From an uncultured bacterium (GTDB lineage Bacteria > UBP6 > UBA1177), in assembly GCA_905235605.1 (NCBI GenBank), contig CAJOMF010000010.1, forward strand, positions 1-40,433: DNA of 40,433 nt. The letters run 5' to 3'. The first letter of the stretch is position 1. Each line of letters starts with the position of its first letter. The notes under the pieces were generated by a model. The model was not told the DNA's origin. It did no database searches and worked only from the letters and a program-made list of their open reading frames with translations. Positions 1-40,433 of the stretch are shown here, in pieces. The position numbers and the translations under genes are program-made.

Positions 1-50
1 ATGAAAACCAGTGCTGTGAAAACTGCCAGAAAAACCGAAAATCTTCTCAT
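1..50 (-). CDS. N-terminus of a secreted protein, cut by window edge
   Basis: The minus strand starts with ATG at 50-48 and reads MRRFSVFLAVFTALVF before leaving the window. Two arginines followed by a hydrophobic stretch are typical of a signal peptide or membrane anchor. A strong Shine-Dalgarno sequence, GGAGGAAAG, lies just upstream of the ATG, which supports a real start. Only 16 residues are visible, so no function can be given. It runs in the same direction as the FAD oxidase at 209-1750, with about 160 bases between them. Confidence 0.65.
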   Translation of the reverse strand, partial: MRRFSVFLAVFTALVF

Positions 51-106
51 TCTTTCCTCCTAAATTTATTACATCTTCATTATTCTTCCTGTTTTGCGCT
101 GCTCCG

Positions 107-138
107 AGATCCCGTAATCACGTGATTTCGTAATCCCG
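107..138. repeat. 8-base periodic array, locus A
   Basis: Four consecutive 8-base units, AGATCCCG, TAATCACG, TGATTTCG and TAATCCCG, all obey NNATNNCG, and the preceding bases 105-106 are also CG. The AT and CG positions are fixed while the other four vary. The same rule is followed at 25691-25767 and 26751-26787. The array lies between two minus-strand genes. Function unknown. Confidence 0.75.
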
Positions 139-208
139 AAAATATCTGCGGCGCTGAAATCGCACGTTATACTATTGATTTTGGATTAAAAGGCAAGAAA
201 TCGATTGT

Positions 209-1750
209 TTAGATTTCAAACATGTTCCCGATATTTAAAATCAGGTCGGGGTCGAACACTTTTTTTATGCGTTTCATTTCGTTTATGCCGTCTTCTCCGA
301 ACATGGTTTCAAGATATTTGTGCTTGATTTTTCCGATGCCGTGCTCTGCCGAAACGGTGCCGCCCAGACTTATTACTTTTTTTGCGATAAGTGCGTATAT
401 TTCTTTGGCTTTTTCAAGTTCTTCGTAGTCGGCAGGCAGCATGTTTATGTGAAGGTGGTTGTTTCCGATATGGCCGAACACGGCGTGTTTTATGCCGCAG
501 CTTTCAAGGGTTTTGCGATAGAATGCGGCAAGTTCGTCGAAATTTTCATCGCTGACCGCGAAATCTGTTCCCAATTTGTGTATTTCCGGATACTTTTTTT
601 TGATCTCGGCAATCGTTGCATTGACGCTTTCGGGAACGGCGTGGCGGAAGGCTTTGATCCGCTCGATCTCGCAGTTTTCCCAAGCACACCACGAAAGTTC
701 GTTTCCGTTAGTAAGTTCAGCCGCTTTTTCAGCAATTCCTGCGATGTTGCTTCTGTCGAAGGCTATGTCGAAAAAGACTGCCGCGGCAGAATTTTCGTCA
801 AGTTTCGGGATGTCGAGACTCATGCAGCCGCTCTTCATGCGGTTTCTGATGAGTTCAAGCCCTGATGAGCCGATAAATTCAATGAAATCGGGCTTCAGCT
901 CACTTTTTTTCAGTTTTTTTACGAAATCGAGCGATTCGTCGACTGACTTGAAAAACTGGACTACGCTGAGAGCCGGTTTTTGTTTTTCGAGGTATATTTC
1001 AAGAGTCGTGATCACTCCCAGAATACCTTCTGAGCCGATGAAAAGATCAATGATATCCATGCCTTTTTTTGAATAAAGCCCTGAGGCGTTTTTGCAGTCG
1101 GGCATCGTGTAATCCGGGATCCTGAATTTTTTTCCGGCAAAATCAAACTCTCCCGAAGCGTCTGCAAAGCACTTTCCGCGCTCTATTTTTTGCACCGAAC
1201 CGTCGGGAAGAACGACGGTGACCGATTTTATCCAGCTTCTTGTCGAACCGAATCTGTAAGTCGCCGCGCCGCTTGCATTCGTTGCCGCAGTGCCGCCTAT
1301 CTGCGCGCTCATTTCGGTGGGATCTACCGGATAGAGCCATAAATCGGGTGGATCTTCAAGTGATTTCCGTGCGTTTTCAGTGAGATCTTCAAGGCTTGCA
1401 ATATCTTTTGCACGCAGAGTTTCTGCGATTTTCGAGAGTGTTACGGCAGCCTGAACTTTCAGGAAAAACCGGTCGTCTTCAAAGCCTAAACCGATTATTT
1501 TATTGAATTTTTCCATTGAAATAACTATCCCGCCGAAGGGAACTGCCGCGCCTGTTATTCCCGTTCCTCCGCCTGCAACGGTAGCTTTGAGCTTTTTGTC
1601 AGCGCAGTATTTTAAAACCGCAGAAATTTCTTCTTCGTTTTCAGGAAAAAACACTTCGTCGGCATATCCGCCGCCCATTTTGCTTTCATCGCGCAGAAAC
1701 CTGTCGTCTTCAGTGATCCGTCTGTGCTCGATAGATTCAATTTTTTTCAT
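209..1750 (-). CDS. FAD-binding oxidase, GlcD / D-lactate dehydrogenase family
   Basis: This is a flavoprotein of the FAD_binding_4 plus FAD-oxidase_C family (GlcD, D-lactate or D-2-hydroxyglutarate dehydrogenases), which oxidise 2-hydroxy acids and pass electrons to a carrier. The FAD-binding half shows GGGTGITGAAVP near residue 60, GGTAATNASGAATYRFGS near 153 and GSEGILGVIT near 243. The C-terminal half has GHIGNNHLHINM near 430 and SAEHGIGKIK near 470, the usual metal/substrate histidines. I start it at the ATG at 1750 (513 aa) because GGAAGGTG precedes it by a good spacing. The longer frame would begin with an unsupported TTG at 1846 and overlap the promoter of the divergent gene. The substrate cannot be told from sequence, and no electron-transfer partner lies next to it. 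Confidence 0.88.
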   Translation of the reverse strand: MKKIESIEHRRITEDDRFLRDESKMGGGYADEVFFPENEEEISAVLKYCADKKLKATVAGGGTGITGAAVPFGGIVISMEKFNKIIGLGFEDDRFFLKVQAAVTLSKIAETLRAKDIASLEDLTENARKSLEDPPDLWLYPVDPTEMSAQIGGTAATNASGAATYRFGSTRSWIKSVTVVLPDGSVQKIERGKCFADASGEFDFAGKKFRIPDYTMPDCKNASGLYSKKGMDIIDLFIGSEGILGVITTLEIYLEKQKPALSVVQFFKSVDESLDFVKKLKKSELKPDFIEFIGSSGLELIRNRMKSGCMSLDIPKLDENSAAAVFFDIAFDRSNIAGIAEKAAELTNGNELSWCAWENCEIERIKAFRHAVPESVNATIAEIKKKYPEIHKLGTDFAVSDENFDELAAFYRKTLESCGIKHAVFGHIGNNHLHINMLPADYEELEKAKEIYALIAKKVISLGGTVSAEHGIGKIKHKYLETMFGEDGINEMKRIKKVFDPDLILNIGNMFEI

Positions 1751-1815
1751 ATTTTCACCTTCCAAACAAAAACGGCCGATCTTACCCGATTTTTCGGGAA
1801 AATCCACGTGCTGTA

Positions 1816-1843
1816 TTGACTCTTTAAAATTTTTAAGTATAGA
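1816..1843 (+). promoter_or_regulatory. Promoter-like site before the PEGA protein
   Basis: TTGACT (1816-1821) and TATAGA (1838-1843) are separated by 16 bases, about 35 bases before the ATG at 1878. It lies in the divergent gap between the FAD oxidase and this gene. Confidence 0.6.
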
Positions 1844-1877
1844 CAACTGGTTTTTTTGATGTTTTGAGGAATAAAAA

Positions 1878-3419
1878 ATGAGATTTACAGTAGTTTATTT
1901 GATTCTTGTCTCCTTTACGTTCCTTTCCCTGACACCTGCCGGCGTATCGCTTGCAGAACTTCGTGCGGACGACGGTTTCGAACTCGATGAGCTTGATCTC
2001 GGGCTTGAAGAGGACGAGGAAGATTCGGAAGAAGAGGAGTCTTCAGGTAAAAAGAGCAGAAAATCGGAGGAAGACGAAGAGCTTGACGAGGAGGAAAGCT
2101 CAGAGAGTTCTGAAGATTCTGAAGAAGATGAGGATTCTCCGGCTCCTAAAAAACCGGCAAAAAAGGCTGATGCTGACGAAGAAGAGTACGTCGCAGCCGG
2201 GAAAAAAATCATGGCGGTTTATGTCTTCGAGGATTCGCATACTGTCAAGGCGGCATCGCATGTCGTTGCGGAAACGGCTTCCCACCTCGCTGCATCCAAG
2301 GATTACGACTATGTCGGGACTGAAGCCGCTCTCTCTTCATCATCATCTTCGTGGCTGAAAAGCGCTAAAAAGGATTTCGAGGAAGGAAAATCGCTTTACA
2401 ACGACCTCGGCATTGAAGAAGCTGCGGAAAAGTTCAAATCGGCTCTCAAATACTTCGAAGACAATATGGACAAAGTCGGTGATATGAGTTTGATGAGCGA
2501 AATAATCTTCTATCTCGGTGCGAGTTACTCGCTTATTGACGAGGAAGAGCAGGCTGCGTCGTATTTTTCGGTCTATCTTTCGATAAATCCGGACGGAGAG
2601 CCCTCTGATTCGTTTTCCGATGAAGTAATGTCTGCTTTTAACGATGTCAAAAGCGACAGGAAAAGCGGCGGGAAGGCTTCCGTCAAAGTTCAGAGCAATA
2701 CTGACGGTGCACTTGTTTTCATCGACGGCAGAATAGCCGGAATGACGCCTGTAACTCTCCGCGGTATCAAAGAAGGAAAACACTATTACCGCATACACAA
2801 AAACGGTTTCCGTGCTGCCGGCGGCTCTATTTCGGTACGCGGCGGAAAGACTGCTTCCATCAACGAAACACTGACGAAAGATCCGTCAGCTTCCGCTGTT
2901 GCAGAGCTTGAAGAAGAGATGAAATCGGGGTTCGGAAGCCTTGCAATGGTCCGCAAAGCGACTGATCTGGCGGAAGACCGTGGCCTTGACAATGTTTTTG
3001 TGGTAAAGGCTTCGCTCGGTGCCGACGAAAGACTTAAATATCAGGGTTACATGATCGACTGCGGCAAAAAGGAATTCAAGAAATCGGAAGCTGTTTTCGA
3101 TCTTCCGGAAAAGGGTGCTGCAGACAAATCCGTATCTCTCAATCAGTTCAACAAAGCTCTTGTAGATGATCCATACGAATATAAATCTATATCGGATCTG
3201 CTTATGGAAGAAGCTGAACTGCTCGGTCTTTCCGACAAAGCACCGGCTGAAAATGAAAAGGATGACAAGGAGAAAAAGCCGGTTTACAAAGAGTGGTGGC
3301 TCTGGACGGTTGTCGGTGTTGTTGTTGCCGGCGGTGTGGCAGCCGGAGTAGTCTGCGGAATGGGAAAATGCTCAGGCGGCAGCAGCAGCGGTGCAAGTTT
3401 GGATGTTAATTTTCAATAA
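1878..3419 (+). CDS. Secreted acidic TPR-like / PEGA-domain protein with C-terminal anchor
   Basis: The 513-residue product begins with a signal peptide (about 1-26), followed by a very acidic Asp/Glu/Ser stretch to about residue 100. Residues 150-245 are helical and TPR-like (EEAAEKFKSALKYFE, then AASYFSVYLSINPDGEPS). A PEGA domain follows near 270-335 (SNTDGALVFIDGRIAGMTPV ... GKHYYRIHKNGF), a surface or periplasmic beta-sandwich. Near the C-terminus, WWLWTVVGVVVAGGVAAGVV forms one membrane helix, followed by a short Gly/Ser-rich tail. TPR plus PEGA plus terminal helix is a common layout in Myxococcota envelope proteins. A role in envelope assembly is inference. GAGGA precedes the ATG. Confidence 0.8.
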   Translation: MRFTVVYLILVSFTFLSLTPAGVSLAELRADDGFELDELDLGLEEDEEDSEEEESSGKKSRKSEEDEELDEEESSESSEDSEEDEDSPAPKKPAKKADADEEEYVAAGKKIMAVYVFEDSHTVKAASHVVAETASHLAASKDYDYVGTEAALSSSSSSWLKSAKKDFEEGKSLYNDLGIEEAAEKFKSALKYFEDNMDKVGDMSLMSEIIFYLGASYSLIDEEEQAASYFSVYLSINPDGEPSDSFSDEVMSAFNDVKSDRKSGGKASVKVQSNTDGALVFIDGRIAGMTPVTLRGIKEGKHYYRIHKNGFRAAGGSISVRGGKTASINETLTKDPSASAVAELEEEMKSGFGSLAMVRKATDLAEDRGLDNVFVVKASLGADERLKYQGYMIDCGKKEFKKSEAVFDLPEKGAADKSVSLNQFNKALVDDPYEYKSISDLLMEEAELLGLSDKAPAENEKDDKEKKPVYKEWWLWTVVGVVVAGGVAAGVVCGMGKCSGGSSSGASLDVNFQ

Positions 3420-3430
3420 CGGAGGATATT

Positions 3431-3628
3431 ATGGCTAAGGAAACTAAAGAGAATAAAGTCGTTCTGCCTGAAATCGATACAAGAACTATCGAAAGAAAAC
3501 TCAAAAGCGGTGAAATCACCGAAGAAGAATACAAAAAATATCTCGACAGCCTTGAAGAGTGCACAGATTACGACACTGTAAACGAGGCAGCACTCATCAA
3601 AGAAGCCGGCATCAAAAGAAATTACTAG
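3431..3628 (+). CDS. Small conserved-looking hypothetical protein (65 aa)
   Basis: This is a 65-residue charged soluble protein with no signal peptide or membrane segment. It has an excellent ribosome binding site (GGAGG, 6 bases before ATG) and sits 11 bases after the PEGA gene and 8 bases before the DUF1844 gene. The middle part, TIERKLKSGEITEEEYKKYL, is a helical EF-like segment with no clear catalytic motif. I do not recognise the family. Being packed between two real genes with good signals makes it a likely gene. Confidence 0.7.
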   Translation: MAKETKENKVVLPEIDTRTIERKLKSGEITEEEYKKYLDSLEECTDYDTVNEAALIKEAGIKRNY

Positions 3629-3636
3629 AGGTCTTT

Positions 3637-3915
3637 ATGGATAACGGAAGCAAAGCTGAACTTTCGTCGATAGTCAGTCCGTCGTTTGAAAGCCTTGTTT
3701 CGTCGGTCTATTCGGCAGTTCTGCTGAATCTGGGCGAAATCAAGGTCAAGGGAGCGGGCGAGGTGAGCGAAAATCTCGAAATCGCAAAATTCAACATCGG
3801 ACTTCTCAAAATGCTTGAAGAAAAAACCAAAGGAAATCTGACTGACGAAGAAGATTCATACCTTCACGGCGTGATACTCAATTCAATGGAAAAGCTGCGT
3901 GAACACTCGCTCTGA
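3637..3915 (+). CDS. DUF1844 family protein
   Basis: This 92-residue protein matches the DUF1844 pattern: an N-terminal helix with SFESLVSSVYSAVLLNLGEI, then NLEIAKFNIGLLKMLEEKTK, and GNLTDEEDSYLHGVILNSME at the end. The family is short, alpha-helical and of unknown function, common in former Deltaproteobacteria. The ATG at 3637 is preceded by AGAGG. The last 17 bases overlap the start of the next gene, which suggests translational coupling. Confidence 0.78.
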   Translation: MDNGSKAELSSIVSPSFESLVSSVYSAVLLNLGEIKVKGAGEVSENLEIAKFNIGLLKMLEEKTKGNLTDEEDSYLHGVILNSMEKLREHSL

Positions 3916-4699
3916 CAGGCTTTTACAAGTCATAGAAGCCGCAGGATCGGCAGGAGATACCGCAAAGAAGTTTTTTTGTTCACCCGAGCTTAAAAAATCT
4001 TTCAAATCGAAGTGCGACCTTGTGACCGAAGCCGACATAACTATCGAAAAAATGCTCCTGGAAAAGCTGAAAACAGTTGATAATATCGATTTTTTGAGTG
4101 AAGAGTTCAACCCGGGAACAGGGCTTGCAAAACCGTGCTGGATAATCGATCCGATCGACGGAACGACCAATTTCGTGGCCGGAATAGCGCCTTTTGCGCA
4201 TTCGATCGCGCATTTTGACGGTGCGGAAGTCGATCTGGCGGTGTGCTTTCTTCCTGTGACCGATGAAATGTTTTCAGCCGAAAAAGGGTTAGGCGCGTGG
4301 CTCAACGGTGAAAAAATAAGCGTCAACAGCGAAGATACTGCGATAAACTGCGTCGGGGCAACAGGTTTTGCCGATATAACGCAGCACGGCGGAACGGGAA
4401 CTCTGCCGGTTTTCTGCAGTATGGTCCAGAAAACCCGCGCTATGAGAAGGCTCGGCTCGGCGGTGACAGATCTTGTCTACACCGCATGCGGGAAGTTCGC
4501 GTTTTTCTACGAGGCCGGGCTTTCACCGTGGGATGTCGCGGCGGGATCGCTTATCGTGAAAGAGGCGGGCGGCATCGTCTCCGATTTTTCGGGCGGAAAC
4601 GATTACATTTCGGGAAAAACGATAATCGCTTCAAATCCGAAGATGTACGATTTTGTCAGAAACGAGATCAAAAATTCACTCTCCAAAAATTGTTTTTAA
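3899..4699 (+). CDS. Inositol monophosphatase family phosphatase (SuhB/CysQ-like)
   Basis: A 266-residue Mg-dependent sugar-phosphate phosphatase. The metal-binding motif WIIDPIDGTTNF is at residues 81-92, with the glutamates of LSEEF at 66-70 before it. The second motif, WDVAAGSLIVKEAGG, is near residue 210. Length and spacing fit the inositol monophosphatase family, which also holds fructose-1,6-bisphosphatase, NADP phosphatase and CysQ (PAP phosphatase). Sequence alone does not decide the substrate. CysQ is possible because cysD and cysC occur elsewhere in the window, but that is inference. The start is a GTG inside the end of the DUF1844 gene. Confidence 0.85.
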   Translation: MNTRSDRLLQVIEAAGSAGDTAKKFFCSPELKKSFKSKCDLVTEADITIEKMLLEKLKTVDNIDFLSEEFNPGTGLAKPCWIIDPIDGTTNFVAGIAPFAHSIAHFDGAEVDLAVCFLPVTDEMFSAEKGLGAWLNGEKISVNSEDTAINCVGATGFADITQHGGTGTLPVFCSMVQKTRAMRRLGSAVTDLVYTACGKFAFFYEAGLSPWDVAAGSLIVKEAGGIVSDFSGGNDYISGKTIIASNPKMYDFVRNEIKNSLSKNCF

Positions 4700-4717
4700 T
4701 AAGAAAAACACTATAAT
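4690..4717 (+). promoter_or_regulatory. Promoter-like site before trmL
   Basis: TTGTTT (4690-4695) and a perfect TATAAT (4712-4717) are spaced by 16 bases in the 49-base gap before trmL. The -35 box overlaps the end of the preceding gene. trmL itself has only a weak ribosome binding site. Confidence 0.55.
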
Positions 4718-4748
4718 ATAGAGTTTTTGATTTTTTGGTTGAAAAGTC

Positions 4749-5210
4749 ATGTTCGAAGTTGTGCTCATAAATCCCGAAATTCCGCAGAATACAGGCAATA
4801 TCGCACGCACAGTGCTGTCCCAGAAGTGCAGGCTTCACCTTGTAAAACCTTACGGGTTCAGGCTTGATACTGCGGCGGTGAAAAGAGCCGGAGTTGACTA
4901 TTGGAAGTTCGTCGAGATCACCGAATGGGATTCAAAAGACGATTTTTTTGCGGCGAACGACACTTCGAAAATGCACTTTTTTTCGCAGAAAGGGTGCGTG
5001 AGATACGACAAAGTTTCCTACGAAAACGGCGATTTCCTCGTTTTCGGATGCGAATCGGCGGGGCTCGGCGGTGCAATCCTGGAAAAATACCGCGACCGGA
5101 CGCGCTATCTCCCGATGCTTGACGGCAGGGTGCGCAGTCTCAATCTCGCAAGTGCCGCGACTGCGGTGATTTTTGAAGCTATGAAACAAATCGATTTTAT
5201 TGAGGAATAG
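4749..5210 (+). CDS. trmL: tRNA (cytidine/uridine-2'-O-)-methyltransferase TrmL
   Basis: This 153-residue SPOUT-fold enzyme is expected to 2'-O-methylate the wobble base (position 34) of certain leucine tRNAs, with S-adenosylmethionine as donor. The N-terminus INPEIPQNTGNIARTV is the family signature. The C-terminal trefoil-knot SAM site is seen in LVFGCESAGLGG and VRSLNLASAATAVIFEA. Length matches E. coli TrmL (about 157 aa), with no added domain. It is followed after 2 bases by the HEAT transporter gene, so the two are probably co-transcribed. Confidence 0.92.
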   Translation: MFEVVLINPEIPQNTGNIARTVLSQKCRLHLVKPYGFRLDTAAVKRAGVDYWKFVEITEWDSKDDFFAANDTSKMHFFSQKGCVRYDKVSYENGDFLVFGCESAGLGGAILEKYRDRTRYLPMLDGRVRSLNLASAATAVIFEAMKQIDFIEE

Positions 5211-5212
5211 AA

Positions 5213-8089
5213 ATGAAAAGGCTTTTTGCAGCTTTCAGCATGAACAATCCGGATGAAAGGAACCGCGCGCTCATGCTTTTTGCATACAACTTTCTGGCTA
5301 CATCCATCATGGTCATGGGGAGGATCGTCAGAGACACGCTTTTCCTGAACAAATACAAGGGCGACAGACTGATGCTTTCGTTCATGTACATCGGTGTCGC
5401 GATACTCGTTTCGACTGCTACTTTCTTTTACACGAAAAGAAGCTCATTCTACCGGATGGACAAGCTGATAACGGTGACTTTTTCTATCGGAATCATATTT
5501 ACGCTCATATTTGTCGGGCTTGTAAACAATGAAATTTCGGCTGCTTTCGGCTCGCTTTACATTTTTATCGAGCTTTTGGGTTCGTTTATGATGTTCCAGT
5601 TCTGGTCGTTCACGAACGAACTGCTCGATTCGCGTGAGGCAAAGCGTGTCCTCGGTTTTGTCGGGTGCGGCGGGATCATCGCGAGTATGGCTGTCGGCGG
5701 CTCGGTCGGAAAACTCGCCGTTCTGCTCGGAAAAGTCCAGTATCTGCTTTTCATAAACGCAGCGTGCATGGCGATATGTATCTGCATCGTCCGCTTCATG
5801 GGCAGAAAGTACCAGAGCCGTCTGCAGAGAGGCGTGATTTCCAAGACGCTCACTCCGAAACAGGCAAAGGCCGCAGCTTCGCAGGTAAGCATCACGAAGA
5901 CGCCGTACGTCAAATATATCGCGATAATGATCGCTTTGATCTACGTTGTTGTCACGCTTGTAGACTACCAGTTCAAGGTCGTCGCTTCCGATAAAATCAC
6001 CGATCCGCAGAAACTTGCCGCTTACTTCGGTTTCGTCTACTCGGTTTTCGGCGGTGTTTTCTCGCTTTTCTTCCAGCTTGTCGCAACTTCGCGCCTGCTT
6101 AAGTTCAGCATTTTTATGAGTCTCGGGATACTGCCGGCGATACTCACTTTGAGTTCTATTTTCTTTATCGCGGTCCCGCCGGAACTCATGATGTTCGGTT
6201 TTGCTGCACCTCTTGTCGCGATAACGATGGCGAAATCAGGCGACAGCGCTTTCCGCTACACGATAAACGATGCGGCGATCCAGCTTTTGTATATCCCGCT
6301 TGACCCGAAGGTCAAAAGCAGGACGAAGGCGATAATCGACGGCATGGTAAAACCGATTTTCATCGGTGTTTCGGGCTTTATCCTTCTTGCCGTCAGCTAT
6401 CTCGGAAAGGCGGGGATCGTTCCGTCAGACGTCAAGCTCATTTCGTGGATCGTCACTGTTATCGGCGTTTCGTGGCTTATTACGATAGCCGGTATCAGAA
6501 GCCGCTATCTTTCAGTCCTTATCGACAACATCAAGAAAAAACGCTTCGGGACGAACCAGCTCACGATGCAGTCCAATGTTCTTCAGAGCATAGTCCAGAA
6601 GGCGATAGAAAGCGGGGACGACGAAGATCTCTCTATGGCGATCGATATGGTGGAAAGTTCAGGCAACTCGGCTTTGGGGCGCGATTTCGTTTCGCTTCTT
6701 TCAAAGGCAACACCGAAAATCAAGGTCAAGATCCTTTCACTCATGCGCCGCATGGAAAGCAGGTATAACACTTATAACATATTGAAATTGTTCAAGGAAC
6801 CTGATGAGGACGTCGTCCGTGAGGCGATCCTGACGTACGGTTACATCCAGATGGACAAGTCGGTAAAATTTATTGCTCCTTTCCTTGAAAGTGAAAAAAT
6901 TGCGATAAGAGAAGCCGCCGTTATAGCACTTATCAAATATGCCGGAGTCGTAGGCGCAATGACAGCCGGGTCGTACCTGAAAGCGTTCATCGAATCGGAA
7001 AACGCCGCAGACCGTGCCGCAGCAGCCTATATTCTGGGTGAGCTCGGACAGAAAAACATGGATCAGCAGCTTTTTGCTCTTTTGAACGATCCGACTCCGG
7101 TAGTCAGACGTGCCGCAGTAAATGCCGCTTCGAAAATAGATTCCAATGTTTTTATCCCGAAACTTTTTTATATGCTTTTTGACAGAGAAGTCAGTTTCGA
7201 TGCGGCGAAAGTACTTTCGAAATTCGGAGAGAAGATCCTTGAGCCTGCTGCCGACATACTTTCGAACAAACTTGAAAGCTACCGCCTTAAGAGCGAGGTC
7301 GCAAAAATGCTTGGAGATATCTATACTCCGGAATCCTTCAGGCTGCTCGCTGTCTCTCTCGATACAGAAAGTGACGAGCTGCGCAATATCGTGCTGAACA
7401 GCCTGAAAAAACTTCTTTCAAAAATAGAAAAGGCGTCTATTGACAAAGAACCTCTCAAGATTTTGCTTCTCAGGGAAATTTATCAATACTTCCAGACACT
7501 TTATTTCTCGGTTCAGATCCGCAAAAATTTGAAGACAGACTGCCTCAGTGATGTTATGGTGACGAAGCTCGACAACTGTTATCAGAGAATTTTCTCAATA
7601 CTTTCCCTTATGTACGGCAATACGCTGTTTGACAACATTTACTTCAACATAACCAGAAAATTCGTTGCTCCGTCGCAGCGCGCCAATGCTTTGGAAATCA
7701 TAGACAATATCGTGGACAAGGATATCCGGCCGATAATCGTTCCGCTGATCGAGAGCAAAACAGAAGAGGAAAAACTCAATCTCGGTCATCAGTTTTTCAG
7801 TGTAAAAAGGCTTAAAATCAACGATATTATCGAAACTCTGCTTTCAGATGATTCTGAGTGGGTCCGTTCGGTAACGCTTTATGCAGTTGCCCACGAACAT
7901 ATTGCCGGTATTTACGGCAGGATCCAGATGTTCCTGTACGATCCGAGTCCGATAGTCCGCGAAGCGGCTCTTTACGCGTTGAATTACATAAAAATAGTAA
8001 TTTCCAAAACAGATGCACACTATCTTTTGAACGATACAGACAAGTATCTGTGCGAATATTCCCGCTCTGTTTTGCAACCTGAAGCATAG
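5213..8089 (+). CDS. Tlc/MFS-like transporter fused to HEAT repeats
   Basis: A 958-residue two-part protein. Residues 1 to about 435 form roughly twelve membrane helices resembling the ATP/ADP-carrier-like (Tlc/Npt) branch of the major facilitator group, for example LMLFAYNFLATSIMVMGRIV and FWSFTNELLDSREAKRVLGF. Residues about 450-958 are soluble alpha-helical HEAT-like repeats (EDVVREAILTYG, KIAIREAAVIALIKYAG, PTPVVRRAAVNAASKI, PSPIVREAALYALNYI). Such proteins are usually annotated as nucleotide transporters, but the substrate in free-living bacteria is not established. The next gene encodes the cNMP-binding domain that, as I recall, is fused to the C-terminus in some relatives, so the two products may form one complex. 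GAGG precedes the ATG. Confidence 0.8.
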   Translation: MKRLFAAFSMNNPDERNRALMLFAYNFLATSIMVMGRIVRDTLFLNKYKGDRLMLSFMYIGVAILVSTATFFYTKRSSFYRMDKLITVTFSIGIIFTLIFVGLVNNEISAAFGSLYIFIELLGSFMMFQFWSFTNELLDSREAKRVLGFVGCGGIIASMAVGGSVGKLAVLLGKVQYLLFINAACMAICICIVRFMGRKYQSRLQRGVISKTLTPKQAKAAASQVSITKTPYVKYIAIMIALIYVVVTLVDYQFKVVASDKITDPQKLAAYFGFVYSVFGGVFSLFFQLVATSRLLKFSIFMSLGILPAILTLSSIFFIAVPPELMMFGFAAPLVAITMAKSGDSAFRYTINDAAIQLLYIPLDPKVKSRTKAIIDGMVKPIFIGVSGFILLAVSYLGKAGIVPSDVKLISWIVTVIGVSWLITIAGIRSRYLSVLIDNIKKKRFGTNQLTMQSNVLQSIVQKAIESGDDEDLSMAIDMVESSGNSALGRDFVSLLSKATPKIKVKILSLMRRMESRYNTYNILKLFKEPDEDVVREAILTYGYIQMDKSVKFIAPFLESEKIAIREAAVIALIKYAGVVGAMTAGSYLKAFIESENAADRAAAAYILGELGQKNMDQQLFALLNDPTPVVRRAAVNAASKIDSNVFIPKLFYMLFDREVSFDAAKVLSKFGEKILEPAADILSNKLESYRLKSEVAKMLGDIYTPESFRLLAVSLDTESDELRNIVLNSLKKLLSKIEKASIDKEPLKILLLREIYQYFQTLYFSVQIRKNLKTDCLSDVMVTKLDNCYQRIFSILSLMYGNTLFDNIYFNITRKFVAPSQRANALEIIDNIVDKDIRPIIVPLIESKTEEEKLNLGHQFFSVKRLKINDIIETLLSDDSEWVRSVTLYAVAHEHIAGIYGRIQMFLYDPSPIVREAALYALNYIKIVISKTDAHYLLNDTDKYLCEYSRSVLQPEA

Positions 8090-8097
8090 GAGGAAAG

Positions 8098-8538
8098 ATG
8101 CTGACACGAGTAGAAAGGGTTCTTGCACTCAAAAATATCGAGCTTTTTCACGATATTCCCGGTGAAGTACTTGCCGATATCGCCGCATTGCTTGAAGAGG
8201 AGACTTTCGAGAAAGGGCAGTATATCGTGAACGAAGGCGACCTCGGAAAAGAGCTTTTCATGATAGTGAAGGGTGAAGTCGAAGTCGTTGTCGGCGGCAA
8301 TGTCGTAGCCGTCATGAAAGAGGGTGCAGGTTTCGGCGAGATGGCGCTTATCGACAGCCAGCCGCGAAGTGCCGACATCATTGCGAGAAACGATGTTCTG
8401 GTACTGAAAATGGAAAGTGACGACTTTCTTGAGATCCTCAAGCAGCGCGATGAAGTCGCTTTGGGCGTCATCAGAGTCCTTACCGGCCGTATCAGGGATC
8501 TGAATTCGAAACTGGCTGAAAAATCAGGTAAAAAATAG
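8098..8538 (+). CDS. Stand-alone cyclic-nucleotide-binding domain protein
   Basis: At 146 residues this is a single cNMP-binding (CAP-ED) beta-roll with a short helical tail and no DNA-binding helix-turn-helix. The phosphate-binding cassette FGEMALIDSQPRSA spans residues 79-92, with the key Glu81 and Arg90 both present, so it may bind cAMP or cGMP. Upstream strands GQYIVNEGDLGKELFMIVKG fit the family. It follows the HEAT transporter by 8 bases with its own GGAGG site, and the next gene starts 1 base after its stop. Inferred role: a ligand-sensing regulatory subunit of the transporter. Confidence 0.85.
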   Translation: MLTRVERVLALKNIELFHDIPGEVLADIAALLEEETFEKGQYIVNEGDLGKELFMIVKGEVEVVVGGNVVAVMKEGAGFGEMALIDSQPRSADIIARNDVLVLKMESDDFLEILKQRDEVALGVIRVLTGRIRDLNSKLAEKSGKK

Positions 8539-8539
8539 G

Positions 8540-8839
8540 ATGATCGGGAAAAAAAGTGAAAAACGTCAGATAATCTGGTGGAATCTTATAACTTTGCTTT
8601 TAATGACACTGCTCTCTTTTGCGCTTATCAATGCTGAACCCGGGCCTCTTTTTTACTGGATCACAGCCGCGCTTTTTCTCTGTCTGGGGATGTTTATCAA
8701 GCGTGCCTACATTTTTCTTGGCATTATGATTCTGGTCTTAGTCTTTGTTTTTATTGTAAAAGACGGATTTTTCGGCATTTCGGACGATGAAAACGGCAGC
8801 AGTTTCAACTTTAATTTTTTTATCAACAGCAATAAGTAA
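8540..8839 (+). CDS. Small membrane protein, hypothetical
   Basis: A 99-residue protein with a basic N-terminus and about three hydrophobic helices (LITLLLMTLLSFALINA, YWITAALFLCLGMFI, YIFLGIMILVLVFVFIV), ending in a short Asn/Phe-rich hydrophilic tail. It begins 1 base after the stop of the cNMP-binding gene, so it is very likely translationally coupled to it. No family recognised. Context suggests an accessory to the upstream transporter pair, but nothing in the protein itself shows this. Confidence 0.65.
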   Translation: MIGKKSEKRQIIWWNLITLLLMTLLSFALINAEPGPLFYWITAALFLCLGMFIKRAYIFLGIMILVLVFVFIVKDGFFGISDDENGSSFNFNFFINSNK

Positions 8840-8845
8840 AACGCC

Positions 8846-11626
8846 ATGAAAAAACTATTTTTACTTGTTCTTGCCGCATTTTTTGTGTTCAGCTGCGGCG
8901 GCGGAAAAGGTCACGAGACGGAACAGGACGATTCTGATGCCGACACTTATTATGAACCGGAGGATCTGGATTGTTATGATTGCAACGGCGAGTCAGACGA
9001 TTCTGATTCCGATACGGACGAACCGGATGAAACCGGTGATAACGATTCTGACTCAGACGATTACGATAGCGACACTTATGAACCGGAGGATCTGGACTGC
9101 TATGACTGCAACGGCGATTCGGACGATCCCGATACAACTCCTGATGAGGACGGGCCTGAAGCCGTTGACACTTCAAAAGTCGAATGGAACGGTAAAATCG
9201 GAACGGTTTCGGTAACAGGCGACGAGCTCAGGACCTACACTCTGACCACAAATGCGGAACTTCGCGACAATTATCCTGAATCGAAGCAGCGCGTTATTCC
9301 CGAAACTGCCGGAAACCCTGTTCTCCGCAGCGGACACACTATGTTTGATGCACTTTTTGCTCTGGCAGTAACTGAACTCAACGAAAACAAAGTCACGGCA
9401 ATAAGTGACTACAGCATGAACAACGGGGATCCTGTAGACTGCGACTGCTTTGAGACAGGTGCAAACTGGCACTATGTCTGGACGCGTGACACCGCTTACG
9501 CAGTTCATTCCTCGGTCGCTTTTTTCGAACCGCAGAAGTCGAAAAATTCTCTTAGATTCAAGATCTCGGAACGCAAAAGCACAGCCGGCGGCGGAAACAT
9601 GCAGATAGTTCAGGATACAGGTTCCGGCGGCTCGTGGCCTGTCAGCACCGACCGCGTAGTCTGGGCTCTTGGAGCAGCCGAGACGCTCAAAAACCTCGAA
9701 GGAAGCGATTACAACAGCTTTTTGTCTGAATCTTACGAAGCGATAAAAAACACTTTGGAAGCCGACAGACAGCATGTTTTTGACGAAAATGACGGTTTGT
9801 ATCGCGGCGAGCAGTCTTTCCTTGACTGGAGAGAGCAGACTTATCCGCAGTGGACTGCGCAGAATACGAAACACATCGGAATGTCGAAAACTCTTTCGAC
9901 GAATGTCCTGCATTATATGGCGATGGAAATCGCTTCGGAGATGGCTTCAGAACTCGGCAGAACTGACGAGGCGGCTCAATTCGCGTCTCAGGCGGCAAAT
10001 CTGAAAAATGCAATAAAATCAGCTTTTTATCTTGCTGACAGAAAGACTTTTTCAACGATGAAAACGACTTTCCTCGACTATTCTTCAGTTGACAAAAGAG
10101 ATCTTCTGGGTGAAGCTCTGACTATTCTTTCAGGTGTTGCTGAAAATAATCAAAGTACTGAAATTATTGCAGAATATCCTGTGACTGAAGCCGGTCCTGC
10201 TGTAATTTTCCCGCAGGAGCCCGATACGAAAATCTATCACAACCGTGCGATCTGGCCTTTCGTAACTTCCTACGGTCTGCGTGCTGCGGCAAAAGCCGGA
10301 AACGACAAATTTTACGAAAATGCATTCATGAGTTTAGTCCGCGGTGCAGCATTCAACCTTTCTAACATGGAAAATTTTGAGTTTACGACACTCAGCGCCT
10401 GGTACGATGACGCGACATTTCCGCAGTTGAGCGGTCCCGAGGTAAATTCAAGGCGTCAGCTCTGGAGCGTCGCCGGATTCCTTTCGATGGTCCTCGACTC
10501 GATTTTCGGTCGCGAGCAGACTTTGAAAACGCTGTGGTTTTCGCCGAAAATTCCGGTTGAACTGAGAAACACTTTCTTTGCCGGAAGCTCAGAAATCGTT
10601 CTCAAAAACCTGAAATTTAAAGGGAAGACTATTGAACTGAAAATTGTTCTTCCTCAGAAAAATGAAGAAAATTCAGGCTTTTATACGCTTAAAACACTCA
10701 AACTTGACGGTGTCGGGAAAACCGTTCCTTTTACTGTCAGCGACTTGAAATCAGAGAGTAAAATCGAGATGGAGCTCGAACTTTCGGACGAATCGGGCAC
10801 GCTCAATCTTGTCGACTGCAACGCAAATCCGAACAAGTGCTGGGCGCCGCTTCCTGCGACGAATGTTTCTGTTGCATTGGACGGAAAAAGATTGGGAATT
10901 ACGTTCACTGCTTCAAGCAATGCGGTTTCCTACAACGTTTACCGCGACGGAAAGAAGGTCAAGGAAAATCTGACGGAACTTTCATGGCGTGACGACTACG
11001 AAAATCCCGATTATGTGCACAATTCATACTGCTACAGCGTTTCGGCAGTAAATTCGGAAGGGTGGGAAAGCCACCACTCAGACCCCGTCTGCTACTGGGG
11101 CGAAAACTATGAACGGACGAAGCTGCAGTTTTCGGCTGTATCGTCAGAAGATGCGGCGAACGAATACCGTTTTGACCAGTTTGCGACACATTTCGACCAC
11201 AATAAGCCTCACTTCGGTGACTGGGGAGTGCCTGATGCAGTTCTTTCGGTTTCGAATATTAAGCCGAAAGATAGCGGAACATACCTCGTCTCTGTGGAAT
11301 ACGGCAGCGGACGCCCGATAAACACAGGGATCACTTCATGCAACAAAATAGTTAAAATCACTGATGAAAGCGGTAATGTCGTTCTGGAAAAAATGGTCTT
11401 TATGCCTCATTTGGGTGACAACTGGGACATTTGGGGCGAATCATCGTTTGCAGAGGTCGAGCTGAGTGCAGGCAAAACCTACAAAGCCGAAATAAGTGAC
11501 GCTTTCAACATGTCCTACTTCGAACACTTCATTCCGTTTACGGCTGGTGCCGGCGGCGGGACCGATGTCTACAACAGAGCGAATATCTCGACACTCAAAT
11601 TTTTGCTGAAAGAGATAAAGGATTAA
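8846..11626 (+). CDS. Large glycoside-hydrolase-like lipoprotein with Asp-rich stalk
   Basis: A 926-residue lipoprotein with lipobox VFSC (Cys17). Residues 25-115 are an Asp-rich stalk holding two copies of a segment built on EPEDLDCYDCNG, likely calcium binding. From about 120 to 650 the sequence resembles (alpha/alpha)6-barrel, six-hairpin glycosidases of the GH15/GH63 type: NWHYVWTRDTAYAVHSSVAF, GSWPVSTDRVVWALGAAETL, QSFLDWREQTYPQW and RAIWPFVTSYGLRAAAKAG. A fibronectin-III-like domain follows near 665-760 (SYNVYRDGKKVKEN), then a C-terminal beta domain. It probably acts on an alpha-linked polysaccharide at the cell surface. The family and catalytic acids are not certain. The ribosome binding site is weak; it starts 6 bases after the previous gene. 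Confidence 0.72.
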   Translation: MKKLFLLVLAAFFVFSCGGGKGHETEQDDSDADTYYEPEDLDCYDCNGESDDSDSDTDEPDETGDNDSDSDDYDSDTYEPEDLDCYDCNGDSDDPDTTPDEDGPEAVDTSKVEWNGKIGTVSVTGDELRTYTLTTNAELRDNYPESKQRVIPETAGNPVLRSGHTMFDALFALAVTELNENKVTAISDYSMNNGDPVDCDCFETGANWHYVWTRDTAYAVHSSVAFFEPQKSKNSLRFKISERKSTAGGGNMQIVQDTGSGGSWPVSTDRVVWALGAAETLKNLEGSDYNSFLSESYEAIKNTLEADRQHVFDENDGLYRGEQSFLDWREQTYPQWTAQNTKHIGMSKTLSTNVLHYMAMEIASEMASELGRTDEAAQFASQAANLKNAIKSAFYLADRKTFSTMKTTFLDYSSVDKRDLLGEALTILSGVAENNQSTEIIAEYPVTEAGPAVIFPQEPDTKIYHNRAIWPFVTSYGLRAAAKAGNDKFYENAFMSLVRGAAFNLSNMENFEFTTLSAWYDDATFPQLSGPEVNSRRQLWSVAGFLSMVLDSIFGREQTLKTLWFSPKIPVELRNTFFAGSSEIVLKNLKFKGKTIELKIVLPQKNEENSGFYTLKTLKLDGVGKTVPFTVSDLKSESKIEMELELSDESGTLNLVDCNANPNKCWAPLPATNVSVALDGKRLGITFTASSNAVSYNVYRDGKKVKENLTELSWRDDYENPDYVHNSYCYSVSAVNSEGWESHHSDPVCYWGENYERTKLQFSAVSSEDAANEYRFDQFATHFDHNKPHFGDWGVPDAVLSVSNIKPKDSGTYLVSVEYGSGRPINTGITSCNKIVKITDESGNVVLEKMVFMPHLGDNWDIWGESSFAEVELSAGKTYKAEISDAFNMSYFEHFIPFTAGAGGGTDVYNRANISTLKFLLKEIKD
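8942..9127 (+). repeat. Direct repeat in the Asp-rich stalk of the glycosidase
   Basis: Two near-identical blocks of about 57-60 bases, at 8942-9002 and about 9071-9127, encode the same EPEDLDCYDCNG segment. Differences are mostly synonymous (for example GATTGTTATGAT versus GACTGCTATGAC), so this is an older duplication kept by selection on protein sequence. Confidence 0.75.
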
Positions 11627-11660
11627 GGTGATAAATTACCTTGTCTGTCATAAAGCCTTG

Positions 11661-11798
11661 ATGAAACATATAATAATTCCAGTTGTTTTGCTGATTTTGT
11701 TCGTCGCTTGCTCCAAAAGCGGAAAAAAATCTTTCGCTTTTCAATATCAATTCAATAGCAAATCTTTTTGGTTCAGAAGTTTGTCCACAACAGAATAA
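11661..11798 (+). pseudogene. Truncated lipoprotein gene remnant
   Basis: The ATG at 11661 opens MKHIIIPVVLLILFVAC followed by SKSGKK: a clear lipoprotein signal peptide with lipobox FVAC (Cys17). After about 24 residues the frame enters the 3' end of the minus-strand ORF6N gene (from 11747) and stops at 11798 with no recognisable mature protein. A GTG at 11628 is in frame upstream as an alternative start. This looks like the head of a lipoprotein gene whose body was lost where the ORF6N gene came in. A functional 45-residue lipoprotein cannot be excluded. Confidence 0.55.
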
Positions 11799-12865
11799 AC
11801 CATTGAAGCATCTTCGAATCTGTTTATGGCGCAGACTTTTTTTCCCGCATCCTTGCTTGATGCGCCGCAGTGAAACACTTTTTCAGTTGCCGTCTTGTAA
11901 TCTATGATGATGAATCTGTCGTGACAGTCGGGGTTCGGTTTGATTGAAAGAGGCGGATACTGCGAATTGAAATCATTCACTACAGAAGCTGTCAGATATC
12001 CTTTTCTGCCGTGTCCGTTCTGCGTAAAAAGAATCACAGAGACGCCCGATTTTTTATGTTTCAGAAGGTCAAGAGTTTTGATATCGACATAATCGTCAAT
12101 GAGAAAAATGCTCTTTTCGGCAAGGCGGTAAATGTCGGTGTAAGCGACATCTGCTTCAAATTTCTGCCCTTTGTAGATGACAAAATTCTTGAAGTCGGCA
12201 TACTGCTCGAAATTTTCGTTTATTTTGTCTATGTTTGCGCAGATTTTCCTGATCTCTGAATCATTCTTTTTCTGTTTTTCAGCAATAGTCAGCACCGAAT
12301 TTGAAAGCAGCTGCATTTCGTTCCTTGTCACGAACTGCAGATTTTCCTGAACATAGTGCTTGAGTTCTCGGAAAGCGCGCATAATGAAAATGCTCTGCTG
12401 CTCCGCCAGTTCACCGCGCAGAACCGTTGCAAGCATATATATTCCCTGCTCGGTAAAGGCGTAAGGCAGTTTTCGAATGCCGCCTTCCTGTCCTGAAAAC
12501 AATTTATCTTTCCGTGAAGTCACAATTTGTGACTTCACCAAATCACTCTTCTCACTTGAAGTCACATTTTGCGACATCAATATTCCTGTTTCCCGTGAAG
12601 TCGCAAATTGCGACTTCACCAAATCACTCTTCTCACTTGAAGTCACAATTTGTGACTTCAAGATTTCAACTTCATATTTTGTCAGTTGGAACATAAAATC
12701 ATCCGGAAATCTGGAAATATTCCGTTTGACCTGCTCGTTAAGTCTCTTTACTTCATATCCGTAAATTTCTGCCAGATCAAAATCGAGCATTACAGGAAGA
12801 CCGCGGATCGTGTAAATTCTCGACTGCAAATCGTTGTTGTGGTGAATCGCTATTTCGCTTTTCAT
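11747..12865 (-). CDS. ORF6N-domain protein with PLD-like C-terminus and internal repeats
   Basis: The 372-residue protein starts with an ORF6N domain (RIYTIRGLPVMLDFDLAEIY ... NISRFPDDFMFQLTKYEV), a phage/mobile-element DNA-binding module. Residues about 68-120 are repeats of KSQ[IF][VA]TS with SSEKSDLV linkers, then the usual RKLPYAFTEQGIYML. The last third (FEADVAYTDIYRLAEKSIFL, CHDRFIIIDYKTATEKVFHC, GASSKDAGKK) resembles the phospholipase-D-like C-terminal domain common in this family. AAGG precedes the ATG. It has its own promoter with palindromic arms, is more AT-rich upstream than its surroundings, and abuts a broken lipoprotein gene, all suggesting horizontal arrival. Biological role of the family is not settled. 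Confidence 0.8.
   Translation of the reverse strand: MKSEIAIHHNNDLQSRIYTIRGLPVMLDFDLAEIYGYEVKRLNEQVKRNISRFPDDFMFQLTKYEVEILKSQIVTSSEKSDLVKSQFATSRETGILMSQNVTSSEKSDLVKSQIVTSRKDKLFSGQEGGIRKLPYAFTEQGIYMLATVLRGELAEQQSIFIMRAFRELKHYVQENLQFVTRNEMQLLSNSVLTIAEKQKKNDSEIRKICANIDKINENFEQYADFKNFVIYKGQKFEADVAYTDIYRLAEKSIFLIDDYVDIKTLDLLKHKKSGVSVILFTQNGHGRKGYLTASVVNDFNSQYPPLSIKPNPDCHDRFIIIDYKTATEKVFHCGASSKDAGKKVCAINRFEDASMVYSVVDKLLNQKDLLLN
12516..12659. repeat. Palindromic 39-42 base repeats inside the ORF6N gene
   Basis: Four 21-base near-palindromes begin at 12516, 12558, 12597 and 12639. The first and last are identical, with perfect 10-base arms GAAGTCACAA / TTGTGACTTC around one central base. The third, GAAGTCGCAAATTGCGACTTC apart from its final base, has compensating changes in both arms. 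The first pair and second pair form an approximately 81-base tandem duplication. In protein they encode repeats of KSQxVTS. Confidence 0.85.
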
Positions 12866-12886
12866 ACTTAAAGACCTTCGAAAAAT

Positions 12887-12963
12887 AATATTTTAGAATA
12901 TATATTTTTGAGATATTGTCAATTTAAAAATTTACTATATTTGCATAAATATTCTAAAATATT
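12887..12963. repeat. 15-base inverted repeat flanking the ORF6N promoter
   Basis: AATATTTTAGAATAT at 12887-12901 and its exact reverse complement ATATTCTAAAATATT at 12949-12963 lie 47 bases apart. One arm covers the -10 box of the ORF6N promoter and the other lies upstream of its -35. Looks like paired operator sites for autoregulation (inference). Confidence 0.7.
12895..12922 (-). promoter_or_regulatory. Promoter-like site of the ORF6N gene
   Basis: On the minus strand, TTGACA (12922-12917) and TATTCT (12900-12895) are separated by 16 bases, about 30 bases before the ATG at 12865. The -10 lies inside one arm of the inverted repeat. Confidence 0.55.
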
Positions 12964-13041
12964 GTTAGGATGTAAACGAAGTGGAACAGAGAAGTTGAAA
13001 AAACAAAGAGAACACTGGTAATAAGGCACGGGAGTGATCCT

Positions 13042-13827
13042 TTAAATTCTTATTCTTTTTATTCCGACGCAGCGGCTCGGATCAAGTTCGAAATCGGCGA
13101 TGATCCCTTCGATCTTTATATCGTTTTTTGCCGGAACGAAATGCTGCGGGATATTCGAGAGGTATCCTGTGATGCTCTCTTTTTCATTGAAGCCGATGAC
13201 TGAAAAAAACGCGCCGCAGCGGCCGAGATCGGTGATGTAGCCCATTTTTTCGCTGATTATTTTTTCATCGGAAGTCTGGACGTGGGTGTGCGTGCCGAAG
13301 AAAAGCTCGATCTTATCGGCAAGATAGAGCCCCAAAGCCTCTTTTTCGGCAGTCGCTTCGGCATGAAAATCTAGAACGATGATGTCAGCACCTGCAGAGC
13401 GCAGTTTTTCGATCTCGCTTATCGCTTTTTTGAAAGGAGAGTCTATCGGCGGCATGAAAACAGTTCCCAAAAGGTTTAGAACACCGACTTTTATCCCCGT
13501 TTTTTTGTGAGTTACGATAACTGAACCTTTGCCGGGAAGATCGTCGGGATAGTTTGCCGGACGCAGAACGTAAGGCATTTTGTCGATGAATGAATAGATC
13601 TCGTTTCTATTCCAGATGTGGTTTCCCGAAGTGATGACGTCTACTCCGCACGAATGCAGAAGAGTCGCGTGTTTTTCGAGAAGTCCCATTCCGCCGGAAG
13701 TGTTTTCGCCGTTTGCAATCACAAAATCTACAGAATTTTCTTCAATGATTTTAGGCAAGTGTTCTTTGACGAAATTTCTTGCGTGTCTGCCTACGATGTC
13801 GCCTAAGGCGAGGATCCTGAAACTCAT
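13042..13827 (-). CDS. ymdB: YmdB/TIGR00282-family metallophosphoesterase
   Basis: This 261-residue calcineurin-like enzyme carries the family's dimetal motifs: LALGDIVGRHARNF at the start, FVIANGENTSGGMG, VITSGNHIWNR, VLDFHAEATAEKEA and FFGTHTHVQTSDE. Characterised members (Bacillus YmdB, Deinococcus DR1281) hydrolyse 2',3'-cyclic nucleotides or phosphodiesters and influence RNase Y activity. It begins 1 base after the rny stop, so the two are coupled, the same pairing as in Firmicutes. No truncation or missing metal ligand is seen. Confidence 0.92.
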   Translation of the reverse strand: MSFRILALGDIVGRHARNFVKEHLPKIIEENSVDFVIANGENTSGGMGLLEKHATLLHSCGVDVITSGNHIWNRNEIYSFIDKMPYVLRPANYPDDLPGKGSVIVTHKKTGIKVGVLNLLGTVFMPPIDSPFKKAISEIEKLRSAGADIIVLDFHAEATAEKEALGLYLADKIELFFGTHTHVQTSDEKIISEKMGYITDLGRCGAFFSVIGFNEKESITGYLSNIPQHFVPAKNDIKIEGIIADFELDPSRCVGIKRIRI

Positions 13828-13828
13828 T

Positions 13829-15382
13829 TTACTGCGCGGTAGCTATAACTCTGGTTTCTCTGATAACGATGACCTTGATCTGACCGGGGTATGAAAGGTC
13901 GGTTTCGATCTTTTTCGCGATGTCGTTTGCCAGCGTGTAAGCGTCGTCGTCGTTGACTTTCGCGGTATCGACCATGACGCGGAGTTCTCTTCCGGCCTGA
14001 ATTGCGAAGGATTTGTCAACGCCGTTGAAGGAGTTTGCAATATTTTCAAGGTCGGTAAGTCTCTGGACGTAAGCTTCAGCCATTTCTCTTCTTGCTCCGG
14101 GTCTTGCTCCGCTCAAAGCATCCGCCGCCGAAACGATGAAGTCGAGAACGGTCTCGGGTTTGACTTCGCCGTGGTGAGCCGCGATCGCAGCGACGATCCT
14201 GTGCTGCTCGCCGTATTTTTCCGCAAGTTTCGCACCGATCGAAGCGTGGCTTCCTTCGATCTCGTGGTCGACTGCTTTACCGATGTCGTGAAGAAGTCCG
14301 GCACGTTTCGCGTTTTTGATGCTGTTTGCGCTGCATCCGAGCTCAGCCGCGATTTCCCCTGCAAGGAAAGCTGCTTCGACGGAGTGTTTCCAGACGTTCT
14401 GACCGTAGCTCGTTCTGTATCTCAGACGGCCGACAAGAAGGACGAGTTCGGGATGGAGTTTGTGGATCCCGAGGTCGAAAACAGCCTGATCGCCGGCTTC
14501 TTTGATAGTTTTCCAGACCTCTTTCGTGCATGCGTCGAAAACTTCTTCGATCCTGCCGGGATGTATCCTGCCGTCTGCAATGAGTTTCTGCAATGTAAGC
14601 GACGCGATCTGTCTTCTTATCGGGTTGAAGTTGCTGATGACGACTGCTTCAGGCGTGTCGTCGATGATGAGATCAACGCCGGTTACTGATTCGATCGCGC
14701 GGATGTTCCTTCCTTCGCGGCCGATGATGCGGCCTTTCATTTCGTCATTCGGAAGGCTCACGGTCGTGACTGTGTTTTCAACGACGTATTCGCCGGCATA
14801 GCGCTGAATTGCGGTCGAAAGGATCTCTTTGCTCTTCTTTTCGGCATCTTCGACCATAGCTTCTTCGATAGCCTTGATCTTTTTCGCAGCATCGTGTTTT
14901 GCTTCGTCCTCGATCTTCTGGATCAAAACTTCCTTTGCCTCGTCCTGAGTCATTCCGGCGATCCTTTCAAGCTCGGTATTGACCTCAGTCAGTTTTTCTT
15001 CAAGCTGAACACGCTGATTGTCGAGGAAAATTTCGTCATCCTTCTGCCTTTTTTCAACAGCTTTCAGCTCTTTTTCCTTGACGATGTTGAGTTCGTCGCG
15101 CTGAGAGATCTGTTCCTCTCTCTTGTTGAGTCTTCTTTCACGTTCCTTGAACTCTCTGAGAAGTTCATTTTTTGAATTTTCGGTCTCTTTTTTGCCCTCG
15201 AGAATGATTTCCTGAGCCTTGATTTCGGCCTCTTTTACAACTTTTGCTGCATCGTCTTTAGCATTACTCAGTTCTTTCTGGGCTTTTTCCATTTTTTCTT
15301 TGAAAACGAGCGATCTTGACATTGCCCAAAGTGCGGCACCTAGCAAAATTCCAATAATAAGAAAAATTATTGAATTAAGCAT
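13829..15382 (-). CDS. rny: Ribonuclease Y
   Basis: A 517-residue membrane-anchored endoribonuclease that starts bulk mRNA decay. Order of parts: one N-terminal helix (FLIIGILLGAALWAM, residues 6-20); a long charged coiled coil to about 195 rich in Lys/Glu; a KH RNA-binding domain near 205-270 with MKGRIIGREGRNIRAIE; and an HD metal-dependent domain with LLHDIGKAVDHE (His365-Asp366). Length matches B. subtilis RNase Y (520 aa). GAGGGAG precedes the ATG. It follows the 5-FCL gene by 13 bases and leads directly into ymdB. Confidence 0.96.
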   Translation of the reverse strand: MLNSIIFLIIGILLGAALWAMSRSLVFKEKMEKAQKELSNAKDDAAKVVKEAEIKAQEIILEGKKETENSKNELLREFKERERRLNKREEQISQRDELNIVKEKELKAVEKRQKDDEIFLDNQRVQLEEKLTEVNTELERIAGMTQDEAKEVLIQKIEDEAKHDAAKKIKAIEEAMVEDAEKKSKEILSTAIQRYAGEYVVENTVTTVSLPNDEMKGRIIGREGRNIRAIESVTGVDLIIDDTPEAVVISNFNPIRRQIASLTLQKLIADGRIHPGRIEEVFDACTKEVWKTIKEAGDQAVFDLGIHKLHPELVLLVGRLRYRTSYGQNVWKHSVEAAFLAGEIAAELGCSANSIKNAKRAGLLHDIGKAVDHEIEGSHASIGAKLAEKYGEQHRIVAAIAAHHGEVKPETVLDFIVSAADALSGARPGARREMAEAYVQRLTDLENIANSFNGVDKSFAIQAGRELRVMVDTAKVNDDDAYTLANDIAKKIETDLSYPGQIKVIVIRETRVIATAQ

Positions 15383-15395
15383 TTTGTTCTCCCTC

Positions 15396-15953
15396 TTAAT
15401 TGTTTATAATAATCCTCTCATCCGTCGCAACTGCGTCAAGCCGTTCGTCAAAAGGCTCCGAAAAGCCCGATTCCACGATCTGAAAATCAAAAGCAACACC
15501 GAGAGTCTGTGCATTTTTGTTTTTATATTTAAGCGTCGTGTCATAAAAACCGCCGCCGTAACCGATACGTTCGCATTTTTCCGAAAAAGCAACACCGGGA
15601 ACAAGAAAAAGATCAATATTTTCAATATCGATTTTGTTTAAAGTCGTCTTCGGCTCCGGAATGTTGAAACTTCCTTTTTCAAAATCATCCAAAGATGAAG
15701 CCTCATAAAAAGAGAGCTTTTTTGTTCCGTTTTCGACCCGCGGAAAGAAAAAACGCTTCCCTTTTTCCGAGAGCAGAGCTGTCAGATCAACTTCATTTTT
15801 TATCGGAATATAGAGTGCAACAGTATTGGAATTTTTGAAAATATCCAACGAAATCAGACTGTTGATGATTTTTTTACTTGACGATTCAACTTCTGTGGCA
15901 CTCAACTTTTTCCTGAGTGCCAGAACATTTCTGCGCAAATCAGATTTTTCCAA
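15396..15953 (-). CDS. 5-formyltetrahydrofolate cyclo-ligase family protein
   Basis: A 185-residue enzyme that converts 5-formyl-THF to 5,10-methenyl-THF using ATP, rescuing folate trapped in the 5-formyl form. The N-terminus MEKSDLRRNVLALRKKLS carries the usual basic ATP-binding residues, and the diagnostic C-terminal motif is seen in CERIGYGGGFYDTTL. The start is a TTG at 15953 without a clear Shine-Dalgarno, chosen because it gives the expected N-terminus and no later start would. It leads the group 5-FCL, rny, ymdB. Confidence 0.9.
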   Translation of the reverse strand: MEKSDLRRNVLALRKKLSATEVESSSKKIINSLISLDIFKNSNTVALYIPIKNEVDLTALLSEKGKRFFFPRVENGTKKLSFYEASSLDDFEKGSFNIPEPKTTLNKIDIENIDLFLVPGVAFSEKCERIGYGGGFYDTTLKYKNKNAQTLGVAFDFQIVESGFSEPFDERLDAVATDERIIINN

Positions 15954-16078
15954 TTATATAAAAGCCTTACGGCTCCTCCGGGAAAAATATATATAAACAT
16001 CCGGCTCAAGCGTCGGGTGAACTTGGCAGCAAGGTATTAAAACAATATATAAATGTCAACTTTTCAGTGAAATAAAAA
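15954..16078. other. Non-coding gap with promoter-like box and possible RNA hairpins
   Basis: This 125-base gap lies upstream of the 5-FCL gene. On the minus strand TTGACA (16060-16055) with TACCTT 17 bases on could be the promoter. On the plus strand CATCCGGC and GTCGGGTG (around 15997-16020) can pair over 8 positions counting G-U pairs, next to a CTTG...CAAG hairpin and AGCC-TTAC-GGCT near 15962. In proteobacteria this position often holds 6S RNA, but the gap is too short for a standard one and I cannot fold it into the 6S bubble. No protein is visible. Confidence 0.3.
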
Positions 16079-16633
16079 TCACAGCTTTTTGAAAAACTCG
16101 GGTCTGTGGAAGTCGGGCTTTTCACTTTTGATATCGAAAAGTGTCATATAGTGCGGAGCCGGCGATTTGTCGGCGCACTTGTAAATGTTGCCGGTAAGTG
16201 ACGAAATATCGATTTTTCCGCTATCGAAAACGAAGACATCCTTCGGGATTTTTACTGTCAGGGTATAGTTTGTAATTTCATTTTTTATACCGAACGGTTT
16301 TTTGCCCAAAGTTGAAGAAACTTCGATCTTTTCAATGATTTTTGAATCAAGAAATTTTCTTTGGCATCTGTTTTTTCCGTGCTCGGCGAGTATGCAGCCG
16401 GTGCAGCTGATTTCGAAATTGTAGTATGAGCCGCTTCCGAAAGAGAGAAAAAGTTCTGAGCAGCTGTCTTCGTAAACTTTTGAATTTATTTCTGAATATT
16501 CTGCTTTGACGCTCGGTTCCGTGATGCGGAAAACTGCCGAAATTTCTTCTTCATCTGCATTGAAATCACAAGTTACTTCAAGGTTTTCAAGCGGTTTTGC
16601 TGCCCAACGCTGTTCTAAAAAGTATAAAGCCAT
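16079..16633 (-). CDS. CBM9-like carbohydrate-binding domain protein
   Basis: A 184-residue protein made almost wholly of a CBM9-like domain: KVYEDSCSELFLSFGSGSYY, NFEISCTGCILAEHGK, GNIYKCADKSPAPHYMTLF and PDFHRPEFFKKL at the end. Such domains bind sugar ends or sit in putative periplasmic sensors, but this copy lacks a signal peptide, so it may act in the cytoplasm or be exported otherwise. Its ATG shares one base with the TAA of the propeller lipoprotein gene, so translation is probably coupled. It is the last gene of the four-gene string starting with the ABC ATPase. Confidence 0.78.
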   Translation of the reverse strand: MALYFLEQRWAAKPLENLEVTCDFNADEEEISAVFRITEPSVKAEYSEINSKVYEDSCSELFLSFGSGSYYNFEISCTGCILAEHGKNRCQRKFLDSKIIEKIEVSSTLGKKPFGIKNEITNYTLTVKIPKDVFVFDSGKIDISSLTGNIYKCADKSPAPHYMTLFDIKSEKPDFHRPEFFKKL

Positions 16634-18015
16634 TATTTTTTTTCCAGAAAATCGGTAAGCGTTTTCTCCTTTATGTTGAAGTAGTCGTCGTAGTCGATGA
16701 TGTCAACGGCCCTGCCTCCGTAAACAACTTCCGGAAAATCAGTCATTTTTCCAAGGAGTTTGCCGCTTCCTGTTTCAAAAAGGTAGAACGATATGTCCGA
16801 AGGCATCAGAATATTTGTTTTTTTGAAAACGGAATGAGTCGCATCGCTGTGTACGAGCGTTATGAATATTTCGGGATCGTCCGATCCTTTCGGAAAGGCG
16901 TAGCTTAACTCTTTTTCAAGGGAATTTGTTGAATATCTTTCAATGGTTATCTGCTTTGATTCAGGCTCCCCGGATTCCGTTGCGATATAGAATGTGCTGC
17001 CGGAAAAGCCGGTTATGTTGATAACTTTCACGTCAAAGTCTGAAGTATGGTCAAAAACTCTTTCACCGGTAGAAATGTCGAAAATGTAGACTTTGTCGAA
17101 ATAGTTTTCCGCTGTTCCTGCATTTGCCGTTTCTAAATTTCTGACTGTGAAGGCGGCGAGCGAAACTTCCTCGTTGCATGAAAGTATCGTTGTTCCGGTC
17201 CGCGGGTATTTCCAGTATTCCTGGCCGTTTTTGACAAAAAGAACGGAGAAGAATTCATCGCTTTGCGCTATCACGAAACCGTTGTTAAGGCAGCGGACTT
17301 TTCCTGTGTACGGGTGAAGCCACTCGCTTTCGCCTGTAGAAATGCTGTAACCGTTTATGAAATCGTAATCGGCAAGCACAGTTTCAGGAAAAGTGTAGAA
17401 ATTATTGAGGTTTTCCAGCGCATCTGATTGCCATGCCTTTTTGCCGTCCGATAGATTCAGTGCGGTTATCCCGTTAGTTTCCGTGCCGTAGAAAAAGAGA
17501 TTTTCTTCGATTTCAAATTCTGCGGAAAGTGTTTCCTCCCCGCTGAGCGCCGTTTCCCAGATTTTTCCGCCGCTTTCTATATCGAAAGCGCAGACTGAGT
17601 TTTCTTCGCACAGAGTGTAAACTTTGCCGTTTTCGACGGTGAACCCTTTGGAATCAGGTGAAAAAACAAGTTTTGAAGAGGTTTCAAAAACTGTTTTGCC
17701 GGTCTCTCTGTCAAGGAGGCAGACGAAATCTTTTCTGCAGTTGCAGGCGAGCATATCACCGAAAATCTTAACGACAGGTGTTCCCGGGTGACCGGAAATG
17801 TTCTTTTCCCACTTTTCAGAAAACGGTGCGATTTTGGAGGCAAAAAGGAAATTCTGCTGGTTTTTCTGGTAGATGATGTACATCGAGTCTTTTTCGGAAG
17901 TGTAGAAGAGCATTTTGCCGTTTTTGTGGAAAGTCTCGCTGCACGAGATACAGAAAAACATCGAAATTACCAGTGAAATCAAAAATAATCTGCGTGAAAA
18001 CGATTCTTTTTTCAT
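16633..18015 (-). CDS. PQQ-like beta-propeller lipoprotein
   Basis: A 460-residue lipoprotein with lipobox CISC (Cys25). The mature part shows repeated PQQ-type blades: CLLDRETGKTVFETSSKL, CAFDIESGGKIWETALSG, TALNLSDGKKAWQSDAL, GYSISTGESEWLHPYTG and VYIFDISTGERVFDHTS. The repeats resemble BamB-type propellers that act as protein scaffolds; no PQQ-binding or catalytic residues are evident, so a dehydrogenase role is not supported. It overlaps the M23 peptidase gene by 4 bases and the CBM9-like gene by 1. A likely envelope-assembly role is inference. Confidence 0.78.
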   Translation of the reverse strand: MKKESFSRRLFLISLVISMFFCISCSETFHKNGKMLFYTSEKDSMYIIYQKNQQNFLFASKIAPFSEKWEKNISGHPGTPVVKIFGDMLACNCRKDFVCLLDRETGKTVFETSSKLVFSPDSKGFTVENGKVYTLCEENSVCAFDIESGGKIWETALSGEETLSAEFEIEENLFFYGTETNGITALNLSDGKKAWQSDALENLNNFYTFPETVLADYDFINGYSISTGESEWLHPYTGKVRCLNNGFVIAQSDEFFSVLFVKNGQEYWKYPRTGTTILSCNEEVSLAAFTVRNLETANAGTAENYFDKVYIFDISTGERVFDHTSDFDVKVINITGFSGSTFYIATESGEPESKQITIERYSTNSLEKELSYAFPKGSDDPEIFITLVHSDATHSVFKKTNILMPSDISFYLFETGSGKLLGKMTDFPEVVYGGRAVDIIDYDDYFNIKEKTLTDFLEKK

Positions 18016-19262
18016 CTTTTTTTGTCTGCGGATGATAATTTATTTTCTTTTATAAAAAAACTCTTTCTGCTGTTCACAGCTTTTTCGAGCTGAAGCGTTC
18101 TTTCGGCGGAAAGAGTTCTGAAACTGCCTGATATATCGAAGGGGGCAGTCCATATTCTTTCGTAGGTGTAAAGCAGCGGATCAACGGTTTTGCCGTCCTG
18201 CATCACGGTAAAATGAAGGTGCGGTGCAGTCGATCTGCCTGTGCTTCCGGCTCCTGCGATGATTTCTCCGCGTGTAACCTGTCTGCCTGCTGTAGTCAGA
18301 AATCTGTTGAGATGTCCGTAAACAGTGCGCAGACCGCTGCCGTGGTCTATGACGACGGCTTTTCCCAAACCTCCTTTTTCACCTGCGAATATGACGGTCC
18401 CGCTTTCCGCCGCCCGGACGGAAGTATCTGTTTTTGCCAGAATATCGACTCCGCTGTGGAATTTTTTGCGTTTGTTGAAAGGATCATTCCGGGTCCCGTA
18501 GTAACTCGTTATCCTGCCGCTGTCTATCGGTGCGCGGAAAAATCCGGGAGGCGAGAGAACGACGGTATGTCCCGAAACAAAATAATCTCCGTAAATATAG
18601 TCACGGAATGCTGTCATCGTGAAGTCGCCGATATTTTCGCTTTTTACGGAAAAACCGAGTATTCCGTAAGTTTTTACCAATATGTCGCGGTCAAAAATCC
18701 CCTTTACCATGAAGGCGATCGAATCGCCGGGTCTCAGTTTGTCCAGTATGCCCCAGTCCCAGATCAGGCGCTCTTTTGCGATTTCGTAGAACCGAGGATC
18801 GTCCTCCGACAGGGATTTTTTTATGGTGTAAAAGCGGATCATCGTTTTTTCTTCAAGGATTATCGGCTCATTTTTTCTGACATACTCTTTCCCGTGTCTG
18901 ACAAACGATATTTTTTCCCCTTTCGAGTTGTTGGCGTAGTGGTGAAGATCGTATGAAAGCGTTTTGCTGCCCGCCGTCGTCACCGAAAAAACGTCTCCGT
19001 TCATGAATTTTGTGAGTCCTGCCTGCTTCCTGTAGAGTTTTTTGGCGACTTCCCAGTTGTCACTGCCTAAAATTTCTGCAAAAAAGTCGTCGTACTTGGT
19101 TTCCGGGACCTGAAGATGGATCGTTTCTTTTAGTTTTTTACCGCTTTTGTTGTTCCATACAACATTGATGTTTACGTCTTTTTTCAAAGATTCTTCATAT
19201 AAAAAGAAAGAAAGTGCCGCAAGCAGCGCCGTTGCGAAAACTATCGCGGTTTTAAACTTCAT
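18012..19262 (-). CDS. M23-family murein peptidase, membrane anchored
   Basis: A 416-residue LytM-type zinc endopeptidase. The N-terminus TAIVFATALLAALSFFLY is a signal or anchor helix. Residues 30-240 resemble the N-terminal domains of MepM-like proteins (FMNGDVFSVTTAGSKTLSYD). The peptidase domain (about 255-365) has HSGVDI with zinc ligands His269 and Asp273, and HLHF with His348 and His350, so the active site looks complete. It should cut peptidoglycan cross-links. A basic/Ser tail follows. It overlaps the ABC ATPase gene upstream and the propeller gene downstream by 4 bases each. Confidence 0.9.
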   Translation of the reverse strand: MKFKTAIVFATALLAALSFFLYEESLKKDVNINVVWNNKSGKKLKETIHLQVPETKYDDFFAEILGSDNWEVAKKLYRKQAGLTKFMNGDVFSVTTAGSKTLSYDLHHYANNSKGEKISFVRHGKEYVRKNEPIILEEKTMIRFYTIKKSLSEDDPRFYEIAKERLIWDWGILDKLRPGDSIAFMVKGIFDRDILVKTYGILGFSVKSENIGDFTMTAFRDYIYGDYFVSGHTVVLSPPGFFRAPIDSGRITSYYGTRNDPFNKRKKFHSGVDILAKTDTSVRAAESGTVIFAGEKGGLGKAVVIDHGSGLRTVYGHLNRFLTTAGRQVTRGEIIAGAGSTGRSTAPHLHFTVMQDGKTVDPLLYTYERIWTAPFDISGSFRTLSAERTLQLEKAVNSRKSFFIKENKLSSADKKR

Positions 19263-20356
19263 AAATTCCCGATTTTGTTTGATATTCTTGTCTGAGTCGC
19301 GGAATCGAAAAAATGCAGTTTTTCGTGCTTCAGCGAGAGTGATATTCTGTCTCCGATACTGTATTTTCTTGCTGTTTCCGCTTCTGTTTCTGCTGTGATT
19401 TTTACATTTTCGGAAACTGCGGCATGGATCAGCGACATTCTGCCCAAAGCCTCGACGATTTCGACTGTTCCGGTGATTTCAGCCTCTTTTGCGCCGAACA
19501 CGAAGTCCTGAGGACGGACACCGACGATCATTTTTTCAGGGTCGAAACCATCTTCGGCGTGTACTTTGATTTTTATGTTTTCGCCGCTTAAAAGCAGTTC
19601 GTTTCCTTCTCTTTTTGCGCTTAGTTCAAGCAGATTCATCGAAGGAGAACCGATGAATCCGGCAACGAAGACGTTCTGCGGAGTGTCGAAAAGCTCTGCC
19701 GGAGTGCCGACCTGCTGCAGCACGCCTTTGTTGAGGACGACTATCCTGTCGGCAAGCGTCATCGCCTCGACCTGATCGTGCGTGACGTAGATTATCGTGG
19801 TCTTAAGTCTCTCGTGCAGCTTTTTGAGTTCGACTCTCATCTGCGTCCTGAGCGATGCGTCAAGGTTGGAGAGAGGCTCGTCGAAAAGGAAGACTTTCGG
19901 ATCCCTGACGATGGCGCGTCCCATTGCGACACGCTGCCTCTGACCGCCGCTCATCTGCTTCGGAAGTCTGTCGAGAAGGTGGGTTATGTCGAGCATCTGC
20001 GCCGCTTCTTCAACTTTTTTGTCGATCTCCGCTTTCGGCATCTTTCTCATTTTGAGTGCGAATGCCATGTTTTCGCGCACTGTCATGTGCGGATAAAGCG
20101 CATAACTCTGGAAAACCATCGCTATGTCGCGGTCTTTCGGCGCGATGTCGTTGACGATCCTGTCTCCGATCCTGATGTTTCCGTCAGTTATCGTCTCCAA
20201 ACCTGCGAGAGTACGCAGCAGCGTTGATTTGCCGCAGCCCGAAGGACCTACTAGAACGAGAAACTCTCCGTCTTTTACAGTTAAATCAATCCCTTTGAGG
20301 ATGGTCGTTTCCTCGTTGTATTTCTTGACGACTTTTTCAAAAGTAACCGATGCCAT
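19259..20356 (-). CDS. ugpC: UgpC/MalK-type ABC transporter ATPase
   Basis: A 365-residue ATPase for a sugar- or glycerol-phosphate-type importer. Walker A GPSGCGKST is at 37-45, followed by the Q-loop in MVFQSYALYPHMT, signature MSGGQRQRVAMGRA and Walker B FLFDEPLSNLDASL. The C-terminal third (ELLLSGENIKIKV, MIVGVRPQDFVFG) is the TOBE regulatory domain. No permease or binding protein is encoded nearby, so it is an orphan ATPase that may serve several importers, as MsiK does in actinomycetes (inference). GGAGGTG precedes the ATG. It heads the overlapping string with M23, propeller and CBM9-like genes. Confidence 0.92.
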   Translation of the reverse strand: MASVTFEKVVKKYNEETTILKGIDLTVKDGEFLVLVGPSGCGKSTLLRTLAGLETITDGNIRIGDRIVNDIAPKDRDIAMVFQSYALYPHMTVRENMAFALKMRKMPKAEIDKKVEEAAQMLDITHLLDRLPKQMSGGQRQRVAMGRAIVRDPKVFLFDEPLSNLDASLRTQMRVELKKLHERLKTTIIYVTHDQVEAMTLADRIVVLNKGVLQQVGTPAELFDTPQNVFVAGFIGSPSMNLLELSAKREGNELLLSGENIKIKVHAEDGFDPEKMIVGVRPQDFVFGAKEAEITGTVEIVEALGRMSLIHAAVSENVKITAETEAETARKYSIGDRISLSLKHEKLHFFDSATQTRISNKIGNL

Positions 20357-20383
20357 GCTTACACCTCCAGCAAAAAACCAACT

Positions 20384-20411
20384 ATTATAGACAAATTTTA
20401 AATAATATCAA
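20384..20411 (-). promoter_or_regulatory. Promoter-like site before the UgpC-type ATPase
   Basis: On the minus strand TTGATA (20411-20406) and a perfect TATAAT (20389-20384) are 16 bases apart, about 28 bases before the ATG at 20356. Confidence 0.65.
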
Positions 20412-20440
20412 GAGTTTCTTTACGGACGAAGATTTACGCG

Positions 20441-20469
20441 GTATGAGACATGCCGGGGCAGGTCTCTAC
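20441..20469. repeat. Imperfect palindrome before guaB
   Basis: The left arm GTATGAGACATGCC and right arm GGCAGGTCTCTAC can pair: GAGAC with GTCTC and TGCC with GGCA, plus outer GTA with TAC after one bulge. It sits directly before the guaB -35 box. A half copy occurs at 32241-32265 before folP. Resembles REP-type palindromes ending in GTCTCTAC seen in other genomes; comparison is from memory. Confidence 0.6.
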
Positions 20470-20497
20470 TTGACTTCGTTTTAGGAGTCATTAAAAT
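20470..20497 (+). promoter_or_regulatory. Promoter-like site before guaB
   Basis: TTGACT (20470-20475) and TAAAAT (20492-20497) are separated by 16 bases, giving a short leader before the ATG at 20536. The -35 box touches the palindrome at 20441-20469. Confidence 0.6.
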
Positions 20498-20508
20498 ACC
20501 GCAACTGA

Positions 20509-22005
<1,497 letters not shown>

Positions 22006-22022
22006 TAAAATAAAGAGGTCAC

Positions 22023-23339
22023 ATGATCGATCGAAGCAAAGAATGTTTCCTCGGACACCCGAAAGGGCTGTTCGTCCTTTTTTTCACTGAACTTTGGGAG
22101 CGCTTTTCCTTCTACGGAATGAAGGCGATCCTCGTTCTTTACATGGTTGCCTCGGTGCAGGACGGCGGTCTCGGCTGGAGCGACGCCACAGGGCTTGCGG
22201 TCCTTGGCTACTACCAGCTTTTAGTCTACCTGATGTCGGTTCCGGGCGGTTTTGTAGCCGATAAAATTTTAGGGCAGCGCAAAAGCGTTTACCTCGGCGG
22301 ACTTCTTCTCTGCGCAGGGCACTTTCTCATGGCATATCCTCCGGTATGGGCCTTCTTCGGTGCACTCGGTCTCATAATTTTGGGCGTCGGACTGCTCAAA
22401 CCCAATATTTCGACAATGGTCGGCGAGCTTTATCCTGACGGAGACCCGAGAAAAGACGCGGGTTTCACGATTTTCTACATGGGGATCAATGTCGGTGCAT
22501 TCGCAGCAGGGATCGCAGTCGGCTGGCTTGCATACAAATACGGCTGGCACTGGGGATTCGGTCTTGCAGGTGTCGGGATGTTAGTAGGTCAGGCTGTCTA
22601 CGCATACGGTCAGAGATATTTGGGAACTGCCGGACAGCTTAAAACCAGGGCTGAAAGCGGTGCTGTTGCCGAAAAACAGCCTCTCACTCCGCTTGAAAAG
22701 AGAAAGATCGGGCTTGTTCTTTTCTCGTTTTTCATAGTCATCATCTTCTGGGCTGCCTACGAACAGGCAGGCGGCCTGCTCAACCTCTACACTGACCGCT
22801 ACACCGAGCGCAACGTTCTCGGTTTCGAGATCCCGACGGCGTGGTTCCAGTCGCTCAACCCGCTTTACATCATGATTTTTGCTCCCGCAGTCGCTGCATT
22901 CTGGGTATTTCTTGCAAAACACAAAAAAGAGCCTTCCGCGATAATGAAAATGGGACTCGGAACCGTAATTCTCGGCATCGGCTTTATTTTTATGGTCGGC
23001 GCATCGCTGCAGAGAGGCGGGGATGAAACCGTAAAAAGCAGCGCGCTCTGGCTGTGCATGGCTTATTTCTTCAACACGATAGGCGAGCTCGCACTTTCGC
23101 CCGTTTCGCTTTCATTCATCACGAACATGGCTCCGAAGCGGATGACTTCGCAGATCATGGGCTGGTATTTCGCAGTCACCGGCGTTGCGGCATGGCTCGC
23201 TTCGAAAATAGGAACTCTTGCCGACGTTCTCGGCGAGCTTTCGGTATTCTCGCTTATCGCCGCATTTACCATTTTCTTCGGTGCACTTCTCATGATCGTT
23301 GCACCAAAAATCAACAAGATCGCCAATATTTCTGAATAG
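22023..23339 (+). CDS. POT/PTR-family proton-coupled oligopeptide transporter
   Basis: A 438-residue inner-membrane transporter importing di- and tripeptides with protons. The family motif ExxERFxYYG appears as ELWERFSFYGMKAIL at residues 22-36, followed by a second signature GLLKPNISTMVGELY and FTIFYMGINVGAFAAGI. About twelve to fourteen membrane helices can be seen, ending near GALLMIVAPKI. AGAGG precedes the ATG. It follows guaB closely, a pairing without obvious pathway logic. Somewhat shorter than E. coli DtpA (500 aa), mostly in the loops. Confidence 0.92.
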   Translation: MIDRSKECFLGHPKGLFVLFFTELWERFSFYGMKAILVLYMVASVQDGGLGWSDATGLAVLGYYQLLVYLMSVPGGFVADKILGQRKSVYLGGLLLCAGHFLMAYPPVWAFFGALGLIILGVGLLKPNISTMVGELYPDGDPRKDAGFTIFYMGINVGAFAAGIAVGWLAYKYGWHWGFGLAGVGMLVGQAVYAYGQRYLGTAGQLKTRAESGAVAEKQPLTPLEKRKIGLVLFSFFIVIIFWAAYEQAGGLLNLYTDRYTERNVLGFEIPTAWFQSLNPLYIMIFAPAVAAFWVFLAKHKKEPSAIMKMGLGTVILGIGFIFMVGASLQRGGDETVKSSALWLCMAYFFNTIGELALSPVSLSFITNMAPKRMTSQIMGWYFAVTGVAAWLASKIGTLADVLGELSVFSLIAAFTIFFGALLMIVAPKINKIANISE

Positions 23340-23478
23340 TTAACACAGTTTTTGCAGCGGACTGACAGCCGTATTGTTTTGTGAAACCGTGCGCTGATCG
23401 GCATTTCATAATCCTGTTTTTAAACGTAACCGCTCAGCATGCCAAAAATAATTTAAGAAATATCCTCAAATAATTTGC

Positions 23479-24033
23479 TTATTCAGTGACTGTAGCGATG
23501 TTTTTGAGATTTGACCTGACGAGTTCTATCTCTTTTTCCGTAAGCCCGGAAGTCATTTCCTTAAAGAAAGCTTCTCCGGCTTTTTTATATGCTTCCGTCT
23601 TGGTTTTGATATCTTTTTCAGGAGTGTCGTTCTGTTTGAGGAGCTCGATTCTTTTCTGCATCGTTTCGTCGCTGATTTCGTTGAAAGCAAGGTAGCATTT
23701 CAGTATTTTTTTCGCTTTTTTCATAAAAATCTCGGGTTTCAGCCCTTTGCTTTCGAGGTATTGGTTGATCTCGCCTTTTCCTTCTTCAATCAGCTTGTAT
23801 GCCGCGCTCGGAGGAACATCCGCCATTTTTTTGTCGAATTTCGCAGTGATGCCGTCGATCGTCTTTTTGTGTTCGATGAGAAGCATTATGTCAGTCTGGG
23901 TTATCGTAAGATCGGGCTCTTTTTCAACTGCAGTTTCTTTTTCTTTCTGCGAGCATGAAAGGAAAAAAAGCGCAAAACTGCATAAAATGGCTGTAAAAAC
24001 AGCTTTTTTTAAGCAAAAACGAACTGAATTCAT
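23479..24033 (-). CDS. Helical lipoprotein, function unknown
   Basis: A 184-residue lipoprotein with signal peptide and lipobox FLSC (Cys27). The mature part is charged and alpha-helical, Lys/Glu-rich, without Asp-rich stalk or recognisable domain (KKTIDGITAKFDKKMADVPP ... FFKEMTSGLTEKEIELVRSN). GAGGAGG gives a strong ribosome binding site. It stands alone: its 5' side follows the lat terminator and its 3' end faces the POT gene across 139 bases with no terminator I can see. Confidence 0.72.
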   Translation of the reverse strand: MNSVRFCLKKAVFTAILCSFALFFLSCSQKEKETAVEKEPDLTITQTDIMLLIEHKKTIDGITAKFDKKMADVPPSAAYKLIEEGKGEINQYLESKGLKPEIFMKKAKKILKCYLAFNEISDETMQKRIELLKQNDTPEKDIKTKTEAYKKAGEAFFKEMTSGLTEKEIELVRSNLKNIATVTE

Positions 24034-24102
24034 CTGACCTCCTCAAAAAAATCCGGATATTCTATATGAAAACGGTACGAAAACAAATTTTTGATTTTTG
24101 CA

Positions 24103-24133
24103 TAAAAAAAAGAGCCGGACTGAGCCGGCTCTT
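24103..24133 (-). terminator. Rho-independent terminator of lat
   Basis: On the minus strand a perfect 9-bp stem AAGAGCCGG / CCGGCTCTT (24133-24125 with 24118-24110), 6-base loop, is followed by a run of eight T. It lies about 20 bases past the lat stop codon. Confidence 0.92.
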
Positions 24134-24153
24134 CAAGTTATGATGGAGAAAAA

Positions 24154-25593
24154 CTATTTCTTCGCCGTGAGAACTCTTTCCATTCTCTTCAAACCTTCTT
24201 TTACGTCAGCTTCGGTGATGTCAAGGAACGGTCTGAATCTGATCGAATTGTCGCCGCATGCAAGAACGATCATGTTTTCTTTGTTCATGCAGTCGTCGAT
24301 GAATTTGTTTCTTGCTTCTCCGTCTTTCATGTCGAATGCGCAGAGAAGGCCTTTGCCGCGTACGTTGAAGATTTTGCCTTTCGTCTTCTTGGAAAGTGCT
24401 TCAAGTCCTTCAAGAAGGATTTTTCCCATTTTCGCTGCGTTTTCAACGAGCTTTTCTTCCTTTATGATCTTGAGATAACGGGCAGTTCTCTTCATATCGA
24501 CGATGTTGCCGCCCCATGTCGAGTTAAGTCTGCTCGATTCAACGAAAACGTTGTTCTTGACCGAAAGGACTCTGTCGTTTGCAAGGATTCCGCAAACCTG
24601 GAATTTCTTTCCGAAGCAGATTACATCGGGTTTTACGCCGTAATGTTCATGAGTCCACCATTTGCCGCTGAGACCGCCGCCTGCCTGAACTTCATCGAAG
24701 ATAAGAAGGAAGTCGTATTTGTCAGCGAACTTTCTGAGTTCCTGGATGAACTCTTTTCTGAAGTGGTTGTCACCGCCTTCGCCCTGAACCGGTTCAATGA
24801 TGAGGCCGGCGATCTGGCTGCCGAATTTTTCGCATGCGTCCTGGATTTCTTTGCAAGCGATCTTCTCGGATTCGATGGTCTTCTTCAGATTTTCGCCTTC
24901 AAGCGGGAAAATAGCTTTCGGGTTGGTGATTCTCGGCCAGTCGAATTTCGGGAAATACATGTATTTTCTCGGGTCGGAAGTGTTGGTGAGCGAAAGAGTG
25001 TAACCCGTTCTGCCGTGGAAAGCCTGTTTGAAGTGGATGATCTTCATTTCGTTTTCGTCGATTCTTACACCTTTTTCAAGGTTCTTTCTGAATTTCCAGT
25101 CGAAAGCGGTCTTCAGTGCGTTTTCAACAGCAAGTCCGCCGCCGTCAACGAAGAACATCTTCTTCATGTAGTCGGGTTTCGCGGTGTTTGCCATAGCTTC
25201 GACAAATTCAGCCATAGTCGTGGTGTAGAAGTCGCTGTTCGAAATTTTGTGAAGAGCTACTTCGCCGATCTCTTTAACGAATTCGTCGTTGTGAAGTTTC
25301 GGATGGTTGAAGCCGATGGGCATTGAAGCAAAGAACGAGAAGAAATCAAGGTACTCTTTGTTGTGCTTTGCATCGTACATGTAGCTGCCGTGGCTTTTTT
25401 CGGTGTCGACAACCATGTCGTAGCCGTCGCAGAGGATGTACTTGCCGAGGATCTGATGGACTTGTGTTGCCTTCATCTCTTTGATTTCAGCCGGTTTTAC
25501 ATCTTTGACTGTTTTTGCAGCGCAAGCTTTTTTTGCGCACGGTTTCTTTGCCGGAGCAGCTTTTGCAGCCGGTGTTGCTTTCTTTGTTGCCAT
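24154..25593 (-). CDS. lat: L-lysine 6-transaminase with histone-like N-terminal tail
   Basis: A 479-residue class-III PLP aminotransferase matching L-lysine 6-transaminase, which moves the epsilon-amino group of lysine to 2-oxoglutarate, giving 2-aminoadipate semialdehyde and then piperideine-6-carboxylate. Signatures: VDTEKSHGSYMYDAKHNKEY, FFSFFASMPIGFNHPKL, FHGRTGYTLSLTNTSDPRKY, IIEPVQGEGGDNHF, and FGKKFQVCGI holding the PLP lysine (Lys329 or Lys330). The first 35 residues, MATKKATPAAKAAPAKKPCA and on, are an Ala/Lys/Pro-rich tail like a histone H1/Hc1 domain, absent from ordinary Lat proteins. AGGAGAG precedes the ATG. It is monocistronic, with its own terminator. Confidence 0.87.
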   Translation of the reverse strand: MATKKATPAAKAAPAKKPCAKKACAAKTVKDVKPAEIKEMKATQVHQILGKYILCDGYDMVVDTEKSHGSYMYDAKHNKEYLDFFSFFASMPIGFNHPKLHNDEFVKEIGEVALHKISNSDFYTTTMAEFVEAMANTAKPDYMKKMFFVDGGGLAVENALKTAFDWKFRKNLEKGVRIDENEMKIIHFKQAFHGRTGYTLSLTNTSDPRKYMYFPKFDWPRITNPKAIFPLEGENLKKTIESEKIACKEIQDACEKFGSQIAGLIIEPVQGEGGDNHFRKEFIQELRKFADKYDFLLIFDEVQAGGGLSGKWWTHEHYGVKPDVICFGKKFQVCGILANDRVLSVKNNVFVESSRLNSTWGGNIVDMKRTARYLKIIKEEKLVENAAKMGKILLEGLEALSKKTKGKIFNVRGKGLLCAFDMKDGEARNKFIDDCMNKENMIVLACGDNSIRFRPFLDITEADVKEGLKRMERVLTAKK

Positions 25594-25690
25594 TTTTCTC
25601 TCCTAAAAAAATATTAAAAAAACGGGACACAAAATTTCACAAAACAAAGAACGTCTGAGACATAATATTTTTTTTAATTTAATGCAATAA

Positions 25691-25767
25691 AAATTTCGAG
25701 ATCCCGTGATTTCGGTATCTTGGTAGCCGCCGTCGTGATCCCGAGATTCCGGTATCCCGTGATTCCG
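25691..25767. repeat. 8-base periodic array, locus B
   Basis: Units AAATTTCG, AGATCCCG, TGATTTCG, GTATCTTG (25691-25722), a 13-base break, then TGATCCCG, AGATTCCG, GTATCCCG, TGATTCCG (25736-25767). All eight keep AT at positions 3-4 and seven keep CG at 7-8. It occupies the gap between cysD and lat, upstream of the lat promoter region. Longest of the three arrays in the window. Confidence 0.8.
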
Positions 25768-25794
25768 GCAAGAGTTGCGGCGGCATTATTCCGG

Positions 25795-25820
25795 AAAGAC
25801 GGCTACATATAGCCGTCTTT
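25795..25820 (-). terminator. Hairpin overlapping the cysD stop codon
   Basis: A perfect 11-bp stem (AAAGACGGCTA with TAGCCGTCTTT) closes on a 4-base loop. On the minus strand the stop TAG of cysD lies in the stem and only TTT follows, so it is a weak or non-canonical terminator; on the plus strand TTTT follows. Confidence 0.5.
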
Positions 25821-26684
25821 TCTGAGCGTTTCCAATCCGCCGCCGTCGTCTTTATCCTGCGCTCTGCCTGAGCGTTCGGCGATCTTGGCGAACTTTCCGC
25901 TTTTGAGTTCTCCGATTATTTCAGAAACATTTTTTGCCGTGCTTTCGACAGGAAACGTGCACGGGTAGCAGCCGAGCGAGCGGTATCTTTTTCTCCCGCC
26001 GTGATCGTAGTAAAGCGAAACTGTCGGGATTTTTTCGCGCTCGATGTATTCCCAGATGTTGAGTTCCGTCCAGTCGAGAAGCGGATGGATGCGCAGGTGT
26101 GTGCCCGGCGCGAAATCGGTTTTGAACTGATTCCAGAACTCAGGCGGCTGGTCACCGATATTCCATTCATTCGATGCGTTGCGGGGCGAGAAGTAGCGTT
26201 CCTTCGAGCGGCTTCCTTCCTCGTCGCTCCTGATGCCCAGTATTATCGCGGTAAAAGCCTCATGTGATTTGTCAAGTTCGTAGCAGCCTTTCGCGTGGTT
26301 GAAAACGTATCTTCTGCCCGTGCCGTCGAGCGTTGCCTTGAGTGCCTGAGTCTTGAGATTGCGGCAGCACGTGATCCTGTCGGTGTTTCCGTCCGGGAAA
26401 GTCGCCTTCTGCGCGAGAGCTTCTTCGTTTACTCCGACTACCATGTTCAAGTGCCACTCTTTCGTGAGGCGGTCGCGGTATTCGATCATTTCGGGAATTT
26501 TGTAGTGCGTGTCGATGTGGATCAGAGGAAACGGAACGTGGCCGAAAAACGCCTTTTTCACGAGCCAGAGCAGAACAGTGCTGTCCTTGCCTATTGACCA
26601 GAGCATACCGAGATTTTTGAAATTCGCGTAAGATTCTCTGATGATGTGTATCGAAGTGGCTTCAAGCCGGTCAAGGTGTTCCAT
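25803..26684 (-). CDS. cysD: Sulfate adenylyltransferase subunit 2
   Basis: A 293-residue PP-loop enzyme that makes adenylylsulfate (APS) from ATP and sulfate, normally with the GTPase CysN. The PP-loop SIGKDST is at residues 30-36; RSLGCYPCTFPVES and the C-terminal ERSGRAQDKDDGGGLE match the CysD family. The ATG at 26684 is chosen because GGAGG precedes it; a longer frame reaches into the periodic repeat at 26751. No cysN, cysH or sulfate transporter lies in the window; the APS kinase cysC is about 8 kb away. In the same direction as the MBL hydrolase gene but about 100 bases apart. Confidence 0.93.
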   Translation of the reverse strand: MEHLDRLEATSIHIIRESYANFKNLGMLWSIGKDSTVLLWLVKKAFFGHVPFPLIHIDTHYKIPEMIEYRDRLTKEWHLNMVVGVNEEALAQKATFPDGNTDRITCCRNLKTQALKATLDGTGRRYVFNHAKGCYELDKSHEAFTAIILGIRSDEEGSRSKERYFSPRNASNEWNIGDQPPEFWNQFKTDFAPGTHLRIHPLLDWTELNIWEYIEREKIPTVSLYYDHGGRKRYRSLGCYPCTFPVESTAKNVSEIIGELKSGKFAKIAERSGRAQDKDDGGGLETLRKDGYM

Positions 26685-26750
26685 GCAGCCTCCAAAAAAC
26701 GGCGAATAGTAGCAAAAGATTTTTTTAAGTAAAATTTTGCCGCCGCCAAA

Positions 26751-26787
26751 ATATGTCGATATTTCGAGATCTCGATATATCGATATC
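26751..26787. repeat. 8-base periodic array, locus C
   Basis: Units ATATGTCG, ATATTTCG, AGATCTCG, ATATATCG, then ATATC. AT at positions 3-4 and CG at 7-8 hold in the first four. It lies between the cysD ribosome binding site and the stop codon of the MBL gene (26786-26788). The free bases are more AT-rich than at loci A and B, but the rule is the same. Confidence 0.75.
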
Positions 26788-27412
26788 AATGGAGGAAGGG
26801 ATTGAGCTTTTTTTCGAGGGAGATCGAGGTGTTTTCGTCGTGACCGGGATAAACAACGGTCTCGTCGGGAAGTGTCAGCAGTTTTGTTTTGATGCTTTCA
26901 ACTATTTTCCTGCCGTTGCCGCCTGGGAGATCGGTTCTTCCGATGCTGCTTCTGAAAAGGGTGTCGCCTGAAAAAAGAACGGGCTTACCTGAATTTTCAA
27001 TGTAGAAGCAGGTGCTTCCCGGTGTGTGACCTGGAGTGTGAAGGACTTTTATTTTCGTTCCGGCAAAGTCGAGCGTCATGCCGTCTTCGAGTTTGAGGGC
27101 TACTTTGCCTTTGAAAACGGAAGTCAGACCGAAATCTTCCGAAAGGTTGAGCTGCGGCGAATAGAGCCAGTCGTGTTCGAAAGTGCTGACGGCTGTTTTT
27201 GCATCCGGAAAAGCCTCAGAGATGTCATTCAGTCCGCCTATGTGGTCAAAATGTGCGTGCGTTAGAAGAATATAGCGCACATTGAAGTTTTTTGCGGCTC
27301 TTATTATTTTTTCTGCATTGCCGCCGGGGTCGATAATGAACGCTTCATCTGCTTCTGAAACGATGTAACAGTTAGCTCCGATGGGAGCGACGGGCATTTT
27401 CAGGATTTCCAT
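26786..27412 (-). CDS. MBL-fold metallo-hydrolase (glyoxalase II-like)
   Basis: A 208-residue metallo-beta-lactamase-fold hydrolase. The metal motif HAHFDH is at residues 52-57 (His52, His54, Asp56, His57), followed by VLHTPGHTPGSTCFY (third His) and LFSGDTLFRSSIGRTDLPGG (bridging Asp); the last His is in VYPGHDENTSI. This is the YcbL-type branch of the glyoxalase II group, acting on thioesters such as S-lactoylglutathione or other small substrates; the exact substrate is unknown. AAGGAGGT precedes the ATG, and a TATAAT-like box lies 28 bases upstream. Confidence 0.88.
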   Translation of the reverse strand: MEILKMPVAPIGANCYIVSEADEAFIIDPGGNAEKIIRAAKNFNVRYILLTHAHFDHIGGLNDISEAFPDAKTAVSTFEHDWLYSPQLNLSEDFGLTSVFKGKVALKLEDGMTLDFAGTKIKVLHTPGHTPGSTCFYIENSGKPVLFSGDTLFRSSIGRTDLPGGNGRKIVESIKTKLLTLPDETVVYPGHDENTSISLEKKLNPFLH

Positions 27413-27439
27413 TTTTACCTCCTTGGATCAAACCGGAAG

Positions 27440-27445
27440 ATTATA
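27440..27445 (-). promoter_or_regulatory. -10-like box before the MBL gene
   Basis: A perfect TATAAT on the minus strand, about 28 bases before the ATG at 27412. The matching -35 region is poor (TTTTAA-like). Confidence 0.35.
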
Positions 27446-27535
27446 CAGTGGTGGAGAAAAATTAAAATTTTTGAATGGCTTCTGGCCGCAAAAATCGAAA
27501 AATCTCATGTTTTCAGTGGATTGTGTTTAATTAAA

Positions 27536-27563
27536 TTGACAAAATAGCGTTTTTGCGTAGTAT
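27536..27563 (+). promoter_or_regulatory. Promoter-like site before the LysM gene
   Basis: TTGACA (27536-27541) and TAGTAT (27558-27563) are 16 bases apart, about 50 bases before the ATG at 27613. Confidence 0.6.
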
Positions 27564-27612
27564 GTCACGGCTATTTTTGTTTTGTCTTATGATTAAGATA
27601 TAGGAGTTCCCG

Positions 27613-28884
27613 ATGAAAACGATGATTTTTGCTTTCATTTTGATGTTTTCGGCTCTGATGTTTGCCGAAGAAGTTCCACCGGCAAGCGCGGAAGAAGTTC
27701 CGGTTCCCGATTTTATCAATCTCGACAATGTTGATCTCAATTCAGCTCCCGAAACTTACGAAGTCGTTCCCGGCGACACCCTTTGGGATATAAGCGAAAA
27801 AGAGCTCAAAAGCCCGTGGTACTGGCCGAAAGTATGGTCGCTTAACCCGCAGATCCAGAATCCTCACAGGATCTATCCCGGTGACAAAATTTCATTCCGT
27901 CAGAACGGTGAAATGATGATGCCCGGCGAAGAAGGAACAGGTGCAAACGGTGCGTACGGCGAGAACGGCGAAGAAGGCTACAGCGCTGAATATGAAGACG
28001 AAGGCGAGACCGATTCTCTTGCCCAGACAGGCAAGACACTTGATGCTACACCTGAAAACTACAAGAGTTTCGTAAAACTCGGCGGAAAATACAGAGTAGA
28101 CAGATTCAAACAGATCGATGACACGATTTTCGACGTTGTCCAGAAAGGTTTTGTCGGCAATACCGAAGAAGAGAAAATGGCGAAGATCGTCGCTTCATTC
28201 GAGCCGAAAGAGCTTCTTGCTACCGGCGACAACGTTTATGTCGAGCTTGGCGACGATGAAGAAGACGACAAGGATGAAGAGAAGAAAAAAGGCGGCAAAC
28301 CTCATTTCCAGATCGGCGACTACGTTGAAATAATCAATGTCAAGGAAAAAATCAAACATCCCGACACCGGTGACAAGATCGGTTCGATCGTCGATATAGT
28401 CGGCAGAGGCAAGGTCCTCGATATCGGCAAAAAGAAGAAAGACGATGACAAGGACGATAAGGACACTCAGATCGCGACAGTCAAGATCATAAAGGCTTAT
28501 GATGCGATCGAGCGCGGTTTCTATGTCCGCGAATACGTTGAAACGGAAGACAGCGTAAAGGTCACCGAACCGGCATCCGACATCAGGGCGAAGATCCTCA
28601 CCGGTTACGACCCGACTTTCTTCTACGGTCCTAATTTCATTGTTTATCTTGACAAAGGCAGCAACGACGGCGTTGAAAAAGGCGTTATGCTCTCTGTTTA
28701 CAGAAAGGGCGACGGTCTTAAGGAATTCGAAGGCAAATCTTCTCCGGCAGGACTTCCGTACGAAATGATCGGCGAGCTCGTAGTCGTTCAGGTTGCCGAA
28801 AAAACTTCAGTTGCGGTCATTACAAACAGCATCACGGCTCTCGAAGCCGGTGACACTGCGGTCTCAGGCGAGATTGAAGAATAA
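27613..28884 (+). CDS. Secreted LysM-domain protein
   Basis: A 423-residue protein with a signal peptide (about 1-18, FILMFSALMFAEE). One LysM peptidoglycan-binding domain spans residues 49-95 (YEVVPGDTLWDISEKELKSP ... NPHRIYPGDKISF), followed by an acidic linker, then a charged C-terminal region with DKDEEKKK and DKDDKDTQ tracts and a repeated beta-like pattern. This layout (LysM then long acidic/beta region) is common in envelope proteins of former Deltaproteobacteria. It likely stays attached to the cell wall. The histidine kinase gene starts inside its last codons. Confidence 0.83.
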   Translation: MKTMIFAFILMFSALMFAEEVPPASAEEVPVPDFINLDNVDLNSAPETYEVVPGDTLWDISEKELKSPWYWPKVWSLNPQIQNPHRIYPGDKISFRQNGEMMMPGEEGTGANGAYGENGEEGYSAEYEDEGETDSLAQTGKTLDATPENYKSFVKLGGKYRVDRFKQIDDTIFDVVQKGFVGNTEEEKMAKIVASFEPKELLATGDNVYVELGDDEEDDKDEEKKKGGKPHFQIGDYVEIINVKEKIKHPDTGDKIGSIVDIVGRGKVLDIGKKKKDDDKDDKDTQIATVKIIKAYDAIERGFYVREYVETEDSVKVTEPASDIRAKILTGYDPTFFYGPNFIVYLDKGSNDGVEKGVMLSVYRKGDGLKEFEGKSSPAGLPYEMIGELVVVQVAEKTSVAVITNSITALEAGDTAVSGEIEE

Positions 28885-30565
28885 GTTTCTGATTTTTTTA
28901 CCTCTTTTATTTTCTTTTTTCCTGTTTCTTTTTGTCTGTTTCAATTTTACCGATTCAAACGTTCCCGGTAACGTGATAGAGAAAGAGAGTTCTTTTTTTG
29001 CCGATGCCGGAAGTTTCAAGGCTGATCTCGACTCTCTCGACAGTTTGGCAGCCATGTATGAAAAGTCGGAAGAAAACGCTCTTACCGCGGATTTCATGCA
29101 GGCGGTGATTCAGTCTGTAATAAGCAGGAATGCTGCGTTCATAAAGAGTGAAAGCGGAGATTATCTTGCATCGAGGATCGAAGATTTTGCGGCAAAAATT
29201 GCAGCAAAGGGCGGCGAGCTTACAGATGCTTCCGCGGAGGAAAAAACGCAGATAACTGCGGCTCTGCGCAGCGATATTTCAACTTTAAAAGGTTTGATCG
29301 GGCTTTCGGTACGTCAGAAATCAGCTCTTTTGAAATACAGCTATTTCGTGTGGCAGGATTTTATCAACAAAACCGTTGTAGCTGTTTCGGCGCTGTTTTC
29401 TCTGATGACCCTGATCCTTACGATCCTTCTTTTGAAAAAGAGGAAAAATGTCTCGAAGCTCCTTTCTTTGATAGGTCCGGGGGCAAACGCTTCGGTTGAA
29501 GACGCGGCGGAAGAGATCAAAAGGCTGACCGGTGCAAAAAGCGCGGAACTTGATGAACTCGGAAAGAAATTTGCCCGCGAACAGATCGTCGGAAAGAGAA
29601 AGGAGGATCTTCTCAACGCCATTCCGGAAGGACTTTCGGCGGCAGCTTCCGGGCGCGTTACTTTCGTGAATAAAACGATGAAGGACTGGTTCGGCGTGGA
29701 CGGGTCGTTTATCGGCGAAGAGATGGAAACTGTTTTCGGCAAAGTCGGAACAGACGGTGCTGAGGGCAAATTCACAAACGGCGAAGAGACTTATCAGCTT
29801 TCGGTTTCTCAGGGACAGAACGAGACTTTTTATATTATAAGGAATATTACGAAGTCTGAGGAACTTTCGAGCAAACTGCTCAATTCCGAGCGTCTCGCTT
29901 CGATCGGCGAAATGGCGGCGCGCATCACCCACGAAATCAGAAATCCGCTTAACACGATCAAGATGAATAGTGACTATCTGCTTGAAAATATAGACAAAAC
30001 TAAACTGGAAGAAAAGAAACAGCTCCTTTCTCTGGTTGTAAACGAAGTCGAGCGTCTTGAGCAGATCACGGACAAGTATATGGGAATGGTGAACTACAAC
30101 AGAAACGGAGAGAATGAAACCGGAGTTTCAGTTCCGGCGGATCTAGTCGAATTCCTTTCTTTTCATCTTCCGGAACTCAAAAAGAGAAATATCGAACTTA
30201 CTGTCGGTAAAAGCGAGCCTGTTTCGATCTCGATTTCGCTTTCATCGTTCAAGGAAATCATGCTGAATTTGCTGAAAAACGCATGGGAAGAGCTTGAAAA
30301 CGGCGGAAAAATAGCTGTGAATATCGGTAGGAACGGTAATTTTGCGGTCATTTCTGTCGAAGATTCAGGCAGAGGTATCCCGCAGAGCGAACGCGAAGTG
30401 ATTTTCAAAAACTTCTATACCAACAAACCGGGCGGCACCGGAATAGGCTTGAGCCATTCGAGAAAACTTGCTGCCGAAGCCGGCGGAAAACTCTATGCCG
30501 GAGATTCCGGACTCGGCGGAGCGGCATTATTTCTTGAGATCCCGATAAAAAGGAAGCAGGCTTGA
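28874..30565 (+). CDS. Sensor histidine kinase (NtrB-like)
   Basis: A 563-residue two-component sensor. An N-terminal helix (FLIFLPLLFSFFLFLFVCFNF) and a second near residue 170 (VVAVSALFSLMTLILTILLL) bracket a periplasmic domain of about 140 residues. A PAS-like region follows (LNAIPEGLSAAASGRVTFVN), then the H-box THEIRNPLN with His353, N-box NLLKNAWEEL and G-boxes VEDSGRGIP and GGTGIGLSHS. The start is taken as TTG at 28874, which gives a membrane helix right away, has AGGCGAG before it and overlaps the LysM stop by 11 bases; no ATG gives a sensible N-terminus. No response regulator is adjacent. Confidence 0.85.
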   Translation: MKNKFLIFLPLLFSFFLFLFVCFNFTDSNVPGNVIEKESSFFADAGSFKADLDSLDSLAAMYEKSEENALTADFMQAVIQSVISRNAAFIKSESGDYLASRIEDFAAKIAAKGGELTDASAEEKTQITAALRSDISTLKGLIGLSVRQKSALLKYSYFVWQDFINKTVVAVSALFSLMTLILTILLLKKRKNVSKLLSLIGPGANASVEDAAEEIKRLTGAKSAELDELGKKFAREQIVGKRKEDLLNAIPEGLSAAASGRVTFVNKTMKDWFGVDGSFIGEEMETVFGKVGTDGAEGKFTNGEETYQLSVSQGQNETFYIIRNITKSEELSSKLLNSERLASIGEMAARITHEIRNPLNTIKMNSDYLLENIDKTKLEEKKQLLSLVVNEVERLEQITDKYMGMVNYNRNGENETGVSVPADLVEFLSFHLPELKKRNIELTVGKSEPVSISISLSSFKEIMLNLLKNAWEELENGGKIAVNIGRNGNFAVISVEDSGRGIPQSEREVIFKNFYTNKPGGTGIGLSHSRKLAAEAGGKLYAGDSGLGGAALFLEIPIKRKQA

Positions 30566-30651
30566 ATTATTATTCAAATCACTTTTTTGATTGCATAAAA
30601 TCAATTTATTTATAAAATATTCCGGTATTTTATTGCTGTTTGGAGGCAGAA

Positions 30652-32235
30652 ATGAAGAAAATCGCTTTTATGTCCATTATGTTTTTGTCGCTGGTTTTTA
30701 TGATTTCATGCGGCAGCGGAGACGAAGACTGTGAGCAGAACGAAGACTGCGGCAACGGTTTTATCTGTGATCAGAGTTTAGGTAAGTGTGTGCCGGAAAA
30801 CGCTCAGGGAGATGCGGGAAAAACTGACGGGAACGATGACGGCAGTACTCACGAAGGTGAAACTCAGGATAGAGACAATACTGCTCCTGCGGTTTCTGAT
30901 GACGATGTGGATAACACTTCAGGCGGCATATACGTTACGTGTACTCCAGGAGAAACCCGTCCGTGTTACGAAGGTCCGAGCGGTACGGAAGGTGTCGGTA
31001 TATGCAAAGCCGGTCATGCCGAGTGTGTTGAAGACGGAACTGACTGGAGCGAGTGCAGGGATCAGGTTCTGCCGAGAGCCGAAATCTGCAGTGACGGCAT
31101 AGATCAGGACTGCGACGGAAGCGACCTGACTCCAGAAACTGCCGAGGATATCGACGGCGATGGCTATACCTACTGTAACGGTGACTGCTGCGAGACCAGC
31201 TGGGACTGCGCTGCCGATCCTGCAAAAGTCAATCCTTCTTCGTATGAAGTGCAGATGAACGGTGTTGACGACAACTGTGACGGTCATATCGATGAATCGG
31301 TTTCACCGTGTGATACCGGTATTATGACTGAAACGACGGATCCGATGGATATGGCGCAGTCGATCGATCTTTGCCCGGTGGTTGACGACAAATCATTCGG
31401 TGTCGTAAGTGCGAAACTGCTTTTCCCTGACGGAACGGAAGGCGAGATCCCGGCCCAGCAGCATGCTGTCCTTACCGGTTACGGCAATGTTCTGAAGCCG
31501 AAAGCAGGAATGTCGTTCCTTGCTTTTTCAACAGGTAAGGTAACTGCCGGTCAGGATGAATTTTCAGTCGATAACGGAACTTCGAGTGATGCTCCGGCGG
31601 ACTGGTTTAGTGCTAACGGCGGATCAAGTTTCCCGGATTCGCCTGCATGCAGCGGGCTTATGCAGCAGAGTGACCCCGGCAAGCCGCCGGTAAACGATCC
31701 TGTAATGCTCGAGCTTGTGATCCGCGCTCCGAAAAACGCCGAGGCTTTCGGTCTGGGTGTTTACTACATCAGTAGCGAGTTCCCGACGTATGTCTGCCAG
31801 TACAATGACTTTTTCGTCATGCTTCTCGACAGCGCGTTCACGTCCAGCGATCCGACGCTCCAGAATCCGGCTGACAAAAACATCGCGATGGACAGCCTCG
31901 GTAATCCGCTCGGCATAAACCTTGCAAAATCGGGACTTTTCAATGTCTGCTGTCCCAGAAACGCTTATCCGAGCTGTCAGGGTGACGATGAGCTCAAGGG
32001 AACTCCTTTCACACCGAACCAGTGCCCCGGCGGCGTGATCGGCGCTGTCACTATGGAAAATGCCCACGGTGCAACGGGCTGGCTTGAAGTCAGAGGCAAC
32101 ATCGTTCCCGGCGAAGAGTTCAAACTCAGAATGGCGATCTGGGACACAAACGACCATGTTCTCGACAGCATGGTTCTCATAGACAATTTCCAGTGGTATG
32201 AAGTTGCGGGCAAACCTGGTATCGCTCCGAAATAA
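30652..32235 (+). CDS. MopE-type Asp/Cys motif lipoprotein with anchor-L-like domain
   Basis: A 527-residue lipoprotein with lipobox MISC (Cys20). After an EGF-like Cys-rich piece (CEQNEDCGNGFICDQSLGKC) and an Asp-rich stalk come two MopE-type putative metal-binding motifs: CSDGIDQDCDGSDL and MNGVDDNCDGHIDE, between them DIDGDGYTYCNGDCCE. The C-terminal half (from about residue 230) with GYGNVLKPKAGMSFLAFSTG, VYYISSEFPTYVCQYNDFFV and MVLIDNFQW resembles choice-of-anchor-L domains. Start at 30652 because GGAGG precedes it. Such proteins are typical of Myxococcota surfaces; no enzymatic function is evident. A promoter could lie near 30587-30616 but is not clear. Confidence 0.8.
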   Translation: MKKIAFMSIMFLSLVFMISCGSGDEDCEQNEDCGNGFICDQSLGKCVPENAQGDAGKTDGNDDGSTHEGETQDRDNTAPAVSDDDVDNTSGGIYVTCTPGETRPCYEGPSGTEGVGICKAGHAECVEDGTDWSECRDQVLPRAEICSDGIDQDCDGSDLTPETAEDIDGDGYTYCNGDCCETSWDCAADPAKVNPSSYEVQMNGVDDNCDGHIDESVSPCDTGIMTETTDPMDMAQSIDLCPVVDDKSFGVVSAKLLFPDGTEGEIPAQQHAVLTGYGNVLKPKAGMSFLAFSTGKVTAGQDEFSVDNGTSSDAPADWFSANGGSSFPDSPACSGLMQQSDPGKPPVNDPVMLELVIRAPKNAEAFGLGVYYISSEFPTYVCQYNDFFVMLLDSAFTSSDPTLQNPADKNIAMDSLGNPLGINLAKSGLFNVCCPRNAYPSCQGDDELKGTPFTPNQCPGGVIGAVTMENAHGATGWLEVRGNIVPGEEFKLRMAIWDTNDHVLDSMVLIDNFQWYEVAGKPGIAPK

Positions 32236-32240
32236 ACAAT

Positions 32241-32265
32241 AAGACGTGTAAGTTCTCGTCTCTAC
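32241..32265. repeat. Degenerate palindrome half before folP
   Basis: AAGACG at the left and CGTCTCTAC at the right form a weak 5-bp hairpin and share the CGTCTCTAC / GTCTCTAC end with the palindrome before guaB (20441-20469). It also lies just ahead of a TTGACT promoter box. Confidence 0.4.
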
Positions 32266-32278
32266 AAATTTCATTCAT

Positions 32279-32306
32279 TTGACTTGTTCAGTTTAACTCG
32301 TAAAAT
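32279..32306 (+). promoter_or_regulatory. Promoter-like site before folP
   Basis: TTGACT (32279-32284) and TAAAAT (32301-32306) are 16 bases apart; the same two hexamers and spacing as the guaB promoter. Confidence 0.6.
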
Positions 32307-32332
32307 TCTGTGGTTATTTTTTTGAGGCTCAG

Positions 32333-33526
32333 ATGCAGGTCTTTCCTTTCAATGTTAATGATGAAGAATATGAATCGCTGATGAAGAAAATCGGGGTCTC
32401 CGAAGTCGGAACGGCGATCATGCGCGGACGTTTTTCGGTAAAGACTTTCATGGTTTCCGATATTTCTACTCCGGCGGCTAACGTCGTGAAGCAGGAAGTC
32501 CTCTCTTTGGGCGGTGAGGCTGCCGTTCCGGCTCATGCGGTCAACTGTTCTCAACCGAAAAGCAGTTTTATTTTTTCACTTCGCAGCGATCTAATCTCAG
32601 ATTTTGTTACGCGGATGAAGGCTCAGTGCTGGAAGCTGCCGCAGGTCGCAGATTTTGTCGAAAAATTCTGCAAAGCACGTGCTCCGTGGTTTTCTTTTTC
32701 ATATCCCGGGATCGATACAGCGCGCCCGAATATTATGGGGATACTCAACGTAACTCCTGATTCTTTTTCGGACGGCGGAAGCTGGACGACTCTCGAAGCT
32801 GCGCTGAGGCACGCTGAAACGATGCTCGAAGATGGCGCTGATATCATCGATGTCGGTGGAGAATCGACCCGTCCGGGATCCGTTGCAGTCGATGCCGAAA
32901 CGGAAAAACAGCGCGTCATTCCGGTGATAAAAGAGATAAAAAAGTGCTTTCCGAAAGCTGTGATTTCGGTCGATACGGTGAAAAGTTCCGTTGCCGACGC
33001 CGCAGTGAATGCGGGAGCAGAGATAATAAACGACGTCAGCGGTCTCACTTTTGATCCTGAAATGGCTTCGGTCTGCGCTGCCGCTCAAAAACCTGTCGTC
33101 ATCGGCCACATCAAAGGGCTCCCGAAAGATATGCAGCTTTCTCCGTACTATGACGATCTTTTTAAAGAAATGCTCGATTTCTTCGACAGCTCACGCGAAA
33201 TGCTGCTTGCAAAAGGGTTTGACGAAAAGCTCATCATGCTTGATCCCGGGATCGGTTTCGGCAAAACTCTGGAACACAATTTAGCGATAATCAGACATCT
33301 TGAAGTTTTTCATGCATTCCTTGAACCAGTTATGGTCGGAGTGAGCCGCAAAAGCATGATCGGAGCAGTCACCGGAAGGAAAAATCCGCTCGAAAGACTT
33401 GCGGGAACGGTCGCGCTCAACACCATAGCACTTGAAAAAGGCGCCGCGGTGATCAGAGTCCACGATGTCAAAGAGGCAAAAGATACTTTGGAAATATTCA
33501 ACGCTTTAAAGGAGCAGTCATGTTAA
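32333..33526 (+). CDS. folP: Dihydropteroate synthase with N-terminal extension
   Basis: A 397-residue enzyme that joins p-aminobenzoate to 6-hydroxymethyl-dihydropterin diphosphate in folate synthesis. The TIM-barrel core begins near residue 133: NIMGILNVTPDSFSDGGSW, then DGADIIDVGGESTRPGS, INDVSGL, MLDPGIGFGKTLEHN and GVSRKSMIGAVTG. About 130 residues precede the core; bacterial folP is usually about 280 aa, so this is an added N-terminal domain of unknown role, as seen in several anaerobe and archaeal relatives. GAGG precedes the ATG. The end overlaps cdaA by 7 bases. Confidence 0.93.
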   Translation: MQVFPFNVNDEEYESLMKKIGVSEVGTAIMRGRFSVKTFMVSDISTPAANVVKQEVLSLGGEAAVPAHAVNCSQPKSSFIFSLRSDLISDFVTRMKAQCWKLPQVADFVEKFCKARAPWFSFSYPGIDTARPNIMGILNVTPDSFSDGGSWTTLEAALRHAETMLEDGADIIDVGGESTRPGSVAVDAETEKQRVIPVIKEIKKCFPKAVISVDTVKSSVADAAVNAGAEIINDVSGLTFDPEMASVCAAAQKPVVIGHIKGLPKDMQLSPYYDDLFKEMLDFFDSSREMLLAKGFDEKLIMLDPGIGFGKTLEHNLAIIRHLEVFHAFLEPVMVGVSRKSMIGAVTGRKNPLERLAGTVALNTIALEKGAAVIRVHDVKEAKDTLEIFNALKEQSC

Positions 33527-34311
33527 CTTTTTCTGAATTTCTGCTGGCTGTCGCGGGAAGCGATTCAGTTCCGCTTTTCATTTTCAAGGCGGCAGTCGAT
33601 TTCTGCTGCATCTACTTCATTTTTTATCTCTTTTTTGTCGAGATCAAGGACAGTAAATCGGTTAGGGTAACGGTCGGGTTTGCCCTTCTCGCCCTTTTCT
33701 ACGTTTTTGCGCGGATCTTCGATCTTGCCGGGATCACCTGGTTCCTCGGGAATTTCTTTGTCTATGCACCGGTGCTGATAATTGTCGTTTTCCGTAATGA
33801 AATCAAGAACATGCTTGCTTCGATGAGTATCGTTAGCGTTAATGTGAAGCAGGATGAATATTCCGGCGAGGAGGATGTCATAAGCCACATCGCGAACGCC
33901 ATGGACTATCTTGCTTCAGTCCGCGAGGGCGCGCTTGTCGTCATCATGCCTTCGACCGATGCAAAACTCGGTGCTATCGCAGAAGGGACGGAGATCGATT
34001 CGCTCATTACGAGAGAACTTCTGCTTACGATTTTCAAGAAAAACTCTCCTCTTCACGACGGTGCGGTAATCATCAAAAACAGAAGGATTTCAAGGGCTTC
34101 GGTATTTTTCTCGCTCAGCACGAACCCCGACATCGACCCGAACTTCGGAACGAGACACAGAGCAGCTTACGGTATCAGCGAGAAAGTTCCTGACGCGCTC
34201 GTCATCGTTGTCAGCGAGGAGAGAGGCGAAATTTCGCTCCTTCACGGCGGAAGGATAACGCGTGATCTCAGCAAGGACGCGCTCAAACAGCAGCTCGCAA
34301 ACAGACTTTAG
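33520..34311 (+). CDS. cdaA: Diadenylate cyclase CdaA
   Basis: A 263-residue membrane enzyme that makes c-di-AMP from two ATP. Three helices near residues 20-40, 50-68 and 73-91 anchor it. The DAC domain (about 100-255) carries both catalytic motifs: DGA at 180-182 in NSPLHDGAVII and RHR at 212-214 in FGTRHRAAYG. Length and layout match CdaA/DacA. Overlaps folP by 7 bases and is followed by the YbbR-like regulator gene after 9 bases, the standard cdaA-cdaR pairing. Confidence 0.95.
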   Translation: MLTFSEFLLAVAGSDSVPLFIFKAAVDFCCIYFIFYLFFVEIKDSKSVRVTVGFALLALFYVFARIFDLAGITWFLGNFFVYAPVLIIVVFRNEIKNMLASMSIVSVNVKQDEYSGEEDVISHIANAMDYLASVREGALVVIMPSTDAKLGAIAEGTEIDSLITRELLLTIFKKNSPLHDGAVIIKNRRISRASVFFSLSTNPDIDPNFGTRHRAAYGISEKVPDALVIVVSEERGEISLLHGGRITRDLSKDALKQQLANRL

Positions 34312-34320
34312 GAGATCCCC

Positions 34321-34896
34321 ATGAAGATAATGACACAAAAACAAGGCTTTATAAAAAGGGCTTTCACCCACAATCTGAGGGAAAAGATTCTTTCGGCGCT
34401 TTGTGCTGTTCTGGTGATGTTTGTCGCGATCTGCTTCAAGCCGGTCAGCAAAGTTTATTCCGTAAAAGTCAACACGAAAATTTCGCCCGATCAGCTGCTG
34501 GTTTCAGGCGCTGTTGACCGGATCGAAGTGAAAGTGAGCGGCAGTTTTTTCGAGCTTAGAAAAATAAAAAGTGAAGATCTGGTGATAAATTTTGATTTTT
34601 CATCCGAAAAAGCAGGGGAAATCAGCCGGAATATCGGTGATAACGAGCTGCCGGCATCTTTTCTGTCTCTTAATGTCGAAAGTGTTTCGCCTCAGATCCT
34701 GGTTTTCATAACGGAAGATAAAAAGGTCGGAACTGTGCCGGAAACGCCTGCAGCGGAAGAAAGAGCAGTCAAGGAAAACAAGGAATCCGTAGAGGCGGTT
34801 TCTGAAACGGCTCCGCAACCTGAACAACCTGCCGCTGCAATAAAAAACGGTTCTGAAAACGCCGAACAACCGGCAAACGGGGATAAAAATGAGTAA
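34321..34896 (+). CDS. YbbR-like (CdaR) protein
   Basis: A 191-residue protein anchored by one N-terminal helix (ILSALCAVLVMFVAICF), preceded by LREK, and a single YbbR-like beta domain (about 45-135: VYSVKVNTKISPDQLLVSGA, VEVKVSG). A low-complexity Glu/Pro/Ala tail follows. In Firmicutes CdaR modulates CdaA; usual proteins have two to four YbbR repeats, so this is a reduced form. GGAG precedes the ATG. The last 8 bases overlap cysC. Confidence 0.78.
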   Translation: MKIMTQKQGFIKRAFTHNLREKILSALCAVLVMFVAICFKPVSKVYSVKVNTKISPDQLLVSGAVDRIEVKVSGSFFELRKIKSEDLVINFDFSSEKAGEISRNIGDNELPASFLSLNVESVSPQILVFITEDKKVGTVPETPAAEERAVKENKESVEAVSETAPQPEQPAAAIKNGSENAEQPANGDKNE

Positions 34897-35404
34897 AGAG
34901 CCCTGCGTCGTCTGGTTTACCGGACTTTCAGGCGCCGGAAAAACGACTTTGGCTGAAAAACTTGCTGCTTATCTCAAAAATTCAGGCGAAAAATGTGAAC
35001 TTCTCGACGGCGACACTGTGAGGAACATATTCCCGCAGACGGGATTCACCAAAAAAGAGCGCGACGAACACGTGAAACGGATGGGTTTCCTCGCTTCGAT
35101 GCTCGAGCGCAACGGTGTGACGGTTCTGGCTTCTTTCATTTCGCCTTACCGGGAATCCCGTGATTTTGTTAGGAAAATGTGCAGAAATTTTGTCGAAGTC
35201 TATGTTTCGACTTCTCTTGAAGTCTGTGAAAAACGCGATGTCAAAGGGCTTTACAAAAAGGCGAGACGCGGCGAAATAAAATCTTTCACCGGGATCGACG
35301 ATCCGTACGAAGCGCCGCTCCACCCCGAGATCACGATAAATACTGACAACGAAACGGTGGAAGAATCACTGGAAAAGCTGCTCGACTATTTGACCCTTTC
35401 TTGA
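34889..35404 (+). CDS. cysC: Adenylylsulfate kinase
   Basis: A 171-residue stand-alone APS kinase that phosphorylates APS to PAPS. Walker A GLSGAGKTT is at 12-20; the lid and substrate motifs DGDTVRNIF, TGFTKKERDEHVKRMGFLAS and KGLYKKARRGEIKSFTGIDD are in place. It is not fused to CysN, and cysD is about 8 kb away on the other strand. The position after cdaA-ybbR, overlapping by 8 bases, is where glmM is often found. PAPS may feed sulfation or sulfite production; neither pathway is in the window. Confidence 0.94.
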   Translation: MSKEPCVVWFTGLSGAGKTTLAEKLAAYLKNSGEKCELLDGDTVRNIFPQTGFTKKERDEHVKRMGFLASMLERNGVTVLASFISPYRESRDFVRKMCRNFVEVYVSTSLEVCEKRDVKGLYKKARRGEIKSFTGIDDPYEAPLHPEITINTDNETVEESLEKLLDYLTLS

Positions 35405-35429
35405 CAAAACCTTTCCGCAAGAATAAGAA
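35401..35429 (+). promoter_or_regulatory. Promoter-like site before the DUF1015 gene
   Basis: TTGACA (35401-35406), overlapping the cysC stop codon, and TAAGAA (35424-35429) are separated by 17 bases. Confidence 0.5.
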
Positions 35430-35471
35430 GTGGCGTTTTCTGTTTATTAACCTTAATTTCAGGAGGAATCC

Positions 35472-36713
35472 ATGGTAACAGTAAGACCTTTCAGAGCGAT
35501 CAGACCGCGTGACGAGATCGCTTCCAAAGTTGCGGCTTATCCTTATGATGTTCTCAATTCCGAAGAGGCAAGAGAGCTTGCAAAAGACAACCCGATCTCT
35601 TTCCTTCACATCAACAAACCCGAAATCGACCTTCCGAAAGGGACCGATCTCTATGACGACAGCGTTTATGCAAAGGGAAAAGAGAATTTCCAGAAAATGA
35701 TGAAGGAAGGAGTGCTTGTTCAGGACAAGGAACCGCACCTTTACATCTACCGTCAGGTCATGAACGGTCACGAGCAGTACGGCATCGTAGGATGTGCAAG
35801 TGCTGATGACTACAACAACGACCTCATCAAAAAGCACGAGCTCACCCGTAAGAAAAAAGAGGATGACAGGACCAGACATGTAATCGAACTCAACATCAAC
35901 GCAGGCCCGGTTTTCCTTACCTACAGAGACAACAAACGCATCGACGAACTCGTTGCCGAGGTCGTTAAAAATACTCCGGAAGTCGATTTCACCGCTGAAG
36001 ACGGCATCCGCCACACGGTTTGGGTGATCAAAGACAACAGGATCAACAACGAGCTCACGGGAACCTTCTACAACGAAGTTCCGCTTCTTTACGTTGCTGA
36101 CGGTCACCACAGAAGCGCAAGTGCGGCAAGAGCGAAGGCTGAGAGAATGAAAAACGATCCGCACTGGAACCCGGAAAAGGAATACAACTTCTTCCTCGCT
36201 GTTTTCTTCCCGGCTACGCAGCTCAAGATCCTCGACTACAACAGAGTCCTTCTCACGATGAACGGTCTTACCAAGGAAGAGTTCATGAAGAAAGTCCTCG
36301 AAAAGTTCGAAATAGTCCGCGAAGGCGAAGCTAGACCGAGATGCGCAAAGGAATTCGGACTTTACATGGATAAAAAATGGATCACGATCAAAGCGAAGGA
36401 CGGCACTTTCCCGGCTGACGACCCGATCGAAAGCCTCGACGTCGCGATCCTTCAGAACAACCTTCTTGCTCCGATCCTCGGCATCGGCGACCCGAGAAGC
36501 GATGAAAAAATCGATTTCGTCGGCGGGATCAGAGGGACTGAAGAGCTCGAAAAGAGAGTCGACAGCGGCGAATGCACGATGGCGTTCAGCATGTTCCCGA
36601 CCTCGATCGAACAGCTTATGAGTGTTGCAGACGCAGGCAGGATCATGCCGCCGAAATCAACATGGTTCGAACCGAAACTCAGAAGCGGACTTCTCGTTCA
36701 CATTCTCGACTAA
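35472..36713 (+). CDS. DUF1015 family protein
   Basis: A 413-residue cytosolic protein of the DUF1015 family: VRPFRAIRPRDEIASKVAAY PYDV at the start, PHLYIYRQVMNGHEQYGIVG, HELTRKKKEDDR, and the conserved LLYVADGHHRSASAARAK near residue 210. The family is widespread in anaerobes and often near serine biosynthesis genes (serA), but no such gene is here and the function is unknown. GGAGG precedes the ATG. The next lipoprotein gene starts directly after its stop codon. Confidence 0.9.
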   Translation: MVTVRPFRAIRPRDEIASKVAAYPYDVLNSEEARELAKDNPISFLHINKPEIDLPKGTDLYDDSVYAKGKENFQKMMKEGVLVQDKEPHLYIYRQVMNGHEQYGIVGCASADDYNNDLIKKHELTRKKKEDDRTRHVIELNINAGPVFLTYRDNKRIDELVAEVVKNTPEVDFTAEDGIRHTVWVIKDNRINNELTGTFYNEVPLLYVADGHHRSASAARAKAERMKNDPHWNPEKEYNFFLAVFFPATQLKILDYNRVLLTMNGLTKEEFMKKVLEKFEIVREGEARPRCAKEFGLYMDKKWITIKAKDGTFPADDPIESLDVAILQNNLLAPILGIGDPRSDEKIDFVGGIRGTEELEKRVDSGECTMAFSMFPTSIEQLMSVADAGRIMPPKSTWFEPKLRSGLLVHILD

Positions 36714-37238
36714 ATGAAACATATTTGTCTCGTCTTTATTCTGTCTGCCGCTTTTCTGCTTTCGTCATGCGGCGGGAGCGAAACTGCGGCGGACATTCCC
36801 GAATGCGGTGAAAATCCCGTTTTCCCTTGCATTGACACGGCGAGCGGACTTTCATGGTCTGAAAAGACGTTAAATTCCAAAATCTGGAGCGAAGCGGTTT
36901 TTTACTGCGAAAATCTTGAAGAAGGCGGCATCAAAAAATGGCATCTGCCTAATATCGACGAGCTCAGGACTCTTGTTCAGGACTGCTACGGCACGGTTAC
37001 AGGCAGCGAATGCAGAGTTAGCGATGCAAGAGGCTGCCTTTCCTACGATTCGTGCTGGTCTACATTTTGTCTGTGTGAATTCGATGAAAGCGGAAAATAC
37101 AGCAAATTCGGTGACTTGGGCGGGTTGTGGTCATCTTCGGAAATGGGAAGTGAAGGTGCGTGGTATATCAATTTTTTCGAAGCAAAAATCGTAGACGACG
37201 AGAAACAAAGCAGTTACAGCGTCCGCTGTGTGAAGTAG
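36714..37238 (+). CDS. DUF1566 (Lcl C-terminal-like) lipoprotein
   Basis: A 174-residue lipoprotein with lipobox LSSC (Cys19). The mature part is a DUF1566 domain: IDTASGLSWSEKTLNSKIWS, HLPNIDELRTLVQDC, GGLWSSSEMGSEGAWYINFF and ending YSVRCVK. Such domains are found in secreted or surface proteins, including Legionella Lcl adhesins, and probably bind carbohydrate or protein. The Cys count is high, suggesting disulfides. The ATG begins 0 bases after the DUF1015 stop, and no own Shine-Dalgarno is visible, so it is probably coupled. Confidence 0.8.
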   Translation: MKHICLVFILSAAFLLSSCGGSETAADIPECGENPVFPCIDTASGLSWSEKTLNSKIWSEAVFYCENLEEGGIKKWHLPNIDELRTLVQDCYGTVTGSECRVSDARGCLSYDSCWSTFCLCEFDESGKYSKFGDLGGLWSSSEMGSEGAWYINFFEAKIVDDEKQSSYSVRCVK

Positions 37239-37269
37239 CACCTCTATTTTCATTACCAATTTGGTTTGC

Positions 37270-37297
37270 TTGACTTAAAAAGTTTTGCGTGTACACT
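37270..37297 (+). promoter_or_regulatory. Promoter-like site before the Thr/Pro-stalk lipoprotein
   Basis: TTGACT (37270-37275) and TACACT (37292-37297) are 16 bases apart, followed by a T-rich leader and GGAGG before the ATG at 37354. Confidence 0.55.
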
Positions 37298-37353
37298 TCC
37301 TCCGTTTACTTGGTTTTTGGCTTTTTTATTTTTTTATTTTTTTGGAGGTTTTT

Positions 37354-38472
37354 ATGAAAAAGTTTTGGATGATTTCAATGCTTCTTATCGCAGCTCTTTT
37401 CGTAGTAAGCTGCGGTGACGGAGAAGATGGCGGCGAAGGCAACGCTCAGTGTACAATTCAGGGTGCTTACAGATGCAGCGGTGACTACCTTCAGAAATGT
37501 GATCAGGAAGAATGGAAGAATTTCGAGAACTGCGCAGAATCAGGCAAAACCTGCAACGCAGAAACCGGAAAATGCGAATCAAACTCAACTGAACCGACAA
37601 CCGATCCTACGACCGAACCGACAACTGAACCGACAACCGATCCTACGACCGATCCGACGACTGAACCGACCACTCCGAGTCAGGATGCAATGCAGGCATG
37701 CACTGAAATTTATCAGTGCTTCTCTCAGTGCGAGGACAACGATTGTGCTAATGCATGCGTAAACAATGGCGATCCTGACGGTCAGGAAGTATTCATGACC
37801 ATGTACAACTGCTGGGCAGACAACTGTGCAAATGCTACTGATTTCACTTCATGTGCAAAAGAGAACTGCCTGGATGAAACAGAAGCATGCGGTCTCAGCT
37901 TCGGCAAAGACGGAGACACCAATTATGGTTCCCCTTACGGAAACGCACAGATCACTCTTTCATCTTCTTATGTTTTGGGAGAAGGTGAGAGCCCTGCACA
38001 AAACACTGTTACAATGGGTTCATTTATTTCCGGTACTATCGGAAATTCTCAGATTGGAAATGCGGCAGCAGCTCAGAGCTATTATATGACTCAGCTTTCC
38101 ACTCAGAACGGTCAAACTTATTTGCAGTCACTTCAGCTTTACACTGATGCTCAGGGAAATCCCATGAGTCCGATTGTAGTTGTAGTTACTGATGTCAACG
38201 CCGCTGTTGGAAATGCGGAATACAGCTTGGTTTCTCAGGCATCTGTCGGTCAGATTTTCATGGGCGATGTTACGATTGATGCTCAGGGTTATTTGAATAT
38301 TCCATGCTATGACGCATTTGCAGAAGGTACTTTGTCGATTCAGGGAATTCAGGCAACTCAGGGCGGTAACTTTACACTCAGCGGCACTATAGATCTTTAC
38401 AGCCCGGCAAACTACATGGGCTACGGTGATATTCAGCAGGATCTCGGCGCGTCAGCTTGCTCACCTAAATAA
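37354..38472 (+). CDS. Lipoprotein with Thr/Pro repeat stalk
   Basis: A 372-residue lipoprotein with lipobox VVSC (Cys20) in MKKFWMISMLLIAALFVVSC. After a Cys-rich piece (CTIQGAYRCSGDYLQKC, ETGKC) comes a TEPTTDPTT stalk, then a second Cys-rich block (ACTEIYQCFSQCEDNDCANA, NCWADNCANATDFTSCAKE NC) and a beta-rich Gln/Ser/Thr C-terminal domain of about 150 residues with no clear family. The start at 37354 has GGAGG; the longer frame from 37285 lacks one. It ends at a strong terminator. Likely a surface protein. Confidence 0.78.
   Translation: MKKFWMISMLLIAALFVVSCGDGEDGGEGNAQCTIQGAYRCSGDYLQKCDQEEWKNFENCAESGKTCNAETGKCESNSTEPTTDPTTEPTTEPTTDPTTDPTTEPTTPSQDAMQACTEIYQCFSQCEDNDCANACVNNGDPDGQEVFMTMYNCWADNCANATDFTSCAKENCLDETEACGLSFGKDGDTNYGSPYGNAQITLSSSYVLGEGESPAQNTVTMGSFISGTIGNSQIGNAAAAQSYYMTQLSTQNGQTYLQSLQLYTDAQGNPMSPIVVVVTDVNAAVGNAEYSLVSQASVGQIFMGDVTIDAQGYLNIPCYDAFAEGTLSIQGIQATQGGNFTLSGTIDLYSPANYMGYGDIQQDLGASACSPK
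37588..37671 (+). repeat. 36-base tandem repeat encoding the Thr/Pro stalk
   Basis: Units begin at 37588, 37624 and 37660, each starting ACTGAACCGACMAC or similar, giving about 2.3 copies of a 12-residue unit TEPTTDPTTEPT. Stalk length may vary between strains. Confidence 0.8.
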
Positions 38473-38498
38473 CATTTTTTGTTAAGTGAGACTTTATT

Positions 38499-38529
38499 AA
38501 AACCCCATCTTTTTTGATGGGGTTTTTTT
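38499..38529 (+). terminator. Strong rho-independent terminator
   Basis: A perfect 11-bp stem AAAACCCCATC / GATGGGGTTTT around TTTTTT is followed by a T run. It ends the lipoprotein gene; the A run on its left makes it usable in both directions, also for the convergent gene ending at 38533. Confidence 0.93.
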
Positions 38530-38532
38530 ATT

Positions 38533-39849
38533 CTAGTTGTAGAATCTTTTTTGAATAAAAAGTTTATCATAGGTGTTGTCTGGTTCTACTACAGAACCGA
38601 CAGACAGCAGTTTGTTGTTATCAATGATTCTTATATGAGGATTTTCTATTGCAGAACCTTTGAGAACTCCGTTGCACATCCATACGGAATGTCCGTCCGA
38701 AACATCTGTGTCTACAGAATCTGTGAAATCTCCGTCCAGATTTGCATCAACCCGCAAATATGTGTAAAGATTATCCATGTCTGCAAAGACAGCCGCATTA
38801 CTGCTGCTGTGATAGAATGTGTCAATACTTCTGCTGTGTCTTGTAAACGTCGTTGAGGATGTATTCAGCGGATGGTTTACATCGTACATTTGCATTACAT
38901 TATTTTCTGTTTCTATGAATAGAAGCATGTCTGAGGCGTAGTTGTATGCAAAATCGGTCATTCGCAAATGATCAGAATATATTCCGTTGTTTGTGTAGCT
39001 GCTTAAAATCTGACCGCTGGAATTCATTTTATAAAGAAAGGCTACGCTACCTGACACAATGTTATTCAACGATATAAACCTCGAATAACTATAACCACCG
39101 CCGATAAGTAGAGCAGCAAGATCTTCATCATATTGTATTTTGTTTACAACGCAGTTGCTTCCAAATCCAACGCAATTATAGATTGTTGTAACATTATTTA
39201 ATCCGGTTGAAGTCAAATCGGCTTTTATCACATTTCCGGACAGAGCACTGTATCCACCTATATAAACTTCGCTATTGTGCATTGCTATGCTGTATCCGGC
39301 TTTTGTATCGGTTGATGTATTGAGATTTTGTGTCCATGCTACAGAAATTATGTTACTTGAATTAACGGTGATTTTTGCAACAAATATACTGTAATTCGTT
39401 GGATTAGGATATATGGTACTTTGAAATCTTCCGACAATCAGAAAAGAATTTGTTTGATTCGGAATCTTCTCGATATCAAACAATTCATAAGATTTGTTCA
39501 GAAGAAATCCGGTAATGTAATAATTATCCAGTTCGTTTCCATTTGTCTTGTCTATTACGGATAAATAATATCTTGACGGGTTGGAAAATGTTGCATCTGA
39601 ATTTTTTGTGGCATAAATCTGAGCCAGGACGAGGTAATTACCGTTTGACAAAACAGCTGAATCTACTCCGACAAGGTGTGTGCTGCTGAAAGGTGAAGAA
39701 ATCGATTTGTAGTAGACATCGGGATAGTTTGTTTCGGAACAAAGTTCATCCGCACGATTCGGCCAGTTAGTGTCATAACTTAACTGAAATGTTGTACCTA
39801 AAAGGTCAAATAAAGACAAGAAGACAATTGCGGCAATAAAATTTTTCAT
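38533..39849 (-). CDS. Secreted Asn/Ser/Thr-rich beta-propeller-like protein, AT-rich
   Basis: A 438-residue protein with a signal peptide (NFIAAIVFLSLFDLLGTTF). The mature part is rich in Asn, Ser, Thr and Tyr with repeated motifs such as NYLVLAQIYATKN, FLIVGRFQSTIY, EVYIGGYSALSGN and YLSVIDKTNGNELDNYYI, suggesting beta-propeller blades. No domain is certain. Codon use is clearly more AT-rich than its neighbours, hinting at recent acquisition. I start at 39849 because GGAG precedes that ATG; the longer frame adds an unlikely N-terminus. Confidence 0.7.
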   Translation of the reverse strand: MKNFIAAIVFLSLFDLLGTTFQLSYDTNWPNRADELCSETNYPDVYYKSISSPFSSTHLVGVDSAVLSNGNYLVLAQIYATKNSDATFSNPSRYYLSVIDKTNGNELDNYYITGFLLNKSYELFDIEKIPNQTNSFLIVGRFQSTIYPNPTNYSIFVAKITVNSSNIISVAWTQNLNTSTDTKAGYSIAMHNSEVYIGGYSALSGNVIKADLTSTGLNNVTTIYNCVGFGSNCVVNKIQYDEDLAALLIGGGYSYSRFISLNNIVSGSVAFLYKMNSSGQILSSYTNNGIYSDHLRMTDFAYNYASDMLLFIETENNVMQMYDVNHPLNTSSTTFTRHSRSIDTFYHSSSNAAVFADMDNLYTYLRVDANLDGDFTDSVDTDVSDGHSVWMCNGVLKGSAIENPHIRIIDNNKLLSVGSVVEPDNTYDKLFIQKRFYN

Positions 39850-39918
39850 TTTACTCTCCTTCAAAAAAGTTGAAAAACATTTTAATAACATGCAGTTCGT
39901 GTTTGAACGCAATAACTT

Positions 39919-39946
39919 ATGATAATGTTTATTGATTTCTTGTCAA
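39919..39946 (-). promoter_or_regulatory. Promoter-like site before the AT-rich gene
   Basis: On the minus strand TTGACA (39946-39941) and TATCAT (39924-39919) are separated by 16 bases, about 70 bases before the ATG at 39849. Confidence 0.5.
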
Positions 39947-40010
39947 GATATAAATTTTATTTTGAAAGGTAATGCTTTTTTTTACAACAGAATCTGTATA
40001 GAATTGATTT

Positions 40011-40331
40011 TTAGAAAAGATCCAGCGAGCAGCCGCTGCTTTTTGATTTGGTGTCTTCTTTCATGCAGTATTTCGAGCAGCCGTCGCCGTCGATCCTGTT
40101 GCCGTCGTCGCACTGTTCACCTTCGTCAAGAAAGCCGTTTCCGCAGTTTTCCTTGTCGTCAGTATCGGTGTCTGTGGTGTCGGAATCGTCTGCCGGTTCG
40201 TCGTCGTAACAGCCTGATTTGTCCCAGCCCATGCAGTTTGCAGCACAAACCGCGGTGCCGTTTACCGGAGTGTCTGCGAGCTGGCTGCACGGAACAGAGG
40301 AGACAGATACAGAAGCGCCGAAATGCAGGAA
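40011..40331 (-). pseudogene. 3' remnant of a myxococcal Cys-rich repeat protein
   Basis: The frame is open from just after a TGA at 40334-40332 to its stop at 40011 (about 106 codons). It encodes [32 protein letters not shown], an Asp/Thr stalk, then [18 protein letters not shown] and GDGCSKYC: a copy of the myxococcus Cys-rich repeat (TIGR02232 type). No signal peptide and only an internal ATG at 40232, so the 5' end is missing. The break coincides with the promoter of the plus-strand Rpn-like gene. A short functional protein from 40232 is possible but unlikely. Confidence 0.65.
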
Positions 40332-40337
40332 TCATGC

Positions 40338-40365
40338 TTGCTATTTTGATGCGGTACGGTATAAT
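40338..40365 (+). promoter_or_regulatory. Promoter-like site of the Rpn-like gene
   Basis: TTGCTA (40338-40343) and a perfect TATAAT (40360-40365) are 16 bases apart, 24 bases before the ATG at 40389, with AAGGACGG between. Confidence 0.6.
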
Positions 40366-40388
40366 AGAAAGGAAAGGACGGATGCGCA

Positions 40389-40433
40389 ATGGACTGGATG
40401 ATCAACCGGCGGCACAAGGACAGACTGTTCCGT
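40389..40433 (+). CDS. Rpn/PD-(D/E)XK nuclease family transposase, N-terminus only
   Basis: The visible 15 residues, MDWMINRRHKDRLFR, match the N-terminus usual for the Rpn-like PD-(D/E)XK nuclease family transposase group (typically NRKYKDRLFRxIF). A promoter and a ribosome binding site lie directly upstream. The rest is outside the window. These genes spread by horizontal transfer and occur in many copies in gut anaerobes. Confidence 0.6.
   Translation, partial: MDWMINRRHKDRLFR

Follow-up and report, generated by a model that had tools for sequence, protein, structure and literature searches.

Tandem operator ladders read by proteins include the 8-bp met boxes of MetJ and the 7-bp heptads of omega. 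Other short repeats include the cyanobacterial STRR heptanucleotide repeats, the units of which are near-identical copies, and the intergenic mosaic elements of Neisseria, in which dRS3 arms, a fixed 20-bp repeat, surround variable interiors. The elements considered here are lattices of alternating CG and AT dinucleotides separated by variable NN letters, and were followed up from a window of 40,433 nucleotides, i.e. the whole stretch of DNA analyzed. They are like STRR in being short-period, intergenic, and lineage-restricted, but differ from them in that half of the lattice letters can vary freely and a unit does not resemble its neighbor. With the Neisseria dRS3 elements they share short inverted arms, interchangeable interiors, and dispersal between genes, whereas their own arms are degenerate, (CGS)n, and their interiors are rule-bound. 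We found no described equivalent of the lattice elements in the literature; repeat and motif finders seek conserved sequence, and an element that keeps two out of every four bases can easily escape them.

REPs of the GTAG and CGTC super-families are small, are present in many copies 3' of genes, in convergent and co-directional gaps, and have inverted arms, with occasional copies lying inside genes; their sequence is conserved and tagged (GTAG or CGTC), and a RAYT (Y1) transposase often accompanies them (PMC3733652). The lattice elements likewise are small and numerous within a genome, lie 3' of genes in convergent and co-directional gaps, have inverted arms, and occasionally occur inside genes, but they conserve dinucleotide steps only, and just one of the 15 genus genomes encodes the Y1 transposase (PF01797), the other 14 lacking it; mobilization by Y1/RAYT was rejected on the latter basis. 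Raw counts of the tags in the flanks of 36 elements, taken without a background, were 0 for GTAG, 1 for CTAC, 4 for CGTC, and 6 for GACG. Because tags and transposase are missing, we do not claim REP membership. With respect to protein recognition, BldC oligomerizes on variable numbers of 9-bp direct repeats (PMC5859096) and RdfS, as an oligomer, recognizes long regions of low sequence conservation (PMC11963761). These two precedents indicate that ladders of this kind could be read. The lattices resemble the BldC, MetJ, and omega operators in having contiguous short boxes at a fixed pitch, with few bases read and several boxes per array; however, those sites are at promoters and have a known regulator and a readable consensus, whereas the lattices occur in dozens after genes. 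Our preferred reading, to which we give somewhat less than even weight, is that the lattice family comprises REP-like intergenic elements, the core of which is a two-fold-symmetric, predicted protein-binding ladder with an 8-bp pitch.

The earlier note had picked out three places in the window, 107-138, 25691-25767, and 26751-26787, and all three are indeed AT/CG lattices, although the second, described there as one array, consists of two lattices 15 bp apart. Lattice 1 (105-138, n = 9 alternating dinucleotides; CGAGATCCCGTAATCACGTGATTTCGTAATCCCG) is a standard 34-bp module with five CG and four AT steps; by inspection, its left GC arm, gcgctgc (96-102), is complementary at 6/7 positions to its right arm, gcggcgc (148-154). 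Here and below, arms are given on the plus strand and no strand is assigned to the lattices. Lattice 2a (25693-25718, n = 7; ATTTCGAGATCCCGTGATTTCGGTAT), a stretch that is identical in the relative G014, has 7 half-units and is separated from lattice 2b by the 15-bp gap, which includes a GC arm and two broken dinucleotides. This inner arm, gccgccg (25726-25732), is an inverted repeat of 25778-25784, within the right arm gcggcggc (25777-25784), which is preceded by the linker gcaagagtt. Lattice 2b (25734-25767, n = 9; CGTGATCCCGAGATTCCGGTATCCCGTGATTCCG) is again a standard 34-bp module, of which 16 bp (two units) are missing in G014. Lattice 3 (26753-26786, n = 9; ATGTCGATATTTCGAGATCTCGATATATCGATAT) has 9 half-units, is AT-ended, is adjoined by the GC arm gccgccgcc (26739-26747), and abuts the stop codon of a minus-strand open reading frame (26786-27412). 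A neighboring minus-strand gene (25803-26684) is CysD-like, of the sulfate adenylyltransferase/PAPS reductase family, as read by eye from its translation; a terminator-like hairpin at 25793-25820, AAAGACGGCTACATATAGCCGTCTTTT, contains its stop codon.

The pattern is in large excess over expectation. In the window, ATNNCGNNATNNCG has 24 matches compared with 1.97 +/- 1.55 in dinucleotide shuffles. Genome-wide (statistics cover 1.51 of the 2.67 Mb, or 57%, of the window's genome, G000), the 22-mer pattern has 121 matches per strand and its reversed control has 0, and a scan of 104,291 bp of intergenic DNA against randomized sequence gave 27 arrays with 7 or more half-units versus 0 in 20 Markov-1 simulations. 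Chance is thus excluded at three scales. When alternating dinucleotide pairs and spacings were scanned in the intergenic DNA of G000, CG/AT at 4+4 was found and no other dinucleotide lattice, the remaining top matches being A/T runs or the CG/AT arrays themselves in a shifted reading. The lattice pattern is real, genus-wide, and cross-phylum: arrays are present in 15/15 species of the genus, while the 34-bp pattern is found in 0/13 genomes from elsewhere in the phylum. Among GTDB contigs, the matches listed by a scan were mostly from Bacteroidales, for the greater part rumen Prevotella, and had diverse NN; some non-Bacteroidales matches were set aside as pure octamer repeats, which a pattern of this type would pick up in any case, or as being at a chance-level number (about 4). 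At least four of the loci listed come from relatives of the window's organism, i.e. L064 ('Bacterium' RGIG2292, goat duodenum), which is G014 as judged by shared arrays, L062, which is close to G000, and L109 and L115 (RGIG7134), which look like more distant relatives. The Bacteroidales arrays, among the matches listed, have no arms and are of variable length, up to 34 half-units, and occupy short gaps, mostly between co-directional genes. Some viral contigs (IMG/VR, L287-L320) also carry lattices without arms and with diverse NN, some of them between genes (e.g. L311:7251-7284 and L307:7647-7680), which implies that the rule extends to phages or to their host flanks. Tandem arrays of another degenerate type, with period 7 (AATTNNN-like and GAAGTTA-like), were seen beside 8-bp arrays in Bacteroidales at L039:5512 and L069:3013 and in the flanks of L111 and L129.

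A feature common to both lineages is the avoidance of C at the position following CG (0.9% in the genus and 1.9% in Bacteroidales), and the rule can therefore be refined to (CG D N AT N H)n; genus arrays likewise seldom have C before AT (3.7%). The usual genus array is a module of exactly 34 bp, CG(N2 AT N2 CG)4, also written (CGNNATNN)4CG, and run lengths peak at this value, i.e. 9 half-units from CG to CG, in 21/62 and 11/25 runs. Cores in the genus are often flanked by GC-rich inverted arms, in which CG/GC steps have a variable S between them (23 times in G000 and 19 in G014); linkers such as GCAAGACTT and CAAATCCTGC are common to several copies, and some loci have two cores and an inner arm. 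In a minority of the armed elements the interior is instead the 9-bp array TA[AG]GGNNNN, seen within GC arms at C2:36776-36845, C12:37919-37961, and C27:15539-15593 of G000 and at L273:230-290 and 9648-9717; the same array is present, among the matches listed, in Bacteroidales loci L060:2712 and L067:7464. At two orthologous sites, several members of the genus have a third interior, of CGTRACG-like units, instead of the CG/AT lattice; one site is between ompH-like and kinase genes (L322, L325, L327, L329) and the other downstream of a gene on C16 (L344, L348).

The arrays inspected contain no identical repeats with unique spacers of constant length, in agreement with the view that they are not CRISPR, nor are they simple repeats, as neighbors resemble each other no more than shuffled units do, in either lineage. 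In a test taking all arrays of at least 34 bp, adjacent-unit (lag-1-unit) identity was 0.208 compared with 0.237 +/- 0.016 after shuffling. This result bears on the proposal that the lattices are degenerate microsatellites in which slippage of 8 or 16 bp causes expansion and only the NN letters are allowed to drift. At a distance of two units (16 bp), resemblance slightly exceeds that of shuffled units, both in the genus (0.296 versus 0.236 +/- 0.022) and in Bacteroidales (0.414 versus 0.363 +/- 0.011), where the arrays are also longer and variable, and 16-bp (two-unit) indels relative to G014 are present at C10:25693 and C4:35662; this weak signal and the indels indicate that slippage does act. 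As the main explanation it is nonetheless distinctly unlikely and, within the genus, is disfavored by the dissimilarity of adjacent units and by a length that is quantized at 34 bp; nor can slippage explain the fixation of CG and AT alone, at 4-bp spacing, in two lineages.

A folding element had been suggested as well, and in this regard a hairpin acting as RNA or DNA (a classical REP or an attC-like site), with the lattice as an imperfect stem, has to be considered. The outer GC arms are inverted repeats, and single sequences do fold into hairpins, but the NN letters of the core are non-complementary: the best dyad scores 31.0 compared with 33.5 +/- 3.4 in shuffles, NN complementarity about the central dyad is 0.383 versus 0.388, and no compensating pairs were seen in place of the fixed AT and CG steps. 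On both counts we regard hairpins as very unlikely, only the arms being inverted repeats. At gathering thresholds, no Rfam family matched the window. Intrinsic terminators were rejected as an explanation, because T-runs are found in 9/36 cases against a 25% background.

The observation that the arrays lie beside minus-strand genes holds for the three places in the window, but is not general, with 35 loci of mixed orientation comprising 14 convergent, 16 co-directional, and 5 divergent gaps. The 14/35 arrays in convergent gaps represent an excess, as such gaps make up 12-16% of intergenic regions, and the distance from stop codon to array is mostly about 10-23 bp. The adjoining genes of which the translations were read look like housekeeping ones: CysD, dihydrolipoamide dehydrogenase, RdgB/Ham1, thioredoxin, Sir2, and a Ser/Thr kinase. 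Cassette- or integron-like gene carriage was rejected, as these neighbors have an ordinary appearance and synteny is conserved. The position just 3' of stop codons and the excess between convergent genes are what one would expect of a host-beneficial element (an insulator, roadblock, or supercoil-absorbing site) bound by a host chromosome protein, mobility being incidental, as is the continued occupancy of sites across species, at which flanks are 80-90% identical. Similarly, orthologous Bacteroidales sites keep the lattice while NN and length differ, with flanks about 70-85% identical. We consider this explanation rather unlikely, however, given that presence or absence of arrays varies between close species, that one and the same site can have an unrelated 9-bp array as its interior instead (C11:29823 and C1:58386, at both of which this is the case in G014), and that T-runs are not enriched, so that no ordinary terminator is involved.

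At alignable orthologous lattices, 24/66 NN letters had changed compared with 0/74 fixed letters, by a hand count from alignments of a few sites (C1:57701, C3:51161, C34:18939, and C16:7477, against G006) that is biased in its ascertainment toward recognizable lattices; the flanks of these lattices are roughly 80-92% identical. CG and AT are thus conserved beside rapidly changing NN. In pairs with few letter changes, however, breaks are also seen at fixed positions (AT to TT in G009, AT to AA in G008, and decayed lattices in G001 and G007), and selection on a standing copy may therefore be weaker than the pooled count suggests. Whole interiors also differ: at C16:7477 the arms are kept in G014 and the NN series is unrelated, and at C1:45844 both arms and NN differ. 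Such rewriting, together with breaks that are about as frequent at fixed as at NN positions where a pair differs little, might reflect a dedicated machinery that lays down fresh lattices with randomized NN, by error-prone or template-poor synthesis, followed by ordinary mutational decay. That possibility is exceedingly unlikely in our view; no candidate machinery was identified, and some arrays agree in NN order more often than within-array shuffles do (30 pairs of at least 14/16 versus 10.4 +/- 3.2), implying that some arrays are copies of each other, although most of the NN similarity between copies is due to composition.

Returning to the protein-binding ladder, which the earlier note had listed among its options, this best fits the rule, the pitch, and the length. 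A rule that is strand-symmetric, content-free, fixed in pitch and length, and present in two phyla points to a reader of double-stranded DNA with two-fold-symmetric subunits spaced 8 bp apart; the two-fold-symmetric boxes in tandem and the same hidden avoidance of C after CG in two unrelated lineages count in its favor, while the Bacteroidales arrays, without arms or fixed length, count against it. The recurrence in one gut-bacterial genus and in unrelated Bacteroidales suggests that a protein reads a spacing rule rather than a fixed sequence. In the model proposed, an element of about 60-70 bp would have GC-rich inverted arms around the 34-bp core, which would be read by a symmetric, oligomerizing protein, with contacts limited to the self-complementary CG and AT steps; four overlapping CGNNATNNCG boxes could, for example, be occupied by four dimers. 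NN would thus be free to drift or to be exchanged, save that C is avoided after CG and G before CG, and interiors may be exchanged by recombination or re-insertion via the arms. No reading protein was found in the genus; the family most to be expected on 8-bp ladders, RHH_1, searched for with the model PF01402, had no match in the 15 genomes (0/15) and was rejected as the reader. We think it doubtful, taken as a whole, that the elements conserve the spacing of self-complementary dinucleotides through a shared protein or machinery of unrelated gut bacteria that reads or writes the rule, with NN being rewritten faster than the neutral flanks. Were the ladder protein-read, the recognition mode would be one with most direct readout on palindromic steps. 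Because the rule is a simple pattern, the reader, the sites, and the effect on 3' ends and convergent genes become directly testable.

Degraded coding sequence does not account for the array flanks, 91% of the bases in arrays being outside called ORFs. An exception to the non-coding placement is an in-frame lattice copy in a TonB-like gene of relatives (G006:C1:139433-140146, in L203, and L284:10196-10942, in G014), where the lattice modules lie in the linker of the protein, the TonB-like identity of which was read from its C-terminal domain. Coding conversion of elements has been reported for REPs and for Rickettsia palindromic elements, and here too a lattice element appears to have been turned into coding sequence, the linker modules being 51-bp (17-codon) units that encode APRDNEITESRN-like repeats.
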